This document shows positions 1 through 64,000 of a stretch of 64,000 bases of DNA, in pieces. Below the pieces are notes generated by a model. That model made no database searches and was not told the DNA's origin. It saw only the letters and a program-made list of their open reading frames with translations. Position numbers and translations under genes: made by a program. How positions within the stretch are numbered: the first letter of the stretch is position 1; every line of letters begins with the position of its first letter. Source of the stretch: Billgrantia pellis (lineage in GTDB: Bacteria; Pseudomonadota; Gammaproteobacteria; Pseudomonadales; Halomonadaceae); NCBI RefSeq assembly GCF_008297955.1, contig NZ_VTPY01000002.1:248001-312000 (forward strand), written 5' to 3'.

Positions 1-718
1 GCAGAAAACTGGGCTCGGGCTGCTGCCCGGATAGCGCCAGCAACTGCAGATAGGCATTGTACTGCTCGTGGGCGGCGGCCAACTGCCCCTGCTCGGCGAG
101 CTGGCGTACCAGGCGCTCGTGAAACGGTCCATAGCCGGAGAAGCGGCTCACCAGCGCATGCAGCAACGCATCGGGCACCTCGCTGTGGTGCTCCAGCACG
201 CCCTCGGCGAAACGGATCACCCGCTGGCGCCATTCATTGCGCAGCTGGACCAGCCAGCGCTGGAATTCAGTGCATGCGGGTAACTGCAACTCCTCGACGA
301 GATCACCGCGGTAGCGTCCGAGCAACTGCTCGAGTGTCACGACATCCCGTGGCCCCTCCAGCAGTTGCTGCAGCTCGTGCAGGTCGAAACGCCAGCTGTC
401 GGGACGGCGGAAGGCAATGGTCTGCCGCGAAACCACCAGCACCCGTTCGGCCTCCTCGCCCAGCGACTGACGCAGGCAATGGAGAGCATGGCGCAGATTG
501 GTACGGCCGGAGGAGAGCCCTTGATCGGGCCATAGCAGCTCGGCCAGGCTGGCCCGGTTGACGGGTTGCTGATGCAGCAACAGGTAGACCAGCAGCGCCT
601 TGACCTTGTCGTAGCTGAACTGGGTGAGGACGTCGTCCCCCAGCGTCAGTGAAAACTGGCCGAACAGCGCCAGATGATCCCAATCACTGTTATGCACGAT
701 CTCTGAAGCGTCCTGCAT
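1..718 (-). CDS. SARP/BTAD-type transcriptional activator, C-terminus beyond window edge
   Basis: The frame opens at an ATG at 718 (complement) and stays open to the window edge, giving 239 codons. An AGGG ribosome-binding site precedes the start. Residues about 15-90 look like the winged-helix DNA-binding domain of SARP regulators, with the pattern LFGQFSL, KALLVYLLLH, LAELLWPD and LRHALHCLR. Residues about 130-235 are helical and match a bacterial transcriptional activation (BTAD) domain, with a GDLVEEL turn and repeated helices. What follows (ATPase, GGDEF/EAL or TPR modules are all seen in relatives) lies outside the window, so the target is unknown. It lies 30 bases downstream of miaE on the same strand and could be co-transcribed with it. 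Confidence 0.75.
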   Translation of the reverse strand, partial: MQDASEIVHNSDWDHLALFGQFSLTLGDDVLTQFSYDKVKALLVYLLLHQQPVNRASLAELLWPDQGLSSGRTNLRHALHCLRQSLGEEAERVLVVSRQTIAFRRPDSWRFDLHELQQLLEGPRDVVTLEQLLGRYRGDLVEELQLPACTEFQRWLVQLRNEWRQRVIRFAEGVLEHHSEVPDALLHALVSRFSGYGPFHERLVRQLAEQGQLAAAHEQYNAYLQLLALSGQQPEPSFL

Positions 719-748
719 GACGGAACCCTGCGTGGCAAAGTGGCAGTG

Positions 749-1384
749 TCAGTCCGGCACCCCACTATGGAAACGAAACGCCGTGTCCGGCGTGACTATT
801 AGTTGTGATTCGCAGCCTGCGAAGAAGGCCACACGCTCGTCGATCGGCACCACGGACAGGTGCCGCGCCAGCATGAGGTAGTCTTCGTAGTGACGGCCCT
901 CCGACTTAACCAGAGTGCGGTAGAACTTGGCAAGGTCGTCGTCCAGGTGTGGAATCAGCCTGGCGAACCGTTCGCAACTACGGGCCTCGATGAAGGCGCC
1001 GATAATCAGGATATCGACCAAGCGGTCGGGATCTTGAGGCCGGACATGGCACCTCAGACCTTCGGCGTAGCGCGATGCGCTGAGGTGCCGGTAGACGATT
1101 CCCCGGCTCTCCATCAGCTTTACCACCTGCTCGAAATGCAACAGCTCCTCGCGAGCGAGCTGCGACATCTTGGTCAGCAGCAACGGCTGGTCGACGTAAC
1201 GGTAAAGCAGGCTCATGGCGGTCGACGCCGCTTTCTTCTCGCACTGGGCGTGATCGATCAATAGCAGTTCGGGGTTTGCCAGCGCCCAATCGACCCAGGC
1301 ATCGGGCGTGGGGCACGCAAGGAAGGCAAGCAGGTCCGGCGGCAGCTCGACGTCATGACGGGTCGCTTCGAGGATATCGGGCAT
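749..1384 (-). CDS. miaE: tRNA-(ms2io6A)-hydroxylase MiaE
   Basis: The 211-residue protein matches MiaE, a non-haem di-iron monooxygenase that hydroxylates the isopentenyl group of 2-methylthio-N6-isopentenyl-adenosine at position 37 of tRNAs reading UNN codons. It is a ferritin-like helical bundle with carboxylate/histidine iron ligands in EKKAAS, REELLHFEQV, EARSCERF and SEGRHYEDY. An ATG at 1384 (complement) gives a normal family length; the frame continues upstream, but that part overlaps the neighbouring gene and is unlike the family. It lies 31 bases after the DUF1289 gene and 30 before the SARP gene, so the three may form an operon. The reaction needs oxygen, which fits an aerobic host. 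Confidence 0.93.
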   Translation of the reverse strand: MPDILEATRHDVELPPDLLAFLACPTPDAWVDWALANPELLLIDHAQCEKKAASTAMSLLYRYVDQPLLLTKMSQLAREELLHFEQVVKLMESRGIVYRHLSASRYAEGLRCHVRPQDPDRLVDILIIGAFIEARSCERFARLIPHLDDDLAKFYRTLVKSEGRHYEDYLMLARHLSVVPIDERVAFFAGCESQLIVTPDTAFRFHSGVPD

Positions 1385-1415
1385 GGTTCTCGGCTCGGGA
1401 TCTTTGGGTAGGCGG

Positions 1416-1895
1416 TCAGGTACCAAAACCAGGTCGGCAATCGTCGGAGGGGGAGCGGGACACCGGCAGGTCGAGTCGGCGACGGTCCGCCTCCTCCAAA
1501 AGTCGCGCGTTAAGATGCGCGTGCAGCTCGCCAGCAGTGAGCCCGGCTGCCGCCCCGAGCGGCTCCAGTCCATAGCAACGCAGGTCGCGAATGCGATCGC
1601 GACCGACGCGCAGCAGTTCGATCGCGCGTGACAGCGGTGGCTGGTCGGGACGGAAACGGATGCGATGACGACGCATTTGGCGCTCAAGGCTGGCCGCGTC
1701 GTCGACGCGCAGAAAATGGGCGGCAACCCGCTCACGCAGGGCGTCCAACGCCGCCATGCGCTCGGCACGCTGCTCGGCGGTCAGTTCGAACCACTCGCCG
1801 ATCTCGCTGTCCGCCCGCTGGCAGCCGCGGCATACGCTGTCGCCCAGGGTGGTAGAACAGAGCCCCACACAGGGCGAGGCGATATGCGAATTCAT
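1416..1895 (-). CDS. DUF1289 domain-containing protein
   Basis: This is a 159-residue protein. Its first 60 residues carry the DUF1289 pattern: SPCVGLCS, then CRGCQR and GEWFELTAEQR, with four cysteines that probably bind a metal. The remaining 100 residues are charged and helical and have no clear assignment. I chose the ATG at 1895 (complement) because GGGGAG lies seven bases upstream and the conserved domain normally begins near the N-terminus; 34 codons of open frame further upstream look non-coding. DUF1289 proteins are of unknown function. Its position just before miaE hints at a shared transcript but not at a role. Confidence 0.82.
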   Translation of the reverse strand: MNSHIASPCVGLCSTTLGDSVCRGCQRADSEIGEWFELTAEQRAERMAALDALRERVAAHFLRVDDAASLERQMRRHRIRFRPDQPPLSRAIELLRVGRDRIRDLRCYGLEPLGAAAGLTAGELHAHLNARLLEEADRRRLDLPVSRSPSDDCRPGFGT

Positions 1896-2025
1896 AGGCG
1901 CTCCCCCAATACTTCTGTGCTCATGGTAACGCGCCCCGGCCCGGGTGGCACCCTGAAGTTGGACGAACGTCCCGTTGGGCGACATCGCGGCGACCAAAGT
2001 CTAGGCCCCGGCCGGGAGGGCCAAC

Positions 2026-2054
2026 TTAACATTGTCGACAGTTTCCCGTAGAAT
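2026..2054 (+). promoter_or_regulatory. Sigma-70-type promoter for acnB
   Basis: TTAACA at 2026-2031 and TAGAAT at 2049-2054 are separated by exactly 17 bases, each one mismatch from the sigma-70 consensus. Transcription would start near 2061 and leave a leader of about 100 bases before the GTG start of acnB. Confidence 0.6.
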
Positions 2055-2162
2055 CGCGCCACCCAGTGACTACGGTTGTTTCACCCGCCAAGGCAGTCTT
2101 TTCGCCGATGTTCATCGACGTATCGACCTGCTTTGGGCAATACACCAGATGAGGGCCCCAAC

Positions 2163-4766
2163 GTGCTTGAAGCCTATCGCCAACATGTCGAAGAACGCGC
2201 CGCCGAGGGCATCCCGCCGAAGCCCCTGAATGCCGAACAGGTCGCCGCACTGGTCGAACTGCTGAAGACCCCGCCGGCCGGCGAGGAGGAATTCATTCTC
2301 GACCTGTTGACCAACCGCGTTCCGCCGGGCGTCGATGAGGCCGCCTACGTCAAGGCCGGCTTCCTGACCGCCGTCGCCAAGGGCGAGGCGCAGTCGCCGC
2401 TGGTCGACAAGGTGCACGCCGTCAAGCTGTTGGGCACCATGCAGGGCGGCTACAACATCGCCACCCTGGTCGAACTGCTGGACGACGACGAGTTGGCCAA
2501 GGAGGCCGGCGAGCAGCTCAAGCACACCCTGCTGATGTTCGACGCCTTCCATGACGTGGAAGAGCGCGCCAAGGCCGGCAACGCCGTGGCCCAGGAGGTG
2601 CTACAGTCCTGGGCCGATGCCGAATGGTTCCTCTCCAAGCCGGCGCTGGCCGACAAGATCACCCTCACCGTCTTCAAGGTACCGGGCGAGACCAACACCG
2701 ACGACCTGTCGCCCGCCCCCGATGCCTGGTCGCGCCCCGACATTCCGTTGCACGCCAATGCCATGCTCAAGAACGAGCGAGAAGGCATCGAGCCCGAAGT
2801 GCCGGGCACCACCGGCCCGCTCAAGCAGATCGAGGCAGTGAAAGCCAAGGGCTTTCCGGTCGCCTACGTCGGCGACGTGGTCGGTACCGGCTCCTCGCGC
2901 AAGTCCGCCACCAACTCCGTGCTGTGGTTCTTCGGCGACGACATTCCCAACGTTCCGAACAAGCGCGCCGGCGGCTTCTGCTTCGGCGGCAAGATCGCCC
3001 CGATCTTCTTCAATACCATGGAAGACGCCGGCGCCCTGCCCGTGGAAATGGACGCCTCCAAGCTCGCAATGGGCGACGTGATCGACGTCTACCCCTACGA
3101 AGGCAAGGTATGCAAGCACGGCACCGATGAAGTGGTGTCCACTTTTGAACTCAAGACCCAGGTGATCCTCGACGAGGTGCGCGCCGGCGGCCGTATCCCG
3201 CTGATCATCGGTCGCGGTCTGACCGGCAAGGCACGCGAGGCGCTGGGCCTGTCCCAGTCCGATGTGTTCCGCCTGCCCGAACAACCCAAGGACACCGGCA
3301 AGGGCTTTACCCTGGCCCAGAAGATGGTGGGCAAGGCCTGCGGTATGGAAGGTGTGCGCCCGGGCATGTATTGCGAGCCGAAAATGACCACCGTGGGGTC
3401 CCAGGACACCACCGGCCCGATGACACGCGACGAACTCAAGGACCTCGCCTGTCTCGGCTTCCAGGCCGACCTGGTGATGCAGTCCTTCTGCCACACCGCA
3501 GCCTACCCAAAGCCGGTCGATGTGGAGACCCACCATACCCTGCCCGACTTCATCATGAACCGCGGCGGCGTCTCGCTACGCCCGGGCGACGGCATCATCC
3601 ACAGCTGGCTCAACCGCATGCTGCTGCCCGACACCGTGGGCACCGGCGGCGACTCGCACACTCGCTTCCCGCTGGGCATCTCGTTCCCGGCCGGCTCTGG
3701 CCTCGTCGCCTTCGCCGCCGCCACCGGCGTGATGCCGCTGGACATGCCGGAATCGGTGCTGGTGCGCTTCAAGGGCAAACGCCAGCCGGGCGTCACCCTG
3801 CGCGACCTGGTCCACGCGATTCCCTACTACGCCATCAAGCAGGGGCTGCTGACCGTCGAGAAGTCCGGCAAGAAGAACGCCTTCTCCGGCCGCGTGCTGG
3901 AGATCGAAGGCCTTGAGGATCTCACCGTCGAGCAGGCCTTCGAACTCTCCGACGCCTCCGCCGAGCGCTCCGCCGCGGGCTGTACCATCACCCTGTCCGA
4001 GGAGAGTGTCTCCGAGTACCTGCAGTCGAACATCACCCTGCTCAAGTGGATGATTGCCAATGGCTACGGCGACAAGCGCACCATCGAGCGCCGCATCCTG
4101 GCCATGGAGGAGTGGCTGGCCAACCCGAGCCTGATGCGCGCCGACAAGGACGCCGAGTACGCCGAGATCATCGAGATCGACCTGGCGGAACTCAAGGAAC
4201 CGGTACTCTGTGCTCCGAACGACCCGGACGACGCCCGCCTGCTCTCCGATGTCGCCGGCGAGAAGATCGACGAAGTCTTCATCGGTTCGTGCATGACCAA
4301 CATCGGCCACTTCCGCGCCGCGGGCAAGCTGCTCGAGAAGCAGCCGGCCGGCAGCCTGAAGACCCGCCTGTGGCTGGCGCCGCCGACCAAGATGGACCAG
4401 CACCAGCTGACCGAAGAGGGATACTACGGTATCTACGGCCGCGCCGGAGCACGCATGGAAATGCCGGGCTGCTCGCTATGCATGGGCAACCAGGCCCGTG
4501 TTGCCGCCAAGAGCACCGTGGTCTCGACCTCCACCCGCAACTTCCCCAATCGTCTGGGCGACGGCGCCAATGTCTATCTGGCGTCGGCCGAGCTGGCGGC
4601 GGTCGCTGCGGTGGAGGGCCGCCTGCCTACCGTCGCGGAGTACCAGCGCTACATGGGCGAATTCGACGCCATGGCCGGCGAGATCTATCGTTACATGAAC
4701 TTCCATGAAATCGAGGAGTATCAGTCTGCCGCTTCCAACGTGATTCCGGTCGCTCAGGAAGCCTGA
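2163..4766 (+). CDS. acnB: Aconitate hydratase B (bifunctional 2-methylisocitrate dehydratase)
   Basis: AcnB converts citrate to isocitrate through cis-aconitate in the citric acid cycle, using a 4Fe-4S cluster. The protein is 867 residues, against 865 in E. coli, and begins [16 protein letters not shown] as in the family. The start is therefore the GTG at 2163, preceded by GAGG; an in-frame ATG at 2076 would add 29 unrelated residues. The HEAT-like N-terminal domain (about 1-160) is followed by the swivel domain, and the catalytic core has cluster cysteines in SCMTN (about 709) and GCSLCMGN (about 770 and 773). A hairpin terminator follows. The gene stands alone behind its own promoter. Confidence 0.98.
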
Positions 4767-5076
4767 TCCCCACCTTTCGACTCCGATGCTCGCACCATCG
4801 AAGGCCCTCGGCAGCCGAGAGCCAGAGCCGATGAACGAAGCGCCCTTCGGGGCGCTTTTTTATTGACCTCTTGTCCCGCTGACTCCTCGTCCGCATGACA
4901 TGTCGTCCAGGACCGTCGCTGGTGGTACGTTTCGTTACGCATACTGCCTTGAGCGCCCCCCACCGCAAGACTACGTTATAAATGCCTGTATGCGAGGCTG
5001 ACGAAACCATTGGCCTGACTTCCGCATGCACAGGAAAGGGGATTTTCAAGGCTAGGGACTTTCAAGGAGTCAGAAC
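4767..5076. other. Intergenic region acnB to outer-membrane protein
   Basis: This 310-base gap holds the acnB terminator at 4838-4862 and, near its right end, an AT-rich TATAAA at 4977-4982 that could be the -10 element for the next gene. No convincing -35 element lies at the usual distance. I see no RNA gene or small ORF with a ribosome-binding site. Confidence 0.5.
4838..4862 (+). terminator. Rho-independent terminator of acnB
   Basis: AAGCGCCC (4838-4845) and GGGCGCTT (4850-4857) form an eight-pair stem around a TTCG loop, followed by a run of T. Confidence 0.92.
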
Positions 5077-5682
5077 ATGACACGTCATACGCTCCTCACC
5101 ATAACGTTCGCCTCCACTTCACTACTCATCGCCTCGGCTCATGCCCAGAGCAACGCGCCCCATGAGCGCTATGCCTATCTAGGTGTGGGCACCGGCTTCA
5201 GCTCGCTGGAGAACGATCGGGAGGAAGTGGACAATTTCATCGATGCCGGTGCCAGCGATTTCGACCTTGACGACGACGACAATGTCTGGAAAGGCTTCGT
5301 CGGCTATCAATTCAACCGCTACATGGCAGTAGAGGCGTTCTACACCGATCTGGGCCGCGTTCAACTGCGCGGCAACGACGTTGCCAACACCGACCTGGAA
5401 TCCACCGCCTATGGCGCCAGCCTGGTCGGGCAGTTGCCGCTGACCAGCTGGTTCGCTCCGTTCGCCAAGATAGGGGCGGCCAAATGGGAGACAGACGTGG
5501 ACGGCAATCTCGGCGATGCCAGCCTCGACCTGGAAGATAACGACGGCGTCGATCCGGTTTACGGTCTGGGCGCCCAATTCACCTTCAGCCCGGTGCTGAT
5601 CCGCGCCGAGTACGAACGCTACGACTTCGACAACGATTACACCATCGATTCCTTTACCGCCTCGGTAGGCCTGCGTTTCTGA
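5077..5682 (+). CDS. Outer-membrane beta-barrel protein, OmpA/OmpW-like small porin fold
   Basis: A 201-residue protein with a signal peptide (charged start, hydrophobic run to about residue 20, cleavage after SAHAQ). The mature part alternates hydrophobic and polar residues in strands such as YAYLGVGTGF, VWKGFVGYQF and FTASVGLRF, and ends in a C-terminal phenylalanine, the usual signal for outer-membrane barrel assembly. It suits an eight-strand barrel. Acidic loops (FDLDDDDN, DNDGVD) fit a marine or halophilic host. AAGGAG stands eight bases before the ATG. It is a single-gene unit with a terminator-like hairpin after it. Function is unknown. Confidence 0.85.
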   Translation: MTRHTLLTITFASTSLLIASAHAQSNAPHERYAYLGVGTGFSSLENDREEVDNFIDAGASDFDLDDDDNVWKGFVGYQFNRYMAVEAFYTDLGRVQLRGNDVANTDLESTAYGASLVGQLPLTSWFAPFAKIGAAKWETDVDGNLGDASLDLEDNDGVDPVYGLGAQFTFSPVLIRAEYERYDFDNDYTIDSFTASVGLRF

Positions 5683-5695
5683 CTCTCCCCTCGAC

Positions 5696-5725
5696 CGAAG
5701 ACGCCGGGCTTGACCGGCGTCTTCG
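5696..5725 (+). terminator. Hairpin after the outer-membrane protein gene
   Basis: CGAAGACGCCGG (5696-5707) pairs perfectly with CCGGCGTCTTCG (5714-5725) over 12 pairs around a six-base loop. No T run follows, so termination is inferred from the stem and position. Confidence 0.65.
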
Positions 5726-5809
5726 CGTGCGGCCTCGACCAAACGACGACGGCCGGACCAGACGATCCATGGCATCATCCGGCTACGCATCCATGACAAG
5801 GAGCCTTCA

Positions 5810-6298
5810 ATGAGCGCCATCATCACCCCCGACATCTGCGACGCCCATCCCGACGTAGAGGTTCTCGACCCCATATTCATCAACTTCGGGGGACGCGATG
5901 CTTTCTGCGGCCCGATTCGCACCGTCAAGTGCTTCGAGGACAACTCCCGCGTGAAGGAGGCTGTCGCCGAACCCGGTGAGGGTGCCGTGCTGGTCGTGGA
6001 CGCCGGGGGGTCTCAGCGCTGCGCCATGCTCGGCGATATGCTCGCCGAACAGGCCGTCGACAACGGCTGGGCCGGCGTGGTCATGTACGGCTGCGTTCGC
6101 GACGTCGACGTGCTGGCCGAGACAGATCTCGGCGTACAGGCGCTCGGCTCGCATCCGCGCAAGAGCGAGAAGCGCGGCGAAGGCGTGCGCGACATACCGG
6201 TCACCTTCGCCGGTGTCACACTGAAGCCGGGGCAATGGCTCTATGCCGACAACAACGGCATCGTGGTGGCCGACGAACGCCTGCCGCTCGAAGCATAA
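5810..6298 (+). CDS. rraA: Ribonuclease E activity regulator RraA
   Basis: The 162-residue protein matches RraA, which binds RNase E and reduces its cleavage of transcripts. The fold is shared with class II 4-hydroxy-4-methyl-2-oxoglutarate aldolases. Visible family motifs are [27 protein letters not shown] and GCVRDV, followed by [19 protein letters not shown] lies upstream of the ATG at 5810. Sequence alone does not fully separate the RNase E regulator from aldolase relatives, but the length and the [11 protein letters not shown] stretch favour RraA. Its presence implies an RNase E outside the window, which matters for the RNase J gene at 30.4 kb. Confidence 0.88.
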
Positions 6299-6383
6299 AC
6301 CGCCTGTAGGCCATGGCTTTCTTGCCCTTCGCACGAGTGCGATGCCACTCTAAGCGTATGATTTCCAGCCAGGAGCCAACGCC

Positions 6384-8261
6384 TTGATATTGTCATCCTT
6401 GGGCGTGGACGTGCTACGCAGCCTGCGCGAACACCTGCGTCCCTTGGTGGCGTATCATCTGTTCTTCACCCTCCTGGCCTCGAGCCTGCTGCTGCCGGCC
6501 GTGGCCTGGACCCTGACCGAACTGCTCGGCCGCTTCGATCGTCCCGTCATTACCAATGCCGAACTGCTCGACCTGCTGCTCAGCCCCGGGGGGGTACTGT
6601 GGTTGCTGGCTGCGGTCGGGCTGACCTTTCTCATTCTCTATCTGCAGCAGGCCGGCATGATCCTCGTCGCCATCCGGCGTCACGACAACCACCTGCGTCT
6701 TGCCTTCGTTGCCCTGTGGCAAACCGTGCATCGCCTGCCGGCGCTGATCGGCTTGGTGCTACTGCAAGTGGGCGCCCACCTGCTCCTGCTCGTCTTGGCT
6801 GCACTGCTGTTGGTCTGGCTCTATGGCGTCATCATCGGCGACCTCGATCCCTACTATGTGCTACGCATCCGGCCGGCAGTCTTCTGGCAGTACGTGGCCT
6901 TGGCCGCCCCGCTCTGTCTGGGCTGGGTCATGCTCGCCGCCATGCTCTACGTCCGCTGGATACTGGCCCTGCCGGTGGCCACGCTGGAGAGCCTCGGACC
7001 TCTCGCCGCGCTGCGTCGCAGTCGAGTCCTGACTCAGGGGCACCGCGCCGCGGTCGCGCTAGTCGTGATCGCCATGCTGCTGGCCATTGTCGCCTTGCCT
7101 CTCGCCGCCAGCACGCTGTTCGATCGCGTCTTCACGCCACTGCTGTGGTGGTTGCCGGAGCGCAACGTGGTGCTGATTCCCGCCATGCTGGCCTACGTTG
7201 CCGGTTACGTGCTGGCGACGTTGGCCATCACTTTCGTCGGTATCGCCGCCAATGCGCTGCTCTCGGCCTGTCTTTACCTACGCCTGGCCCACCAGGAACC
7301 ACGCCCCACCCCACCGCCACCCGGCGCCCACCCCGGCCGGCTCGCCTGGGGAGTCGAGCTCACCGTGCTGTTGTTCGCCCTGCTGCAAGCCTGGTGGATC
7401 GTCAACAGCTTCGAATTGCGCGACGACGTTACCATCATCGCGCATCGTGGAAGTTCGATGACGGCACCGGAAAATACGTTGGCAGCCGTAGAGAGGGCGA
7501 TCGAGGATGGCGCTCACTACGTGGAGATCGACGTGCGCCTGACCGCCGACGGCGAAGCGGTGCTCTACCACGACCGAAGCCTTCAGCGCCTGACGGGCGA
7601 TCGGCGCAACCTGAGCGACCTCACACTGGATGAGCTCCAGCAATTCGATGTCGGCCAATGGTTCGGAGATGCCTACGTGGGCGAGCGCATTCCCAGCCTG
7701 GACGAAGCGCTGCAGGCCGTGCGTGGACGTAGCCAATTGATGATCGACATGAAGCCCGATTCCGGGGCGGAGGAGGCCTTGGTGGATGCGGTGCTTGCCG
7801 CATTGGAAAGGGAGACCGTGGGCCGCCGCGACTGCATCGCCCGCGTCAGCCCTGCGAATGCCGCCCGCTGCGGCAATCCCAACGTGATCGAAGAGACGCG
7901 CCTGGCGGTGATGTCGCCTGCCGTCATCGAGGCGATCAAGGAGCGCGAACCGGCCCTGCGCGTGACCCTACTGGCCCAACTGGTCATGCCAGGCACGTTG
8001 GATAGACGCAGTTTCGACGCCCTGGGGTTACGCCACAACCGTATCACGGAGAATGAGATCCGGCTGGCGCGGGCGCTGGGTTACGAAGTGCACGCCTGGA
8101 CGGTCAACGATCCGGCGCGCATGTCGCAATTGGTCGATCTGGGTGTGGATGCGGTCATCACCGACCATCCCGATCGTCTCGCCGAACTCATCGCGGACCG
8201 CCGCGAGCTCAGCGACGGCGCCCTGCTGCTGGTGAAACTGCGCAACTGGTTGCGCCGCTGA
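6384..8261 (+). CDS. Membrane-anchored glycerophosphodiester phosphodiesterase
   Basis: A 625-residue two-part protein. Residues 1 to about 345 contain about seven hydrophobic segments and match the GPDPase membrane domain. Residues about 350-605 form a GDPD TIM-barrel, with catalytic AHRG (about 353-356), ENTLAAVERAIEDGA, the metal-binding EIDVRLTADG and the later HDRSL histidine. The enzyme should hydrolyse glycerophosphodiesters to glycerol-3-phosphate and an alcohol at the membrane; glpD in this window could use the product. The start is TTG at 6384, supported by AGGAG six bases upstream. It is convergent with ggt, with only two bases between the stop codons. Confidence 0.92.
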   Translation: MILSSLGVDVLRSLREHLRPLVAYHLFFTLLASSLLLPAVAWTLTELLGRFDRPVITNAELLDLLLSPGGVLWLLAAVGLTFLILYLQQAGMILVAIRRHDNHLRLAFVALWQTVHRLPALIGLVLLQVGAHLLLLVLAALLLVWLYGVIIGDLDPYYVLRIRPAVFWQYVALAAPLCLGWVMLAAMLYVRWILALPVATLESLGPLAALRRSRVLTQGHRAAVALVVIAMLLAIVALPLAASTLFDRVFTPLLWWLPERNVVLIPAMLAYVAGYVLATLAITFVGIAANALLSACLYLRLAHQEPRPTPPPPGAHPGRLAWGVELTVLLFALLQAWWIVNSFELRDDVTIIAHRGSSMTAPENTLAAVERAIEDGAHYVEIDVRLTADGEAVLYHDRSLQRLTGDRRNLSDLTLDELQQFDVGQWFGDAYVGERIPSLDEALQAVRGRSQLMIDMKPDSGAEEALVDAVLAALERETVGRRDCIARVSPANAARCGNPNVIEETRLAVMSPAVIEAIKEREPALRVTLLAQLVMPGTLDRRSFDALGLRHNRITENEIRLARALGYEVHAWTVNDPARMSQLVDLGVDAVITDHPDRLAELIADRRELSDGALLLVKLRNWLRR

Positions 8262-8263
8262 CC

Positions 8264-10093
8264 TCAGTCCCCCATCACCACGCCTTCCCGGCGCGGATCG
8301 GCGCCACCGAAGAAACCGTCCTCCGTGCGCTGGATCGCCTGCAGTCCGCTGGTCAATTCACGCTCGCTGGCCTCGTGCCCCAAGGCATTGAGCGATTCGA
8401 TCACCGCCGCGGGAAAGCGTCCCTCTTCCAGGAAAGCGGGACCGCCCAGCGTAATGGCGTGAGGCAGATCGAGCGCCTCCTGCGCATCGAGCCCCCAATC
8501 CAGCATCGCCACCAGCGCCTTGGCTGTATAGTGGATGATCGCGGCACCGCCGGGAGAACCGAGGCTGGCGATAAGCTCGCCACTCTGGCGATCGAAGACC
8601 AACGTCGGACTCATGCTCGAGCGGGGCCGCTTGCCGGGTTCGACGCGGTTGGCGATCGGCGTACCGTCATCATCCAGCGGTCGAAACGAGAAGTCGGTGA
8701 GTTCGTTGTTGAGCAGGTAGCCGCCCGGCAGGCCGGTGCCGCCATTGGCCATGATGCGCGAGCCGAAAGCCTGCTCGATGGTAGTGGTCATGGCCACCGC
8801 ATTGCCCTGCTCGTCGATGATGCTCATGTGACTGGTGCCATACTCCGGCTGTGGCGGCTGCACGGCCCAGGCCGTCTCCAGCTCGCCCGGATCGCCCGGC
8901 TCGGCGGCATCGGGCCCCATGCTCTCCTCACCGATCAGCTCTGCGCGCTCGCCGAGATAATCCGAATCGACCAGACTGTTCCAATCCCCTCCGGGGGCGT
9001 CGACGAAGTCGGGATCGCCGATGAACTTGTTGCGATCGGCAAACGCCAGGCGCGACGCTTCGAGAAAACGGTGCAGCCATTCGGTGCTCGGTCGATCCCC
9101 GTCCAGCGGCTCGTCGAGTTCGGGCAGATGCTCTATGATCCCCAGGATCTGCATGATGGTGAGGTGACCCGATGATGGGGGCGGGAAGCCGCAAACGCGG
9201 TAATCCTGCCAATCGGTGCAGATCGGGGGCCGCTCCTTGGCCACGTAAGTGGCCATGTCTTCCATGCTGATTGCCCCCGGACGCTCGGGGTGGTCCTGGA
9301 CGCGAAACACGAGATCCTCGGCGATCGAACCGGTATGCAGCGCCTTGCTGCCGTGCTCGGCGATATCGCGCAGAATGGCGCCGAGCGCCGGGTTCTTGAG
9401 TTCGTGTCCTTCGCCGAGCGGCTCGCCCTGCTCGTCGTAATAGAAGGTACCTGCGAGCGGATCCTCGCGCAGCCGCTCCTCCTCGACGAGGCTGGTATGC
9501 AGGCGTCGGCTGACAGGAAACCCCTCCTCAGCCAGCGTGATGGCGGGCTCGAACAGCTCGGCCCAGGGCAGCTTGCCATGCTTCTCATGAGCGAGTTCGA
9601 GCATGCGCACCGTACCGGGAACGCCCACCGACAAGCCGCTGGCCACCGCCTCCATGAATTCCAGCGGCTCGCCACCGCCGTTGAGGAACAGTGATTCGCT
9701 GGCGGCCCGCGGAGCCACCTCACGTCCGTCGTACGCCTTGACCTCACTACCGTCATAGTGCATCAGGAAGGCACCACCGCCGATCCCGCTCGATTGGGGC
9801 TCCACCAGCGTCAATACCATTTGTACCGCAATCGCAGCATCGACGGCCGATCCCCCCGCCTTGAGCACCTGATAGCCGGCATCGGTGGCCAGCGGGTTGG
9901 CGGCGGCCACGGCAAAACGCTCCGTAGACCAGCCGGGCTTTTCAGTGAAGCCGGACGACGATTCCGGGGTAATCGCCGGGGCCTCGTAATCGAAGGTCGT
10001 ATCGGCGAATACCGTTGGCGACACGCCCACAACCAGGGCGAAGCCGGCACCGGCCAGCCAGCGCCTGCAGGGTAAGGAGGTTGTCATGTCCAT
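8264..10093 (-). CDS. ggt: Gamma-glutamyltransferase (glutathione hydrolase)
   Basis: A 609-residue periplasmic enzyme that cleaves or transfers the gamma-glutamyl group of glutathione and related peptides. The first 31 residues form a signal peptide (CRRWLAGAGFALVVGVSP, cleavage near VFAD). The pro-enzyme self-cleaves before a threonine, here T in GTSHMS near residue 417, giving large and small subunits. The small subunit shows NGGTGLPGGYLLNNE and the GSPGG oxyanion motif. The start at 10093 (complement) has GAGGGG about nine bases upstream; a second ATG two codons on is less well placed. The gene follows ppsA but is separated from it by a terminator. Confidence 0.95.
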   Translation of the reverse strand: MDMTTSLPCRRWLAGAGFALVVGVSPTVFADTTFDYEAPAITPESSSGFTEKPGWSTERFAVAAANPLATDAGYQVLKAGGSAVDAAIAVQMVLTLVEPQSSGIGGGAFLMHYDGSEVKAYDGREVAPRAASESLFLNGGGEPLEFMEAVASGLSVGVPGTVRMLELAHEKHGKLPWAELFEPAITLAEEGFPVSRRLHTSLVEEERLREDPLAGTFYYDEQGEPLGEGHELKNPALGAILRDIAEHGSKALHTGSIAEDLVFRVQDHPERPGAISMEDMATYVAKERPPICTDWQDYRVCGFPPPSSGHLTIMQILGIIEHLPELDEPLDGDRPSTEWLHRFLEASRLAFADRNKFIGDPDFVDAPGGDWNSLVDSDYLGERAELIGEESMGPDAAEPGDPGELETAWAVQPPQPEYGTSHMSIIDEQGNAVAMTTTIEQAFGSRIMANGGTGLPGGYLLNNELTDFSFRPLDDDGTPIANRVEPGKRPRSSMSPTLVFDRQSGELIASLGSPGGAAIIHYTAKALVAMLDWGLDAQEALDLPHAITLGGPAFLEEGRFPAAVIESLNALGHEASERELTSGLQAIQRTEDGFFGGADPRREGVVMGD

Positions 10094-10142
10094 GTAAAAG
10101 AGCCCCTCGGTAACTCCGTGTAAGAGGTGTACAGCATAGGCG

Positions 10143-10175
10143 AAAAAACGCCCGGTTGACGACCTCAACCGGGCG
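10143..10175 (-). terminator. Rho-independent terminator of ppsA
   Basis: On the minus strand an 11-pair stem (arms 10149-10159 and 10165-10175, CGCCCGGTTGA type) is followed by six T (the A run at 10143-10148). It separates ppsA from ggt. Confidence 0.92.
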
Positions 10176-10202
10176 CGATGGCAGGGCGGGATCGACGGGG
10201 CG

Positions 10203-12575
10203 CTAGGCCAGCGTCTCCCCCGCCAGCATGAACCATGTTTCCAGTACCGCATCGGGATTGAGCGATACCGAATCGATGCCCTGTTCCATGAGCCACTTGG
10301 CCAGGTCGGGATGATCCGAAGGCCCCTGCCCGCAGATGCCGACGTACTTGCCCTGCTCTCTGCAAGCCTGTATCGCCATGGCCAGCAGCCGCTTGACCGC
10401 CGGGTTCCGCTCATCGAACAGATGCGCCACGATACCGGAATCACGGTCGAGCCCCAAGGTCAGCTGGGTCAGATCGTTGGAGCCGATCGAGAAGCCATCG
10501 AAATGCTCCAGGAATTCTTTGGCCAACAAGGCATTGGCCGGCAGCTCGCACATCATGATCACCCTGAGCCCGTTGTCGCCCCGCTTGAGCCCATTGGCGG
10601 CCAGCAGGTCGACCACCTCGCGGGCCTCATCGGTCGTGCGCACGAAAGGCACCATGATCTCCACGTTATCGAGTCCCATCTCGTCGCGTACCCGCTTCAG
10701 CGCGCGGCATTCCAGCTCGAAGCACGGGCGGAAGGCATCGGAGATATAGCGCGAGGCACCGCGGAAACCGAGCATGGGGTTCTCCTCACCCGGCTCGTAC
10801 TGCTTGCCGCCGATCAGGTTCTCGTACTCGTTCGACTTGAAGTCGGAAAGACGCACGATCACCCTCTGCGGATAGAAGGCGGCCGCCAGGGTCGAGATTC
10901 CCTCGACCAGCTTGTCGACATAGAAGCTGACCGGATCGGCGTAGCCGGCGGTGCGCAGATTGATGGTCTGCTGTAGTTCCAGCGGCAGCGTGTCGTACTC
11001 GAGCAGTGCCTTGGGGTGCACTCCGATCATACGGTTGATAATGAATTCCAGGCGTGCCAGGCCTACGCCGGCATGGGGCAGCCCGGCGAAGCTGAAGGCG
11101 CGATCCGGGTTGCCGACGTTCATCATGATCTTGAAGGGGATGTCGGGCATCGAGTCGACGCTGGTGACGCGACGATCGTAATCCAGCAGCCCTTCGTAGA
11201 CGTGGCCGGTATCGCCTTCGGCACACGAGACGGTCACGTCGCGACCTTCCTCGAGTATCTCGGTGGCATCGCCACAGCCCACCACGGCGGGAATGCCCAG
11301 CTCACGGGCGATGATCGCCGCATGACAGGTCCGCCCACCGCGGTTGGTGACGATCGCCGAGGCACGTTTCATGATCGGTTCCCAGTCAGGATCGGTCATG
11401 TCGGTAACGAGGACATCGCCGGGCTTGACCTTGTCCATCTCCTCCGGCGTGAAGACGATCCTCACCGCACCGCGGCCGATGCGCTGGCCGATGGCACGCC
11501 CCGACACCAGGGTGCGCCCCTTCTCCTTGAGATGGAAGCGTTCGAGCTTGCCGCCCTCGAGCTGGGATACCACCGTCTCGGGGCGTGCCTGGACGATGTA
11601 GAGTTCGCCATCGTCGCCATCCAGCGCCCACTCGATGTCCATCGGACGACCATAGTGCGTCTCGATGGTGACCGCCTGACGCGCCAGCGCCATGACCTGT
11701 TCGTCGTTGATGCAGAAGCGGGCGCGGTCCTTGAGCGGTACGTCGACGGTATCCACCGACTTGCCGGCACTGGCATCACCGCTGTAGACCATCTTGATCA
11801 GCTTGGAACCGAGATTGCGACGCAGCACGGCAGGCCGTCCGGCCGCCAGGGTGGGCTTGTGTACATAGAACTCATCGGGATTGACCGACCCCTGCACCAC
11901 CGTCTCGCCCAATCCCCAGGAAGCCGTGACGAATACCGCATCGCGATACCCGGATTCGGTATCGAGGGTGAACAACACCCCCGAAGCGCCGGTTTCGGAA
12001 CGAACCATCTTTTGGATGCCGGCCGACAGCGCCACGTTCTCGTGGGCATAGCCCCGATGTACGCGGTAGGAGATCGCGCGGTCATTGAACAGCGAGGCAA
12101 AGACTTCGTGCACGGCGCGCTTGACGTTATCGAAGCCTTCGATGTTGAGGAAGGTCTCCTGTTGCCCGGCGAAGGAGGCGTCAGGCAAATCTTCTGCCGT
12201 GGCCGAGCTGCGCACCGCCACCTTGAGGTTGGGATGACGGCTGGCGAGCCTGTCATAGGCGGTGCGCAGGTGCTCCTCGAAGGTGGGCGGCAGCGGCGTG
12301 TCGATCACCCATTGACGAATCTCCGCGCCGACGCGCGCAAGCTCTGCGACATCGTCCACGTCGAGCCGAGTCAGCGCCTGATTGATGCGCTCGTTGAGCC
12401 CTTCATGGGCGAGGAATTCCCGGTAGGCGTGGGCCGTGGTAGCAAAGCCGCCGGGCACGGTGACCCCGGCTCCCGAGAGGTTGGAGATCATCTCGCCGAG
12501 CGAAGCGTTCTTGCCGCCCACTCGGTCAACGTCGCTCATACCGAGCTGATCGAACCACAGGATGTAGTCTTCCAC
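10203..12575 (-). CDS. ppsA: Phosphoenolpyruvate synthase
   Basis: PpsA makes PEP from pyruvate and ATP, releasing AMP and phosphate, and starts gluconeogenesis. The 790-residue protein has an N-terminal ATP-grasp domain ([10 protein letters not shown] at about 21-30, later [12 protein letters not shown]), a central phosphohistidine swivel domain with GGRTCHAAI (catalytic His near 419), and a C-terminal PEP/pyruvate TIM-barrel ending in [12 protein letters not shown]. The GTG start at 12575 (complement) has AAGGGGG upstream. It is divergent from ppsR, which controls it by reversible phosphorylation of the threonine beside the catalytic histidine; that threonine is present in GGRTCH. Confidence 0.98.
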
Positions 12576-12863
12576 GTAACCCCCTTGATCTTCGATGCCT
12601 GTTTTCCGGCCGCTGACGTGGCGTCGCGACGCAAAAGGTCAGGTTTCGGGACAATCACACGATGCTGCCCACCTTAACCGTAAGCGGCGATATTCGCCAT
12701 TGGTCTAACATCGAAGTCACTGAAGGTTTTTTACAACATTGCCTCTTTTTACCGAGTTTCTGTAGTTGCAAGCCTGGTTTCGTGGCAAAAAAGGCACGTC
12801 TTGCCCCACAGGACGCCACGCTCGACAATGTCCCCTGACCCTTTGAACGGAAACCGCGCCGCC

Positions 12864-13697
12864 ATGCCCCGCACCGCTTTCTTCATCTCCGATGGTACCG
12901 GCATCACCGCTGAGAGCCTTGGCCGCAGCCTACTTGCCCAGTTCGAGAACGTCGAGCTGCGCATGCTCACCAAGCCCTATATCGATACCCTGGACAAGGC
13001 CCGCACGCTGGTTGATATCATCGAATCCACCGCCGTGCGCGACGGCGAGCAACCGATCATCATCGATACCATCGTCGACGAAGGTATCCGCGAGGTCATA
13101 CGCGGCGCGCTGGGATTCAAGATCGACATTTTCTCGACCTTCCTCAAGCCGCTGGAACAGGAACTCGGCACACACTCCAGCTACAGCGTGGGCCGCACCC
13201 ACTCCATCGGCAGGGACGAGGTCTACATGGATCGCATCCATTCGGTTCACTTCGCCCTCGACAATGACGACGGTGCGCGCACCCACCAATACGATCAGGC
13301 CGACGTGATCCTGATCGGGGTATCGCGCTGCGGTAAAACGCCGACGTCGCTCTACCTCGCCCTGCAGTTCGGCATTCGCGCCGCCAATTACCCACTCACC
13401 GAGGACGACCTCGACGAAAATGGCATGCTCAAGCTGCCAAGGGCATTGGCTCAGCATCGCCACAAGCTGTTCGGCCTGACCATCGACCCGCGCCGGCTCG
13501 CCGCGATTCGTCACGAACGTCGCCCCAACAGCCGCTACAGCTCACTGGATCAGTGTACTCAGGAAGTCGAGCAGGCCGAAGGGCTGTACCGCCAGATGCA
13601 TATTCCCTACATCGACACCACGCGCTTCTCGATCGAGGAGATCTCCACCCGCATGATTGCCGAGACGGGACTGACACGACGCTTCTCGCCGCGCTGA
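12864..13697 (+). CDS. ppsR: PEP synthase kinase/pyrophosphorylase regulatory protein
   Basis: A member of the former DUF299 family, which inactivates PEP synthase by ADP-dependent phosphorylation and reactivates it by phosphate-dependent dephosphorylation. The start [17 protein letters not shown] at 12864 gives 277 residues, the same as E. coli PpsR; upstream in-frame starts at 12801 (TTG) and 12828 (ATG) would add unconserved residues, though the ribosome-binding site for 12864 is weak. The P-loop GVSRCGKT lies near residues 151-158. Divergence from ppsA across about 290 bases matches the usual arrangement. It is convergent with the CoA-transferase gene. Confidence 0.95.
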
Positions 13698-13747
13698 AGC
13701 GAGCATCGGAATTCCAGACTTATGCCGGGCTCGATACGAAAAGGGGC

Positions 13748-14953
13748 CTAGCGTACGATGCCCTCGCGTCGCAGCCGCTCGATATCTTCCTCGGTCAGCC
13801 CCATCTCGGCCAGGATCGTATCGCTGTCCTGGCCCAGCCGGGGCGGCGCCACCTCGCTGACGGCGGGCTCGCCATCGAAGCGCAGCGGACAGGCGACCTG
13901 GGGCACCTCGAGGTCGCCGCGCTTGAGCGAACGCCGCATGCCGCGGTATCTCACTTGAGGGTCGTCGAACACTTCGGGAATGGTGTTGATCGGCCCCGCC
14001 GGGATGCCACGCGCCTCCAGCTCCGCCAACCATTCATCACGACTACGACCGAGCAGCAGCGCCTGGATACGCGGCACCAGGTCGTCCCGATTGCCCACCC
14101 GGGCGGCGTTGGTGGCATAGGCCGGATCGTCGGCCCACTCGGCATGGCCCAGCAGCTCCGCCAGGCGAGCGAACTGACCATCATTGCCCACAGTCAGCAC
14201 CAGATGGCCGTCGGCGCAGGCAAAGGCCTGGTAAGGCACGATGTTGGGGTGGGCATTGCCGTGGCGTTCGGGCGATACGCCACTGACCAGGGCGTTGAGC
14301 GCCTGGTTGGCCAGCGCTGCCACCTGCACGTCGAGCAGCGCCACGTCTACGTACCGCCCTTCCCCGGTGCGCGCGCGCTCGTGCAGTGCCGCAAGCACGC
14401 CGATGGTGGCGTAGAGCCCGGTCATCACGTCGGTTATCGCCACGCCGGTCTTCATCGGCATGCCATCGGGCTCGCCGCCGATGCTCATCAGCCCGCCCAT
14501 GGCTTGGATCATGAAGTCGTAGCCGGCGCGATGCGCATAGGGGCCATCCTGGCCGAAGCCGGTGATGGAGCAGCCGATCAGCCGCGGATTGAGCGTCTTC
14601 AGACCGGCGTAATCGAGGCCATACTTGGCCAGACCGCCGACCTTGAAGTTCTCCAGCAAGATATCGGCACCTTCGGCGAGCTGGCGAACCAGCGCCTGCC
14701 CGCGTTCGCTTGCGATATCGACGGCCAGCGACTGCTTGCCGCGATTGGCGCACAGGTAGTAGGCCGCCACGCGTTCGATATCGTCGTCAGCGGCCAGCCA
14801 CGGCGGCCCCCAGCCGCGGGTGTCGTCACCGCGTTCAGGGTGCTCGATCTTGATCACTCGCGCCCCGAGATCGGCGAGCAGCTGACCGGCCCAAGGTCCG
14901 GCCAGCACTCGCGACATGTCGAGCACCGTGATGCCTTCCAACGGTCGGCTCAT
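13748..14953 (-). CDS. CaiB/BaiF-family CoA-transferase, probably succinyl-CoA:glutarate type
   Basis: A 401-residue class III CoA-transferase. It begins MSRPLEGITVLDMSRVLAGPWAG, has the CoA-binding region IKIEHPERGDDTRGWGPP, and carries the likely catalytic aspartate in GYDFMIQAMGG (Asp146), followed by MSIGGEPDG. The start at 14953 (complement) has AAGGAA upstream. These enzymes move CoA between carboxylates and acyl-CoAs. The gene follows glutaryl-CoA dehydrogenase on the same strand after 172 bases. That pairing suggests it forms glutaryl-CoA from glutarate, as the SUGCT-type enzymes do; substrate assignment is inference from the neighbour. Confidence 0.85.
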   Translation of the reverse strand: MSRPLEGITVLDMSRVLAGPWAGQLLADLGARVIKIEHPERGDDTRGWGPPWLAADDDIERVAAYYLCANRGKQSLAVDIASERGQALVRQLAEGADILLENFKVGGLAKYGLDYAGLKTLNPRLIGCSITGFGQDGPYAHRAGYDFMIQAMGGLMSIGGEPDGMPMKTGVAITDVMTGLYATIGVLAALHERARTGEGRYVDVALLDVQVAALANQALNALVSGVSPERHGNAHPNIVPYQAFACADGHLVLTVGNDGQFARLAELLGHAEWADDPAYATNAARVGNRDDLVPRIQALLLGRSRDEWLAELEARGIPAGPINTIPEVFDDPQVRYRGMRRSLKRGDLEVPQVACPLRFDGEPAVSEVAPPRLGQDSDTILAEMGLTEEDIERLRREGIVR

Positions 14954-15125
14954 CTTGATTCCTTCCACACTGGTCGCTGCGGCGGACAAGCCCCGAAGTG
15001 TCGGACCCTCGAGGGACGCCGTGAAGGCTTCCCGGTACGCTACCGACGCCATCCCTGGCGTTGGGTCTCCTCTTCGGCTTGCCCCCGCCGCTTCTCGTTA
15101 GAGGTAGCGTTTGGACCTTAGTGAA

Positions 15126-16307
15126 TCAGTTGGCGAAAGCCTGGAGCCCGGTCTGCGCACGGCCCAGAATCAGCGCATGCACATCGTGGGTGCCTTCGTA
15201 GGTGTTCACCGCCTCGAGGTTCATCACGTGGCGAATCACGTGGTACTCGTCAGCAATGCCGTTACCACCGTGCATGTCACGCGCGACGCGAGCGATATCC
15301 AGCGCCTTGCCGCAGTTGTTGCGCTTGATCAACGAGATGGCCTCCGGCACCAGTTGGCCGGCGTCGATCATGCGGCCAACCCGCAGCGCGGCCTGCAACC
15401 CCAGAGCGATTTCAGTCTGCATGTCGGCAAGCTTCTTCTGGATCAGTTGGTTGGCGGCCAACGGACGGCCGAATTGTTTGCGATCCAGGGTGTACTGCCG
15501 AGCGGCGTGCCAGCACGCCTCGGCGGCGCCCATGCTGCCCCAGGCGATGCCGTAGCGGGCACGGTTGAGGCACGAGAACGGCCCCTTGAGACCGGTGACA
15601 CCCGGCAGGCGCTGCTCGTCGGAGACCTCCACGTCTTGCATGGCGATCTGACCGGTGATCGAGGCGCGCAGGCTGAACTTGCCCTCGATCTTGGGCGCCG
15701 TAAGCCCCGGCATACCCTTCTCGAGGATGAAACCGTTGACCACGCCCTCCTCGTCCCGGGCCCAGATCACGAAGACGTCGGCGATCGGCGAATTGGTGAT
15801 CCAGGTTTTGGTGCCGTTGAGACGCCAGCCATTCTCGGTACGTACGGCACGAGTGGACATGTTGCCCGGGTCGGAGCCATGGTCGGGCTCGGTGAGACCG
15901 AAGCAACCCACCCACTCCCCGGTGGCGAGCTTGGGCAGGTATTTCTCGCGCTGGGCGTCGTTGCCGAAGGCATGAATCGGATACATCACCAGGCTCGATT
16001 GCACGCTCATGGCGCTGCGATAGCCGGAATCGACCCGCTCCACCTCACGGGCGATCAGCCCGTAGCTGACGTAGTTCATGCCGGCGCAACCATAACCGTC
16101 GAGGGTGGCACCGAGCAGGCCCAGTTCCCCCATTTCGTTCATGATCTCGCGGTCGAAACGCTCGTGGCGGTTGGCCTCGAGCACTCGCGGCATCAGCTTG
16201 TCCTGACAGTAGTCGTGGGCGGTCTGGTGGACCATGCGCTCGTCTTCATCGAGCTGGTCGATCAGGCGAAACGGGTCTTCCCAAGTGATGGGGGTGATCT
16301 GGCTCAT
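15126..16307 (-). CDS. gcdH: Glutaryl-CoA dehydrogenase
   Basis: A 393-residue flavin enzyme that oxidises and decarboxylates glutaryl-CoA to crotonyl-CoA in lysine and glutarate breakdown. It has acyl-CoA dehydrogenase motifs [16 protein letters not shown] and [15 protein letters not shown], and the catalytic glutamate in [13 protein letters not shown] (about Glu371), a signature close to known GcdH proteins. The start at 16307 (complement) has GGAGAG upstream. A 23-base dyad at 16327-16349 lies just before the gene and could be an operator. No LysR-type gcdR gene is adjacent. Confidence 0.94.
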
Positions 16308-16326
16308 GGTGGCTCTCCTGATAATT

Positions 16327-16349
16327 TCTACATTTTTAGCGAATGTAGA
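16327..16349. promoter_or_regulatory. Inverted repeat upstream of gcdH, candidate operator
   Basis: TCTACATT (16327-16334) and AATGTAGA (16342-16349) are perfect eight-base arms around seven bases. It lies 20 bases upstream of the gcdH start in AT-rich sequence, suiting a dimeric regulator site. No T run marks it as a terminator. Confidence 0.5.
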
Positions 16350-16398
16350 CCAACCTTGCCCCGATGCCAACCCCTCATGAACGTTTTCTCTACACGCA

Positions 16399-17802
16399 TT
16401 ATCGGCCCGGGGCCGGCCCATCCTGCCTGCGGCGCCTTGCGTTCAGGCGTTGGCGCAAGGTGTGCCAGGCCACTAACCCGACCATCAGGTTGGCCATGAA
16501 CAAGCCGACGAAGATGCCCTCGGCTCCGCCAGTGCGACTGCCCAGCCAGGCCAGGGGGACGCTGAGTGCGAACAGTCGAATCATGGACAACCGCATGGCT
16601 CGGGCGGGTTCGTGCAATGCGTTCAACGACGACACGGCAAGGATCACCACTCCCTGGGCCCCAAGGCCAAGCGGCACCCACCACAGGAAAGCGCGCAGTA
16701 CGCCGCTCATGGCCTCTCCCTCCGTATAGCCTGCCACCAGCCAGGGAGCGAGCCCTTGCAATAGCAACCAGATCGCGAGCTGCCACACCAGGACGAACAG
16801 AAAACAGCCGAAGATGGCCCGTCGCACCCGCTCATGCTGACCGGCACCTACGTTCTGGCTGACCAGCGGCGGTAGCGTCATCGACAACGCCAGCACGCCG
16901 ATCTGGGCGATGGCCTCGATGCGCGTGCCCACTCCGTAACCGGCCACCGCCTGATGGCCGTGGCCAGCGACGATGCGTGTCACCAGCGCCAGCGCCAGCG
17001 GTGTGAAGACGCTGGTGATCGCCGCAGGCACGGCGATACGCGCCAGCTCGCGCCAGGAGGCGAACAGACCGGCCGGCGTCAGTCCTCGGACATCGAGGCA
17101 TTCGCGCAACTCACGCTGCCAGAACAGCGCCGCGCCCATCGCGCTCCAGCTCAGCACGGTAGCGAGCGCCGCTCCACGCACACCGAGCGCGGGGAGAGGT
17201 CCGGCACCAAAGATCAACAGCCAATCGAGCAAGCCGTTGAGCAGAGCCGCCAGCGCCATCATCAGCCCGGGAATGAGCGTATTGCCCTGCGCACGCAACA
17301 CGCTGTTGAGCACGCGCGGCACGATGACCGACGCCGCTCCCAGGTACCAGATGTCCATATAATCGTCTACATGCGGCATTAGCGCGGCATCCGCACCCAG
17401 CAGCCGGAACAGCGGGTCCAGAGTCGCCAGTCCCACTGCGCTCAGCACCATCCCCAAGAGCAGCGCCAGCAGCGCAGCGTCAGTGGCGCGCCGTCGCACG
17501 GTATCGATACTGCCCTGCCCCAGCCGCTTTGCCACCACCGCCGAGGTGCCGATGCCCATACCGATCGCCATACTGATCACTGCGAACACCACCGGGAAGG
17601 TGAACGATACCGCCGCCAGCGGCTCGGCCCCCAACTGAGCGATGAACCAGGTGTCGACCAGGTTGAAACTCATCATGGCGACCATGCCGCCGACCACGGG
17701 CAGACTCTTGCGCAACAGGGTCAGGGCGATGGGACCGTCGAGCAGTTCGCGGCGGATGGGCCGTCGCGAACCGGCTTCAGCGGTGGAAGGAGGCGTGGAC
17801 AT
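16399..17802 (-). CDS. MATE-family efflux transporter
   Basis: A 467-residue inner-membrane protein with twelve hydrophobic segments in two similar halves. MATE features are visible: [22 protein letters not shown] near the start, [17 protein letters not shown], and [22 protein letters not shown] at the start of the second half. Such proteins export cationic or aromatic compounds using sodium or proton gradients; the substrate cannot be read from sequence. GAGG stands before the ATG at 17802 (complement). It starts 14 bases after the terminator of the valine operon, so its promoter must overlap that hairpin or lie within the upstream operon. Confidence 0.92.
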
Positions 17803-17815
17803 GGGACCTCGAAAC

Positions 17816-17847
17816 GCGAAACGGGCACCCGATTGTGCCCGTTTCGC
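17816..17847 (-). terminator. Hairpin terminator of the valine-degradation operon
   Basis: A perfect 13-pair stem (17816-17828 with 17835-17847, GCGAAACGGGCAC type) around a six-base loop lies 22 bases after mmsB. The trailing minus-strand sequence is only mildly T-rich. Confidence 0.75.
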
Positions 17848-17868
17848 GACGACCTGCCAAAAGCGGGG

Positions 17869-18771
17869 TCAGGACTCCTCACCGGCACGATACAGCTTCT
17901 GGATGCTGGAGAAGTCCAGCCCGCCGTTGCCCTGGGCCGAGTGCAGGGCAAAGAGGTTGCGCGCCTGTGACCCCATGGGCACCGTGGCCTTGCAGCCCAA
18001 GGCCAGCTCCCAAGCCAGCCCCAGGTCCTTGGCCATCAGGTCGGTCAGGAACCCCCCCTGATAATCGCGCGAGGCGGCGGCCCCCTCCATCACCCCGGGC
18101 CACGGGTTGTAGACGTTGAGCGCCCAGTTGCCACCGCTGCTCTGCTTCATGATCTCCGAGAGCACCGCCGGGTCGAGCCCGTTCTTGACACCTAGCGCCA
18201 GGGCCTCGGCGGTACCGCTCATGAGGATGCCCAGCAGCATGTTGTTGCAGATCTTGGCAACCTGACCGGCACCGATGCCGCCGGCGTGGAAGATGTTCTT
18301 GCCCATTGCCTCGAGTACCGGCCGGGCCTGTTCGAAGCCGGTCTCGCTGCCGCCGACGATGAAGGTCAGGGTACCGGCTTGCGCACCGCCCACCCCGCCG
18401 GAAACCGGGGCATCGAGATAGGTCAGGCCGCATGCCTCGGCCGCGCCTCCCACGGTGCGAGCATCCTCAGGCGAGATGGTCGAGGCATCGATAATCAAGG
18501 GTTTTCCGTCCAGCGCCTCGAACAGACCGGGAGAACCCTCGCGGCCGAGATAGAGGCGACGTACGTGCTGGCCCGCCGGCAGCATGGAGATGACGACCTC
18601 CGCTCCGTTGACGGCGCTCTGCGCACTGGCACAGGCGAGGGCTCCCGATTCCTCGAGACGCTTCATGGCGGAGTCGACCAGATCGAAGACGCTGACCTCG
18701 TGACCGGCCTTGACCAGATTGATGGCCATCGGGGCGCCCATATTGCCCAGGCCAATGAAGGCGATTTTCAT
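17869..18771 (-). CDS. mmsB: 3-hydroxyisobutyrate dehydrogenase
   Basis: MmsB oxidises 3-hydroxyisobutyrate to methylmalonate semialdehyde with NAD in valine breakdown. The 300-residue protein starts MKIAFIGLGNMGAPMA, which contains the Rossmann GxGxxG turn, then has the substrate motif DAPVSGGVGGAQAGTL (120-135) and the catalytic lysine in GQVAKICNN (Lys173). It is the last gene of a three-gene operon and is followed by a terminator. The next enzyme, methylmalonate semialdehyde dehydrogenase (mmsA), is not in the window. Confidence 0.95.
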   Translation of the reverse strand: MKIAFIGLGNMGAPMAINLVKAGHEVSVFDLVDSAMKRLEESGALACASAQSAVNGAEVVISMLPAGQHVRRLYLGREGSPGLFEALDGKPLIIDASTISPEDARTVGGAAEACGLTYLDAPVSGGVGGAQAGTLTFIVGGSETGFEQARPVLEAMGKNIFHAGGIGAGQVAKICNNMLLGILMSGTAEALALGVKNGLDPAVLSEIMKQSSGGNWALNVYNPWPGVMEGAAASRDYQGGFLTDLMAKDLGLAWELALGCKATVPMGSQARNLFALHSAQGNGGLDFSSIQKLYRAGEES

Positions 18772-18826
18772 GCAAGCTGCTCCTGATTGTCGTTATCGAG
18801 ATAGGCTGTTGCGTTCCCGTTCAGCG

Positions 18827-19975
18827 TCACCGTTGGCTGACGCCGAGGTCGCGCAGTGGGTGCGCTTCCTCGCTCCATAGCGATGCCAACATGTCTCGCA
18901 GCCTCCCCTCGTCGACGCTGTCGACATCGGCATGCTGCCAGCGGGGGGACTTGTCCTTGTCGATCAGCAGGGCTCGCACGCCTTCCGCGATATCGCCGTG
19001 TCGGCAGCACTGCACCGAGAGATTAAGTTCGTCGCGGAAGGCATCGGCCAGGCTGGTGTGCCGGTGACGCTCCAGCATGCGCCACACCAAGTGGGCGCTC
19101 AGCGGACTGCCGGCCTCGAGGCGAGCACGGTTGGCGGCTAGCCAGGCATCGCCATGCTCATCGGCCAGGATCCGCTTGACGGCGGTCGGCGCATCGACCT
19201 GGCCGACCAATGCCTGCAGGTGATCGAGATGAGGCCGGACCTGCGGCTCGGGGGCCTGGTCGCGCCGCTCCATTGTATCGATAGCCTGCTGCACGGCGGC
19301 TTGCAGTTCGCGTGGGCTGCGCGCGCCATAGTCAGCCGCGGCCAGTGCGTCGAGCAACGCATCGCGTCGCTCGCGAGGCACGAAATGGTCGGCCATGCCC
19401 AGGTCGAGCGCATCGCGGGCGTTGAGCTGAGCGCCGGTCAGGCCCAGATAGGCACCGACCCCGGGCGGCATGCGATTGAGAAACCAGCTGGCCCCGATGT
19501 CGGGATACAGGCCGATGGTGATCTCGGGCATCGCGATCCGGCTGGTCTCGGTGACCAGGCGACGGGAGGCTCCTGCCATCAGCCCCAGACCGCCGCCCAT
19601 GACGATCCCATCGCCCCATACCACAATCGGCTTGGGATAGGCATGGATGCGATAATCGAGCCGATACTCGGTGGTGAAGTAGGTTTCGGCGAAGAGGCTG
19701 TCGCGTCCGTAGCCGCGATTGTCGCCCTCCTCGGTCATGGAGCGGTAAAGTGCCACGACGTCACCGCCGGCGCAAAACGCTTTGTCGCCCGCGCCTTCCA
19801 GCCACACCGCGACGATGCTGCGATCCGCCGCCCAGGCCTCGAGCTTGGCGTCCAGCTGTCTGGCCATGTCCAGCGTCAGCGCATTGAGCGATTTGGGCGA
19901 GTTGAGGGTCGCAACGCCGATGAGCGCCCCGTCGTGGGTAGGCCGTTCATCGAAGATGACCGCAAGATCCGTCAT
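18827..19975 (-). CDS. 3-hydroxyisobutyryl-CoA hydrolase (enoyl-CoA hydratase/isomerase family)
   Basis: A 382-residue crotonase-fold protein. Its HIBCH-type features are AFCAGGDVVALY, VVWGDGIVMGGGLGLM, and the catalytic-glutamate segment MPEITIGLYPDIGASWFL. Its length, about 100 residues longer than a simple enoyl-CoA hydratase, also fits the hydrolase. It should release 3-hydroxyisobutyrate from its CoA ester and so feed mmsB. The start at 19975 (complement) has AGGAG upstream; 14 further upstream codons are unconserved. Gaps of about 20 and 55 bases to its neighbours indicate an operon. Confidence 0.9.
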   Translation of the reverse strand: MTDLAVIFDERPTHDGALIGVATLNSPKSLNALTLDMARQLDAKLEAWAADRSIVAVWLEGAGDKAFCAGGDVVALYRSMTEEGDNRGYGRDSLFAETYFTTEYRLDYRIHAYPKPIVVWGDGIVMGGGLGLMAGASRRLVTETSRIAMPEITIGLYPDIGASWFLNRMPPGVGAYLGLTGAQLNARDALDLGMADHFVPRERRDALLDALAAADYGARSPRELQAAVQQAIDTMERRDQAPEPQVRPHLDHLQALVGQVDAPTAVKRILADEHGDAWLAANRARLEAGSPLSAHLVWRMLERHRHTSLADAFRDELNLSVQCCRHGDIAEGVRALLIDKDKSPRWQHADVDSVDEGRLRDMLASLWSEEAHPLRDLGVSQR

Positions 19976-19994
19976 GCCTGGTTCTCCTGGTATT

Positions 19995-21161
19995 TTATTG
20001 CAGCGCCTCGACCACACCGTCCGCCAGCAGCCGGCGGGCCACGATCACGCGCATGATCTCGTTGGTGCCCTCGAGAATCTGATGCACGCGTGTGTCGCGC
20101 ACCATGCGTTCCAGCGGGAACTCCCTCAGGTAACCATATCCGCCATGGAGTTGCAGCGCTTCGTTGCACACGCTGAAGCCCATGTCGGTAGCGAAGCGTT
20201 TGGCCATGGCGCAATAGGCGGTAGCCTCGGGATCGCCCTGATCGAGCCGCCATGCGGCATGGCGAACCATCAACCTGGCCGCGCTCAGTTCGGTGGCCAT
20301 GTCGGCCAGCTTGAACTGCAGTGCCTGGAAGTGGGACAGTTCGCGGCCGAACTGCTTGCGCTCGCCCATGTAGTTTCGCGCCAGTGTCAGGGCGTGCTGG
20401 GCGGCACCCAGCGAGCAACTGGCGATATTGAGGCGTCCGCCATCGAGCCCCTTCATGGCCAACTTGAAGCCTTCGCCCTCCTCACCCAGGCGGTTGCCGA
20501 CCGGAACGCGCACCCCATCAAAGCTGATCAGGCGCGTGGGCTGACTCTTCCAACCCATCTTCTCCTCGTTCTTGCCATACTCGATGCCCTCGGCATCGGC
20601 CGGCACCAGGATGGCCGAAACGCCGCCCGCGCCGCTATTGGGCGCACCGGTGCGCGCCATCACCACCAGCACGTCATTGGCACCGGCACCGGAAATGAAC
20701 ATCTTGGAGCCGCTGATGACGTACTCGTCCCCCTGCCGTACGGCTTTGGTTCGCAGGCTGGCCGCATCCGAGCCGGAACCGGGCTCCGTCAGGCAGTAGC
20801 AGCCCAGGCATTCTCCGCTGGTCAGACGATCCACCCAGGAGGCGCGCAGCGACTCGCTGCCCCAACTCGCCACCATCCAGGCCACCATGTTGTGGATGGT
20901 AAGATAGGCAGTCGTCGAGATGCAGCCCTGCGAGAGCTGCTCGAAAATCAGCGAGGCGTCAAGCCGCGACAGTCCCAGGCCACCACGCTCCTCGGGGAGG
21001 TAAATGCCGAGGAAGCCCGCTTCGCCAGCGCGACGAATGACCTCGACCGGAAAATGAGAGGTGGCATCCCATTCGGCGGCGTGGTCGGCCAGTTCGGCCC
21101 GAGAGAAGTCGGCGGCTGCCTGGACGAGCGCCTTCTGGTCATCGGTGAGAGAGAAGTCCAT
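19995..21161 (-). CDS. Isobutyryl-CoA dehydrogenase (acyl-CoA dehydrogenase family)
   Basis: A 388-residue FAD enzyme with acyl-CoA dehydrogenase signatures CYCLTEPGSGSDAASLRT and QLHGGYGYLREFPLERMVRD, and the catalytic glutamate in EGTNEIMR (about Glu364). The start MDFSLTDDQKALVQAA and the ISTTAYLTIHNM segment resemble isobutyryl-CoA dehydrogenases (ACAD8 type). It would oxidise isobutyryl-CoA to methacrylyl-CoA. First gene of the operon, divergent from a MerR regulator. The enoyl-CoA hydratase needed for the following step is not present here. Confidence 0.9.
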   Translation of the reverse strand: MDFSLTDDQKALVQAAADFSRAELADHAAEWDATSHFPVEVIRRAGEAGFLGIYLPEERGGLGLSRLDASLIFEQLSQGCISTTAYLTIHNMVAWMVASWGSESLRASWVDRLTSGECLGCYCLTEPGSGSDAASLRTKAVRQGDEYVISGSKMFISGAGANDVLVVMARTGAPNSGAGGVSAILVPADAEGIEYGKNEEKMGWKSQPTRLISFDGVRVPVGNRLGEEGEGFKLAMKGLDGGRLNIASCSLGAAQHALTLARNYMGERKQFGRELSHFQALQFKLADMATELSAARLMVRHAAWRLDQGDPEATAYCAMAKRFATDMGFSVCNEALQLHGGYGYLREFPLERMVRDTRVHQILEGTNEIMRVIVARRLLADGVVEALQ

Positions 21162-21260
21162 CGCGGTATCCTCGTGTGTATGGGTCTGTCAGGCCGGGAT
21201 CGAAGCGCGGTTCGGCCCGTCGGTTGGCAGGTGTTACGGAGAGGCGCTTGAACGTCAGCC

Positions 21261-21279
21261 AACCTAGCACTTGCTAGGT
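21261..21279. promoter_or_regulatory. Perfect 9-bp-arm palindrome between ibd and liuR-like gene
   Basis: Nearly the same sequence reads on both strands: AACCTAGCA, two bases, then TGCTAGGTT. It lies 100 bases upstream of the dehydrogenase start and 118 before the MerR gene. It does not resemble the MerR/LiuR site beside it and may bind a second regulator, such as a TetR-family protein. Assignment is unknown. Confidence 0.5.
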
Positions 21280-21311
21280 TTTACCGCATGCATCCCTTGG
21301 TCGACAACCAC

Positions 21312-21327
21312 TTTACGTTAACGTCAA
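21312..21327. promoter_or_regulatory. LiuR-type operator
   Basis: TTTACGTTAACGTCAA, with a perfect ACGTTAACGT core (21315-21324), resembles the ACGT-containing palindromes described for LiuR-family MerR regulators of branched-chain amino acid degradation. It sits in the divergent promoter region between the valine operon and the regulator gene. Confidence 0.7.
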
Positions 21328-21396
21328 CGTCGTCTAGTGTTGCGAATACGCGGCGGGAACCGCACGACAGCCCGCCCTACTCATAGGAAGGTAGCA

Positions 21397-21837
21397 ATGA
21401 GCACACCCAAACCGGAAGCCACCCTCGCGCTCAACGGTAGCCTGCCTCGGCACCGTCGCACTTACTCCATCGGCGAACTGGCCCGGATGTTCGAGGTGAC
21501 GCCACGCACCATCCGCTTCTACGAACAGGAAGGGCTTCTGGCGCCGGAGCGGCGGGGTCAGACCCGCATCTATCATGAGAAGGATCGTGTACGACTCAAG
21601 CTGACCTTGCGCGGCAAGCGGCTGGGCTTTTCCCTGGCCGAGATCCGCGAAGTCATCGAGATGTACGACGCCATGCCCGACGGCAACGCGCGTCAGCTCA
21701 GGCGTCTACTGGAAATCCTCGCCGACAAGCGCAACAACATGGAGCGCCAGCTCGAGGATATCCGCCTGATGCAGCGTGAGCTCGACGACGTGGAAACACG
21801 GGCACGCGAGGTGCTCGAGCGGCTCGGCCATCACTGA
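21397..21837 (+). CDS. MerR-family regulator of branched-chain amino acid/acyl-CoA catabolism (LiuR-like)
   Basis: A 146-residue MerR protein. The winged helix-turn-helix covers about residues 25-95 (YSIGELARMFEVTPRTIRFYEQEGLL, here read in two parts; then RIYHEKDRVRLKLTLRGKRLGFSLAEI), and the dimerisation coiled coil fills the rest. There are no cysteine clusters for metals. The start at 21397 has AGGAAGG upstream. Divergence from valine catabolism genes plus the ACGT palindrome between them supports a LiuR role: repression lifted when acyl-CoA intermediates build up. It precedes an acyl-CoA synthetase gene by about 105 bases. Confidence 0.88.
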   Translation: MSTPKPEATLALNGSLPRHRRTYSIGELARMFEVTPRTIRFYEQEGLLAPERRGQTRIYHEKDRVRLKLTLRGKRLGFSLAEIREVIEMYDAMPDGNARQLRRLLEILADKRNNMERQLEDIRLMQRELDDVETRAREVLERLGHH

Positions 21838-21943
21838 CCGATGACACGGCTCCTTCCCGCCATTCGCGATGGCCGGTAGTCCGGCCGCTCGCATACGGTG
21901 ATCGGCCTTCCTAGCAAACTGCCACAACAAGACGGGTAACACG

Positions 21944-23647
21944 ATGACACGCCAAGATCCTAATAAACGCGTCCCGAACAGCTACGTCAGCGGCATCAGC
22001 GATACCCCACTGAAGGGGGAAACCATCGGCGACTGCTTCGACGATACTGTCGCACGCTTTGCCGACAGAGATGCGCTGCTGAGCCTGCACCAAGGGCTGC
22101 GCTACACCTGGAAGGAGCTTCAGCAGGCCGTCGATCGGGCGGCCCGCGCCATGCTCGCATTGGGTGTGAAGAAAGGCGATCGGGTGGGCATTTGGTCGCC
22201 CAACTGCGCCGAATGGACCATCACGCAGTTCGCCACCGCCAAGATCGGTGCCATTCTGGTCAACATCAACCCCAGCTACCGCACCCACGAGCTGGAGTAC
22301 GCGCTCAAGCAGTCCGGTACCTCGACGTTGATCCTGCAAGGCAAGTTCAAGACGTCCGATTACGTGGCCACCCTGGCGGAGCTGGCGCCGGAGCTGCGTG
22401 ACGGCGCTCCCGCTACCTTCTCCTGCGCTCGCCTACCGGAGCTCAGGCGCGTCGTGTGCCTCGACGCCGACCGCGCCCTGACCGGCATGTTCAGCTGGCA
22501 AAGCATGTTGGCGCACGCCGACGAGGTATCCGCCGAGCACCTGGCCGAGATTCAGGCCACGCTGCAGTTCGACGAGCCGATCAACATTCAGTACACCTCG
22601 GGCACCACCGGCGCACCGAAGGGTGCCACCCTCTCCCATCACAACATTCTCAACAATGGCTTCTTCGTCGCCCGCACCATGGGCTTTTCGGAGCAGGACC
22701 GACTGGTGATCCCGGTGCCTCTCTATCATTGCTTCGGCATGGTGATGGGCAATCTGGGCTGCGTGACCCACGGCGCCACCATGATCTATCCCGGAGACGG
22801 TTTCGATCCGGAGGCGACGCTCAAGGCGGTCGCCGAGGAAAAGGCCACCGCCCTGTATGGCGTGCCGACCATGTTCATCGCCGAACTGGAACACCCCGAC
22901 TTCCCCCAGTACGATCTCTCCTCCCTGCGCACCGGCGTGATGGCGGGTTCGATCTGCCCCATCGAGGTGATGCGCAAGGTCATCGACAAGATGAACATGG
23001 AAGACGTCACCATCTGTTATGGAATGACCGAAACCAGCCCGGTCAGCACCCAGACCCAGACCAACGCCCCGCTGGAGAAGCGCGTGACTACCGTGGGGAC
23101 CATTCATCCCCATCTTGAAGTGAAGCTGATCAGCCCCGAGACCGGCGCCGTCGTGCCGCGCGGGGAAACGGGCGAGCTGTGTACCCGAGGTTACAGCGTG
23201 ATGCTCGGCTACTGGAACAACGACGAGGCCACCGCCAAGTCGATCGACAGTGCCGGCTGGATGCATACCGGGGACCTGGCGACCATGGATGAGGATGGCT
23301 ACATCGCCATTGTCGGACGCATCAAGGACATGATCATCCGCGGCGGGGAGAACATCTATCCGCGCGAGATCGAGGACTTCCTCTATACTCATCCGGCCAT
23401 TTCCGACGTGCAGGTAATCGGCGTGCCCGACGAGAAGTACGGTGAAGAGGTCATGGCCTGGGTCAAGCTCGGCGAGGGTCAGACGCTGAGCGACGACGAG
23501 CTCAAGGCATTCTGCAAGGGTAAGATTGCCCATTACAAGATCCCACGCTACGTGAAGTTCGTCGACGAGTTCCCCATGACCGTTACCGGCAAGATCCAGA
23601 AGTTCAAGATGCGCGAGGAAGCGACTCACGAGCTGGGTCTGGCCTGA
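21944..23647 (+). CDS. Medium/long-chain acyl-CoA synthetase, AMP-binding family
   Basis: A 567-residue ANL-superfamily ligase that activates a carboxylic acid to its CoA thioester by way of an acyl-adenylate. Adenylation motifs are present in order: [62 protein letters not shown] and a C-terminal GKIQK with the catalytic lysine. It resembles the ACSF2-type medium-chain synthetases rather than FadD. Its place after the LiuR-like gene suggests a substrate in branched-chain or short fatty acid catabolism; that is inference. Confidence 0.9.
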
Positions 23648-23683
23648 GCCGGAAGCCGCCAAAGCCGGCGCCATTCTACGCAG

Positions 23684-23717
23684 TTACCCCCCGCAGCTGC
23701 GCTGCGGGGGGGGGTAA
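23684..23717. terminator. G-run hairpin between acyl-CoA synthetase and hpt
   Basis: TTACCCCCCGCAGC (23684-23697) pairs with GCTGCGGGGGGGGGTAA (23701-23717) around TGC. The arms contain six C and nine G. It stands between two convergent genes and could terminate both; the long G run could also fold differently or slip in replication. Confidence 0.6.
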
Positions 23718-23778
23718 TGGGTTTGCAGTATCCGACTAGGTCCGCGAGACAGACGAACTGCACTCCGGCACAGCCGGG

Positions 23779-24357
23779 TCAGAGCCCCTTGGGGGCGAAG
23801 ATCCCAGGTGCATTGCGCCAGTAGCCCTTGTAGTCCATGCCGAAGCCGAACACGTAACGATCCGCCACCTCGAGACTGCAATAATCGGCCTTGAGCCCCG
23901 GCACCGCCTTGCGATCGTGGCGCTTGTCGACCAGCACGGCGGTCGAAATGCTGGCCGCACCCGCCTCGCGGCAATAGTCGAGAATGGCGGCCAGGGTCGC
24001 CCCCTCGTCGAGGATATCGTCGACGATGACCACGTGGCGATCGGCCATGGGAATTTCCGGCGAGACACGCCAGAACAGCTCACCACCGCGAAGGCCACCG
24101 CGATAGCGCGTGGCATGGAGATAGTCGACTTCCAGAGGAAAACCCAGTCGGGTCAGGAGGTGACCGGTAGTGATCAGGCCGCCATTCATCACGCAGTAAA
24201 AGACCGGCAACTTGTCGCCGAGATCGGTCGTGATCTGCTCGGCCATGCGATCGAGGGCACGCTCGACCTCTTCATGGGTGATCAGGCAATCGGCGTTCTC
24301 CATGACGTCGCGCATCGTAGCCAGGGATTCGTGAAAAGCGGGATCGAGTTTGGGCAT
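23779..24357 (-). CDS. hpt: Hypoxanthine-guanine phosphoribosyltransferase
   Basis: A 192-residue purine salvage enzyme that joins hypoxanthine or guanine to PRPP. The PRPP loop is [14 protein letters not shown] (about 108-121), preceded by the flexible-loop region [16 protein letters not shown]. The tail [17 protein letters not shown] is typical of the proteobacterial hypoxanthine-guanine type. It lies 58 bases downstream of nagZ on the same strand, an arrangement found in other gammaproteobacteria, and is probably co-transcribed. Confidence 0.92.
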
Positions 24358-24415
24358 GGAACGTTCGTCTCAGCCAGGTAAACGTATGAGTGAAAACAGA
24401 AGACGGCCGGTCCGC

Positions 24416-25429
24416 TCAAAGGCTGGCCATGGCTTCCAGCCGGGCATGCACACGGCGCCAGCGACCCAGCGCCTCGAGCGCATCGAGGTCGGGGCGAGCA
24501 CGGCCATAGCGCAGCCGTGCCGCCAGGCGCGTGGTGCGCCCCGTACAGGCCTCGAGAGCTTCCAGCGCGGCGGCACGATCATTGCAGACAAGCACCATGT
24601 CGCACCCGGCCTCGAGAGCCGCTAGCGCCCGCTCCCCCGGCGAACCGGCAAATGCGGCGCCTGCCATGCCGAGATCGTCCGAAAAGATAGTCCCCCTGAA
24701 GCCCAACGACTCGCGCAGCAGGCCAAGCCAGCTCGCCGAGAACCCCGCCGGTCGCGCATCAAAAGCGGGATAGGTCACATGAGCCGGCATCACGCCATCG
24801 AGGCGCGACGAAAGTTCGCTGAACGGAATCAGGTCATGTCGGCGCAGCGCTTCCAAGGGACGCTCGTCGACGGGCTGCTCCAGGTGGGAGTCCGCCGCCA
24901 CGCCGCCATGGCCGGGAAAATGCTTCCCCACCGCTGCCATGCCCGCTTCGTGCAACCCGCTGATGAAGGCTCCGGCCATGGCGGCGACCGCGTCAGGGTC
25001 GGATGAGAAGCTGCGATCGCCGATCACGCTGGAGATACCGCTATCCACGTCCAGTACCGGCGCGAAGGTAAGGTCCAGCCCACTCGCGGCCATCTCCATG
25101 CCCAGCAGCCAGCCGGCGTCGAGGCATAGGCGTAGGGTCACTTCCGGTGACGTCGCAAAATCGCGTCCGATACGCCCCATGGCGGGTAATCGGGTCACGC
25201 CTTCGCGCAGGCGCTGGACCCGACCGCCCTCCTGGTCGATGGCCAGCAGCAGCTCGGGACGCAGCCGGCGAATGGCGTCGCACAGCTCGCGTACCTGTCG
25301 CGCACTCTCGATGTTGCGGGCGAACAAGATCACGCCACCCACCTCGGGACGCTGCAGTAGCTGTCGTTCGTCCGCGAGGAGCCGGGGGCCTTCCAGATCC
25401 AGCATCACCGGTCCGAGGGTCTGCGTCAT
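24416..25429 (-). CDS. nagZ: Beta-N-acetylhexosaminidase NagZ
   Basis: A cytoplasmic family-3 glycosidase of 337 residues that removes N-acetylglucosamine from anhydromuropeptides during cell-wall recycling; its products can influence AmpC beta-lactamase induction where ampR is present. Visible motifs are AIDQEGGRVQRL (64-75), TFAPVLDVDS (121-130) and the family catalytic loop KHFPGHGGVAADSH (169-182). The start at 25429 (complement) has AAGGA upstream; an earlier in-frame start adds an unrelated stretch. It belongs to a minus-strand group with psrA, an L,D-transpeptidase and hpt. Confidence 0.95.
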   Translation of the reverse strand: MTQTLGPVMLDLEGPRLLADERQLLQRPEVGGVILFARNIESARQVRELCDAIRRLRPELLLAIDQEGGRVQRLREGVTRLPAMGRIGRDFATSPEVTLRLCLDAGWLLGMEMAASGLDLTFAPVLDVDSGISSVIGDRSFSSDPDAVAAMAGAFISGLHEAGMAAVGKHFPGHGGVAADSHLEQPVDERPLEALRRHDLIPFSELSSRLDGVMPAHVTYPAFDARPAGFSASWLGLLRESLGFRGTIFSDDLGMAGAAFAGSPGERALAALEAGCDMVLVCNDRAAALEALEACTGRTTRLAARLRYGRARPDLDALEALGRWRRVHARLEAMASL

Positions 25430-25546
25430 GATCGGAGTCCTTGGGGCTTGGAAGGGAGCTGATTCTAGACCAAAGAGGTCGCCGACGACAGCCATGACAA
25501 GCAAGCATCCGCCTGCCCGGGCGACGACAAGGCATACGTTCGTCGA

Positions 25547-26068
25547 TCAGTCGTCATGCAGCCAGACGGGAGTGCCGGGCGGGGCCAGGGCGAAGAGCTC
25601 GAGCAGCGCCTCGTCACGCAGCCGAATGCAGCCATGCGAACGCGGCTCCCCCATCGGTTGGTCCGGCGGCGTACCGTGAAAATAGATATAGCGCCGCTGT
25701 GAGTCGACGTCGCCTCCCCGGTTGAAGCCACGCTCGAGGCCGCACAGCCACAGGATGCGAGTCAGGATCCAATCGCGTTCCGGATGAGCGGCGGCCAGAG
25801 CCGGACTGTATACCTCACCGGTGGGGCGCCGGCCGCGAAATACCGCGCCGAAGGGCTGGTTGGCGCCGATTGCCGCCCTGACGTAATGCCAGCCGAGCGG
25901 TGTACCGCCACTCCCCTCACCTTGTCCCGGACCGGCCAGCGCCGTCGAGGCCGGCCACTCCGCCAGCATTCGGCCACCCTGCCAGTGCACCAGGCGCTGG
26001 CGGGCAATGTCGACTTCGAACCAGGTCCCCTCGCGGGGCGGCAGCTCGGTTAACCGGGGCGTACGCAT
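25547..26068 (-). CDS. L,D-transpeptidase family (YkuD domain) protein
   Basis: A 173-residue single-domain protein with the YkuD catalytic signature: His131 in YFHGTPPDQPMG and Cys147 in SHGCIRL. Such enzymes link meso-diaminopimelate residues of peptidoglycan or attach proteins to it. Unusually, no signal peptide or LysM domain is visible; the frame starts MRTPRLTELPPREGTWFEVD. Either export uses another route or the protein acts on cytoplasmic muropeptides, which would fit with nagZ next door. The start lies one base after the psrA stop, with AAGGCGAG inside psrA, so translation is probably coupled. Confidence 0.9.
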   Translation of the reverse strand: MRTPRLTELPPREGTWFEVDIARQRLVHWQGGRMLAEWPASTALAGPGQGEGSGGTPLGWHYVRAAIGANQPFGAVFRGRRPTGEVYSPALAAAHPERDWILTRILWLCGLERGFNRGGDVDSQRRYIYFHGTPPDQPMGEPRSHGCIRLRDEALLELFALAPPGTPVWLHDD

Positions 26069-26069
26069 C

Positions 26070-26735
26070 TCAGCTCGCCTTGGCTCGCGGCAGGGCGGGG
26101 GGAGGCAGCGGAGCGTTCAGGGCGGCCACCACGACCGGACGCAAGCGACGAATCAGGTCGCGTACCGAGACATGCTCCTGATAATCCTTTTCGGCGATGT
26201 CACGCAAGGCATCGAGCCCCGAGAGAGTGAAGATCACCGTCCCGAGAACGAAGTGCAGGCGCCAGAAACGCTCGGCGTCGGGCAACTCCGGTGTGGCGCG
26301 CCGTACCAGCTCGACGAAGCGGGTGAACACGCTGCCGTACTCCTCCTGAATGTACCGACGCAGATGCCCCTGGGCCTGGCTGTAGGCGAGTCCCAGCAGT
26401 TTCATGAACACCTTCAGGCTATGTTTCTCGGCGGGTACCTCGAGCACGGTCCTGGCCATTGTCTCCAGCAACTCCTCGAGAGGAATGACGCCGTCGTCAT
26501 GGCGCGCCTCGAGTTCGTCGAGAGCGTGATGAAAGCGTACCGTGAAGGGATCGAGATAGCGGGCGAAGACCGCCTGGATCAGCGCTTTCTTCGAGCCGAA
26601 GTGGTAGTTCACCGCGGCGAGATTGACACGCGCCTTGCTGGTGATGGTGCGCAACGACGTCTCGGCGAAGCCGCGTTCGGCGAAAAGGACTTCGGCGGTA
26701 TCAAGGATGCGCGTGACGGTATCGGTCTGAGCCAT
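26070..26735 (-). CDS. psrA: TetR-family fatty-acid-responsive regulator PsrA
   Basis: A 221-residue regulator whose N-terminus (MAQTDTVTRILDTAEVLFAERGF, ETSLRTITSKARVNLAAVNYHFGSKKAL) closely matches Pseudomonas PsrA, a repressor of beta-oxidation genes released by long-chain fatty acids that also activates rpoS there. The start at 26735 is chosen over an ATG at 26768 because PsrA proteins begin MAQ and because a PsrA-like box then lies in the leader. Placement beside lexA on the other strand and nagZ downstream is the gene order known from Pseudomonas. Confidence 0.92.
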   Translation of the reverse strand: MAQTDTVTRILDTAEVLFAERGFAETSLRTITSKARVNLAAVNYHFGSKKALIQAVFARYLDPFTVRFHHALDELEARHDDGVIPLEELLETMARTVLEVPAEKHSLKVFMKLLGLAYSQAQGHLRRYIQEEYGSVFTRFVELVRRATPELPDAERFWRLHFVLGTVIFTLSGLDALRDIAEKDYQEHVSVRDLIRRLRPVVVAALNAPLPPPALPRAKAS

Positions 26736-26748
26736 GGTCGTTCCGCTG

Positions 26749-26762
26749 GAAACAGTTGTTTT
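26749..26762. promoter_or_regulatory. PsrA-like autoregulatory box
   Basis: GAAAC, four bases, GTTTT closely fits the published PsrA pattern G/C-AAAC-N2-4-GTTT-G/C. A GTTTTAAAC element overlaps it on the right. It sits 14 bases upstream of the chosen psrA start, as expected for self-repression. Confidence 0.55.
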
Positions 26763-26866
26763 AAACATAAGGAAAGTCTACGCCATTCATCTTCTTCAAA
26801 CAAACCGACGCTCGGGAGAGACGTTTAAAACGTGGATCGAATGATGGTTGAGAAGCAAGTCGCCTT

Positions 26867-26903
26867 TTTACTGGATAGACTTCCATGCTGTATACTTGCA
26901 CAA
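26867..26903 (+). promoter_or_regulatory. lexA promoter with two near-consensus SOS boxes
   Basis: Two tandem LexA-like sites follow CTG-N10-CA: CTG at 26871 to CAT at 26884-26886, and CTG at 26888 to CAA at 26901-26903. The second overlaps a TATACT -10 element (26891-26896). Each deviates only at the final base of CTG-N10-CAG. Twin boxes before lexA are also found in E. coli. Confidence 0.6.
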
Positions 26904-26928
26904 CAAGGCACGCCAACCGGAGGACGAC

Positions 26929-27576
26929 ATGACACGCCCCCTCACCTCGCGCCAGCAGAACGTATACGATTTCATCGTCAAGACGATGAACGATTTCGGC
27001 TATCCTCCGACCCGCGCTGAAATCGCCCGGGCCCTGGGCTTTCGCTCCCCCAATGCCGCCGAGGAGCATCTGCGCGCGCTGGAACGCAAGGGCGTGATCC
27101 GAGTGATTCGCGGTACCTCGCGCGGGATTCGTCTGCCGGCCCAGGAAAGCGAACCCGGCGATAGCGAAGCCGGCGCTGAAGGCCTGCCGATCATTGGCGA
27201 AGTCGCCGCCGGCAGCCCGATACTGGCTGCGGAGCACATCGACCGCTACTGCCCTCTCCCTCCGGAATTCTTCACCCCGCGCGCCGACTATCTGCTCAAG
27301 GTCCGCGGCCTGTCGATGAAGGACGCGGGCATTCTCGAGGGCGACCTGCTGGCCGTGCATCGCACCGAACGCGTTCGCGACGGTCAGATCGTCGTCGCCC
27401 GGCTCGAAGACGACGTTACGGTCAAGCGCTTCCGCCGCGATGGGCATCGGGTAACCCTGGAGGCCGAGAATTCCGATTTCGCCCCGATTGAAGTGGACTT
27501 GCGCCACCAACCGCTGGAGATCGAAGGCATCGGGGTGGGAGTCATACGCGGCGGCAACGGCCAAGCTCTGGGGTAA
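26929..27576 (+). CDS. lexA: LexA repressor
   Basis: The SOS-response repressor, 215 residues. The N-terminal winged helix ([16 protein letters not shown], then [23 protein letters not shown]) is followed by the self-cleavage site Ala-Gly in EVAAGSP (about 92-93), catalytic serine in RGLSMKD (about 129) and lysine in VTVKRF (about 166). The start at 26929 has GGAGGA five bases upstream; the longer frame from 26848 would contain the operators. RecA bound to single-stranded DNA would trigger cleavage and derepress lexA and probably dinB behind it. Confidence 0.98.
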
Positions 27577-27624
27577 GAATTGGCCTTTGCTCGCGCAACT
27601 CCGCAAGCTTAGGTACTTCTCGTC

Positions 27625-28776
27625 ATGGCTACGAGCCGCAAGATTCTGCATGCCGATTGCGACTGCTTCTACGCCGCGGTAGAAATGCGCGACAACCCTG
27701 CGTTGCGCGAGGTTCCGCTGGCGATCGGCGGCCGGGCCGAGGGGCGCGGGGTCATCTCCACTTGCAACTACCCGGCCCGCGCCTACGGTATCCACTCTGC
27801 CATGCCGACCGCGCGCGCACTGCGGCTGTGTCCCCATCTCACGTTGCTGCCTGGCGATTTCGACCGCTACCGCGAGGCCTCGCGACAACTACTGGCGATT
27901 TTTCAGGAACTTACGACGATCGTCGAGCCGCTGTCACTGGACGAAGCCTTTCTCGACGTTTCCGACGTGACGCGCTTTTCCGGCAGCGCGACCTGGATGG
28001 CGAGATGGCTCAAGGCGGAGTGCCTCAGACGTGTAGGCATTACCGTCTCGGTGGGAGCGGCCCCGACGAAATTCCTGGCCAAGATCGCCAGCGACTGGGA
28101 GAAACCCGACGGGCTCACCGTCATCGCCCCGACGCAGGTCGACGACTTCCTGCGCGAGCTGCCGGTCACCAAGCTCCACGGCGTCGGGCCGGCAACGGCG
28201 AAACGTCTTGAAGCGCTGGAAATAGCCACCTGCAGCGACCTGCAGCGCATTCCCATCGAGAGGTTGTTGCAGGAATTCGGCAAATTCGGGCGACGTTTGT
28301 TCGAGCTCGCTCGCGGCATCGACGACCGACCGGTGCGGGTGGAGCGCGAGCGCAAGTCGATCAGTGCGGAAGTCACTTTCGCCAGCGACCTTCAATCGCT
28401 GATCCAATGTCGCGCCGAGTTGGGGCCATTGTGCCAACGTCTGGAAGCGCGCATCGCCCGTCACGGCGAGCCGCCACTGGCCGGCGCTTTCGTCAAGGTA
28501 CGCTTCGATGACTTCACTCTCACGACGCTCGACAGCCGCGGCGCCTCCCCCTCTCTCGACACCTACTTCTCGCTGCTGGAGCAGGCCTGGGCGCGACGTA
28601 AACGGCCGGTACGACTGCTCGGTGTGGGCGTCCGCCTGGTGTCGGAGGATGCGCGGCGCCAGCTCAGCCTGCCACTCGATGCCACCGCCGGGAACAGTGC
28701 CGCTACTTGGTATCGATGTAGCGATGCCGATCGAACGTCGCCACCCAATTGGGGTGATAGATCATCAGGCAACTGA
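27625..28776 (+). CDS. dinB: DNA polymerase IV
   Basis: A Y-family translesion polymerase of 383 residues. Catalytic carboxylates are in DCDCFYAAVE (11-20) and SLDEAFLD (104-111), with helix-hairpin-helix KLHGVGPATAKRL, and the little-finger domain ends at the beta-clamp motif QLSLPL (346-351). In family members the clamp motif normally marks the C-terminus, but here 32 more residues follow, overlapping the antisense gene's 3' end by 74 bases. The gene starts 48 bases after lexA, so SOS control through read-through from lexA is likely; no separate SOS box is visible. Confidence 0.96.
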   Translation: MATSRKILHADCDCFYAAVEMRDNPALREVPLAIGGRAEGRGVISTCNYPARAYGIHSAMPTARALRLCPHLTLLPGDFDRYREASRQLLAIFQELTTIVEPLSLDEAFLDVSDVTRFSGSATWMARWLKAECLRRVGITVSVGAAPTKFLAKIASDWEKPDGLTVIAPTQVDDFLRELPVTKLHGVGPATAKRLEALEIATCSDLQRIPIERLLQEFGKFGRRLFELARGIDDRPVRVERERKSISAEVTFASDLQSLIQCRAELGPLCQRLEARIARHGEPPLAGAFVKVRFDDFTLTTLDSRGASPSLDTYFSLLEQAWARRKRPVRLLGVGVRLVSEDARRQLSLPLDATAGNSAATWYRCSDADRTSPPNWGDRSSGN

Positions 28777-29374
28777 GCAGCATGCCGGTGAGGAAGGCCT
28801 CGGAGGGCATCAGCAGGGGAAGGAACATCAGATACTCGCGAGCGAGTCGAACCGCTTCGGGATCGGTGGCCCCCAGCAGTACCAGCCCCATCCCCGCCAA
28901 CCCGGTGCCCAGCGTGGCCAGGGCCGAACCGAAGAAACCGCATAGAAAGAGAAAGATCATGAGGTTATCTGGCAGATAGCGATCCACCAAACGCCAGCTG
29001 ACTACCATGACGGTAACCGGGATCACTCCGGTAATGAGCGCATTGACACCCAGCAACGGCCAATCGACACGTCCGAACAGCACCAGTGAGACGTTGATCA
29101 CCCAATTGGACACCAGCGCCAGCGGCGCCCTGAAGAGCAGCGTCAGCAGCGCGGTAAACATCAGATGCAGTGTCAGCCATTCCACCGATTGCGCTCTGAG
29201 CTGCCACAGCAGCATGGCCATGACGGTGGCCGCCAGCCAGCGATGCTGCAGGCCACGGTCGACCAGCAATTCGCGCCAAGGGCGCTGGAAGAGTGCCAGC
29301 ACCAGCACGGCCAGCGAAATCAGCCCGCAGACAAACAGCAGCCAGGGCGCCAGGATCAGTTCGGAAAACGACAT
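28703..29374 (-). CDS. CbiM-like energy-coupling-factor permease (orphan)
   Basis: A 223-residue protein with about seven hydrophobic segments. The C-terminal part (ATLGTGLAGMGLVLLG, then LPLLMPSEAFLTGMLLSCLMIYHPNW) resembles the EAFLTG...Y.P.W end of CbiM-type ECF permeases, which take up cobalt or nickel. No ATPase or CbiQ-like gene is nearby, so it would be an orphan component. It starts 24 bases after purU and is probably in the same transcript. Its 3' end overlaps dinB. The family call is from pattern resemblance and is moderate. Confidence 0.6.
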   Translation of the reverse strand: MSFSELILAPWLLFVCGLISLAVLVLALFQRPWRELLVDRGLQHRWLAATVMAMLLWQLRAQSVEWLTLHLMFTALLTLLFRAPLALVSNWVINVSLVLFGRVDWPLLGVNALITGVIPVTVMVVSWRLVDRYLPDNLMIFLFLCGFFGSALATLGTGLAGMGLVLLGATDPEAVRLAREYLMFLPLLMPSEAFLTGMLLSCLMIYHPNWVATFDRHRYIDTK

Positions 29375-29398
29375 GGCCAGTGTTACCCCACACGCGCG

Positions 29399-30253
29399 TC
29401 AGGCGAATACCACCGTCTTGTTGCCGTGAATCAGCACCCGGTCCTCCAGATGCCAGCGTAGCCCGCGCGCAAGCACGGCCTTCTCCACGTCGCGACCGAA
29501 ACGCACCAGATCCTCGGGCGTATGGCAATGGCTGACGCGATGGATATCCTGTTCGATGATCGGCCCGGCATCGAGTTCCTCGGTCACGTAGTGACATGTG
29601 GCTCCGATCAGTTTCACTCCACGGGCGTGTGCCTGATGGTAGGGGCGTGCCCCGGCAAACGAGGGCAGGAAACTGTGATGGATATTGATGACCCGCCCGG
29701 CGTAGCGCTGACACAAGCGTGGCGGCAAGATCTGCATGTAGCGGGCCAGCACCACGCAATCGGCCTGAAATGCCTCGACATGCCGCTCGACCTCTTCGAA
29801 AGCTGCGCTCTTGTCCTCGGTCGGCACCGGCACATGCCGATAAGGCAGTCCGTGCCACTCGACGAGGCCGCGCATGTCGTCGTGATTGGACACCACACCC
29901 ACGATATCGCCGTCCAGTTCGCCCGCCGTCCAGCGATACAACAGATCCACCAGACAGTGCGATTCCCGCGAAACCATGACCACTACCCGAGGGCGTCTCC
30001 GGGTATCGCGCAACGCCCAGTCCATGTCGAACTCGCGCGCCACCGGTGCGAACGCTTGGTGCAACTCGGTGACGGTCATGCCGATCGAATCGGCGAGAAT
30101 TTCGTAGCGCATGAAGAAGCGGCCCGCCTCCAGGTCGGAGTGCTGGCTGGCTTCGGTGATCGAGCCGCCGTGGCCGGCGATGAAGCCGGAGACGCGCGCC
30201 ACGATTCCGCGACGGTCGGGACAGGAAACGACGAGACGATAGTAATGGGACAT
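29399..30253 (-). CDS. purU: Formyltetrahydrofolate deformylase
   Basis: PurU hydrolyses 10-formyltetrahydrofolate to formate and tetrahydrofolate, supplying formate for PurT and balancing one-carbon units. The 284-residue protein has an N-terminal ACT domain (MSHYYRLVVSCPDRRGIVARVSGF, given in parts: residues 1-12 and 13-24) and a formyltransferase-like catalytic domain with ARYMQILP, the HHSFLPSFAGARPYHQAH loop and GATCHYVTEELDAGPII. These carry the Asn-His-Asp catalytic set. The start at 30253 has no strong ribosome-binding site, but upstream in-frame starts are unconserved. It is divergent from the RNase J gene. Confidence 0.95.
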   Translation of the reverse strand: MSHYYRLVVSCPDRRGIVARVSGFIAGHGGSITEASQHSDLEAGRFFMRYEILADSIGMTVTELHQAFAPVAREFDMDWALRDTRRRPRVVVMVSRESHCLVDLLYRWTAGELDGDIVGVVSNHDDMRGLVEWHGLPYRHVPVPTEDKSAAFEEVERHVEAFQADCVVLARYMQILPPRLCQRYAGRVINIHHSFLPSFAGARPYHQAHARGVKLIGATCHYVTEELDAGPIIEQDIHRVSHCHTPEDLVRFGRDVEKAVLARGLRWHLEDRVLIHGNKTVVFA

Positions 30254-30411
30254 GGTGGCGATACGCTGCTTAACCGGAAAGGGCGAAGCGCGCATTGTAG
30301 CGAACTCGCGCCGCACGGGACACGTCCCAACGCGTAGCCACCGCGTTGCATTTGTGGAGGATCGCGGCGATCCCGTATAGTGAAATCACACTCTTCGGAA
30401 CCGTTCTGCCG

Positions 30412-32079
30412 ATGCCTTCGACCCGCGCTACCATCCGTCCCCGTCGCCGCATGCCGCTGCATTTTCTACCGTTGGGAGGCTGCGGCGAAATCGGCATGAA
30501 TCTCGGGCTCTACGGCCACGAGGACGAATGGATCGCCGTCGACTGCGGCATGATGATTCGTCAGGACCTACCGGACAGTCCACTGCAAGTCCCCAGCCTC
30601 GAGACTCCCGAGGCCCTCGGCATTCGCCCCTCGGCTCTCTTCATCACGCATGGTCACGAAGATCATATCGGCGCAGCGGCATGGCTCTGGCCCAAGTGGC
30701 AGTGTCCCATCCACGCCACGCCACTGGCCGCCGGACTGCTGCGCACCAAGTTTCATGAACGCGGCCTGTCGATCGAAGCGATCCAGGTGATCGAACCGGG
30801 CGAAGCCGTGGAGAGCGGCAATTTTACCCTCCGCTACCTGCCGGTAACTCACTCGATTCCGGAGAGCTGCGCCTTGCTGATTGCCGTCGGCGATTATCGC
30901 GTGCTGCATACCGGTGACTGGAAGCTGGATCCGCAGCCGCTGATCGGCGCCCCCATCAAAGGGTCGCTGTTTCGCGCCCTCGCGCCGGTCGATCTCGTGG
31001 TGGGCGATTCCACGAATGCACCATTGCCCGGCCATTCACGCAGCGAAGGTGAAGTGGCGGAGGCATTGCGCCATCGCCTCGCGCAGTGCTCGGGTCGTGT
31101 CGTCGTCACTTGCTTCGCCAGCAACCTTGCCCGGGTACTGGCGGTGGCGCAGGCAGCGGAGCGTTGTGGACGGCGCGTCAGCCTGATGGGCCGGGCCATG
31201 GAGCGCATGGTGACCGTCGCGCGCGGCCTCGGCTATCTCGATGCCATGCCGCCCCTGGTCCCGGTAAGCGATCTCGGCTACCTGCCCCCCGACGAGGTGC
31301 TGGTGATCGCCACGGGTAGCCAAGGCGAACCGCGTGCCGCCCTGAGCCGGTTGGCCGCGGGTCGCCACCATAGCTTCGAGCTGGAACGGGGCGACACGGT
31401 GATTTTCTCGGCCAAGGCCATACCCGGCAATGAACCGCAGATCGAGCGACTCAAGCACGCCCTGGGACGGCTCGGCGTCACGCTCTGGGATGAATTCAAT
31501 CATCCGGAGCTGCACGCTTCCGGCCATCCTGCCCAGGACGAACTGCGCACCTTCTATGGCTGGATCAAGCCACGACACTTGCTGCCGGTGCATGGCGAGC
31601 GCCAGCATCAACGAGCGCATCAACAGCTCGCGGAAGCGATGGGCATCCTGGCCCCGCTGGCACCGGTCAATGGCGATCTCGTACGTCTGGATGCCGAGGG
31701 GATCCGTCTGGAAACACGACATCCGCAGCGTCCCTGCATCGTCAGCCAAAATGCCGTTACCCCTCTGCCGGGCCTGGCAGCCGAGCGAGGCTCACCGCGA
31801 CACGGCATTCTCCACCTCGCCCTGCCCGTTGCCTCGACCGGCGGCGGCTGGGCTCGCATCGGCCGTCTCATGCTGGATGCTCACCGTGTCAGCGCGCTGG
31901 ATGAAGACGCCCTCGCCGATTGGCTGGATGAGCGATTGGAGGAACTCGACGCCACGACGTTGGCTGAACTTCGCACGGCGCTGCAGCCACTGTTGACCTC
32001 TTGGTTGGGCCAGCGTCTGCGACAACTTCCCGACGTACATCTTCAGCTTCTTGCCGTGGAGGCGCCGGCGTTTCGCTGA
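30412..32079 (+). CDS. Ribonuclease J-type metallo-beta-lactamase/beta-CASP ribonuclease
   Basis: A 555-residue protein starting at an ATG at 30412; an ATG at 30451 is also possible and the ribosome-binding sites of both are weak. The opening FLPLGGCGEIGMNLGLYG and the metal site THGHEDHIGA (His80, His82, Asp84, His85), then LPVTHSIPES, HTGDWK and the beta-CASP motif IATGSQGEPRAALSRLA identify RNase J, an enzyme with 5' exonuclease and endonuclease activity on RNA. It is slightly short in the C-terminal domain. RNase J is unusual in gammaproteobacteria, which rely on RNase E; rraA in this window implies that RNase E is present too. Confidence 0.88.
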   Translation: MPSTRATIRPRRRMPLHFLPLGGCGEIGMNLGLYGHEDEWIAVDCGMMIRQDLPDSPLQVPSLETPEALGIRPSALFITHGHEDHIGAAAWLWPKWQCPIHATPLAAGLLRTKFHERGLSIEAIQVIEPGEAVESGNFTLRYLPVTHSIPESCALLIAVGDYRVLHTGDWKLDPQPLIGAPIKGSLFRALAPVDLVVGDSTNAPLPGHSRSEGEVAEALRHRLAQCSGRVVVTCFASNLARVLAVAQAAERCGRRVSLMGRAMERMVTVARGLGYLDAMPPLVPVSDLGYLPPDEVLVIATGSQGEPRAALSRLAAGRHHSFELERGDTVIFSAKAIPGNEPQIERLKHALGRLGVTLWDEFNHPELHASGHPAQDELRTFYGWIKPRHLLPVHGERQHQRAHQQLAEAMGILAPLAPVNGDLVRLDAEGIRLETRHPQRPCIVSQNAVTPLPGLAAERGSPRHGILHLALPVASTGGGWARIGRLMLDAHRVSALDEDALADWLDERLEELDATTLAELRTALQPLLTSWLGQRLRQLPDVHLQLLAVEAPAFR

Positions 32080-32185
32080 TCGATCGCGAACGAGCTCGAC
32101 ATTCGAGCGTTGATGAGACGGGGGACGACACTCCCGCGTCGCCCCCGCTTACCTCGGGTCAAGCAGACGATTCTCGACCTGATCG

Positions 32186-32476
32186 TCAAGAACCGCTGGC
32201 ATTCTTGGGCGGACGCCCGCGCCGTCGACGCGGCTGTTCCCCCACGAGATCTTCCACGGAGAGACCAGCATCATTCATGGCCTCGCGGATCTCAGCCAGT
32301 TTTCTTTCCTTGTCCGCTTCCTCCTGTTTGCGGAGCTTCTCTTCCTCTTTTTTCTGCTCGATCACCTCACCGATGACATCGGAGAGTTTATTCAGCTGCT
32401 CCATACTCAACTGTCGAGCTGCTGCACGAGCCACGTTCTTGTTTCGGGCGATACGCTCCAAGGTTTCGCTGGACAT
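32186..32476 (-). CDS. Small H-NS-like protein with AT-hook-like tail
   Basis: A 96-residue protein. Residues 25-78 form a charged coiled coil ending in REAMNDAGLSVEDL, which resembles the oligomerisation half of H-NS family proteins (where the helix ends in a similar GIDPNEL turn). The usual H-NS DNA-binding motif is missing; instead residues 83-91 read RRRRGRPPK, an AT-hook-like minor-groove binder. GGAGGAGG stands before the ATG. It probably compacts DNA or silences AT-rich genes, but the H-NS relation is from pattern only. It is flanked by RNase J (convergent) and the moa genes. Confidence 0.7.
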   Translation of the reverse strand: MSSETLERIARNKNVARAAARQLSMEQLNKLSDVIGEVIEQKKEEEKLRKQEEADKERKLAEIREAMNDAGLSVEDLVGEQPRRRRGRPPKNASGS

Positions 32477-32625
32477 TGGCCTCCTCCATGCAAGAAAACG
32501 ACGAGCAAGCCAAAAGGCTCACTCGTCGAAAGTATATGTCGAAATGGGGGGTTGGCAAGAGAATGACCCATTGCGCCTCGCGAAGTGAACGTGCCGCAGT
32601 CGTGGGAAAGACTGGCGACTGACCC

Positions 32626-33624
32626 TCATCCTCCGGTCATGTTCATGAAGCGTACTATCTGAACATCGCCGTCAGTAGTGAAGTGATGTCTTTCGGGCTT
32701 GAGCGGCAAAGCCTCGACAATGGCACGCTTGAGCGCCTCGAGATCCCCCGGATGTCGACGCACAACGGCGCGCAGATCAACTGAATGCTCGTTGCCCAGA
32801 CAGAGCAGCAAACGTCCTTCCGCCGTGACCCGTACGCGATTGCAGCTGGCGCAGAAATTGTGGCTGTGCGGGGAAATGAAACCGATGCGGGATTCACTAT
32901 CCACCATGCGGAAATAGCGCGAAGGGCCCAGTGTGGTCTCGGTGGTGGGAAGCAGCGTATGGCGCTGTTCGATGATGCCCTGGACATCGTCGCTCGAACA
33001 GAAGGTTTCATCCCGGCTATGATCCGACACGTCGCCCAATGGCATTTCTTCGATGAAACTCAGGTCGAATTTTTCAGCGCGCGCGAATTCGACGAGATCG
33101 AGCACTTCATCGTCGTTGTGCCCCTTGAGGATCACCGCGTTGAGCTTGATGCGCTCGAAGCCTGCCTCACGTGCGGCGCGTAATCCCTCCAGCACCCGAC
33201 CAAGATCGCCGGTCCTGGTCAACTGCCGAAAACGCTGCGGATCGAGCGTATCGAGGCTGACGTTGAGCCGCTTCAAGCCGGCTTCGCGAAGACGGCGCGC
33301 GTGCTTGACCAGCCCCGCACCGTTGGTGGTCATGGCAAGATCCTGCAGGCCCGGCAACTCGGCAATCTGCTCGATCAACTGATCGATGTCGCGCCGTACC
33401 AGGGGCTCGCCTCCCGTCAGGCGTATCTTCTCCACTCCCATCTCGACGAATGCGCGAGCTATCATGCTGAGTTCTTCCAGCGTCAGTACCTGAGCCCGGG
33501 GCAGAAAAGTCATCTCTTCGCTCATGCAATAGACACAGCGAAAGTCGCAGCGGTCGGTCACGGAGATGCGCACATAGCGAACCCGCCTGCCGAAGTCGTC
33601 GATCAATTCATGAGGCATTGTCAT
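32626..33624 (-). CDS. moaA: GTP 3',8-cyclase MoaA
   Basis: MoaA is the radical-SAM enzyme that starts molybdenum cofactor synthesis by cyclising GTP. The 332-residue protein has the N-terminal cluster CDFRCVYC (Cys26, 30, 33), GGEPLVRRD for SAM binding, and the C-terminal cluster cysteines in FCASCNRV and LLLCLGN, and ends with the double glycine needed for activity. The ATG at 33624 (complement) has GGGAG upstream; another ATG lies two codons later. Its start overlaps the 3' end of moaE by 17 bases, so the two are translated from one message. Confidence 0.96.
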
Positions 33625-34075
33625 TGTCACTCTCCCAGCGGCCGGCATCCCGATGATCCGACTCGCGCTCGGCAACCCAGTAATCGCCGGTAATGCTGTG
33701 CTCTTTTTTCCAGAAAGGCGCGCGAGTCTTGAGATAGTCCATGATGAAGTCGCAGGCCTCGAAGGCCGGCCGACGGTGTGCACTGGCCACCACTACCAAT
33801 ACGATAGGGTCTCCCGGTGCCAGGCGTCCAACCCGATGGATCACGCATACGCCCTGCAGCGGCCAGCGTGCCTCGGCCTCGCTCACGATCTCGCCCAGCG
33901 CGGCCTCCGTCATGCCGGGGTAATGCTCGAGACTCAGTGCAGTCACATCGGGGCGCTCGTTGAAATCACGCACCAGGCCGGTGAAGCTGACCACGGCGCC
34001 GATATCCGTGCGCCCCGCCAACAGGTAACGCTGCTCTTCGCCTGCATCGAAGGGGGCCTGCTGTACACGAATCAT
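33608..34075 (-). CDS. moaE: Molybdopterin synthase catalytic subunit MoaE
   Basis: MoaE forms molybdopterin by adding two sulfurs, carried on MoaD, to precursor Z (cPMP). The 155-residue protein shows the family pattern: [14 protein letters not shown] (26-39), [21 protein letters not shown] and the catalytic lysines in [10 protein letters not shown] (116-125). It starts five bases after the stop of the moaC-moaD fusion and overlaps moaA. This gives a tight order of moaCD, moaE, moaA, so synthase subunits are made together. Confidence 0.96.
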
Positions 34076-34080
34076 TCCGT

Positions 34081-34890
34081 TCAGCCTCCCGTCACCGGAG
34101 GGAAGAAGGCGACCTCGTCATCGTGGGTGATCGGGGTCGGATCGAGTGCCATCACCTGGTTGACAGCGCACAGTACCCGCCCCTCGGTAAGCCTCGCGAA
34201 GCGCGCGTCACGCTTGACCAGCGCTGCCTTGAGGCCACCGACATCGGCACTCGGCAGGCTATCGAGCGGCAAGGAAAGCTCGCTGATGCCCAGCCGTTCG
34301 CGCAATTCGGCGAGAAATTTCACCCGCACGCAAGCCGAGTCGATATCGCAGCGCGCGCCCACTGACACTTGGCCCGCCATCCCTTCACCCGTCACGATGG
34401 GCGTCGATGAGGTAGGCGCCTGTCGCTGGTAATTGCCGGATTTGCCACCGTGCTTGGTATCGAGATGGATGGCGCCGATTTCCATGTCCTTGTCGACTGC
34501 CTTGCACATGTCATAAAGCGTCAGGCAGGCCACGGACACCGCCGTCAATGCCTCCATTTCCACACCGGTACGTCCGTTGAGGCGACAACTGGCAAACACC
34601 TCGACGCGTGAATTCTCCTCGTCCAAGCGAAAATCGACCGCCACTTTCGACAGGGCCAGCGCGTGGCACAGGGGAATCAATTCATGGGTACGCTTGGCGG
34701 CTTGTATGCCGGCGATGCGTGCCGTCGCCAGCACATCGCCCTTGGGCAATCCCCCTTCGCTGAGCAGCGCAAGGGTGTCGGGTTTCATCCGAATGTAGCC
34801 GGAGGCGCTGGCTTCGCGTCGGCTCTCGGGCTTGTCGGCGACGTCCACCATATGGGCCTCGCCGCGCTGATTGAGATGGGTCAGGGTCAT
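34081..34890 (-). CDS. MoaC-MoaD fusion: cPMP synthase joined to molybdopterin synthase sulfur carrier
   Basis: One 269-residue frame contains two pathway steps. Residues 1-157 are MoaC, cyclic pyranopterin monophosphate synthase, with [36 protein letters not shown] and KHGGKSG. After a linker of about 28 residues, residues 186-269 are MoaD, a ubiquitin-like carrier with [14 protein letters not shown] and the C-terminal double glycine (PPVTGG) that is adenylated and thiocarboxylated. No stop or frameshift interrupts the join. The ATG at 34890 has only a distant ribosome-binding site. The fusion would tether the carrier to the enzyme making its target's precursor. Confidence 0.93.
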
Positions 34891-35022
34891 GAAAGAAAGC
34901 CTCGGATACTTCCTACAAGCGATTGAACTGGCGCGTATCGGCGCCCGCGGCGACGATCCCGACAAGACGATTGGCGACACTCACCGAGGATGCCCCTCCG
35001 ACATGACCGCCGCAGAACGAGC

Positions 35023-35622
35023 TCATGAGCGACGAACCTCGCGCGGTGCCTGCTCGCGTGGCCAGCGTGCCGGCCAGGCCGCGATCCAATCGGCGATGCC
35101 CTCCACGTCATCGAGGTCGAGCGAGTCAACACCGGCTGGCAGGCATACCGGGCCGGCGCTGGCCACCGCCTTGACCCAGGGGTCCTCGGCCACGCGCAGC
35201 GGCTTGCCGACCGCATCGCGGTAGAGTTCAAGCTTCGGCAGCGGCCAGGCCTTGAACCCCTCGACCAGTACCAGGTCGGGACGCTGTCCGCGTATCGTCT
35301 CGATCAATTGTGTCAGGTCCGCTTCCTGTTGGTCGGGTGTCTCCATCATCATCGCCCAGCGAACGCGCGAAGCCACCAGCATCGGCGCGGCCCCGGCCTG
35401 GCGCAGACGATGACTGTCCTTGCCGGGCTGATCGACGTCGAACCCATGATGCGCATGCTTGATCACCGCGGTACGCAACCCGCGCGCCGCCAGCTGCGGC
35501 AGCAGCCGCTCGAGCAGCGTCGTCTTCCCGGTGCCGCTCCACGCCGCGAGGCCTAGCAGCGGCAGGGCGTCGTCGAAACGCAGCGGAGCGGTTGGCAATG
35601 GGGCGGTTGGCGGATAGGCCAT
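35023..35622 (-). CDS. mobB: Molybdopterin-guanine dinucleotide biosynthesis protein MobB
   Basis: A 199-residue P-loop GTPase that assists MobA in attaching GMP to molybdopterin. The Walker A loop is WSGTGKTT (28-35), followed by KHAHHGFDVDQPGKDSHRLRQAGA, given as 55-78, and VLVEGFKAWPLPKLELYR further on, all typical of MobB. Its ATG overlaps the mobA stop in an ATGA, so translation is coupled. It lies 132 bases upstream of moaC-moaD on the same strand. Confidence 0.94.
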   Translation of the reverse strand: MAYPPTAPLPTAPLRFDDALPLLGLAAWSGTGKTTLLERLLPQLAARGLRTAVIKHAHHGFDVDQPGKDSHRLRQAGAAPMLVASRVRWAMMMETPDQQEADLTQLIETIRGQRPDLVLVEGFKAWPLPKLELYRDAVGKPLRVAEDPWVKAVASAGPVCLPAGVDSLDLDDVEGIADWIAAWPARWPREQAPREVRRS

Positions 35623-36221
35623 CAGGGTCGCTTCTCCTCATGCAGATGCGCTTCCAGGCGCCGCTTGTCATCCTCGGTGTTCAGGTTGGCGAAGGCCTCG
35701 CGAGACTCGCTGAAGTCCACCGGCACCCAGGCATGTCCGGCATACCAACGGCCAACCTTGCGCTCTCCCGATGACAGCGCGGCCCGCAGAGCGTTGGCCA
35801 GATTCGTGCGCAACAAGGCCACCACGGGGTGCAGACGCTCGCCATCATGTACCACGGCGATGTCGTGTTCGCCGACGCCTGCCGCTAACCGGACCAGCAG
35901 ATTGTCCGGCAGCGCCGGCATATCGCAGGGCACTACCAGCAGCCAGGGCGTGGTCGCCGCACGCAAGCCAGTGTAGATGCCCATCAAGGGTCCCTGAAAA
36001 CCCGACTCGGGATCACTGACGATCCGATCGGCATAAGTGCGGTAGGTTTCGAGGTTGCGATTGGCACTGATTAGTACCTCGGCCACCTGGCCAACCAGGC
36101 GCGCGTATACGTGGTCCACCAGGGGGCGCCCGGCGAAGCACTCGAGTCCCTTGTCGCGGCCACCCATGCGGCGACCCTGCCCGCCGGCGAGGATCAGGCC
36201 GGTGACATCGATGTCTCTCAT
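35622..36221 (-). CDS. mobA: Molybdenum cofactor guanylyltransferase MobA
   Basis: MobA transfers GMP from GTP to molybdopterin to make the guanine dinucleotide cofactor used by the DMSO-reductase family. The 199-residue protein has the nucleotide-binding pattern GLILAGGQGRRMGGRDKGL (about 8-26), RPLVDHVYARL, and VPCDMPALPDNLL with a metal-binding aspartate. The ATG at 36221 (complement) gives MRDIDVTGLILAGG, with GGGAA close upstream; an ATG three codons earlier is also possible. First gene of the mobA-mobB pair. Confidence 0.94.
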   Translation of the reverse strand: MRDIDVTGLILAGGQGRRMGGRDKGLECFAGRPLVDHVYARLVGQVAEVLISANRNLETYRTYADRIVSDPESGFQGPLMGIYTGLRAATTPWLLVVPCDMPALPDNLLVRLAAGVGEHDIAVVHDGERLHPVVALLRTNLANALRAALSSGERKVGRWYAGHAWVPVDFSESREAFANLNTEDDKRRLEAHLHEEKRP

Positions 36222-36373
36222 GCTTCCCATGATGCCTGAGGCGACGGCCGCATGCCACGGCGGGCTACGCAAGCCGCGCCGCGCCATGACCCGGGTCACC
36301 TTACGCTTATACCGGGCGACGACAGCAGGTATGATGCGTCAAACAAATTGAACGGCCCCTCGGGATTTGGATA

Positions 36374-36955
36374 ATGGAAGGATTTGACGTAGGCGCCCGC
36401 CTGCGCGAGCTGCGCAAGGGTCGGAAGCTATCCCAGCGCGAGCTGGCCAAGCGCGCCGGCGTGACCAACAGCACCATCTCGCTGATCGAACAGAATAGTG
36501 TCAGCCCTTCGGTGAGCTCGCTGAAGAAAATCCTCGATGCGCTGCCCGTCTCGATCAGCGCTTTCTTCGCCGGCGATGAGCCCGCGCCACCGCGCGCCTT
36601 CTATCCTGCCGACGAGCTCACCGAGATCGGCGACGGTCACCTCTCCTGGCGGCTGGTGGCGGCACGGCGACCCGATCGCAGCATGTCGATCATTCACGAA
36701 CGCTATCCGCCCGGCGCCGATACCGGCGAAGAGATGCTCGAGCACGAAGGCGAGGAAGGAGGCGTCGTGATCTCTGGCGAAATCGAGATCACCGTTGCCG
36801 GCGAAGCGAAGATTCTACGCGCCGGCGATGCTTACTACTTCGATTCACGCCTGCCTCATCGTTTTCGCAACGTGGGAGACGCGGAGTGCGTCATCGTCAG
36901 CGCCAACTCTCCGCCGACCTTCGCTGAGGGCGGCAGGGAGCTGCACCATGCCTAG
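36374..36955 (+). CDS. XRE-cupin transcriptional regulator, PuuR-like
   Basis: A 193-residue regulator. Residues 8-62 form a Cro/CI-type helix-turn-helix (LRELRKGRKLSQRELAKRAG, then NSTISLIEQNSVSPSVSSL), and residues 110-185 a cupin fold with GEEGGVVISGEIEI and DAYYFDSRLPHRFRN. The architecture is that of PuuR, which represses putrescine-degradation genes in E. coli. No polyamine genes are adjacent, so its ligand and targets are unknown. It is divergent from mobA across about 150 bases. Confidence 0.88.
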   Translation: MEGFDVGARLRELRKGRKLSQRELAKRAGVTNSTISLIEQNSVSPSVSSLKKILDALPVSISAFFAGDEPAPPRAFYPADELTEIGDGHLSWRLVAARRPDRSMSIIHERYPPGADTGEEMLEHEGEEGGVVISGEIEITVAGEAKILRAGDAYYFDSRLPHRFRNVGDAECVIVSANSPPTFAEGGRELHHA

Positions 36956-37125
36956 CTTCGTCCGCAAACTGGCTGCACTTGGCCATACTGCGTTAAAACC
37001 AGTTCAACGACTCATTTATACCGCGTAAACGCCGTTTTTTGGACTCGCGACATCCCTGTCGCTCGTTCTTCGAGCAGCGGAGCTTCCTAGCGCTGGCCTT
37101 CGCTCGCCGACTTTTCCAACGAAGC
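36956..37125. other. AT-richer non-coding segment after the cupin regulator
   Basis: The 170 bases between the regulator and uraA hold no frame with a ribosome-binding site. The stretch from about 36962 to 37110 has alternating partial inverted repeats (TGCGTTAAAACC, CATTTATACCGCGTAAAC, GCCGTTTTTTGG) and reminds me of dispersed intergenic elements in marine gammaproteobacteria. No second copy appears in the window. Confidence 0.35.
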
Positions 37126-38370
37126 TCAGCTCTCCTCTTCGGCACCGGGCAGCACCCAATTGAGAACGATGCCGACCAGTGCGGCGAGACTCACTCCCTG
37201 CAGAGTGAACTGGCCGCCGCCGAACTGCATCCCGCCGATACCGAACACCAGGATCAGCGACACCACCACCAGATTGCGCGGTGCCGTCAGGGGCTGACCG
37301 GCTCGCACCAAGGTATTCATGCCCACCACGGCGATGGAACCGAACAGCAGCGTCATGATGCCGCCCATCACGGGACCGGGAATGGTTTGCAGCAACGCAC
37401 CCAGCTTGGCGACGAAAGCCAGCGCGATGGCGAAGCAGGCCGCCACCACCATGATGCGCGGATCGAAGGCACGAGTCAGGGTCACCGCCCCGGTGACTTC
37501 CGAATACGTGGTATTGGGCGGTCCGCCGAACAGCGCCGCGGCGGAAGTCGCCAACCCATCGCCCAGTAGGGTGCGATGAAGGCCGGGCTTCTCCAGATAG
37601 TTCTTCCGCGTGACGGAACCGATCGCCACCATGTCGCCGATGTGCTCCACCGCCGGGGCGATGGCGACGGGGATCATGAACAGGATCGCCGCCCAGTGGA
37701 AGCTCGGCGCAGTGAAGCCCGGGATCGACAGCCAGGCTGCCTCGCGCACCGGCGTGAAGTCCACCAGCCCCATCAGCAAGGCCATGGCATAGCCGAAGAA
37801 AATGCCTCCCATGATCGGCACCAGCCGCAGCAAACCGCGACCGAACACCGCCAGCACCAGCGTGACCAGCAGGCTGGCCATGGAGAGCAGGATGGCCTGG
37901 CCATAGCCGATGTGATCGCTGGTCTCTCCGGTGGCCATGCTGACCGCCACCGGCGCCAGGGCCAGGCCTATCACCATGATCACCGGCCCCACCACCACCG
38001 GCGGCAGCAGGCGATGCAGCCAGACGGTGCCCTTGAGACGTACCGCCTGCGAGATTGCCACGTAGACCAGGCCCGCCACCAACAGCCCGCCCAGCGTGGC
38101 CGGCACGCCGAAATTGGCTATCGACCCCTGAATCGGCGCAATGAAAGCGAACGACGAAGCCAGAAAGACCGGCACGGTCACCTTGGTCACACCATGGAAC
38201 ACCAACGTACCGACACCCGCGGTAAACAGCGCCACGCTGGGGTCGAGCCCAGTCAGCAACGGCACCAGCACCAACGCACCGAAAGCGACGAAGAGCATCT
38301 GCGCCCCGGTCAGCAGGGTTCTGGGCAAGGAATGGGTGGGCGTCTGTGCAGCCGCCGCTTGTTCGTTCAT
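37126..38370 (-). CDS. uraA: Uracil permease (NCS2 family)
   Basis: A 414-residue inner-membrane uracil:proton symporter with about fourteen hydrophobic segments. NCS2/UraA features include LTGAQMLFVAFGALVLVPLL near the start, the family segment PVAIAPAVEHIGDMVAIG with its substrate-binding glutamate, and GLATSAAALFGGPPNTTYSE. The start at 38370 (complement) has GAAGGA upstream. It lies downstream of upp on the same strand, with a hairpin terminator or attenuator in the gap of 188 bases. Together they import uracil and convert it to UMP. Confidence 0.95.
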   Translation of the reverse strand: MNEQAAAAQTPTHSLPRTLLTGAQMLFVAFGALVLVPLLTGLDPSVALFTAGVGTLVFHGVTKVTVPVFLASSFAFIAPIQGSIANFGVPATLGGLLVAGLVYVAISQAVRLKGTVWLHRLLPPVVVGPVIMVIGLALAPVAVSMATGETSDHIGYGQAILLSMASLLVTLVLAVFGRGLLRLVPIMGGIFFGYAMALLMGLVDFTPVREAAWLSIPGFTAPSFHWAAILFMIPVAIAPAVEHIGDMVAIGSVTRKNYLEKPGLHRTLLGDGLATSAAALFGGPPNTTYSEVTGAVTLTRAFDPRIMVVAACFAIALAFVAKLGALLQTIPGPVMGGIMTLLFGSIAVVGMNTLVRAGQPLTAPRNLVVVSLILVFGIGGMQFGGGQFTLQGVSLAALVGIVLNWVLPGAEEES

Positions 38371-38424
38371 GGGTCGGTTTCCTTCTTGTGGTATCGTTTG
38401 TCGAATCGAAGGCATCCTGCCCAG

Positions 38425-38455
38425 AAAAACGCCTCTGGATCGCAATCACAGAGGC
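38425..38455 (-). terminator. Terminator/attenuator between upp and uraA
   Basis: On the minus strand GCCTCTG and CAGAGGC (arms 38449-38455 and 38431-38437) close an 11-base loop and are followed by a T-rich tail (A run at 38425-38429). It would reduce read-through from upp into uraA. Confidence 0.8.
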
Positions 38456-38558
38456 AGCATTCTTGCTATATGTGTATCGGGCAATAAACTCGGTGAGCGA
38501 CGGTCAGGCAACCCGCTTGATGACACGCCATGGCCGAGCGCCGCCAGCTTAATGGATA

Positions 38559-39188
38559 TCAGCGAGTGCCGAAAATCTTGTCTCCCGCGTCACCAAGTCC
38601 CGGCACGATATAACCGTTCTCATCGAGATGATCGTCCACGGCCGCGGTATAGATCTCGATATCGGGGTAGGCCTCCTGCACCCGCTTGATGCCCTCGGGT
38701 GCCGCGACCAGCACGATCACTTTCATCTGCTGGCAGCCACGCTCGCGCAACATGTCCAGGGTTGCCACCATCGTGCCTCCGGTCGCCAGCATCGGATCGA
38801 TGACGATCGCCATGCGTTCGTCCAGGTCACCGGCGAACTTGGCGAAGTACGGCACCGGCTCGAGGGTCTCCTCGTCGCGATAAAGCCCCACGACACTGAT
38901 CCGAGCGCTGGGAATCAGATCGGTGACACCGTCAAGCATGCCGAGCCCGGCGCGCAGAATCGGCACGATGGTAACCTTCTTGCCCTTTAGCAATTGCACC
39001 GGAATCGGCTGGCCGCTCCAGCCATCGATAGCCTGCGCCTCGAGCTCGAGGTCCTTGGTTGCCTCGTAGGTGAGCAGCTTGGCCAGCTCACCGGCCAGCT
39101 CACGAAAGCTTTTGGTGCTGATGCCGGCTTCGCGCATCAGACCCAGCTTGTGCTGGACCAGCGGATGTTGAATGGCATGGACGCTCAT
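38559..39188 (-). CDS. upp: Uracil phosphoribosyltransferase
   Basis: A 209-residue pyrimidine salvage enzyme forming UMP from uracil and PRPP. It has the normal start [16 protein letters not shown], the loop [13 protein letters not shown], the PRPP motif [15 protein letters not shown] (about 128-142), and the uracil-binding tail [17 protein letters not shown]. Length equals that of E. coli Upp within one residue. It heads the upp-uraA pair. Confidence 0.98.
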
Positions 39189-39302
39189 GACGGACCTCTC
39201 CGGCGTGGGGTGGGAAGCGACGACTGTCGTCGCGTGGGCGAATCGCGCGCTATTCTACCTGCATCGCGCAGACAGGTTAAGGCGCGCACCCTGCGCCCTC
39301 CC

Positions 39303-39992
39303 TTACTCTCCGGCCGATTCAGGCAGCTGCCAGTCGATCGGCTCGCGGCCGTTCCGCTCGAGAAACACATTGGCACGCGAGAAGTGATGATTGCCAAAGA
39401 ATCCACGATGCGCCGACAGCGGTGACGGATGCGGTGACTCCAGCACCAAGTGGCGCGAGGTATCGATCAGCGCCTTCTTCTGGCGGGCAGGGCTGCCCCA
39501 GAGCAGGAATACCGATGGCGCACCATGGGCGCTGACGGTTTCGATGGCACGGTCGGTGAAGCGCTCCCAACCCTTGCCACGATGCGAGCCGGCATTGCCC
39601 TGCTCCACCGTCAACGAGGCGTTGAGCAACAGCACGCCCTGACGTGCCCAATGCTCCAGATTACCGTGCGCTACCGGACGAAAACCGACGTCGTCGGCCA
39701 GTTCCTTGTAGATGTTGACCAGCGAAGGCGGCACCCTTATGCCCGGACGTACCGAGAAGCAGAGGCCATGGGCCTGGTTGGGCCCGTGGTAGGGATCCTG
39801 ACCGAGAATCACTACTTTGACCCGCTCCAGCGGCGTCAGCTCGAAGGCCCGGAACCAATTCGTCGAATGCGGATAGATCACCTTCCTGGCCGCCTTCTCG
39901 GAAGCCAGGAAGTCACGCAGCGACTGCATATAGGGAGCATCGAATTCGCCCCCCAACCAACGCCACCAGCTTTCGGGTAACGGATAGCCCAT
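39303..39992 (-). CDS. ung: Uracil-DNA glycosylase
   Basis: A 229-residue family-1 glycosylase that removes uracil from DNA after cytosine deamination or dUTP incorporation. The water-activating motif [18 protein letters not shown] holds Asp66, followed by [18 protein letters not shown] and the minor-groove loop [11 protein letters not shown] with its histidine. Length and both motifs are standard. It sits inside a group of nucleobase-salvage genes but has its own small gaps (114 bases to upp, three to gpt), so gpt and ung are likely co-transcribed. Confidence 0.98.
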
Positions 39993-39995
39993 GTC

Positions 39996-40475
39996 TCAAC
40001 GCTTCACTTGATCCACCAGGGGCTCGACGTAGGCGATGCCCATGTCCCAGGGAAATTGGATCCAGCAATCCTGAGCCACTTCGGTCAGGTACTGATCCAC
40101 CAGCGGGCGGCCTTCCGGCTTGGCGTAGACGGTGACGAAATGTGCCTTGGGCAGCATCTCGCGAACCTTGCGCGCCGTCTTGCCGGTATCGACCAGATCG
40201 TCCACCAGCAGCCAGCCCTCGCCATCATGCTCGACGCTCTTGAGCACGTTGAGGCCACCCTGGTCCATGCGCTCGTAGCTGCTGATGCAGATCGTATCGA
40301 TCAGCCTTACGTTGAGTTCGCGTGCGATCAGCGCGGCGGGGATCAACCCTCCCCGGGTAATCGCCACGATACCCTGGAAATCGCGTTCGACCAGACGATG
40401 GCACAGCTCACGAACATCGCGATGCAACTGATCCCAGGAGACGGTGAAATGCTGATGGTAACGGCTATCGGTCAT
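39996..40475 (-). CDS. gpt: Xanthine-guanine phosphoribosyltransferase
   Basis: A 159-residue salvage enzyme that converts xanthine, guanine and less well hypoxanthine to their nucleotides. It follows E. coli Gpt closely: [42 protein letters not shown], the PRPP loop [14 protein letters not shown] and [21 protein letters not shown] (read as two stretches). The start at 40475 (complement) begins [10 protein letters not shown]; longer frames run into apt. It lies seven bases after apt and three before ung, forming a compact salvage operon. Confidence 0.95.
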
Positions 40476-40482
40476 GGTCGTC

Positions 40483-41028
40483 TCACTCGTCCTCATTGAA
40501 GGAACAGACCGCAAAGACACCGAAACCGGCCTCGCGAATCCGGCTGGACCCGCCGATTTCCGGCAGGTCGATAATGGTGGCGGTTTCCACCACCTGACCG
40601 CCGGTGCGGGTGATGAGCTTGGCGGCCGCCAGCATGGTGCCACCGGTAGCGATCAGGTCGTCCATGATCAGGATGCGGTCCCCCCGGCGGAATGCATCGG
40701 AATGCAACTCCACCTCGGCCTGACCGTACTCCAGCGTGTAGGTCTCGCTGACGGTACGAAACGGCAGCTTGCCCTTCTTGCGCACCGGCACGAAGCTGCA
40801 GCCCAGTTCGTAGGCCACCGGCGCGCCGATAATGAACCCCCGGGCATCGATTGCGGCGATGGCGTCGAGCTCCATCTCCTGATAGCGATGCACGAAGCTG
40901 TCGATCAGCTTGCGAAAGGCCGAGCTGTTCTGTAGCAGCGGCGTGATGTCGCGAAAATTGACCCCTGGCTGGGGCCAATCGGGGACGGTTCGGATCACGG
41001 ACTTGATGTAGTCGCCGTAGATGCTCAT
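40483..41028 (-). CDS. apt: Adenine phosphoribosyltransferase
   Basis: A 181-residue enzyme that makes AMP from adenine and PRPP. Family motifs are [18 protein letters not shown] at 16-33, [29 protein letters not shown], and the PRPP loop [14 protein letters not shown] (about 124-137). Length matches the family. It follows an NCS2 permease after 22 bases and precedes gpt, so uptake and phosphoribosylation of purines appear to be co-expressed. Confidence 0.97.
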
Positions 41029-41050
41029 CGCAGGTCTCGGTGAGTGTATG

Positions 41051-42352
41051 TCAATCGAGGAACAGGAACTTCAGCACGAACAGGATCGCCAGCACGACCA
41101 CGGCCGGGTTGAGGTCCCGAAAACGCCCCGACAGTGCCTTAATCGCAGCGTAGCTGATGAAGCCCAGCGCTATGCCCTCGGCGATCGAGAAGGTCAGCGG
41201 CATGGCCAGCGCGGCGATCAGCACCGGGGCGGCGTCGGTAGGGTCGTCCCAGTTGGCATGGGCCAGGCTGCCGGCCATCAGCACCGCCACGTAAAGCAGC
41301 GCGCCGGCGGTGGCGTAGGCCGGGATCGAACCCGCCAGTGGGGCGAAGAAAAGGCTGACCAGGAACAAGAGGGCGACCACCACGGCGGTGAGACCGGTGC
41401 GCCCACCCGACGCGATGCCCGCAGTGGACTCGATGTAACTGGTGGTGGTCGAGGTACCCAGCACCGCGCCGGCCATGGAGGCGCCGCTGTCGGCCATCAT
41501 GGCACGCCCCAGGCGCGGCAGCTTGCCATCCTTGTCGAGCAGTCCTCCCTTGTGCGCCACGCCAACCAGAGTGCCGGAAGTGTCGAACAGATCGACGAAC
41601 AGGAAAGCGAAGATCACGCTTATCATGGCCACATCGATCGCTCCCGCCAGATCCATGGCCATGAACGTCGGCGCGATGGAGGGCGGCATGGACATCAGCC
41701 CACCGTATTCATTATGGCCGAGCAGCATCGCCACCACGGTGACGCCAATGATCCCGATCATCACCGCACCGGTAACGTTCAGGTAGGCCATGGCGGTAAT
41801 CGCAAAGAAACCCAGCAGAGCATAAATCGCGGCTGGCTCGGAAAGATCGCCCAGCGCCACGTAGGTCGCCGGGTTGGCGACCACGATGCCGGCATTCTTC
41901 AGCGCGATCATGGCCAGGAACAGGCCAATGCCGGCGGCAATGCCGAGTCGCAGGGAGAGCGGAATGGAGTGGATGATCCACTCGCGAACCTTGAAGATGC
42001 TGAGCAAAAAGAAAGTGAAACCGGAGAGGAACACTGCCCCCAGCGCCGCTTCCCAGGTATAGCCCATGCCGAGCACGACACCGTAGGTAAAGAAGGCGTT
42101 GAGCCCCATGCCGGGTGCCTGGGCGATCGGATAGTTGGCCCACAAGCCCATGATCAGACAACCCACCGCTGCGGCCAGACAGGTGGCGACGAAGACCGCG
42201 CCGTAGTCCATGCCCGCCTCGGAAAGAATACTGGGGTTGACGAAGATGATGTAGGCCATGGTCAGGAAGGTGGTGACCCCGGCAATGACCTCGGTCTTCA
42301 CGCTGGTATTGTGTTCTTTCAGCTTGAAGTGGTTGTCGAGCAAGTTCTTCAT
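41051..42352 (-). CDS. NCS2-family purine permease (adenine/guanine/hypoxanthine type)
   Basis: A 433-residue membrane transporter of the AzgA/PbuG branch. It starts [21 protein letters not shown], read as residues 4-24, then shows [19 protein letters not shown], the family signature [30 protein letters not shown] and the substrate-site [23 protein letters not shown] region. Around fourteen hydrophobic segments are visible. The ATG at 42352 (complement) has AGGAA upstream. Being first in the apt-gpt-ung group on this strand, it probably supplies their purine substrates. Confidence 0.94.
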
Positions 42353-42548
42353 ATTGGCGTTCCTGCGCACAAGGACTGGTGTTCGACCAGAGGGCGAGAA
42401 AAGCCGCACATGGTACCCAAAGGCGACTGACGATGCGAGGCCGACCCGGGGCATGTGCGGCACGGTTCGCTCTGTATAAGCAAACTCTGCGCCATACGCC
42501 AGCGCACTGACCAACGCAGGCTTGACGAAACGCTCCTATCAGCCGCGA

Positions 42549-43178
42549 TCAGACCCCACGGGCCGCCAACACGCGCTCGACGGTCTCGACGATGGCTTGG
42601 GTCTGGGGATCGACCTCGATATTGACACGATCGCCAGGCACACGATCGACCAGAATGGTTCGCGCCAGCGTCTCGGGTATGAGGTCGACGCAGAAGCGGG
42701 GCCCGTGCCCGGCGCCGGCAGGCCGCACCGCTCCGATGGTCAGGCTGATGCCGTCGACGCCGATATACCCCTTGTCGAACAAGAAGCGCCCCAGTGCCGG
42801 GGGCACCTCGAACCACAGCCGGCGGTTGTTGGGTGTCTGGTCGAGCTCGACCAGTTCGGCCAGTGCCATGACATGGCCCGACATGGCGTGCCCACCGATC
42901 TCGTCGCCGACGCGCGCCGCCCGCTCGATATTGACGCGGTCGCCCACACGCAGTGCACCGAGATTGGTCACGCGCAGGGTCTCGCGCATCAGATCGAAGC
43001 TGATGCGGTCGCCGTCGATCGCCGTCACGGTCAGGCAGACGCCGTTATGAGCAACGGAAGCCCCGAGCTCGAGCCTTTCGCAAAGCGCTTCCGGCAGCTG
43101 CACCACGTGCGTGCGGAACGCCTCGGACTCCTGAATGGCGACGACTTCCGCCGTCCCCTGAACGATGCCTGTGAACAT
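42549..43178 (-). CDS. ribE: Riboflavin synthase, alpha subunit
   Basis: Riboflavin synthase dismutates two molecules of 6,7-dimethyl-8-ribityllumazine. The 209-residue protein starts MFTGIVQGTAEV and has two similar barrel halves, each with a VAHNGVCLTV or IGVDGISLTI segment and G-H-MSGH binding residues (GGHAMSGHV). The frame and length are standard. It stands alone and divergent from metN; no FMN riboswitch is seen in its leader. Confidence 0.96.
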   Translation of the reverse strand: MFTGIVQGTAEVVAIQESEAFRTHVVQLPEALCERLELGASVAHNGVCLTVTAIDGDRISFDLMRETLRVTNLGALRVGDRVNIERAARVGDEIGGHAMSGHVMALAELVELDQTPNNRRLWFEVPPALGRFLFDKGYIGVDGISLTIGAVRPAGAGHGPRFCVDLIPETLARTILVDRVPGDRVNIEVDPQTQAIVETVERVLAARGV

Positions 43179-43373
43179 GAACTCTCCTCGCGCGGCTCCC
43201 GGCGACGGCGGACAAATGACAAGGCTCGCCAGTGTAAGAATTCACGGGCGCAACGTCCATCGGCACGGTTGCCCGCAACGGGGCGTTCAGCAGAACGAAG
43301 ACATGCCAAAGGCGACGGGATTAGCATTTTTTCCTGAAAATCCAGGCACCGGGCACCAACATACACCACCGGA

Positions 43374-43402
43374 TTGACAACATGCGCCTTTCGTTCTAGC
43401 AT
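43374..43402 (+). promoter_or_regulatory. Sigma-70-type promoter of the metNIQ operon
   Basis: TTGACA (43374-43379) is a perfect -35 box, with TAGCAT (43397-43402) 17 bases on as a -10. Transcription would begin near 43409, ten bases before the aptamer. Confidence 0.65.
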
Positions 43403-43418
43403 TCGCCATCACATTTCA

Positions 43419-43514
43419 GGCGCCGATTTGTACCCGGATTGCGGGCGCCCACGTCGAAGGCCGCGGTGAACCCGCTTCACGGGCCGATGATGTGAAGTGC
43501 AGCTAAAAGGGTGT
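43419..43514 (+). promoter_or_regulatory. Candidate SAM-II-type riboswitch (pseudoknot aptamer) of metNIQ
   Basis: The leader has the SAM-II layout. Helix P1 pairs GGCGCC at 43419-43424 with GGCGCC at 43444-43449. Its loop (GATTTGTACCCGGATTGC) forms a pseudoknot with the 3' part: TTGC 43439-43442 with GCAG 43499-43502, and GTACCC 43430-43435 with GGGTGT 43509-43514. The conserved AGCTAAAAGGG is present at 43501-43511. Unlike the compact form, the J region contains an extra hairpin (GGCC, GTGAA, loop, TTCAC, GGCC at about 43459-43485). Methionine-uptake genes downstream support SAM sensing. Not tested by a covariance search. Confidence 0.75.
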
Positions 43515-43527
43515 GTCCAGCGTTGAT

Positions 43528-43553
43528 GGCCACCCGCCAGGGTGGCCTTTTTT
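43528..43553 (+). terminator. Intrinsic terminator in the metN leader
   Basis: GGCCACCC (43528-43535) pairs with GGGTGGCC (43540-43547) around GCCA and is followed by six T. Placed between aptamer and metN, it probably ends transcription when SAM is bound; an anti-terminator strand was not identified. Confidence 0.88.
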
Positions 43554-43607
43554 CGTTCCGGCTCCCCGCTGCCGCCCGCCCGGTGACGGCCCGTCACTGG
43601 AAGCCAG

Positions 43608-44696
43608 ATGATCACGCTACGCAACGTCTCCAAGACCTATCATCTCAGGGGCAGTCGAACCCGGCTCCCCTTCGCTTCGCGCCGCGATACGCCACCCCGC
43701 ACCATCGAGGCGCTCAGGAACGTCGACCTGCACGTGCCCCAGGGCAGCATCCATGGCGTCATTGGCCTCTCCGGCGCCGGCAAGTCGACACTGATCCGCT
43801 GCGTCAACCTGCTCGAGCGTCCCTCCTGCGGCAGCGTGGTGGTCGACGGTCAGGAGATGACCGATCTCACCGCCGCTCAGTTGAACCAGGCGCGTCATCG
43901 CATCGGCATGATCTTTCAGCACTTCAACCTGCTGACCACACGCAACGTGTTCGACAACGTTGCCCTGCCGCTGGAGCTGATGGGCCTGAAGCGCGCCGCC
44001 ATTCGCAAGCGCGTGCTGCCCCTGCTCGAACTCACCGGGCTTTCCGACAAGGCGCGCCAGTATCCGGCCCAGCTCTCCGGTGGCCAGAAGCAGCGTGTGG
44101 CCATCGCCCGAGCGCTGGCCAGCGAGCCCCGAGTGCTGCTTTGCGACGAGGCGACGTCGGCGCTGGACCCCCAGACCACCGGCTCGATCCTCACGCTGCT
44201 GCGCGACATCAACCAGACGCTCGGCCTGACCATTCTGTTGATCACTCACGAAATGGAAGTGGTGAAGTCGATCTGCCACCGTGTGAGCCTGATCTCAGAT
44301 GGCGAGCTGGTCGAGGAAGCCGATGTGGGCGATTTCTTCACCGCCCCGCGCACCCGACTCGGCCGCGAATTCCTCAACGATTTCCTTCAGCTCGAGCCGC
44401 CCAAGGCCTTGGTGGAACGCCTCGAGGAAATCCCGGGCGAGCGCACGCACCCGGTGGTGCGTCTGGCCTTTTCCGGCGATGCCGTCTCGACCCCGCTGAT
44501 CTCCCGCCTGGCCCGGGAGTGCGGCGTGGACGTGAGCATCCTGCAGGCCAAGGTGGAGTCGATCCAGGAGCGCACCCTGGGGTTGATGATTGCCGAACTG
44601 CTGGGCTCGCCCGAGCAGACCCGCCGGGCCATCGACTATCTCGAATCCCATGACCTGCACGTGGAGGTACTCGGCCATGTCCAGCGCAATGATTGA
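43608..44696 (+). CDS. metN: Methionine ABC transporter ATP-binding protein MetN
   Basis: The ATPase of the D/L-methionine importer. The 362-residue protein has Walker A GLSGAGKST, the Q-loop FQHFNLL, the ABC signature LSGGQKQRVAIARALA and Walker B VLLCDEATSALDP. The C-terminal 110 residues form the NIL domain that binds methionine and gives feedback inhibition. The start is 43608, 56 bases after the leader terminator. Residues 16-36 hold an insertion compared with E. coli MetN. Its 3' end overlaps metI by 20 bases. Confidence 0.96.
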   Translation: MITLRNVSKTYHLRGSRTRLPFASRRDTPPRTIEALRNVDLHVPQGSIHGVIGLSGAGKSTLIRCVNLLERPSCGSVVVDGQEMTDLTAAQLNQARHRIGMIFQHFNLLTTRNVFDNVALPLELMGLKRAAIRKRVLPLLELTGLSDKARQYPAQLSGGQKQRVAIARALASEPRVLLCDEATSALDPQTTGSILTLLRDINQTLGLTILLITHEMEVVKSICHRVSLISDGELVEEADVGDFFTAPRTRLGREFLNDFLQLEPPKALVERLEEIPGERTHPVVRLAFSGDAVSTPLISRLARECGVDVSILQAKVESIQERTLGLMIAELLGSPEQTRRAIDYLESHDLHVEVLGHVQRND

Positions 44697-45330
44697 TCTG
44701 ATCCTGCAGGCAACCCTGGATACGCTCTACATGGTCGCCGTCTCGGCCGTAGTGTCGGCAGCGCTCGGCGTGCCGCTGGGCGTGATGCTCTACGTCACTC
44801 GTCCGCGCCAGATCCTGGCGCGCCCGCTGCTTAATCAGGTACTGGGCATCGTGACCAACATTGGCCGCTCGATACCCTTCATCATCCTGATGGTGGCGAT
44901 CATTCCGTTTACCCGCCTGGTCGTGGGCACTTCGATCGGCACCAACGCCGCCATCGTACCGCTGACCCTCGCTGCCATCCCGTTCGTGGCGCGCCTGGTG
45001 GAAGGCGCACTCAACGAGATCCCGCCGGGCCTGGTAGAAGCCGCCCAGGCGATGGGCGCCACGCCGCACCAGATCATCGCCAAGGTACTGCTGCCGGAAG
45101 CTCGTGGCGGCATCATCACCGGCTTGACCATCACCGTAGTGACCCTGGTCAGCTATTCGGCCATGGCCGGCGCTGTGGGCGGCGGCGGGCTCGGCGACCT
45201 GGGTATCCGCTACGGCTACAACCGCTTCAATCCCACTGTGATGCTGATCACCGTGGCCATCCTGGTGGTCATGGTGCAGGGCTTCCAGAGCCTCGGCGAC
45301 TACCTGGTACGCAAATCGGACCGCAAGTGA
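44677..45330 (+). CDS. metI: Methionine ABC transporter permease MetI
   Basis: A 217-residue inner-membrane permease with five or six hydrophobic segments. The coupling loop EGALNEIPPGLVEAAQAMGA (54-73 from the middle of the frame) contacts MetN, and GAVGGGGLGDLGIRYGYNRF near the C-terminus is a MetI signature. The ATG at 44677 lies inside metN with GGAGG upstream, so the two are translationally coupled. metQ follows after 25 bases. Confidence 0.96.
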   Translation: MSSAMIDLILQATLDTLYMVAVSAVVSAALGVPLGVMLYVTRPRQILARPLLNQVLGIVTNIGRSIPFIILMVAIIPFTRLVVGTSIGTNAAIVPLTLAAIPFVARLVEGALNEIPPGLVEAAQAMGATPHQIIAKVLLPEARGGIITGLTITVVTLVSYSAMAGAVGGGGLGDLGIRYGYNRFNPTVMLITVAILVVMVQGFQSLGDYLVRKSDRK

Positions 45331-45355
45331 AGGCAACCCCAAAGGAGAAAAACCC

Positions 45356-46171
45356 ATGCAAGCCAGCCTGACCCGCCTGTTCGGCGCCGCCGCTCTCGTC
45401 GGCGCCATCTTGATCGCCGGCTGCGGCGAGGACGACGGCGCCAGCGAGACCCGCTCGATCAAGGTCGGCACCATGTCCGGCCCGGAATCAGAGGTCATGG
45501 AAGTGGCGGTGCAGATCGCCAAGGATCGTTACGATCTCGAGGTCGAGATCGTTGAGTTCACCGACTACGTCTCACCCAACGCCGCGCTGGCCGACGGCAG
45601 TCTCGATGCCAACGCCTTCCAGCACGAGCCCTACCTGCAGAGCATGATCGACGACCGCGACTACGATCTGGCGGTGGCCGGGCATACCTTCGTTTATCCT
45701 ATCGGCGCCTACTCCGAAAAGCACGACAGCATTGAAGCGTTGCCCAACGGCGCCATCGTCGCCCTGCCCAACGACCCCACCAACGGCGGCCGCGCGATGA
45801 TCCTGATGCATAACGCCGGCCTGATCGAGCTGGACGACCACGAGAACCTCGAGGCCACCCCGGTCAACGTGGTGGAGAACCCGCATGACTTCCAGTTCCG
45901 CGAGATCGAGGCGGCCCAGCTCCCCCGCGTGCTGCAGGACGTCGACCTGGCCTTCATCAACAACACCTTCGCTCAGCCTGCCGGCTTGAGCCTGGACGAC
46001 GCTCTGCTCCGGGAAGGCCCCGAGTCCCCGTACGTCAACATCATTGCGGTGCGTGAGGGTGACCAGGATCGCGAGGAAATCCAGCAGTTGGTTTCCGCGT
46101 ATCAGAGCGATGAGGTGGCGGCCAAGGCGAAGGAGCTGTTCGACGGTGCCGCCGTGCCCGGATGGGAATAG
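45356..46171 (+). CDS. metQ: Methionine-binding lipoprotein MetQ
   Basis: The substrate-binding component, a 271-residue NlpA-family lipoprotein. The signal peptide ends in the lipobox LIAGC (Cys23), so the mature protein is anchored in the inner membrane. Family segments include IKVGTMSGPESEVM, EFTDYVSPNAALADGSLDAN, NAFQHEPYLQ and IALPNDPTNGGRAM-like text at about residue 140 (VALPNDPTNGGRA). AAGGAG stands before the ATG. It ends the metNIQ operon and is followed by a terminator. Confidence 0.96.
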   Translation: MQASLTRLFGAAALVGAILIAGCGEDDGASETRSIKVGTMSGPESEVMEVAVQIAKDRYDLEVEIVEFTDYVSPNAALADGSLDANAFQHEPYLQSMIDDRDYDLAVAGHTFVYPIGAYSEKHDSIEALPNGAIVALPNDPTNGGRAMILMHNAGLIELDDHENLEATPVNVVENPHDFQFREIEAAQLPRVLQDVDLAFINNTFAQPAGLSLDDALLREGPESPYVNIIAVREGDQDREEIQQLVSAYQSDEVAAKAKELFDGAAVPGWE

Positions 46172-46209
46172 ATCGCCAGCATGCCAGCATGAACGGCGCG
46201 CAAGTCAAC

Positions 46210-46242
46210 GGGCCGACGCCAAGCGTCGGCCCGTTTGCGTTT
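46210..46242 (+). terminator. Terminator of metNIQ
   Basis: GGGCCGACGC (46210-46219) pairs perfectly with GCGTCGGCCC (46223-46232) around CAA, then a T-rich GTTTGCGTTT tail. Confidence 0.85.
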
Positions 46243-46255
46243 CAGTCAGCCGGGC

Positions 46256-46555
46256 TCAGCCGATCTTCCGTTCGACCTTGTCGATTCTCCCTTCCAGGCT
46301 CTGATCCTTGTCGGTGGCCGTGGCGATGCGGATCGTGCTGTCCACACGCGGCGCACCGCGCTCATGCAGCACGTCGTGACAGCGCCTGACGACCTGCATC
46401 ACCTCCTCCCAAGAACCTTCGAGATTGGTACCATGAGCATGCAGTCGGTATTTCAGGCCCGCTTCCTCGATGACTTCTTCACAAGCGGCAATGTGGGACG
46501 ACAACGAGGCCCCCGCCCCGATCGGGGTCACATTGATATCGGCAACGACGCGCAT
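46256..46555 (-). CDS. MTH1187/UPF0045-family thiamine-binding-type protein
   Basis: A 99-residue ferredoxin-like small protein. Typical family text is VVADINVTPIGAGASLSSHI near the start, then GLKYRLHAHGTNLEGSWEEV. Relatives (YkoF/YqgV group) bind hydroxymethylpyrimidine or thiamine, and a role in thiamine handling has been proposed; this protein has no thiamine genes nearby. It is convergent with metQ, with its stop at the terminator, and divergent from the reductase gene. Confidence 0.88.
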   Translation of the reverse strand: MRVVADINVTPIGAGASLSSHIAACEEVIEEAGLKYRLHAHGTNLEGSWEEVMQVVRRCHDVLHERGAPRVDSTIRIATATDKDQSLEGRIDKVERKIG

Positions 46556-46647
46556 TCTTCATCCTCCATGTCGACCATTGGGTCCATGTCCGTATCCGAA
46601 ACCTAGTCGCGCCAAGGCCATTGTTCAAACCCCCACGAGGAGACCGC

Positions 46648-47133
46648 ATGCCCCCTGCCCTTCCCGATTACCCGTTGCTCTCACGCCAGTTGGAAGCGCT
46701 GCTCGACGAGGACGACTGGCTAGTCAACAGCGCCCAGACCTGCGCCTTCATCATGCAGCACGTTTCCGAACTCAACTGGGTCGGTTTCTACCTGCATCGT
46801 CATCCCGAGCGGCTCACGCTGGGCCCCTTCCAGGGCAAGCCGGCATGCAACCCGATACCGTTCGGAAAGGGGGTTTGTGGCGCCACCGCCCGAACGCGTG
46901 AAACGCAACGCATCGATGACGTGCATGCCATCGCCGACCATATTGCCTGCGACACCGCCTCGAACGCCGAGCTGGTCGTTCCGATAATGCGAGAAAAGGT
47001 GTTGTGGGGAGTACTGGATCTGGACAGCCCGCGCCACGCCCGCTTTAGCGTCGAGGATCAGGCTGGCATCGAGCGCCTGGTCGCGGTATTCATCAAACGC
47101 ACGAACCTGCCGGATCTGCTCGCTTCGCGGTAG
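46648..47133 (+). CDS. msrC: Free methionine-(R)-sulfoxide reductase (GAF domain)
   Basis: A 161-residue GAF-fold reductase that acts on free, not protein-bound, methionine-(R)-sulfoxide. The three reactive cysteines of the family are Cys67 (GKPACNPI), Cys77 (GVCGAT) and Cys101 (HIACD), with spacings of 10 and 24 residues, the same as in E. coli fRMsr. An upstream TTG at 46621 is in frame, but the ATG at 46648 has GAGGAG before it. Its closeness to metNIQ suggests a shared methionine recovery role: uptake, then repair. Confidence 0.94.
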   Translation: MPPALPDYPLLSRQLEALLDEDDWLVNSAQTCAFIMQHVSELNWVGFYLHRHPERLTLGPFQGKPACNPIPFGKGVCGATARTRETQRIDDVHAIADHIACDTASNAELVVPIMREKVLWGVLDLDSPRHARFSVEDQAGIERLVAVFIKRTNLPDLLASR

Positions 47134-47166
47134 CCGTTCAGGCACGGGGACGGGCCGAACAAGCAG

Positions 47167-47200
47167 AACGCCCCGCAGCGATGTTACGCTGCGGGGCGTT
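47167..47200. terminator. Strong hairpin between msrC and tRNA-Val genes
   Basis: AACGCCCCGCAGCG (47167-47180) pairs perfectly with CGCTGCGGGGCGTT (47187-47200) over 14 pairs with a six-base loop. It serves convergent transcription from both sides; T runs are short. Confidence 0.75.
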
Positions 47201-47207
47201 CGGAATC

Positions 47208-47284
47208 TGGTAGGACCAAGCGGATTTGAACCGCTGACCTCCACGATGTCAACGTGGCGCTCTAACCAACTGAGCTATGGTCCT
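47208..47284 (-). tRNA. tRNA-Val (anticodon GAC), copy downstream
   Basis: On the minus strand a 77-base cloverleaf runs from AGGACC to GGTCCTACCA, with CCA encoded. The anticodon arm is CCACG-TTGACAT-CGTGG, so the anticodon is GAC (valine). The T-stem is AGCGG/CCGCT. It is the second gene of a tandem pair. Confidence 0.97.
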
Positions 47285-47301
47285 GAAACGGGCGGCACGG
47301 T

Positions 47302-47378
47302 TGGTAGGACCAGGCGGATTTGAACCGCCGACCTCCACGATGTCAACGTGGCGCTCTAACCAACTGAGCTATGGTCCT
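47302..47378 (-). tRNA. tRNA-Val (anticodon GAC), copy upstream
   Basis: A 77-base cloverleaf identical to its neighbour in the acceptor, D and anticodon arms. The T-stem is GGCGG/CCGCC, which differs from the other copy at both bases of one pair, preserving pairing. CCA is encoded. Seventeen bases separate the two genes. Confidence 0.97.
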
Positions 47379-47484
47379 GTCTCGCCTTCCCTTTCCTTAG
47401 CCTTTCTTGCTCGGCTGCGTTGCCGCCATTTTACGCGGCGGCAACGGATGCATATCTTACCGAAATCGCTGCCTTTTGCAAGCG

Positions 47485-48972
47485 TCAAACGCCGCTTTTT
47501 ACCCGCTCGACCGCCTCTAGCCAGCCACGATAGAGCCGATCACGCTCCGCCTCCGGCATGCTCGGCAAAAACTCCCGTTCACAGCGCCACAGTTCGGCGA
47601 TCTCGTTCAGGTCGCGGTACCAGCCGAGTCGCAGGCCAGCCATGTAGGCGGCTCCGAGCGCTGTGGTTTCGAGCACTGTCGGCCGATCCACCTGAACGCC
47701 CAACATGTCGGCCAGGAACTGGACCAACCAGCCATTGGCCACCATGCCTCCGTCGACGCGCAGCGTTCCCGGCGGCACCCCCATGTCGTCGCTCATGCAG
47801 GCCTGCAGATCGCGGGTCTGGTAGCAGACCGCCTGAAGTCCCGCTGCGACGATTTCGGCAATACCGGTATCGCGAGTCAGGCCGAAGATCGCTCCACGGG
47901 CCTTGGGATCCCAGTGCGGCGCGCCCAGGCCGGTGAACGCAGGCACCAGGTAGACACTGTGACCGTCCCGTGTCTCCTTGGCCAGCGCTTCAGTCTCGGC
48001 GGCGTGATGGAACAGCTTGAGGCCGTCGCGTAGCCACTGCACGGCGGCACCGGCAACGAAGATACTGCCCTCGATGGCGTAAGTGGTCCTTCCCTTCAGC
48101 CGATAAGCCACGGTGGTCAGCAGCCGGTTGCGCGATACCGCCGGGGTATCGCCGGTGTTGACGATCATGAAGCACCCGGTACCGTACGTGCTCTTGCCCA
48201 TCCCCGGTTCGAAGCAGGCTTGCCCTACCAGGGCCGCCTGCTGATCGCCGACAACACCGGCAATAGGCAGCTCGGCGCCTAACCATTGTGCGTCGCACAT
48301 GCCGAAATCGTCGCTCGAGTCGCGCACCTCCGGCAGCAGACTCGCCGGTATCTGGAACAGTGCCAGCAACTCTTCGTCCCACTGCTGCGTATGAATGTTG
48401 AAGAGCATCGTACGCGAGGCGTTGGTGGCATCGGTGGCATGCTCTCGACCGCCGGTAAGGCGCCACAACAAGAAGCTATCGACCGTACCGAATGCCAGCT
48501 CACCACGTTCGGCACGGGCACGGGCGCCGTCGGTATTGTCCAGCAGCCAGGCCAGCTTGGTCGCCGAGAAATAGGGATCGATGAGCAAGCCGCTGCGCGC
48601 CTGGACGCTTTCGTCATGCCCCTGCTCGCGCAGGCGCTGGCACAGGTCGGCCGTCCTCCGATCCTGCCACACGATCGCGTTGTAGAGCGGCTCTCCCGTG
48701 GCCCGATCCCAGAGCAGCGTGGTCTCACGCTGATTGGTGATACCGATGCCGGCAATCCGTTCGAGTGAGACACCGGCAGTTTCGATCGCTTCGCGGCAAG
48801 TCGCCACTACCGACGCCCAGATCGCCTCGGGGTCGTGCTCGATCCAGCCGTCGCGCGGGAAGTGCTGGGGAAATTCCCGTTGGGCGATGCTGACGATGTT
48901 GCCGCCGCGATCGAAGAGAATGGCGCGCGAGCTGGTAGTGCCCTGGTCGATGGCAAGCAGGTAGTCGGCCAT
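47485..48972 (-). CDS. glpK: Glycerol kinase
   Basis: GlpK phosphorylates glycerol to glycerol-3-phosphate, trapping it in the cell. The 495-residue FGGY-family protein starts [21 protein letters not shown] and has [24 protein letters not shown] in two adjoining stretches, the DGIEHDP-like entry [10 protein letters not shown], and [11 protein letters not shown] near the C-terminus. The ATG at 48972 (complement) has AGGA upstream; the frame upstream would run through the operators. It is divergent from glpR, and glpF is not adjacent. Confidence 0.97.
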
Positions 48973-48989
48973 GAGAGGTCCTGTCGTTG

Positions 48990-49038
48990 TATGTTCGTTT
49001 ATGACCATCAAGAGTACTGGACTATGTTCGCAATGCTT
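48990..49038. promoter_or_regulatory. GlpR-like operators between glpK and glpR
   Basis: TATGTTCG occurs twice on the plus strand: at 48990-48997 (followed by TTTATGACCAT) and at 49023-49030 (followed by CAATGC). Both share the ATGTTCG half-site of the glpD operator, suggesting GlpR binding that controls glpK and glpR together. Confidence 0.55.
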
Positions 49039-49122
49039 TACGACTTTCGTCGCACTTCGTCCCTGTCGCCTGCCGATACCTTGCCGAATCGCTTACACTC
49101 GCGTGAGCGAAAGGGAGCCGTC

Positions 49123-49881
49123 ATGAACCAGCAACAACGTCAGGATGCCATCGTCGACCTGGTCCGCCGCCAGGGATACGCCAGCATCGAGCAGTTGACC
49201 GACCATTTTTCCGTCACGCCTCAGACCATACGCCGCGACCTCAACGCCCTGTCGGAAGAGGGTCTGATTCGTCGTGTACACGGGGGGGCGGGCCTGGAGT
49301 CCAGTACCGTCAACACCGCCTATAGCACGCGCAAGAATCTCAACCTGGAAGCCAAGCGGCGCATTGCGTCACGGGTGGCAAGCCATGTCCCCGACCACGC
49401 TTCGCTGTTCATCAACATCGGCACCAGCAATGAGGTCGTGGCCGAGGCACTGCTCGATCATCAGGGTCTCGAGGTCATCACCAACAACCTCAACGTGGCG
49501 GCGATACTCCAGCACAAGGAGGACTTCAACGTCATCATCGCCGGCGGCCAGGTACGTTCACGCGATGGCGGCATCATCGGTGAGGCGACCATCGATTTCA
49601 TCAACCAGTTCAAGGTCGACTTCGGCATCATCGGCATCAGCGGCATCGACGAGGACGGCTCCCTACTCGAATTCGACTATCAGGAAGCGCGCGTCGCCCA
49701 GGCAATCATCCACAATTCGCGCCAGGTCTACCTGATTGCCGACCACTCCAAATTCCATCGCAACCCCGTGGTACGACAGGGAAATCTCTCCCAGCTCGAC
49801 GCGCTGTTCACCGACCGCCAACCGCCCGAACGCATCGTGCATCTCATGCAGGTCAACGACGTCGCCCTGCACGTCGCCTAG
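49123..49881 (+). CDS. glpR: Glycerol-3-phosphate regulon repressor GlpR (DeoR family)
   Basis: A 252-residue DeoR-family repressor, the same length as in E. coli. The N-terminal helix-turn-helix contains SIEQLTDHFSVTPQTIRRDL, and the sugar-phosphate-binding region has LFINIGTSNEVVAEAL, VITNNLNVAA, GGQVRSRDGGIIG and the tail DHSKFHRNPVV. The start at 49123 has AAGGGAG upstream. Glycerol-3-phosphate should release it from the operators at glpK/glpR and glpD. A terminator follows before glpD. Confidence 0.96.
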   Translation: MNQQQRQDAIVDLVRRQGYASIEQLTDHFSVTPQTIRRDLNALSEEGLIRRVHGGAGLESSTVNTAYSTRKNLNLEAKRRIASRVASHVPDHASLFINIGTSNEVVAEALLDHQGLEVITNNLNVAAILQHKEDFNVIIAGGQVRSRDGGIIGEATIDFINQFKVDFGIIGISGIDEDGSLLEFDYQEARVAQAIIHNSRQVYLIADHSKFHRNPVVRQGNLSQLDALFTDRQPPERIVHLMQVNDVALHVA

Positions 49882-49901
49882 AGACGGCTCCTCTCCCACG
49901 C

Positions 49902-49927
49902 AAGCCGGCACCTTGTGTGCCGGCTTT
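49902..49927 (+). terminator. Terminator of glpR
   Basis: AAGCCGGCAC (49902-49911) pairs with GTGCCGGCTT (49917-49926) around five bases, followed by a short T-rich stretch. Confidence 0.8.
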
Positions 49928-49944
49928 CGCGTTCTTGACTCTTG

Positions 49945-49983
49945 ATGTTCGATTTCGATTGATCTATGTTCGTTTTCAAACAT
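49945..49983. promoter_or_regulatory. Tandem GlpR operators upstream of glpD
   Basis: ATGTTCGATTTCGATTGAT (49945-49963) and the near-palindrome ATGTTCGTTTTCAAACAT (49966-49983) lie side by side, overlapping a likely promoter (TTGACT at 49935-49940, -10 near 49958-49963). They share the half-site found at glpK. Confidence 0.7.
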
Positions 49984-50036
49984 GACTACTGGCGAGACGC
50001 AGCTGGAGCTCGCCGCTTTTTTGGAGTTCCCGTTTC

Positions 50037-51539
50037 ATGGCGCAGACCTCTCCCCCTCTCCTCGACATGTTCGTCATCGGCGGCGGCATCAACGGCACCG
50101 GCATCGCCAACGATGCCGCCGGGCGTGGTCTCTCCGTCGCCCTCTGCGAGCAGGGCGATCTCGCAGGAGCCACTTCATCGGCCAGCAGCAAGCTGATCCA
50201 CGGGGGATTGCGTTATCTCGAACACCGCGAGTTCCGCCTTGTCGGGGAGGCCCTGCGTGAGCGCGAAGTGCTGCTGCAGAAGGCCCCCCACATCATATGG
50301 CCGATGCGCTTCATCCTTCCCCACCGTGGGCACCTACGCCCCGCCTGGATGATTCGTGCCGGGCTGTTTCTGTATGACAACCTGGGCAAGCGCAGGCGGC
50401 TTCCCGGCTCGCGCAGTGTTCGTTTTGCACACGATTCGCCCCTGATAGACGGAATCGTACGTGGTTTCGAATATTCCGACTGCTGGGTCGACGATGCCCG
50501 CCTCGTCGTGCTCAATGCCATGCAGGCGCGCGAGAGCGGCGCCGAGATACTGGTACGCACTCGCTGTACGGGCGCGCGCTCGCACGACAGTCATTGGTGT
50601 GTCGAGCTCGAGGATGTTCGCACCGGAGAACGCTTCGAGCGGCGCGCCCGGGTACTGGTCAACGCCGCCGGCCCCTGGGTGGAGAAAGTGGTACGCGAGC
50701 AGACGCAGCGCTCATCGCGCTATTCGATTCGCATGATCCAGGGAAGCCACGTTATCGTGCCCCGCCTCAACGCCGACGACCGTGCCTATATTCTGCAGAA
50801 CAGCGACCGCCGGATCGTCTTCGTACTGCCCTACGAGGATGATTTCAGTCTGGTCGGCACCACTGACCGACACTACCGGGGCGACCCGTCGGAGGTCACC
50901 ATCAGCGAAGAAGAGATCGCTTACCTGCTCGGCGTGGTCAACGACCATTTCCGGCGCCAACTCGACCGCCGCGACGTGATCGCGAGCTTCTCGGGCGTGC
51001 GTCCGCTATGCGACGACGAATCGGCGGATCCTTCCGCCATGACGCGCGACTATACGCTGGCACTGGAGACTCAGGGTGCGCCCCTGCTCTCGGTCTTCGG
51101 GGGGAAGATCACCACCTACCGCAAGTTGGCCGAAGCCGCCCTTGGGCAGCTGGCTCCCTTCCTGCCCGGCATGGCTCCGCGTTGGACCGCCGGCGCGACA
51201 CTGCCGGGTGGCGACATCGACAATCAAACGGATTTCATGGCGCGCCTGCAGCATGATTACCCCTGGCTCGGTGAGACCCGTGCTCGCCGCTTTGCGCGCA
51301 GCTACGGCAGCCTCTGCCTGCGGTTCCTGGGCGACGCGACCTGCACCGAAGACCTTGGCGAAGCATTCGGCGCCGGCCTGACGGCAGCCGAAGTCGACTA
51401 TCTGATGAATCACGAATGGGCATTCTGCAGCGAAGACATTCTCTGGCGCCGTACCAAACTGGGATTGCGTTTGACGCCGCGTCAGGTCGACGCGCTGAAG
51501 CGACATATCGCAACGCACCGTCACGGACTGGCTGCCTGA
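50037..51539 (+). CDS. glpD: Aerobic glycerol-3-phosphate dehydrogenase
   Basis: GlpD is a membrane-associated FAD enzyme that oxidises glycerol-3-phosphate to dihydroxyacetone phosphate and passes electrons to quinone. The 500-residue protein has the N-terminal FAD fold DMFVIGGGINGTGIANDAAG (in two parts, 9-18 and 19-28), SSASSKLIHGGLRYLE, the VLVNAAGPWV motif and GTTDRHYRGDPSEV. Length and motifs fit the aerobic enzyme. The operators upstream make it a GlpR target. Confidence 0.97.
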   Translation: MAQTSPPLLDMFVIGGGINGTGIANDAAGRGLSVALCEQGDLAGATSSASSKLIHGGLRYLEHREFRLVGEALREREVLLQKAPHIIWPMRFILPHRGHLRPAWMIRAGLFLYDNLGKRRRLPGSRSVRFAHDSPLIDGIVRGFEYSDCWVDDARLVVLNAMQARESGAEILVRTRCTGARSHDSHWCVELEDVRTGERFERRARVLVNAAGPWVEKVVREQTQRSSRYSIRMIQGSHVIVPRLNADDRAYILQNSDRRIVFVLPYEDDFSLVGTTDRHYRGDPSEVTISEEEIAYLLGVVNDHFRRQLDRRDVIASFSGVRPLCDDESADPSAMTRDYTLALETQGAPLLSVFGGKITTYRKLAEAALGQLAPFLPGMAPRWTAGATLPGGDIDNQTDFMARLQHDYPWLGETRARRFARSYGSLCLRFLGDATCTEDLGEAFGAGLTAAEVDYLMNHEWAFCSEDILWRRTKLGLRLTPRQVDALKRHIATHRHGLAA

Positions 51540-51606
51540 GGCTCCCATCGCGTAGGCTCAAAAGTGGGTACGCCCCAATTCGGCCTACACAATGTCAGGA
51601 GATCTC

Positions 51607-52677
51607 ATGGCCCTCTACCCGCTCGCACTTGGCGGTGCGGTTTCGCTGCTACTCGCCGCCACTATCATCGCCAAGCTACCGCTGCGCTGGTGGTGGATAC
51701 GGGCCTGCGAGTTTCCCCGGCTGCAGCTGGCGTCGGCCGCTCTGGTCACCGCCCTGCTTTCGCTCACTCTCGAATCGCCATGGCATTGGCTCCTGCTCGG
51801 CGCGAGCCTGCTGGTCATCATCCTGCAAGCTCGCTTCATTCTGCCCTGGACCCGCCTCTGGCCAGTCCAGGTGGAGGATGCCGAGCCCGGGCAGCAGGCC
51901 CGCTGCGTGACGCTGCTGATCGCCAACGTGCTGACGCCCAACCGACAGGCCAGCCGACTCATCGAGATTATCCATCAGAACGATCCCGATCTCGTGCTGA
52001 CGCTGGAGTCCGATGCGTGGTGGCAGGAAAGGCTCGACGCAGCGCTCGATGAAGGTTGGCCGCATAGCATCAAGATCCCCCTGGACAATCTCTACGGCAT
52101 GCACCTCTATTCGCGACTTCCCCTGGCTGACACCCGGGTCGAGTGGCTGGTTCAGGACGATATCCCCTCGATCCATACCGATGTCACACTCGAGAGCGGC
52201 GACACACTACGGCTACATGCCCTCCATCCGCGCCCCCCCGCCCCCAACGAGAGCGAGGAAACGCTATGGCGCGATGCCGAGCTGTTGCTCGTCGGCAGGG
52301 CCATTCATCGCAACCCGATTCCCACCATCGTAGCCGGCGACCTGAACGATGTGGCGTGGTCGCGTACTACGCGCCTGTTTTGCCGCATCAGTGGCATGCT
52401 CGACCCCCGTCGCGGCCGAGGCATGTACAGCACTTTCCATGCCCGCTACCCGCTATTGCGCTGGCCGCTGGATCATATCTTTACCAGCGAGCATTTCACG
52501 CTAAAGACAATGCGCCGGCTGCCCGGCTTCGGCTCGGACCACTTTCCCATCCTGGCATCGCTCTGCTTCCGCCCCTCGCGAGCCGACGAGCACGCCCCTC
52601 CCGAAGCCGAACCGGCCGAACGGGAGTGGGCACGCGAAACCATTCGTGAAGCCCGCGAGCGCGAACAGAAAACCTGA
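51607..52677 (+). CDS. Endonuclease/exonuclease/phosphatase-family membrane protein
   Basis: A 356-residue protein. The first 80 residues hold two or three hydrophobic segments, and residues about 95-315 form an EEP-fold domain with LLIANVLTPNRQASRLIEII, the catalytic glutamate in LTLESDAWW, AGDLNDVAWS and the terminal GSDHFPI. This places catalysis outside or inside the membrane on a nuclease- or phosphodiesterase-like site; the substrate is unknown. The ATG at 51607 has AGGAGA six bases upstream and is preferred over the ATG at 51592. The tail is highly charged (EREWARETIREAREREQ). Confidence 0.85.
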   Translation: MALYPLALGGAVSLLLAATIIAKLPLRWWWIRACEFPRLQLASAALVTALLSLTLESPWHWLLLGASLLVIILQARFILPWTRLWPVQVEDAEPGQQARCVTLLIANVLTPNRQASRLIEIIHQNDPDLVLTLESDAWWQERLDAALDEGWPHSIKIPLDNLYGMHLYSRLPLADTRVEWLVQDDIPSIHTDVTLESGDTLRLHALHPRPPAPNESEETLWRDAELLLVGRAIHRNPIPTIVAGDLNDVAWSRTTRLFCRISGMLDPRRGRGMYSTFHARYPLLRWPLDHIFTSEHFTLKTMRRLPGFGSDHFPILASLCFRPSRADEHAPPEAEPAEREWARETIREAREREQKT

Positions 52678-52685
52678 CCTTCCGA

Positions 52686-54065
52686 TCAATCCGGGATACC
52701 GCCACGCGTCAGCCGAGCGGGATCGAGCAGGCGTTCGAGTTCTTCCCGGCTCAGCTCGGTCTGCTCATTGGCCACGTCGATGATCGGTCGGCCTGCCTGA
52801 TACGCCTGCTTGGCGATGGACGCAGCCGCATCGTAGCCGATCACCCCATTGAGCGCCGTCACCAGGATCGGATTGCGTGCCAGCGGCTCGGCGAGCCTAT
52901 CGTCACGCACGCGAAACGTCGCGATGGCACGATCGGCCAACAGGCGGGCCGTGCGACTCATCAGGCGGATCGAGGTCAGCAGGTTGTGAGCGATCAAGGG
53001 CAGCATCACGTTGAGTTGAAAATTACCGCTCTGCCCGGCCACCGTTACTGCCGCATCCAGACCGATCACCTGAGCGGCCGCCTGAGCCGCCGATTCAGGG
53101 ATCACCGGGTTGACCTTGCCCGGCATGATCGAACTGCCGGGCTGCAGTGCTTCGAGTTCTATTTCGCCGAGCCCGGCCAGCGGACCGGAATTCATCCAGC
53201 GCAAGTCGTTGGCTATCTTCATGACCGTGCAAGCCAGGCCCTTGAGCTGCCCCGACAGCTCCACGGCGGCATCCTGGGAACCGAGGCTGGCGAAGAAACT
53301 GTCATTGGGTGAAAACGCAAGGCCGGTCTGTTCGCTGAGTTCGCGCGCCATACGCTCGGCAAACTCCGGATGCGCGTTGATTCCCGTCCCTACCGCCGTG
53401 CCCCCCTGGGCCAGGCGAGAGAGCCGCACCATGGCGCTATCGATGCGCTCGATCGCTTGGCCGACCTGGCTCGACCAGCCGCCAAGCTCTTGGCTCAGGC
53501 GCAGCGGCATCGCATCCATCAAGTGAGTACGGCCGGTCTTCACCACGCCATCGAGTTCCGCGGCTCGCTCATCGATGTTCATGCGCAAATGCACCAACGC
53601 GGGGCGCAATTGCGCGGTCACCTCCAGCGCGGCCGAAAGATGGATAGCGGTGGGAATCACGTCATTGCTCGATTGCCCCATGTTGACATGGTCGTTGGGT
53701 CCTACCGGCAGCCCCTCACGGCTGGCAAGGTGGGCGATCACCTCGTTGACGTTCATGTTACTCGACGTCCCGGAGCCGGTCTGGAACACATCCACCGGAA
53801 ACTGGTCGTCATGACGGCCGTCGACGATCTCCTGCGCGGCCGCCACGATGGCCTCGGCCCGCTCGGCGTCGAGCAGCCCCAGCTCATGGTTGACCTTGGC
53901 CGCCGCCAGCTTGATGCGTGCGATGGCATGTAGAAAAGCGGCCGGCATCGGCTGGCCCGAAACAGGAAAGTTCTCAACGGCCCGCTGGGTCTGGGCCCCG
54001 TAGAGTGCGGCGGCAGGCACCTTGAGTTCGCCCATGCTGTCGCGTTCGATTCGATATTCGCTCAT
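52686..54065 (-). CDS. fumC: Fumarate hydratase, class II
   Basis: FumC hydrates fumarate to L-malate in the citric acid cycle without an iron-sulfur cluster, which makes it robust to oxidative stress. The 459-residue protein begins YRIERDSMGELKVPAAALYGAQTQR, read as 4-18 and 19-28, and has TGRTHLMDAMPLRLSQELGG, and the superfamily signature GSSIMPGKVNPVIPE with its catalytic serine. Length is standard. It is convergent with the EEP-family gene and stands alone on its strand. Confidence 0.98.
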   Translation of the reverse strand: MSEYRIERDSMGELKVPAAALYGAQTQRAVENFPVSGQPMPAAFLHAIARIKLAAAKVNHELGLLDAERAEAIVAAAQEIVDGRHDDQFPVDVFQTGSGTSSNMNVNEVIAHLASREGLPVGPNDHVNMGQSSNDVIPTAIHLSAALEVTAQLRPALVHLRMNIDERAAELDGVVKTGRTHLMDAMPLRLSQELGGWSSQVGQAIERIDSAMVRLSRLAQGGTAVGTGINAHPEFAERMARELSEQTGLAFSPNDSFFASLGSQDAAVELSGQLKGLACTVMKIANDLRWMNSGPLAGLGEIELEALQPGSSIMPGKVNPVIPESAAQAAAQVIGLDAAVTVAGQSGNFQLNVMLPLIAHNLLTSIRLMSRTARLLADRAIATFRVRDDRLAEPLARNPILVTALNGVIGYDAAASIAKQAYQAGRPIIDVANEQTELSREELERLLDPARLTRGGIPD

Positions 54066-54348
54066 GCCGATCCCTCGTCTGCGTTTCTTCTCACCATGGC
54101 GGCCCAGGCCATCCCTTGCAAGCTGCCCCCATCATCGGCCCCTCCAACACATCGCTTGGTTATGCCTCGGCCATGACAACTATCAAGTTTCGCCCCCTTG
54201 TCGCTAACAGCTGCGAGGTAATGTGATAACTATCGTCGCCACGCAAGGAACGAGTTTCTAAGATGGCTTCGGCCGCCAGTCGAGCCGCCATGACTCACAG
54301 CGAAACTTCAACAAGGCCAGCAGGCCACGACATGGAACACAATCAATA

Positions 54349-54921
54349 ATGAAGCAACCGAACATTGCTTTGACCCTCCTGCCCCAGGAGCAGCTCACTC
54401 TCGTACACTCACATGAAACGGGGGAGCTTCAGCGCTTTCGTCGGCTGTCCCTCGGTTTTCTGCCCCTCATGCCCCAAGTGAGTCGTCTGATGGCCTCGCT
54501 TGGCCTGCAGTGCGAATCGCGACTGGCGAGTCTTCGCCAAGTCGCCGCCCGCATGGAGCTTGATGCCTGCGTGGCTGAGTCGGCTCACGACTTGCGCAGC
54601 TATACCACAAGCAAGCCCCACTTCTTTATCTCCGATGACGTCATGGCCGAACAAGTGCTTCAGCAGACGCTACAAGCTGCGATGGAAGCATGCGGGCTCT
54701 TCCAATGGCTGATCGAGACCAACGCCACACCCGAGCTGCACCGCCCCTTCGTGGACTTCGCTCGGCAGAAGGAGGGCGAAGCGCGCGTCCTGCTTGAGTT
54801 CCTCGAACAACGCAAGCACGCAGTCTCCATGGCGGAATCCGTTACCGTCCCACGCTCAGGCGCGCCGCTGTCGCCTCCCCGTGGAATCCGCCAGACGAGC
54901 CAGTTGCGCCAGGTCGAGTAG
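54349..54921 (+). CDS. Hypothetical helical protein
   Basis: A 190-residue protein I do not recognise. It looks entirely alpha-helical for residues 35-165, with amphipathic stretches (LMASLGLQCESRLASLRQVAARM, read as 46-56 and 57-68; QAAMEACGLFQWLIETNAT, FARQKEGEARVLLEFLEQRKH), which resembles a ferritin-like or rubrerythrin-like bundle without its metal-binding set. The last 22 residues overlap the Anr-like gene on the opposite strand by 66 bases. The start at 54349 lacks a clear ribosome-binding site. Coding is likely from the amino-acid composition and the helical periodicity, but not certain. Confidence 0.6.
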   Translation: MKQPNIALTLLPQEQLTLVHSHETGELQRFRRLSLGFLPLMPQVSRLMASLGLQCESRLASLRQVAARMELDACVAESAHDLRSYTTSKPHFFISDDVMAEQVLQQTLQAAMEACGLFQWLIETNATPELHRPFVDFARQKEGEARVLLEFLEQRKHAVSMAESVTVPRSGAPLSPPRGIRQTSQLRQVE

Positions 54922-55611
54922 GCGATACTCCCGTCCGCGTACGGTCAGCAAGTTCTGGGCCTGGAAGGCCGCCAGGGTCCTCCCCACGGTCTCGTAAGTC
55001 AGGCCCAGATAATTGCCGATATCGCCACGCGAGAAGGCGAGGCGAAAATGCCGGGAGGAATAGCCTCGGCGGCGAAAGCGCTCGGAAATGACGAGCAGAA
55101 AGCAGGCCAGCCGTACCTCCGCCTTGCGGCTCAGGAGCAGGTGCAGTCGAAGACGCTCCTCATGCATGGCCTGACTGAGGTTGCGCTGCAGGCGACGGCG
55201 CAGTGTGGGTATGCCATTGCAGAGCCCATCGAGGCGTTCGTAGGGATATTCGCAGACAGTCGTGGTCTCGAGCGCGATGACGTCACCGGGGCAGGTGTCG
55301 GTACCGATGGCATCGAAGCCGACCATGTCCCCCGGGAGATAAAGGGCCGTCACGAGACTCTCCTCGCTCTCGGTGGTCGTGACCTGCTTGAGACTGCCGG
55401 AACGCACGGCATAGAGGCTCTTGAAGGCAGAGTTCTGGACCATCAGAGCATGACCTTTCTCTAGCTTGAGAGAAGGCGGAATGATTGCCTCGAGCTGCGC
55501 CGATTCCTCAGGCGTCAATCCTTGTGGCAGGCAGGTCGCGCTGAGATAGCAGGAGAAACAGCCTGTTACCGGCGTGCCTGGTGCATGCTCGCTCACGCTG
55601 CGAATACCCAT
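54856..55611 (-). CDS. anr: FNR/Anr-type oxygen-sensing transcriptional regulator
   Basis: A 251-residue Crp/Fnr family regulator. Four cysteines suited to an oxygen-labile 4Fe-4S cluster are in place: Cys18, Cys21 and Cys27 (the CX2CX5C pattern of FNR) and Cys120 in TTVCEYPYERLD. A cyclic-nucleotide-like barrel is followed by a long dimer helix and a C-terminal winged helix with RGDIGNYLGLTYETVGRTLA for recognition of TTGAT-N4-ATCAA sites. It should activate anaerobic or microaerobic genes. Its 3' end overlaps the hypothetical gene. It is divergent from the cyclase gene. Confidence 0.94.
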   Translation of the reverse strand: MGIRSVSEHAPGTPVTGCFSCYLSATCLPQGLTPEESAQLEAIIPPSLKLEKGHALMVQNSAFKSLYAVRSGSLKQVTTTESEESLVTALYLPGDMVGFDAIGTDTCPGDVIALETTTVCEYPYERLDGLCNGIPTLRRRLQRNLSQAMHEERLRLHLLLSRKAEVRLACFLLVISERFRRRGYSSRHFRLAFSRGDIGNYLGLTYETVGRTLAAFQAQNLLTVRGREYRLLDLAQLARLADSTGRRQRRA

Positions 55612-55848
55612 GCAACGGCCTCACTCTGCTTAGCCAACGTCACATTGAGTATACGAAGCCTCCCCGCTGGCCGCAGGTTGAGTTGCACCATGCTCGTTAC
55701 CTCGGAAGGCAGTACGGCATGTCGCTCAGCGGGTGATGAAAACCATGCTGCAGGAAAGAAGCCGCGCCCCTAATGTTAATGCTGCAATGCCGCAGGGCGG
55801 GCATGACCTCCGGGAACAGGAGGCAAGAAAAACGAAGGGAGCGTGATT

Positions 55849-56850
55849 ATGCAGAATCTACCTTGGATGACGACGGACGTTCTGAGCCGACTCAGTGCCA
55901 ACGCCGGCATATTGTTGATTCGCAGCCTATGGGAATATTGTCCCGAGCAGATGTTCATCGTCCGCGTCGAAGGGCCAGGCAATTACGTCATCGAAGCCAT
56001 GAACCCGACGCAGCAGACCATGTTCGGCGACGAGCGCTCTTGCATCGGCAAGCGCATCGACCAGTTGTTTCCCTCTCCTCTGTGTCAAGGCGTTATCGCC
56101 AATCTCGCCCGCTGCGTCGAGAGCGCCAGCCCCATTCGCTACGAGGAGCGTAGCAGTTACCTCGATCGGCACGGCGATTATCGAGAGGGCCACTGGCAGA
56201 CCCTGTTGGTGCCGATCACCGACCAGGGCGGCCAAGTCACTCACCTCTTCGGCGTCTCTCGCGAATTGTTGCCCGTGGCCTCCCCTTTCGGGACATCGCG
56301 CCCCGACAATCCCGAGCTGGAACGGCGCGTCATGGAACGTACCGCCGAACTGGTAGCGGCCAACCAGAAGCTTGCCATTCTGGCTACCCGCGATCACCTG
56401 ACCGAGACCTACAACCGTCGCCACTTGTTGGAGTTGGCCGACATCGAACTGCGGCGCGCCTTCCGCTACAACCTGTCGCTGTGCCTGATGATGCTGGATA
56501 TCGATCACTTCAAGGAGATCAACGATACCTGCGGCCACCAGGCGGGCGATCGGGCAATCCGCATCCTGGCCCGCACGCTAATGGCCACGGTGCGTGAATG
56601 CGATCTGGTGGGGCGTTATGGAGGCGACGAGTTTCTCATTCTGATGCCCGAAACGACACCGGAGGGCGCACGGGAGATTGCCGAGAGGGTGCGTCGAACG
56701 CTGGAGCAATCGGGCCAGATCACGGTCAGCATCGGCATCGCCAGCCTGGAACCCGACGACCGCTTCATCGACGACCCCATTCATCGGGCCGATACGATGC
56801 TACTTCAGGCCAAACGCAACGGGCGAAACCGTATCGAATGTCCCGCATGA
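55849..56850 (+). CDS. PAS-GGDEF diguanylate cyclase
   Basis: A 333-residue cytoplasmic enzyme expected to make cyclic di-GMP from two GTP. Residues about 25-140 form a PAS-like sensor domain (FIVRVEGPGNYVIEAMNPTQ, then LLVPITDQGGQVTHLFGVSR). The GGDEF domain has DHLTETYNRRHL, DIDHFKEINDTCGHQAGD and the catalytic RYGGDEF. An inhibitory site RECD lies five residues before GGDEF, so product feedback is likely. The ATG at 55849 has AGGGAG seven bases upstream. Divergence from the Anr-like gene raises a possible link of oxygen state with second-messenger output. Confidence 0.94.
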   Translation: MQNLPWMTTDVLSRLSANAGILLIRSLWEYCPEQMFIVRVEGPGNYVIEAMNPTQQTMFGDERSCIGKRIDQLFPSPLCQGVIANLARCVESASPIRYEERSSYLDRHGDYREGHWQTLLVPITDQGGQVTHLFGVSRELLPVASPFGTSRPDNPELERRVMERTAELVAANQKLAILATRDHLTETYNRRHLLELADIELRRAFRYNLSLCLMMLDIDHFKEINDTCGHQAGDRAIRILARTLMATVRECDLVGRYGGDEFLILMPETTPEGAREIAERVRRTLEQSGQITVSIGIASLEPDDRFIDDPIHRADTMLLQAKRNGRNRIECPA

Positions 56851-56989
56851 TCGCGGCACCAGCCGGGAACACCGCTAAGCCCGTTGTATCCGGTTCGACG
56901 GGCCTTGTTGCGTCGCGCCGGGGTGTCGCGCTCCCCTCAGCATCGTTTATGCTCGTTGCGCATGGGCATGGCAATGAGGAAACAGCGAC

Positions 56990-57523
56990 ATGAAAGCTTG
57001 GATACCCATGGCCCTGCTAGGCCTGAGCCTCGCCGGCTGCCAGATGATGGACCCTGGCCCTCCCCCAGAGCGCGTCGAAGTGATCGAGATCGGCGAGCCG
57101 AGGCCGGATGTCGAACCGACGGAGGAACCCCCGCGCGTAACGCGCCAGGTCGCCTTCCCCGCCGAGGAGTACGCCTCGCTGGAGAAGAGCGGCAACGCCA
57201 CGATACACGGTCGGCTCTCCCTCAATGGCAGACCGGGCGCGGGCGAAACGATCTCCGTGGCACCGGTCACGACCTATTCCGCCGAAGCGGCCGAGCACGC
57301 CCTGGCCGGGCAGGCCGTCGAACCGGCCGACCCGCGGGCCAGGGAATACACCCACACGACCCGTACCGACGACAGCGGCCGTTTCACCGTGCGGGGATTA
57401 CCGTCCGGGGAGTTCTACGTGTCGGGAAGCATGGTCAATCCTGCCAATGGGCAGCGCCAGGTGATACTCCGCCAGGTATCGCTGCGCAATGGCCAGCGTC
57501 TCGATCTCGACCTGCGTCGTTGA
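56990..57523 (+). CDS. Putative lipoprotein with carboxypeptidase-regulatory-like domain
   Basis: A 177-residue lipoprotein: signal peptide MKAWIPMALLGLSLAGC with Cys17 as the lipidated residue. The mature N-terminus is proline- and acid-rich. The later part (residues 65-175) is beta-rich with TTRTDDSGRFTVRGLPSGEFYVSG, read as two adjoining stretches, a pattern of the transthyretin-like domains that follow carboxypeptidases. There is no catalytic motif, so a structural or binding role in the envelope is likely. It stands alone, four bases before the convergent hda stop. Confidence 0.82.
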   Translation: MKAWIPMALLGLSLAGCQMMDPGPPPERVEVIEIGEPRPDVEPTEEPPRVTRQVAFPAEEYASLEKSGNATIHGRLSLNGRPGAGETISVAPVTTYSAEAAEHALAGQAVEPADPRAREYTHTTRTDDSGRFTVRGLPSGEFYVSGSMVNPANGQRQVILRQVSLRNGQRLDLDLRR

Positions 57524-57527
57524 TGCC

Positions 57528-58229
57528 CTACCAGCCCAGGGCCTGCTTGACGAAGGGAATGGTCAGCTTGCGCTGGGCCGTGAGCGAGGCGCGATCGAGC
57601 TCCGCCAAGGCTTCGAACAGCTCGCCGAGACTGCGCGGGCCGCGATGGAGGATGTAGCGCGCGACGTCATCCGTTAACTGCATGCCACGCAGACGCGCGC
57701 GTAACTGCAACGCTTGCAGGCGTTCGCCATCGTCGAGGCCGTGGAGATGAAACGTGACCCCCCAGGTCAGGCGCGATGCCAGATCCGGTAACGCCACCGG
57801 CAGTTGGCGCGGCGCGACGCTTGCCGAGACGAGCAGCCGCTTGCCGGCGTCGCGTAGGCGATTGAAAGCGTGAAAGAGGCCCTCCTCCCAGCGTCGCCGA
57901 CCGATGACCGTATCGATATCGTCAATGGCCACGAGATCGAGTCGCTCGACATCCTCGAGCATCAGCGGCGGAAAGTGGCCCAGGTCGCGTAGCGGCAGGT
58001 AGAGCGCACGCATGTCGCGATCCGAGGCAGCATGACAGGCTGCCTGCAGCAAGTGGGTGCGGCCGGTACCGGGTCCTCCCCAGAGATAGAGGAAGGGCTC
58101 GCCCTCGGCATCGAGCTGATGTACCAATCGATCGACCAGGCTGGCATTTGCCGCGGGCAGGTAACTGTCGAAGGTGGCATCGTCGCGCAACCCCACGCCC
58201 AAAGGCAGTTGCGCCGGTGCTCGGCTCAT
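57528..58229 (-). CDS. hda: DnaA regulatory inactivator Hda
   Basis: Hda binds the beta clamp and stimulates ATP hydrolysis by DnaA, stopping re-initiation of replication. The 233-residue AAA+ protein, the same length as in E. coli, has a clamp-binding motif near its start (QLPLGV), Walker A GGPGTGRTHLL with arginine in place of lysine as in E. coli Hda, and DLVAIDDIDTVIGR as Walker B. The ATG at 58229 has AGGAA upstream and overlaps the stop of the upstream permease gene in an ATGA. Confidence 0.95.
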   Translation of the reverse strand: MSRAPAQLPLGVGLRDDATFDSYLPAANASLVDRLVHQLDAEGEPFLYLWGGPGTGRTHLLQAACHAASDRDMRALYLPLRDLGHFPPLMLEDVERLDLVAIDDIDTVIGRRRWEEGLFHAFNRLRDAGKRLLVSASVAPRQLPVALPDLASRLTWGVTFHLHGLDDGERLQALQLRARLRGMQLTDDVARYILHRGPRSLGELFEALAELDRASLTAQRKLTIPFVKQALGW

Positions 58230-59302
58230 GGTGATTCCTCGTCGCGACGACGCCGCGTTGCGGCATCGTACAGGCTGCTTCGCTTGTAGCGGTCGTTGAG
58301 TTCCCTCAAGAGTACCATGATCACGGCGGCTGCCGGCAGCGCCAGCAGCACGCCGGTAAAGCCGAACAGCTTGCCTCCCGCCAGCACGGCGAAGATGACC
58401 GCCACCGGATGAAGGCCGATGCGATCCCCCAGCAGTTTGGGCTGCAGCAGGACACTCTCCAGTACCTGACCGGTGGCGAACACCGCCACCACGCCGACCA
58501 GCACCAACCAGCCCTCGAACTGGAAGAACGCCACGAGCAGCGCCACGCTCAACCCGACGATGAAACCGAGGAACGGCACGATGCTGGCCAGTCCCGCCAG
58601 CATGCCGATCAACAGCCCGAAGCGCACGTCGATGAGCGTAAGACCGATGGCATAGATCGCCCCCAGCGACAGCATGACCAGCAACTGACCCCGCAAGAAG
58701 GCGGACAGCACCTCGTCGCAGCGCTGGCTCAGACGGATCGCATCCGGCTCCCAGCGACGCGGCAGCAGGTCGTGCAGGTTGGCCATCATCCTGTCCCAAT
58801 CGAGCAGCAGGTAGAAGGTAACCACCGGAATCAGCGCCACGTAGGTGACCCAGGTGATGAAAGCCATGCCCGAGCGCCCCACCTTCCCCAGCAACTGGGC
58901 CGCATACCCCCCGGCATTCTGCCAGTTCTCGGCCAACGACGTCTGTACGGCGTCGAGGTCAGCGGTTACGTCGAGCCCCGTCCAACTCCGTATCTGCGGG
59001 GCCAGCACCGTCTGGACCCAGGTGAAGATTCCGGGGATCATCTGATCGAACTGGCGAATCTGCTGCATCAGCAGCGGAATGAAAATCAACAGAGCGATCG
59101 CCAGCACGACCGACATGACCAGGAATACGGCGCATACCGCCAGCGTGCGCGACATTCCCAGGCGCTCCAGTCGATCGGCCAAGGGATCGGCGAGATACGC
59201 CAGGATCATTCCCGCGATGAACGGCATCAATATCGCTTCCAGCTGGAACAATAGCCACACCACCGCCACCGCACCCGCCAGCAACCACCACTCTCTGCGC
59301 AT
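58226..59302 (-). CDS. AI-2E-family permease-like membrane protein (PerM type)
   Basis: A 358-residue protein of the AI-2E/PerM family with about eight hydrophobic segments: two at the N-terminus, a long extramembrane middle (residues 75-190), then six near the end, including [20 protein letters not shown], and the family motif [14 protein letters not shown]. Members have been linked to autoinducer-2 export or to sodium/proton transport; the role is not settled. The start at 59302 has GGGAGGGG upstream. Its coupling to hda through an overlapping ATGA recurs in many gammaproteobacteria. Confidence 0.92.
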
Positions 59303-59470
59303 CCCCCCTCCCTGCGTTCGATGTCCACGGCGATGCGAGCCGTGCCACGTGATGCTACAATTCCGGCCCGATCTTGCCCACTGCCCGTCGACCTGTCGGG
59401 CCGCAGCGTTCAGCGGCCGATGCGACCGCCGGCAGGCCACCAACCGCGACACTTTCGTACAGGACAGGCC

Positions 59471-60547
59471 ATGACCGACTCCGATTCCTCCCGTCCCACC
59501 AAGGCATCCCTCAGTTACAAGGATGCCGGCGTCGACATCGATGCCGGTAATGCGCTGGTCGACCGCATCAAGGGCGTAGCCAAACGTACCCTGCGCCCCG
59601 AGGTGATGGGAGGGCTGGGCGGCTTCGGCGCGCTGTGCGCACTGCCGGCAGGCTATCGGGAACCCGTTCTGGTATCCGGCACCGACGGCGTAGGCACCAA
59701 GCTGCGCCTGGCCATGGACCTGAAGCGTCACGACACCATCGGCATCGATCTGGTGGCCATGTGCGTCAACGACCTGGTCGTCGCCGGTGCCGAACCGCTG
59801 TTCTTTCTCGATTACTATGCCACGGGCAAGCTGGACGTGGATATCGCCGCGGATGTCGTGGCGGGTATCGGTGAAGGCTGCGAGCGCGCCGGCTGCGCTC
59901 TGGTCGGTGGCGAAACCGCCGAAATGCCCGGCATGTACGAGGGCAGCGATTACGACCTGGCCGGTTTCTGCGTCGGCGTAGTCGAAAAGTCCGAGATCCT
60001 CGATGGCAGTCGTGTCGCAGAAGGTGACGTGCTGTTGGGTATCGCCTCCTCGGGGCCGCACTCCAACGGCTACTCGCTGATCCGCAAGGTCCTTGAGCTT
60101 AGCGGCGCGTCGCTGGATATCGCCATCGACGGCCAGCCCCTCGGCGATGCCCTGCTCGCGCCCACGCGCATCTACGTGAAACCTCTGCTGTCGTTGATCA
60201 AGGAGAGTGGCGTGGCCGTGCACGCACTGTCGCATATCACCGGTGGCGGGCTGCTCGAGAACGTACCGCGCGTTCTCCCTGAGTCACTCGCCGCTCGCAT
60301 CGACATCGCCAGTTGGACTCGACCGGCGGTGTTCGACTGGTTGCAGCAGCAGGGCAACGTGGCCGAGAACGAGATGTATCGCGTCCTCAACTGCGGCATC
60401 GGCATGGTCGTGGTCGTGCCCGCCAGCCAGGCCGACCAGGCACGCGCCCACCTCCAGGCGCTCGGCGAAACGGTCTATCGCATCGGTGAGATCGTCGCCC
60501 GCGATGAAGACGGGGACGCGGTGAAACTGGAGAACGTCGAAGCATGA
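59471..60547 (+). CDS. purM: Phosphoribosylformylglycinamidine cyclo-ligase
   Basis: PurM closes the imidazole ring to make aminoimidazole ribonucleotide in purine synthesis. The 358-residue protein has [20 protein letters not shown], the phosphate-binding [32 protein letters not shown] and [15 protein letters not shown], all family signatures. The ATG at 59471 has AGGACAGG upstream; 50 further codons of open frame are not conserved. It overlaps purN by four bases and is divergent from the hda-permease pair. Confidence 0.97.
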
Positions 60548-61272
60548 GCGAGACATCCCCCAGCGACACCTTGAACGGCTTCACTCCGGAGCCCAGCAGC
60601 ACGCGGCGCGTCGTGGTGCTCATTTCGGGCAACGGCAGCAACCTTCAGGCGCTGATCGACGAACAAACCCATGACCGCCTCGGCGGCGAGATCGTCGCGG
60701 TGATCTCCAACGTGGCCGATGCCTACGGCCTGCAGCGGGCTCGCGACGCCGGCATCGATGCCGTGGTGTTACCCCACGGCGAGTACGACTCTCGCGAAGC
60801 CTACGATAGCGCATTGATCAAGGTGATCGAACGTCACGAGCCCGACTTGGTGGTGCTGGCCGGCTTCATGCGCATTCTTACCCGACGCTTCGTGCAGCGC
60901 TTTCACGGTCGCATGCTCAACATTCACCCTTCCCTGCTGCCCGCCTACCGCGGCCTGAACACACATGCCAAGGCACTGGCGGACGGCGTGACCGAACACG
61001 GTTGCAGCGTGCACTTCGTCACCGAGGAGCTCGACGGCGGCCCGGTCGCGATCCAAGCCGTGGTGGAAGTGAGCGCAGGCGAAACCGAAGCCAGTCTCAA
61101 GGAGAAGGTGCACGCCCGCGAGCACCTGATCTACCCCATCGCAGTGAAGTGGTTTCTGGAGGGCCGCCTGCGCCTGGCAGGTGAGATCGCCACCTTCGAT
61201 GGCATGTCGCTTCCCCCTCGAGGCATGCGAATGTCACATGCCGACGCCGCCGAAGAGCTGGACGAGGAGTAG
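60544..61272 (+). CDS. purN: Phosphoribosylglycinamide formyltransferase (10-formyl-THF dependent)
   Basis: PurN adds a formyl group from 10-formyltetrahydrofolate to glycinamide ribonucleotide. The 242-residue protein has [30 protein letters not shown], and the catalytic [20 protein letters not shown] with the Asn-His pair, followed by [16 protein letters not shown] and its aspartate. It is about 30 residues longer than E. coli PurN, with the extra length at both ends ([17 protein letters not shown] and [12 protein letters not shown]). It is coupled to purM by an ATGA overlap. Confidence 0.96.
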
Positions 61273-61426
61273 CGCCAAGGGCGACCAACATTCGCTGTCT
61301 CCCGACGCTAGCAACGCCGGGGACAGCTCGGAGTGGAGGTCATTCTTCCAGGGTGATGCGAAGGGATCACAGCACCTCCACAGGAACCGTCGCCGGATAA
61401 GCCGCGGTGTCGCGGTGTCGCCGATC

Positions 61427-61993
61427 TCAAGTTCGTGGCAGAGTCACTCCCCGCTGCCCCATGTACTTGCCGCCGCGATCCTTGTAGGAAGTCTCGCAGA
61501 CCTCATCCGACTCCAGGAACAGCATCTGGGCCACGCCCTCGTTGGCATAGATCTTGGCCGGCAGATTGGTGGTGTTGGAGAACTCCAAGGTCACGTGCCC
61601 CTCCCATTCCGGCTCCAACGGGGTCACATTGACGATGATGCCGCAACGGGCGTAGGTCGACTTGCCCAAGCAGATGGTCAGGACGCTGCGCGGAATACGA
61701 AAATACTCGACGGTGCGCGCCAGGGCGAAGGAATTGGGTGGAATGATGCAGACGTCGCCCTTGATGTCGACAAAGCTCTTCTCGTCGAAGGCCTTGGGAT
61801 CCACCACCGCCGAATGAATGTTGGTAAAAACCTTGAACTCGTCGGCACAGCGCACGTCGTAGCCGTAGCTGGACGTGCCGAAGGAGATCACCCGCTGGTC
61901 ATTCACGTAGCGGACCTGGTCGGCCTCAAAGGGTTCGATCATGCCTTCCCGCTCGGCCATGCGGCGGATCCAGCTGTCGGGTCTGATACTCAT
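61427..61993 (-). CDS. dcd: dCTP deaminase
   Basis: Dcd deaminates dCTP to dUTP, the main source of dUMP for thymidylate synthesis in many gram-negative bacteria. The 188-residue protein begins [22 protein letters not shown], read as 1-12 and 13-22, and shows [37 protein letters not shown], in which the S and R of GKSTYAR line the active site, and [11 protein letters not shown] with the catalytic glutamate. The start at 61993 has AGGACG upstream. It lies 92 bases after mrp on the same strand. Confidence 0.97.
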
Positions 61994-62085
61994 GGGACGT
62001 CCTGAAAAAGATGCCGAACAAAACAAGTAGGGCCGCTATCATAGCGGCCCTCGTGTCAGGCGTCACGGCTCCACGACCAACGGAC

Positions 62086-62892
62086 TCAATCGCTGAAGCT
62101 GATGCTGGGCCCCTCATCGGCCGAATCGCCCTGGATCTGCTCGGCGACTTGCCGCGCCATGCCACGAAACATCATGGTTATTTCGCTGTCCGGCTCGGCA
62201 ACCACGGTGGGCCGCCCCCCATCGGCCTGCTCGCGGATCGAGAGCGAAAGAGGAAGCTGGCCCAGGACCCGCGTCTCGTATTCCGCAGCGATTCGCTCAC
62301 CGCCGCCCTCGCCGAAGATCGGCTCGGCATGACCGCAGTTGGAACAGACATGCAGGCTCATGTTCTCCACCACGCCCAGTACCGGCACGTTCACCTTGCG
62401 GAACATCTCGATGCCCTTGCGCGCATCGAGCAGTGCAATGTCCTGTGGCGTGGTCACGATTACCGCACCGTCGACCGGCACCTTCTGCGCCAGGGTCAGC
62501 TGAATGTCGCCGGTACCCGGCGGCATGTCGATGAAAAGCACGTCGAGGTCATTCCACGCCGTCTGGGTCAGCAGTTGCTGGAACGCGCCTGCCACCATCG
62601 GGCCGCGCCATACCATCGGTTCACGGGTATCGACCATGAATGCCATGGACATGGCCTGCACGCCATGGGTTTCCAGCGGTCTGAAGCGATTCTCGCCTGC
62701 CTGTTGTGGCCGCACGCCTTCCGGCACCCCCAGCATCTGGGCCTGGCTCGGGCCATGGATGTCGGCATCCAGGATGCCGACCCGATAGCCTTCGGCCACC
62801 ATCGCCAGCGCCAGATTGACGGTGACCGTGGACTTGCCGACCCCGCCCTTGCCGGAGGCAACCGCCACGATATGCTTGACCCCTTCGATCAC
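62086..62892 (-). CDS. apbC: Iron-sulfur cluster carrier Mrp/ApbC
   Basis: A P-loop ATPase that carries and delivers 4Fe-4S clusters. The 268-residue protein has the deviant Walker A GKGGVGKST (14-22), then GILDADIHGPSQ, the DVLFIDMPPGTGDIQLT strand and the cluster-bridging VCSNCGH (CXXC). The N-terminal DUF59/MIP18 domain seen in the 369-residue E. coli Mrp is missing. The start is GTG at 62892 with AAGGAG upstream; no in-frame coding sequence precedes it. It precedes dcd by 92 bases and may share a transcript with it. Confidence 0.94.
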   Translation of the reverse strand: MIEGVKHIVAVASGKGGVGKSTVTVNLALAMVAEGYRVGILDADIHGPSQAQMLGVPEGVRPQQAGENRFRPLETHGVQAMSMAFMVDTREPMVWRGPMVAGAFQQLLTQTAWNDLDVLFIDMPPGTGDIQLTLAQKVPVDGAVIVTTPQDIALLDARKGIEMFRKVNVPVLGVVENMSLHVCSNCGHAEPIFGEGGGERIAAEYETRVLGQLPLSLSIREQADGGRPTVVAEPDSEITMMFRGMARQVAEQIQGDSADEGPSISFSD

Positions 62893-62982
62893 ATTCCGCT
62901 CCTTGTGCTGAGAGTTGTCGCGTTACCTTAGGGTAGCTGAACGAGCGCCAGTATAACGTGCCTATTGCTGACGACCGAAACG

Positions 62983-63012
62983 GACTGCGGCGGGCCGAAA
63001 CCCGCCGCAGTC
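62983..63012 (-). terminator. Hairpin after the coiled-coil protein gene
   Basis: GACTGCGGCGGG (62983-62994) pairs perfectly with CCCGCCGCAGTC (63001-63012), loop six bases. It lies 16 bases after the stop of the coiled-coil gene. The minus-strand tail CGTTTCGG is only weakly T-rich. Confidence 0.7.
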
Positions 63013-63028
63013 ATTGGCCTTGCCGATA

Positions 63029-64000
63029 TCAGCTCTCCTCGGCCTCTTCGTTTTCAGCATCGCTCTCCTGGGGCGGCTCCTCGGCCCGCTGCTGGCTCGG
63101 CTCCTGCCGATTCTGCTGGCTTGAGGATGGTTCTTGACTCTGGTCCTGCCGGCTCGGATCCGGCTGATTCCCGGACGGATTCCGCTGCCTCTGGGATTGA
63201 CCTTGCTGTTCCTGCGATTGGCCTTGCTGCTCCTGCGATTGGTCTTGCTGCTCCTGCTGCTCCTGCGATTGGCCTGGTTGACCCCGAGTCTGGCTCCGCT
63301 GCTGGCCAGCGTCATCGCCAGTCGCCGCGTTATCCAGTTCCAGCTCGGAGAGGGTGTCTCGCCACTCGGCGAGCTGTGACTCCAGGCGCTGCAACTGCTG
63401 TCGACGACGCTCGACCTGCTCCTCGACCTGGCGCAGTTCGTCGCGGCCCGAGTCGATGGCGTTGGTCAGCTCGTCACGCTCCTGACGGATCGACTCGAGC
63501 TCGGTCATGGCACTGTCACGCTGATCGCGAATGGTGCCCACTTCGCTTTCGATCTCGCTGCGCAAGGCCTCCATCGCCTCGATGTCACTCTCAAGCGCTT
63601 CGAGAGTCTGCTCACGTTCGTCGATCGCCTCGTTCAGAGTGTTCAAGCGCTCCTCGGCGGCGTCCGCCTTCTCACGCATCTCGCCCAGCTCGGACTCGAC
63701 CTGTTCGCGTTCCGCCTCGGCCTGCTGACGCGCCTCCTCGGCCTGCTGACGCTCTTCTTCGATGGTCTGACGTGCGGATTCGGCTTCCTGACGCGCCTGT
63801 TCCGCCGCCTGTCTCGACTCCTCGGCGTCAACGCGGGCCTGGTCCACTTGTTGGTACTCTTCACGCAGCGCCGCGACGGTTTCCTCGATCTCGGCCTGCT
63901 CATTGCGACGCGCCTCGAGATCGCTCTCCAGCGATGACTGCGCTTCCTGTAGCTGGCTGAGGCGCTCCTCGGCCTGCTGAGCTTCACCGTCGAGACGCTC
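63029..64000 (-). CDS. Coiled-coil protein with glutamine-rich C-terminal tail, N-terminus beyond window edge
   Basis: The frame is open from the right edge, so only the last 323 residues are seen. Residues from the edge to about 235 form one unbroken coiled coil rich in Glu, Arg, Gln and Ala (AEQARQEAESARQTIEEERQ is typical). The last 95 residues are a low-complexity Gln/Ser/Pro tail with repeated QSQEQQ units, ending in an acidic EEAEES. I do not recognise the family; long coiled coils of this kind occur in envelope-spanning or cytoskeleton-like proteins. The true start, any membrane anchor and the function lie outside the window. A hairpin follows. Confidence 0.75.
   Translation of the reverse strand, partial: ERLDGEAQQAEERLSQLQEAQSSLESDLEARRNEQAEIEETVAALREEYQQVDQARVDAEESRQAAEQARQEAESARQTIEEERQQAEEARQQAEAEREQVESELGEMREKADAAEERLNTLNEAIDEREQTLEALESDIEAMEALRSEIESEVGTIRDQRDSAMTELESIRQERDELTNAIDSGRDELRQVEEQVERRRQQLQRLESQLAEWRDTLSELELDNAATGDDAGQQRSQTRGQPGQSQEQQEQQDQSQEQQGQSQEQQGQSQRQRNPSGNQPDPSRQDQSQEPSSSQQNRQEPSQQRAEEPPQESDAENEEAEES
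63202..63273. repeat. Tandem 21-base repeat in the coiled-coil gene
   Basis: Two direct units of about 21 bases (63202-63222, 63223-63243) are followed by a third, expanded by nine bases (63244-63273). On the minus strand they encode QSQEQQ repeats. The near-identity of the units suggests recent slippage. Confidence 0.75.

Follow-up and report, generated by a model that had tools for sequence, protein, structure and literature searches.

We analysed a stretch of 64,000 nucleotides from Billgrantia pellis (contig NZ_VTPY01000002.1, positions 248,001 to 312,000), hereafter called the window, to which all coordinates refer. Methionine importer genes had been proposed downstream of the leader by an initial annotation of this DNA, and domain and family models identified them as metN, metI and metQ.

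43608 to 44696, + strand: metN, methionine ABC transporter ATPase (ABC_tran and NIL domains)
44668 to 45330, + strand: metI, permease (NF008049, above its cut-off)
45356 to 46171, + strand: metQ, NlpA-type lipoprotein (TIGR00363, above its cut-off)

The best NCBIfam model for metN, TIGR02314 (MetN), scored 456.7 bits, under its cut-off of 499.7. A search with PF01340 for MetJ, the usual SAM-dependent repressor of methionine genes in enterobacteria, was positive in the E. coli control but gave nothing in this genome. Elsewhere in the window, two near-identical adjacent tRNA genes lie on the - strand (47211-47284 and 47305-47378).

The leader of these genes (43374-43553) contains a promoter, a pseudoknot and a terminator, in the order and at the places that the initial annotation had given. 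Structural counterparts in SAM-V follow the available text of the SAM-V structure paper (PMC6061858).

43374 to 43402, + strand: sigma-70-type promoter TTGACA-17-TAGCAT (10 of 12 matches; 0.1 expected by chance, from shuffles)
43419 to 43424, + strand: 5' strand of P1, GGCGCC (from the sequence; covariation of the outer P1 pairs in 293 related elements)
43425 to 43429, + strand: GAUUU, predicted to supply the third strand of the triplex that binds SAM (unchanged in all 34 genus leaders; role by homology with SAM-V, PMC6061858)
43430 to 43435, + strand: 5' strand of P2a, GUACCC (partner 43509-43514; 94.6% of cells paired in the 34-leader alignment)
43438 to 43443, + strand: 5' strand of P2b, A-UUGC-G (register from PMC6061858, backed by pair counts in related elements)
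43444 to 43449, + strand: 3' strand of P1, GGCGCC (sequence and leader alignment)
43450 to 43493, + strand: P3, inserted hairpin of 44 nt (basal stem 43451-43456 with 43488-43493; comparative evidence)
43494 to 43498, + strand: GAAGU joining segment (GAARU in 34 of 34 genus leaders)
43500 to 43507, + strand: 3' strand of P2b and predicted binding site, C-A-GC-U-AAA (GCUAAA invariant in the 34 genus leaders)
43509 to 43514, + strand: 3' strand of P2a, GGGUGU (its GGGUG doubles as the 5' strand of the antiterminator)
43509 to 43535, + strand: antiterminator (43509-43513 with 43531-43535, G43515-C43530, 43517-43519 with 43527-43529; -12.0 kcal/mol)
43528 to 43553, + strand: intrinsic terminator (arms 43528-43535 with 43540-43547, then T6; -18.8 kcal/mol)

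The promoter ends 16 bases upstream of P1, whose six pairs (43419-43424 with 43444-43449, GGCGCC on both strands) are as first described. The 19-nt loop of P1 begins with GAUUU and ends with AUUGC, which is the SAM-II signature, and P1 is followed by the P3 hairpin, GAAGU, the 3' strand GCAGCUAAAAGGGUGU, a brief spacer and the strong terminator. The conserved AGCTAAAAGGG, which had been pointed out before, is indeed present at 43501-43511. The metN start codon lies 94 nt 3' of P2a, with the terminator in between. Directly before this start codon, a second hairpin was observed at 43560-43607 in the window and in same-genus relatives (e.g., GCCACC-UCG-GGUGGC in L014, L016, and L025); it might touch the ribosome-binding site.

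A BLAST search with the leader over 58 genomes gave matches in 35, all from the same genus (35 of its 37 genomes, with this one counted), whereas the 21 genomes from other families gave none. The whole aptamer was present in 34 of the 35 matched leaders, with MetN adjoining in all 34, and the remaining match (L035) shares a 3' piece only and lies near another gene. Throughout the 34 leaders the core letters are invariant bar a few positions, including the P1 loop motif GAUUU...MUUGC except for its M (A43438 is A or C). Besides, the loop forms an H-type pseudoknot, P2, with the 3' GCUAA strand (43439-43443 with 43500-43506). According to the SAM-V structure paper, SAM-II binds SAM virtually as SAM-V does, and U43427, U43428 and U43429 are counterparts of the ligand-site uridines of both classes (PMC6061858). 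By the same mapping, the ligand-site equivalents (U43427-U43429, U43439, U43440, U43504, and A43505-A43507) are invariant in the 34 leaders, the exception being A43438. The class assignment of the initial annotation stands, together with the insert, the terminator and the metNIQ context.

We also weighed whether the leader might be a SAM-II relative with a changed ligand (SAH or another adenosyl compound) that acts on metNIQ by another logic. A ligand change has been reported for a variant SAM aptamer class (according to the available part of PMC10853860), and the insert is an unusual architecture. However, the ligand-site equivalents, including both sulfonium-facing uridines, are unchanged, and the genes behind related elements (metN, metX, metZ, metK, and metF) serve methionine and SAM supply; a changed ligand is therefore improbable.

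Rfam 15 at gathering thresholds reported nothing in 43374-43553. When the Rfam models were applied permissively, a check that the initial annotation had recommended, SAM-II (RF00521) was the top match and on the right strand (43410-43476, + strand, E 0.0075 in 501 bases), but its 22.3 bits lay under the cut-off of 36, and the SAM-V and SAM-II-long-loop models gave no match up to E 10 in 43200-43700. The RF00521 match forces the 3' half of the model into P3, so the insert is not placed by the model. In our reading, the insert accounts for the score below the cut-off: L091, a compact sister that shares the platform, scored 36.9 bits, although several compact relatives are also under the cut-off (L107, 33.9; L109, 32.0; L110, 31.8). 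Matches to isrD, snoZ168, Phe_leader and RNAI were all under their cut-offs and were taken as terminator or chance matches.

The leader shares with SAM-II (RF00521, SAM_alpha) P1, the GAUUU third strand, MUUGC, GCUAA and the pseudoknot P2 with P2a, as well as a terminator-type platform and methionine genes, but differs from it by the P3 hairpin of 23 to 44 nt between P1 and the 3' strand of P2. With SAM-V it shares the pseudoknot and the ligand site, and also the order of a P3 stem-loop right after P1, stacked A residues and the P2 strand (PMC6061858). In contrast, P3 of SAM-V has 3 bp and is longer here, P2a of SAM-V has 2 bp and reaches up to 6 bp here (PMC6061858), and SAM-V acts by translational control with a short P2a over the ribosome-binding site, whereas a terminator is found here. 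Membership in SAM-V was rejected, with no Rfam match up to E 10 in 43200-43700. SAM-II with long loops (RF01726; PMC2864571, as far as its available text describes it) is likewise a SAM-II variant with extra length, but there it is the P1 loop that is longer, and the consensus has a short joining segment; this membership was also rejected, with no local match and a best match in the genome of 16.6 bits, elsewhere. RF02424, discussed below, gave no same-strand match at its gathering threshold, and the genome was without a match at E 0.001.

The pairing of P2b required correction. UUGC at 43439-43442 had been paired with GCAG at 43499-43502, a register that proved out of step in 293 distinct elements, in which C43442:43499 is standard in only 51% and U43440:43501 in 87%. 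P2 of SAM-V runs from U20:A48 to C24:G43 with U47 bulged (PMC6061858). The register fitting here is U43439-A43506 and U43440-A43505, U43504 unpaired, G43441-C43503 and C43442-G43502, A43501 unpaired, and G43443-C43500. P2b thus fits the SAM-II/SAM-V register, UUGC with GC[U]AA plus G43443-C43500. The last of these pairs is standard in 98.6% of the 293 elements (GC 282, GU 4, AU 2, UG 1) and unpaired in 4 (GG 3, GA 1), and it matches a pair predicted by Barrick and Breaker from mutual information (according to the available text of PMC2258182). In the same elements, for which P1 pairing was not a selection criterion, the fifth pair of P1 was formed in all (GC 276, CG 9, AU 6, UA 2) compared with 91% in shuffles, and the sixth in 77% compared with 40%.

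Covariation among relatives, the other check that had been recommended, was strong in the insert but sparse in P2a, with few replacements in the last P2b pair. Within the genus, P1 and P2b are nearly invariant and hence uninformative on covariation; P2b is invariant there and P2a nearly so, and one pair of alignment columns (16 with 98) is unpairable in 6 of the 34 leaders. The P2a pairing that had been claimed, 43430-43435 with 43509-43514 (GUACCC/GGGUGU), is present, and at the family level at least 4 bp of P2a form in 79% of 24 distinct combinations versus 27% with shuffled partners. This support consists of few changes, namely GTTCCC/GGGAAT in L102, in which the 3' strand is displaced by one position, and otherwise single-sided ones. 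Outside the family, P2a of at least 4 bp was not above shuffled partners (33% versus 30%, and 16% versus 32%), and we rejected P2a as a universal SAM-II helix. Because it does no better than shuffled partners elsewhere, the long P2a is a feature of the metN type and not of SAM-II at large.

The inserted hairpin that had been seen after P1 was borne out by comparison, but its size is 44 nt (43450-43493) and not about 27. From the window sequence alone P3 would not stand out, since 18 of 200 shuffles fold as well. Across the 34 same-genus metN leaders, the insert varies in sequence and in length (23 to 44 nt), and yet in each of the 34 it forms a hairpin along its whole length, from P1 to GAARU. 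All eight basal pairs of P3 are changed on both sides, with 89% of cells paired. The whole-structure covariation score was 0.210, a value that none of 500 shuffles reached (0.106), and slid controls gave 0.011 to 0.080; the count of pairs changed on both sides, one of five measures, was reached by 31 of 500 shuffles and is less telling. On this comparative evidence P3 is real, and judging from the alignment it is a spacer whose fold is kept and whose sequence is not. P3 takes the place of some four bases of the joining segment seen in compact forms, without altering the A-rich GAARU. The corresponding letters of SAM-V rest against the minor groove of P1, after a P3 of 3 bp (PMC6061858), and by homology GAAGU would take the place of this A-rich strand. 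The same paper describes P3 as absent from SAM-II; P3 here sits at the P3 position of SAM-V, and our alignments suggest that SAM-II is not always without it.

At the end of P3, ATG ATG TGA could form a Met-Met mini-gene before the terminator, and we therefore asked whether the leader might be an attenuator that senses translation of a short methionine peptide and not a ligand-binding RNA. The ATG pair is missing there in relatives such as L002, L005 and L009, but all 34 leaders share the same pseudoknot letters. We rejected the Met-Met leader peptide, the ATGs of which are not conserved, and give such an attenuator almost no credence.

The strong terminator that had been noted (43528-43547 plus six T) was confirmed, none of 200 shuffles being as stable. 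The segment 43503-43536, which precedes its 3' arm, folds by pairing GGGUG with CACCC and an inner CCA with UGG (-12.0 kcal/mol; 4 of 200 shuffles as stable). This antiterminator excludes both P2a and the terminator, because it is built from the 5' arm of the terminator and the 3' strand of P2a. Therefore, SAM binding should end transcription, which would make the leader an OFF switch. With -12.0 kcal/mol against -18.8 for the terminator, the antiterminator can win only kinetically.

The two competing structures are conserved. Among 73 distinct metN leaders of the family, anchored strictly, a T-run of at least 4 was present in 65, and complementary GGYG and CRCC were found in 65 of these 65. 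When 61 of the leaders were folded singly under a loose anchor (L015, L061 and L100 being anchored at GCAAA, which made their joining length wrong), the antiterminator hairpin formed; L091 and L093, in which the loop side has diverged, use different inner pairs. The remaining 8 of the 73 leaders are without a T-run. Its loss was observed in L031, L032, L033, L083 and L086; besides, L104 and L105 (genomes G221 and G095, same genus) keep P1, and their pseudoknot strand and terminator are gone. Since 8 of 73 leaders have no T-run and L104 and L105 keep little beyond P1, the switch is dispensable.

Taken together, we consider it very probable that a SAM-II riboswitch with an added P3 shuts off metNIQ by transcription termination at high SAM. 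The RNA would start just 5' of P1, and P1 would fold first, followed by P3. SAM would then be seated in a triplex of GAUUU and the P2b helix (UUGC with GC[U]AA), and the bound SAM would fix the 3' strand and hence P2a (GUACCC with GGGUGU). With GGGUG so occupied, the terminator would form and the transcript would end in the U-run, whereas at low SAM GGGUG would pair with CACCC of the 5' arm of the terminator, forming the antiterminator and allowing read-through into metNIQ. P3, located at the base of P1, probably keeps the joining segment in order and may postpone the emergence of the 3' strand of P2 during transcription.

The decay in near relatives (T-run lost in L031, L032 and L033; pseudoknot lost in L104 and L105) could also suit a relic aptamer with a constitutive terminator, to which SAM is irrelevant in this strain. 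The aptamer and platform letters of the window, however, equal the family consensus while P3 diverges, which suggests purifying selection and leaves a relic very unlikely. Another reading takes a terminated, trans-acting sRNA as the main product, the riboswitch being secondary and the highly conserved CCAGCGUUGAUGG serving as its seed. Indeed, 43514-43527 is almost unchanged within the family, and terminated SAM-II leaders build up as sRNAs in Sinorhizobium (according to the available text of PMC9373788). Against this, the conservation is explained by double use in antiterminator and terminator, and the diverged leaders L091, L093, L034, L084 and L087 still form GG(G)UG:CACC(C), with different inner pairs. 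We regard the sRNA as an unlikely main product, though the least unlikely of the alternatives, and keep the SAM-responsive terminator as the preferred reading.

To see how far such leaders extend, we used a covariance model (R1) built from the 34 genus leaders, the E-values of which are rough. R1 matched 211 of 250 family genomes, in 20 of 24 genera; among these, the loci inspected in G212 (L103, L141 and L142) are of a tandem compact type and not metN leaders, and G221 and G095 contribute decayed copies. The metN leaders of other genera occur in the P3 form (e.g., L076-L090) and in a compact form with a joining segment of 9 to 11 nt, the latter in six genera with one or two genomes each (L091, L093, L095, L097, L099, L100 and L102). 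Because the compact L091, L093, L097 and L099 share the downstream platform, P3 is a module open to gain and loss. In genus g25, L094 and L098 have a short P3, with a joining segment of 17 to 19 nt, and the same platform; no MetN match was found in the stretch fetched for them.

The view that SAM-II is known mainly from alphaproteobacteria, which the initial annotation had repeated, is outdated: R1 found elements resembling SAM-II in 117 of the 274 genomes searched across the same class (own included), and SAM-II outside the alpha-proteobacteria has already been published, as the available texts report (PMC1273637; PMC2258182). We counted 84 of the class loci, a part of the matches listed that was drawn from their better-scoring end with long ones added, and 82 of them parse as SAM-II, L108 and L152 being left unparsed. 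Methionine genes follow in 75 of the 82 (metZ 56, metK 10, metN 6, metF 2, metX 1). The compact form prevails (71 of 82), and P3, taken as a joining segment of at least 20 nt, occurs in 4 of 6 metN leaders versus 4 of 76 others (Fisher p 0.0006) in this sample from a metN-trained model. Four of the longer weak matches in the class (L137-L140, E 0.001 to 0.007) gave no SAM-II on parsing and were left out.

Several families of the class also have compact SAM-II right before metK, the gene for SAM synthetase (L121, L130, L143-L146, L154, L164, L177 and L201); in L121 and L130, a SAH riboswitch is present as well, farther downstream on that strand. Tandem compact SAM-II was observed in the same genus (L036, L038-L045, L103, L141, L142, L351, L352 and L357) and in other families (L115, L117 and L353); tandem SAM-II has already been published, with 44 cases (in the available text of PMC9481103). 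In these tandems the first aptamer carries a terminator, and pairing of GCUAAAGCG with CGCUUUAGC would give the matching antiterminator; the second precedes a start codon, with a CUCCCC...GGGGA pairing. The genes behind the tandems are not recognisable as methionine genes: a 72-aa open reading frame in L039 had no Pfam match, and two in L352 had no Pfam, NCBIfam or PADLOC match. The tandem-associated open reading frames adjoin a methyltransferase-HNH fusion protein.

Furthermore, we scanned named genomes with a pattern that by design admits only joining segments of 22 nt or more, and obtained at least 117 matches. Among the matches listed, the next gene was metX in 71, metZ in 21 and metN in 8, and 17 had no gene assignment. 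The 80 titles among them are mostly those of beta-proteobacteria (Burkholderia, Paraburkholderia, Caballeronia, Cupriavidus, Ralstonia, Limnohabitans and others), with some Legionellaceae, to which the six listed metN matches with a title belong. P3-type SAM-II is thus also present in Burkholderiales and Legionellaceae. Two of the 17 without a gene are not of the P3 type, L275 being compact with a second GCTAAAG downstream and L293 having no P1. The independent tests of the listed matches are the genes (100 of 117) and the fold of the insert: 110 of 114 distinct inserts listed fold with at least 4 pairs, at a mean z of -2.9 versus letter shuffles.

At Rfam gathering thresholds, none of 18 P3 loci was called SAM-II, and 3 were called RF02424, "Burkholderia sRNA" (Bp2_287), with 87 to 102 bits in L235, L252 and L297, on the strand opposite to metZ. 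In the class, weaker RF02424 matches occurred in 41 of 369 genomes, none above the cut-off. Among 30 such loci fetched (L203-L232, below the cut-off), 29 are antisense to a SAM-II motif and none has the same sense, L213 being without the motif. The reverse complement of the RF02424 consensus is the SAM-II core with the P3 hairpin. RF02424 is thus the antisense strand of P3-type SAM-II leaders; it covers such leaders of metZ, but was modelled on the opposite strand, and it should probably be re-stranded or merged. The authors of Bp2_287 had themselves proposed a cis-acting methionine element (according to the available text of PMC3521395).

Leyn et al. in 2014 described metXZ, from 34 beta-proteobacterial metX and metZ leaders, as a pseudoknotted element with a terminator, and their available text places SAM_alpha only in Rhizobiales and Rhodobacterales (PMC4239095). 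Their element has a pseudoknot and a terminator before metX or metZ, where P3 SAM-II is also found, but it was set apart from SAM_alpha there and introduced as a novel putative RNA element (PMC4239095). Based on the lineage, the genes, the pseudoknot and the terminator as described, metXZ probably is P3 SAM-II.

Searches of the open-licence text of PubMed Central, figures and supplements excluded, turned up no account of a P3 hairpin in SAM-II, of a SAM-II leader before metN in Halomonas, or of metXZ being SAM-II; SAM-II with long loops has already been published (in the available text of PMC2864571), and a consensus drawing with an optional insertion at the P3 site could exist in published figures.

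We think it likely that P3 SAM-II is a large, poorly annotated beta- and gamma-proteobacterial branch of the SAM-II/SAM-V superfamily that controls metX, metZ and metN, includes metXZ and RF02424, and bridges SAM-II (long P2a and terminator) and SAM-V (P3). If these leaders are SAM-II with P3, a mis-stranded Rfam family could be corrected, and the SAM-II model could be rebuilt to find the missing members. The P3 variant would also link SAM-II and SAM-V, which have hitherto been treated as separate classes.
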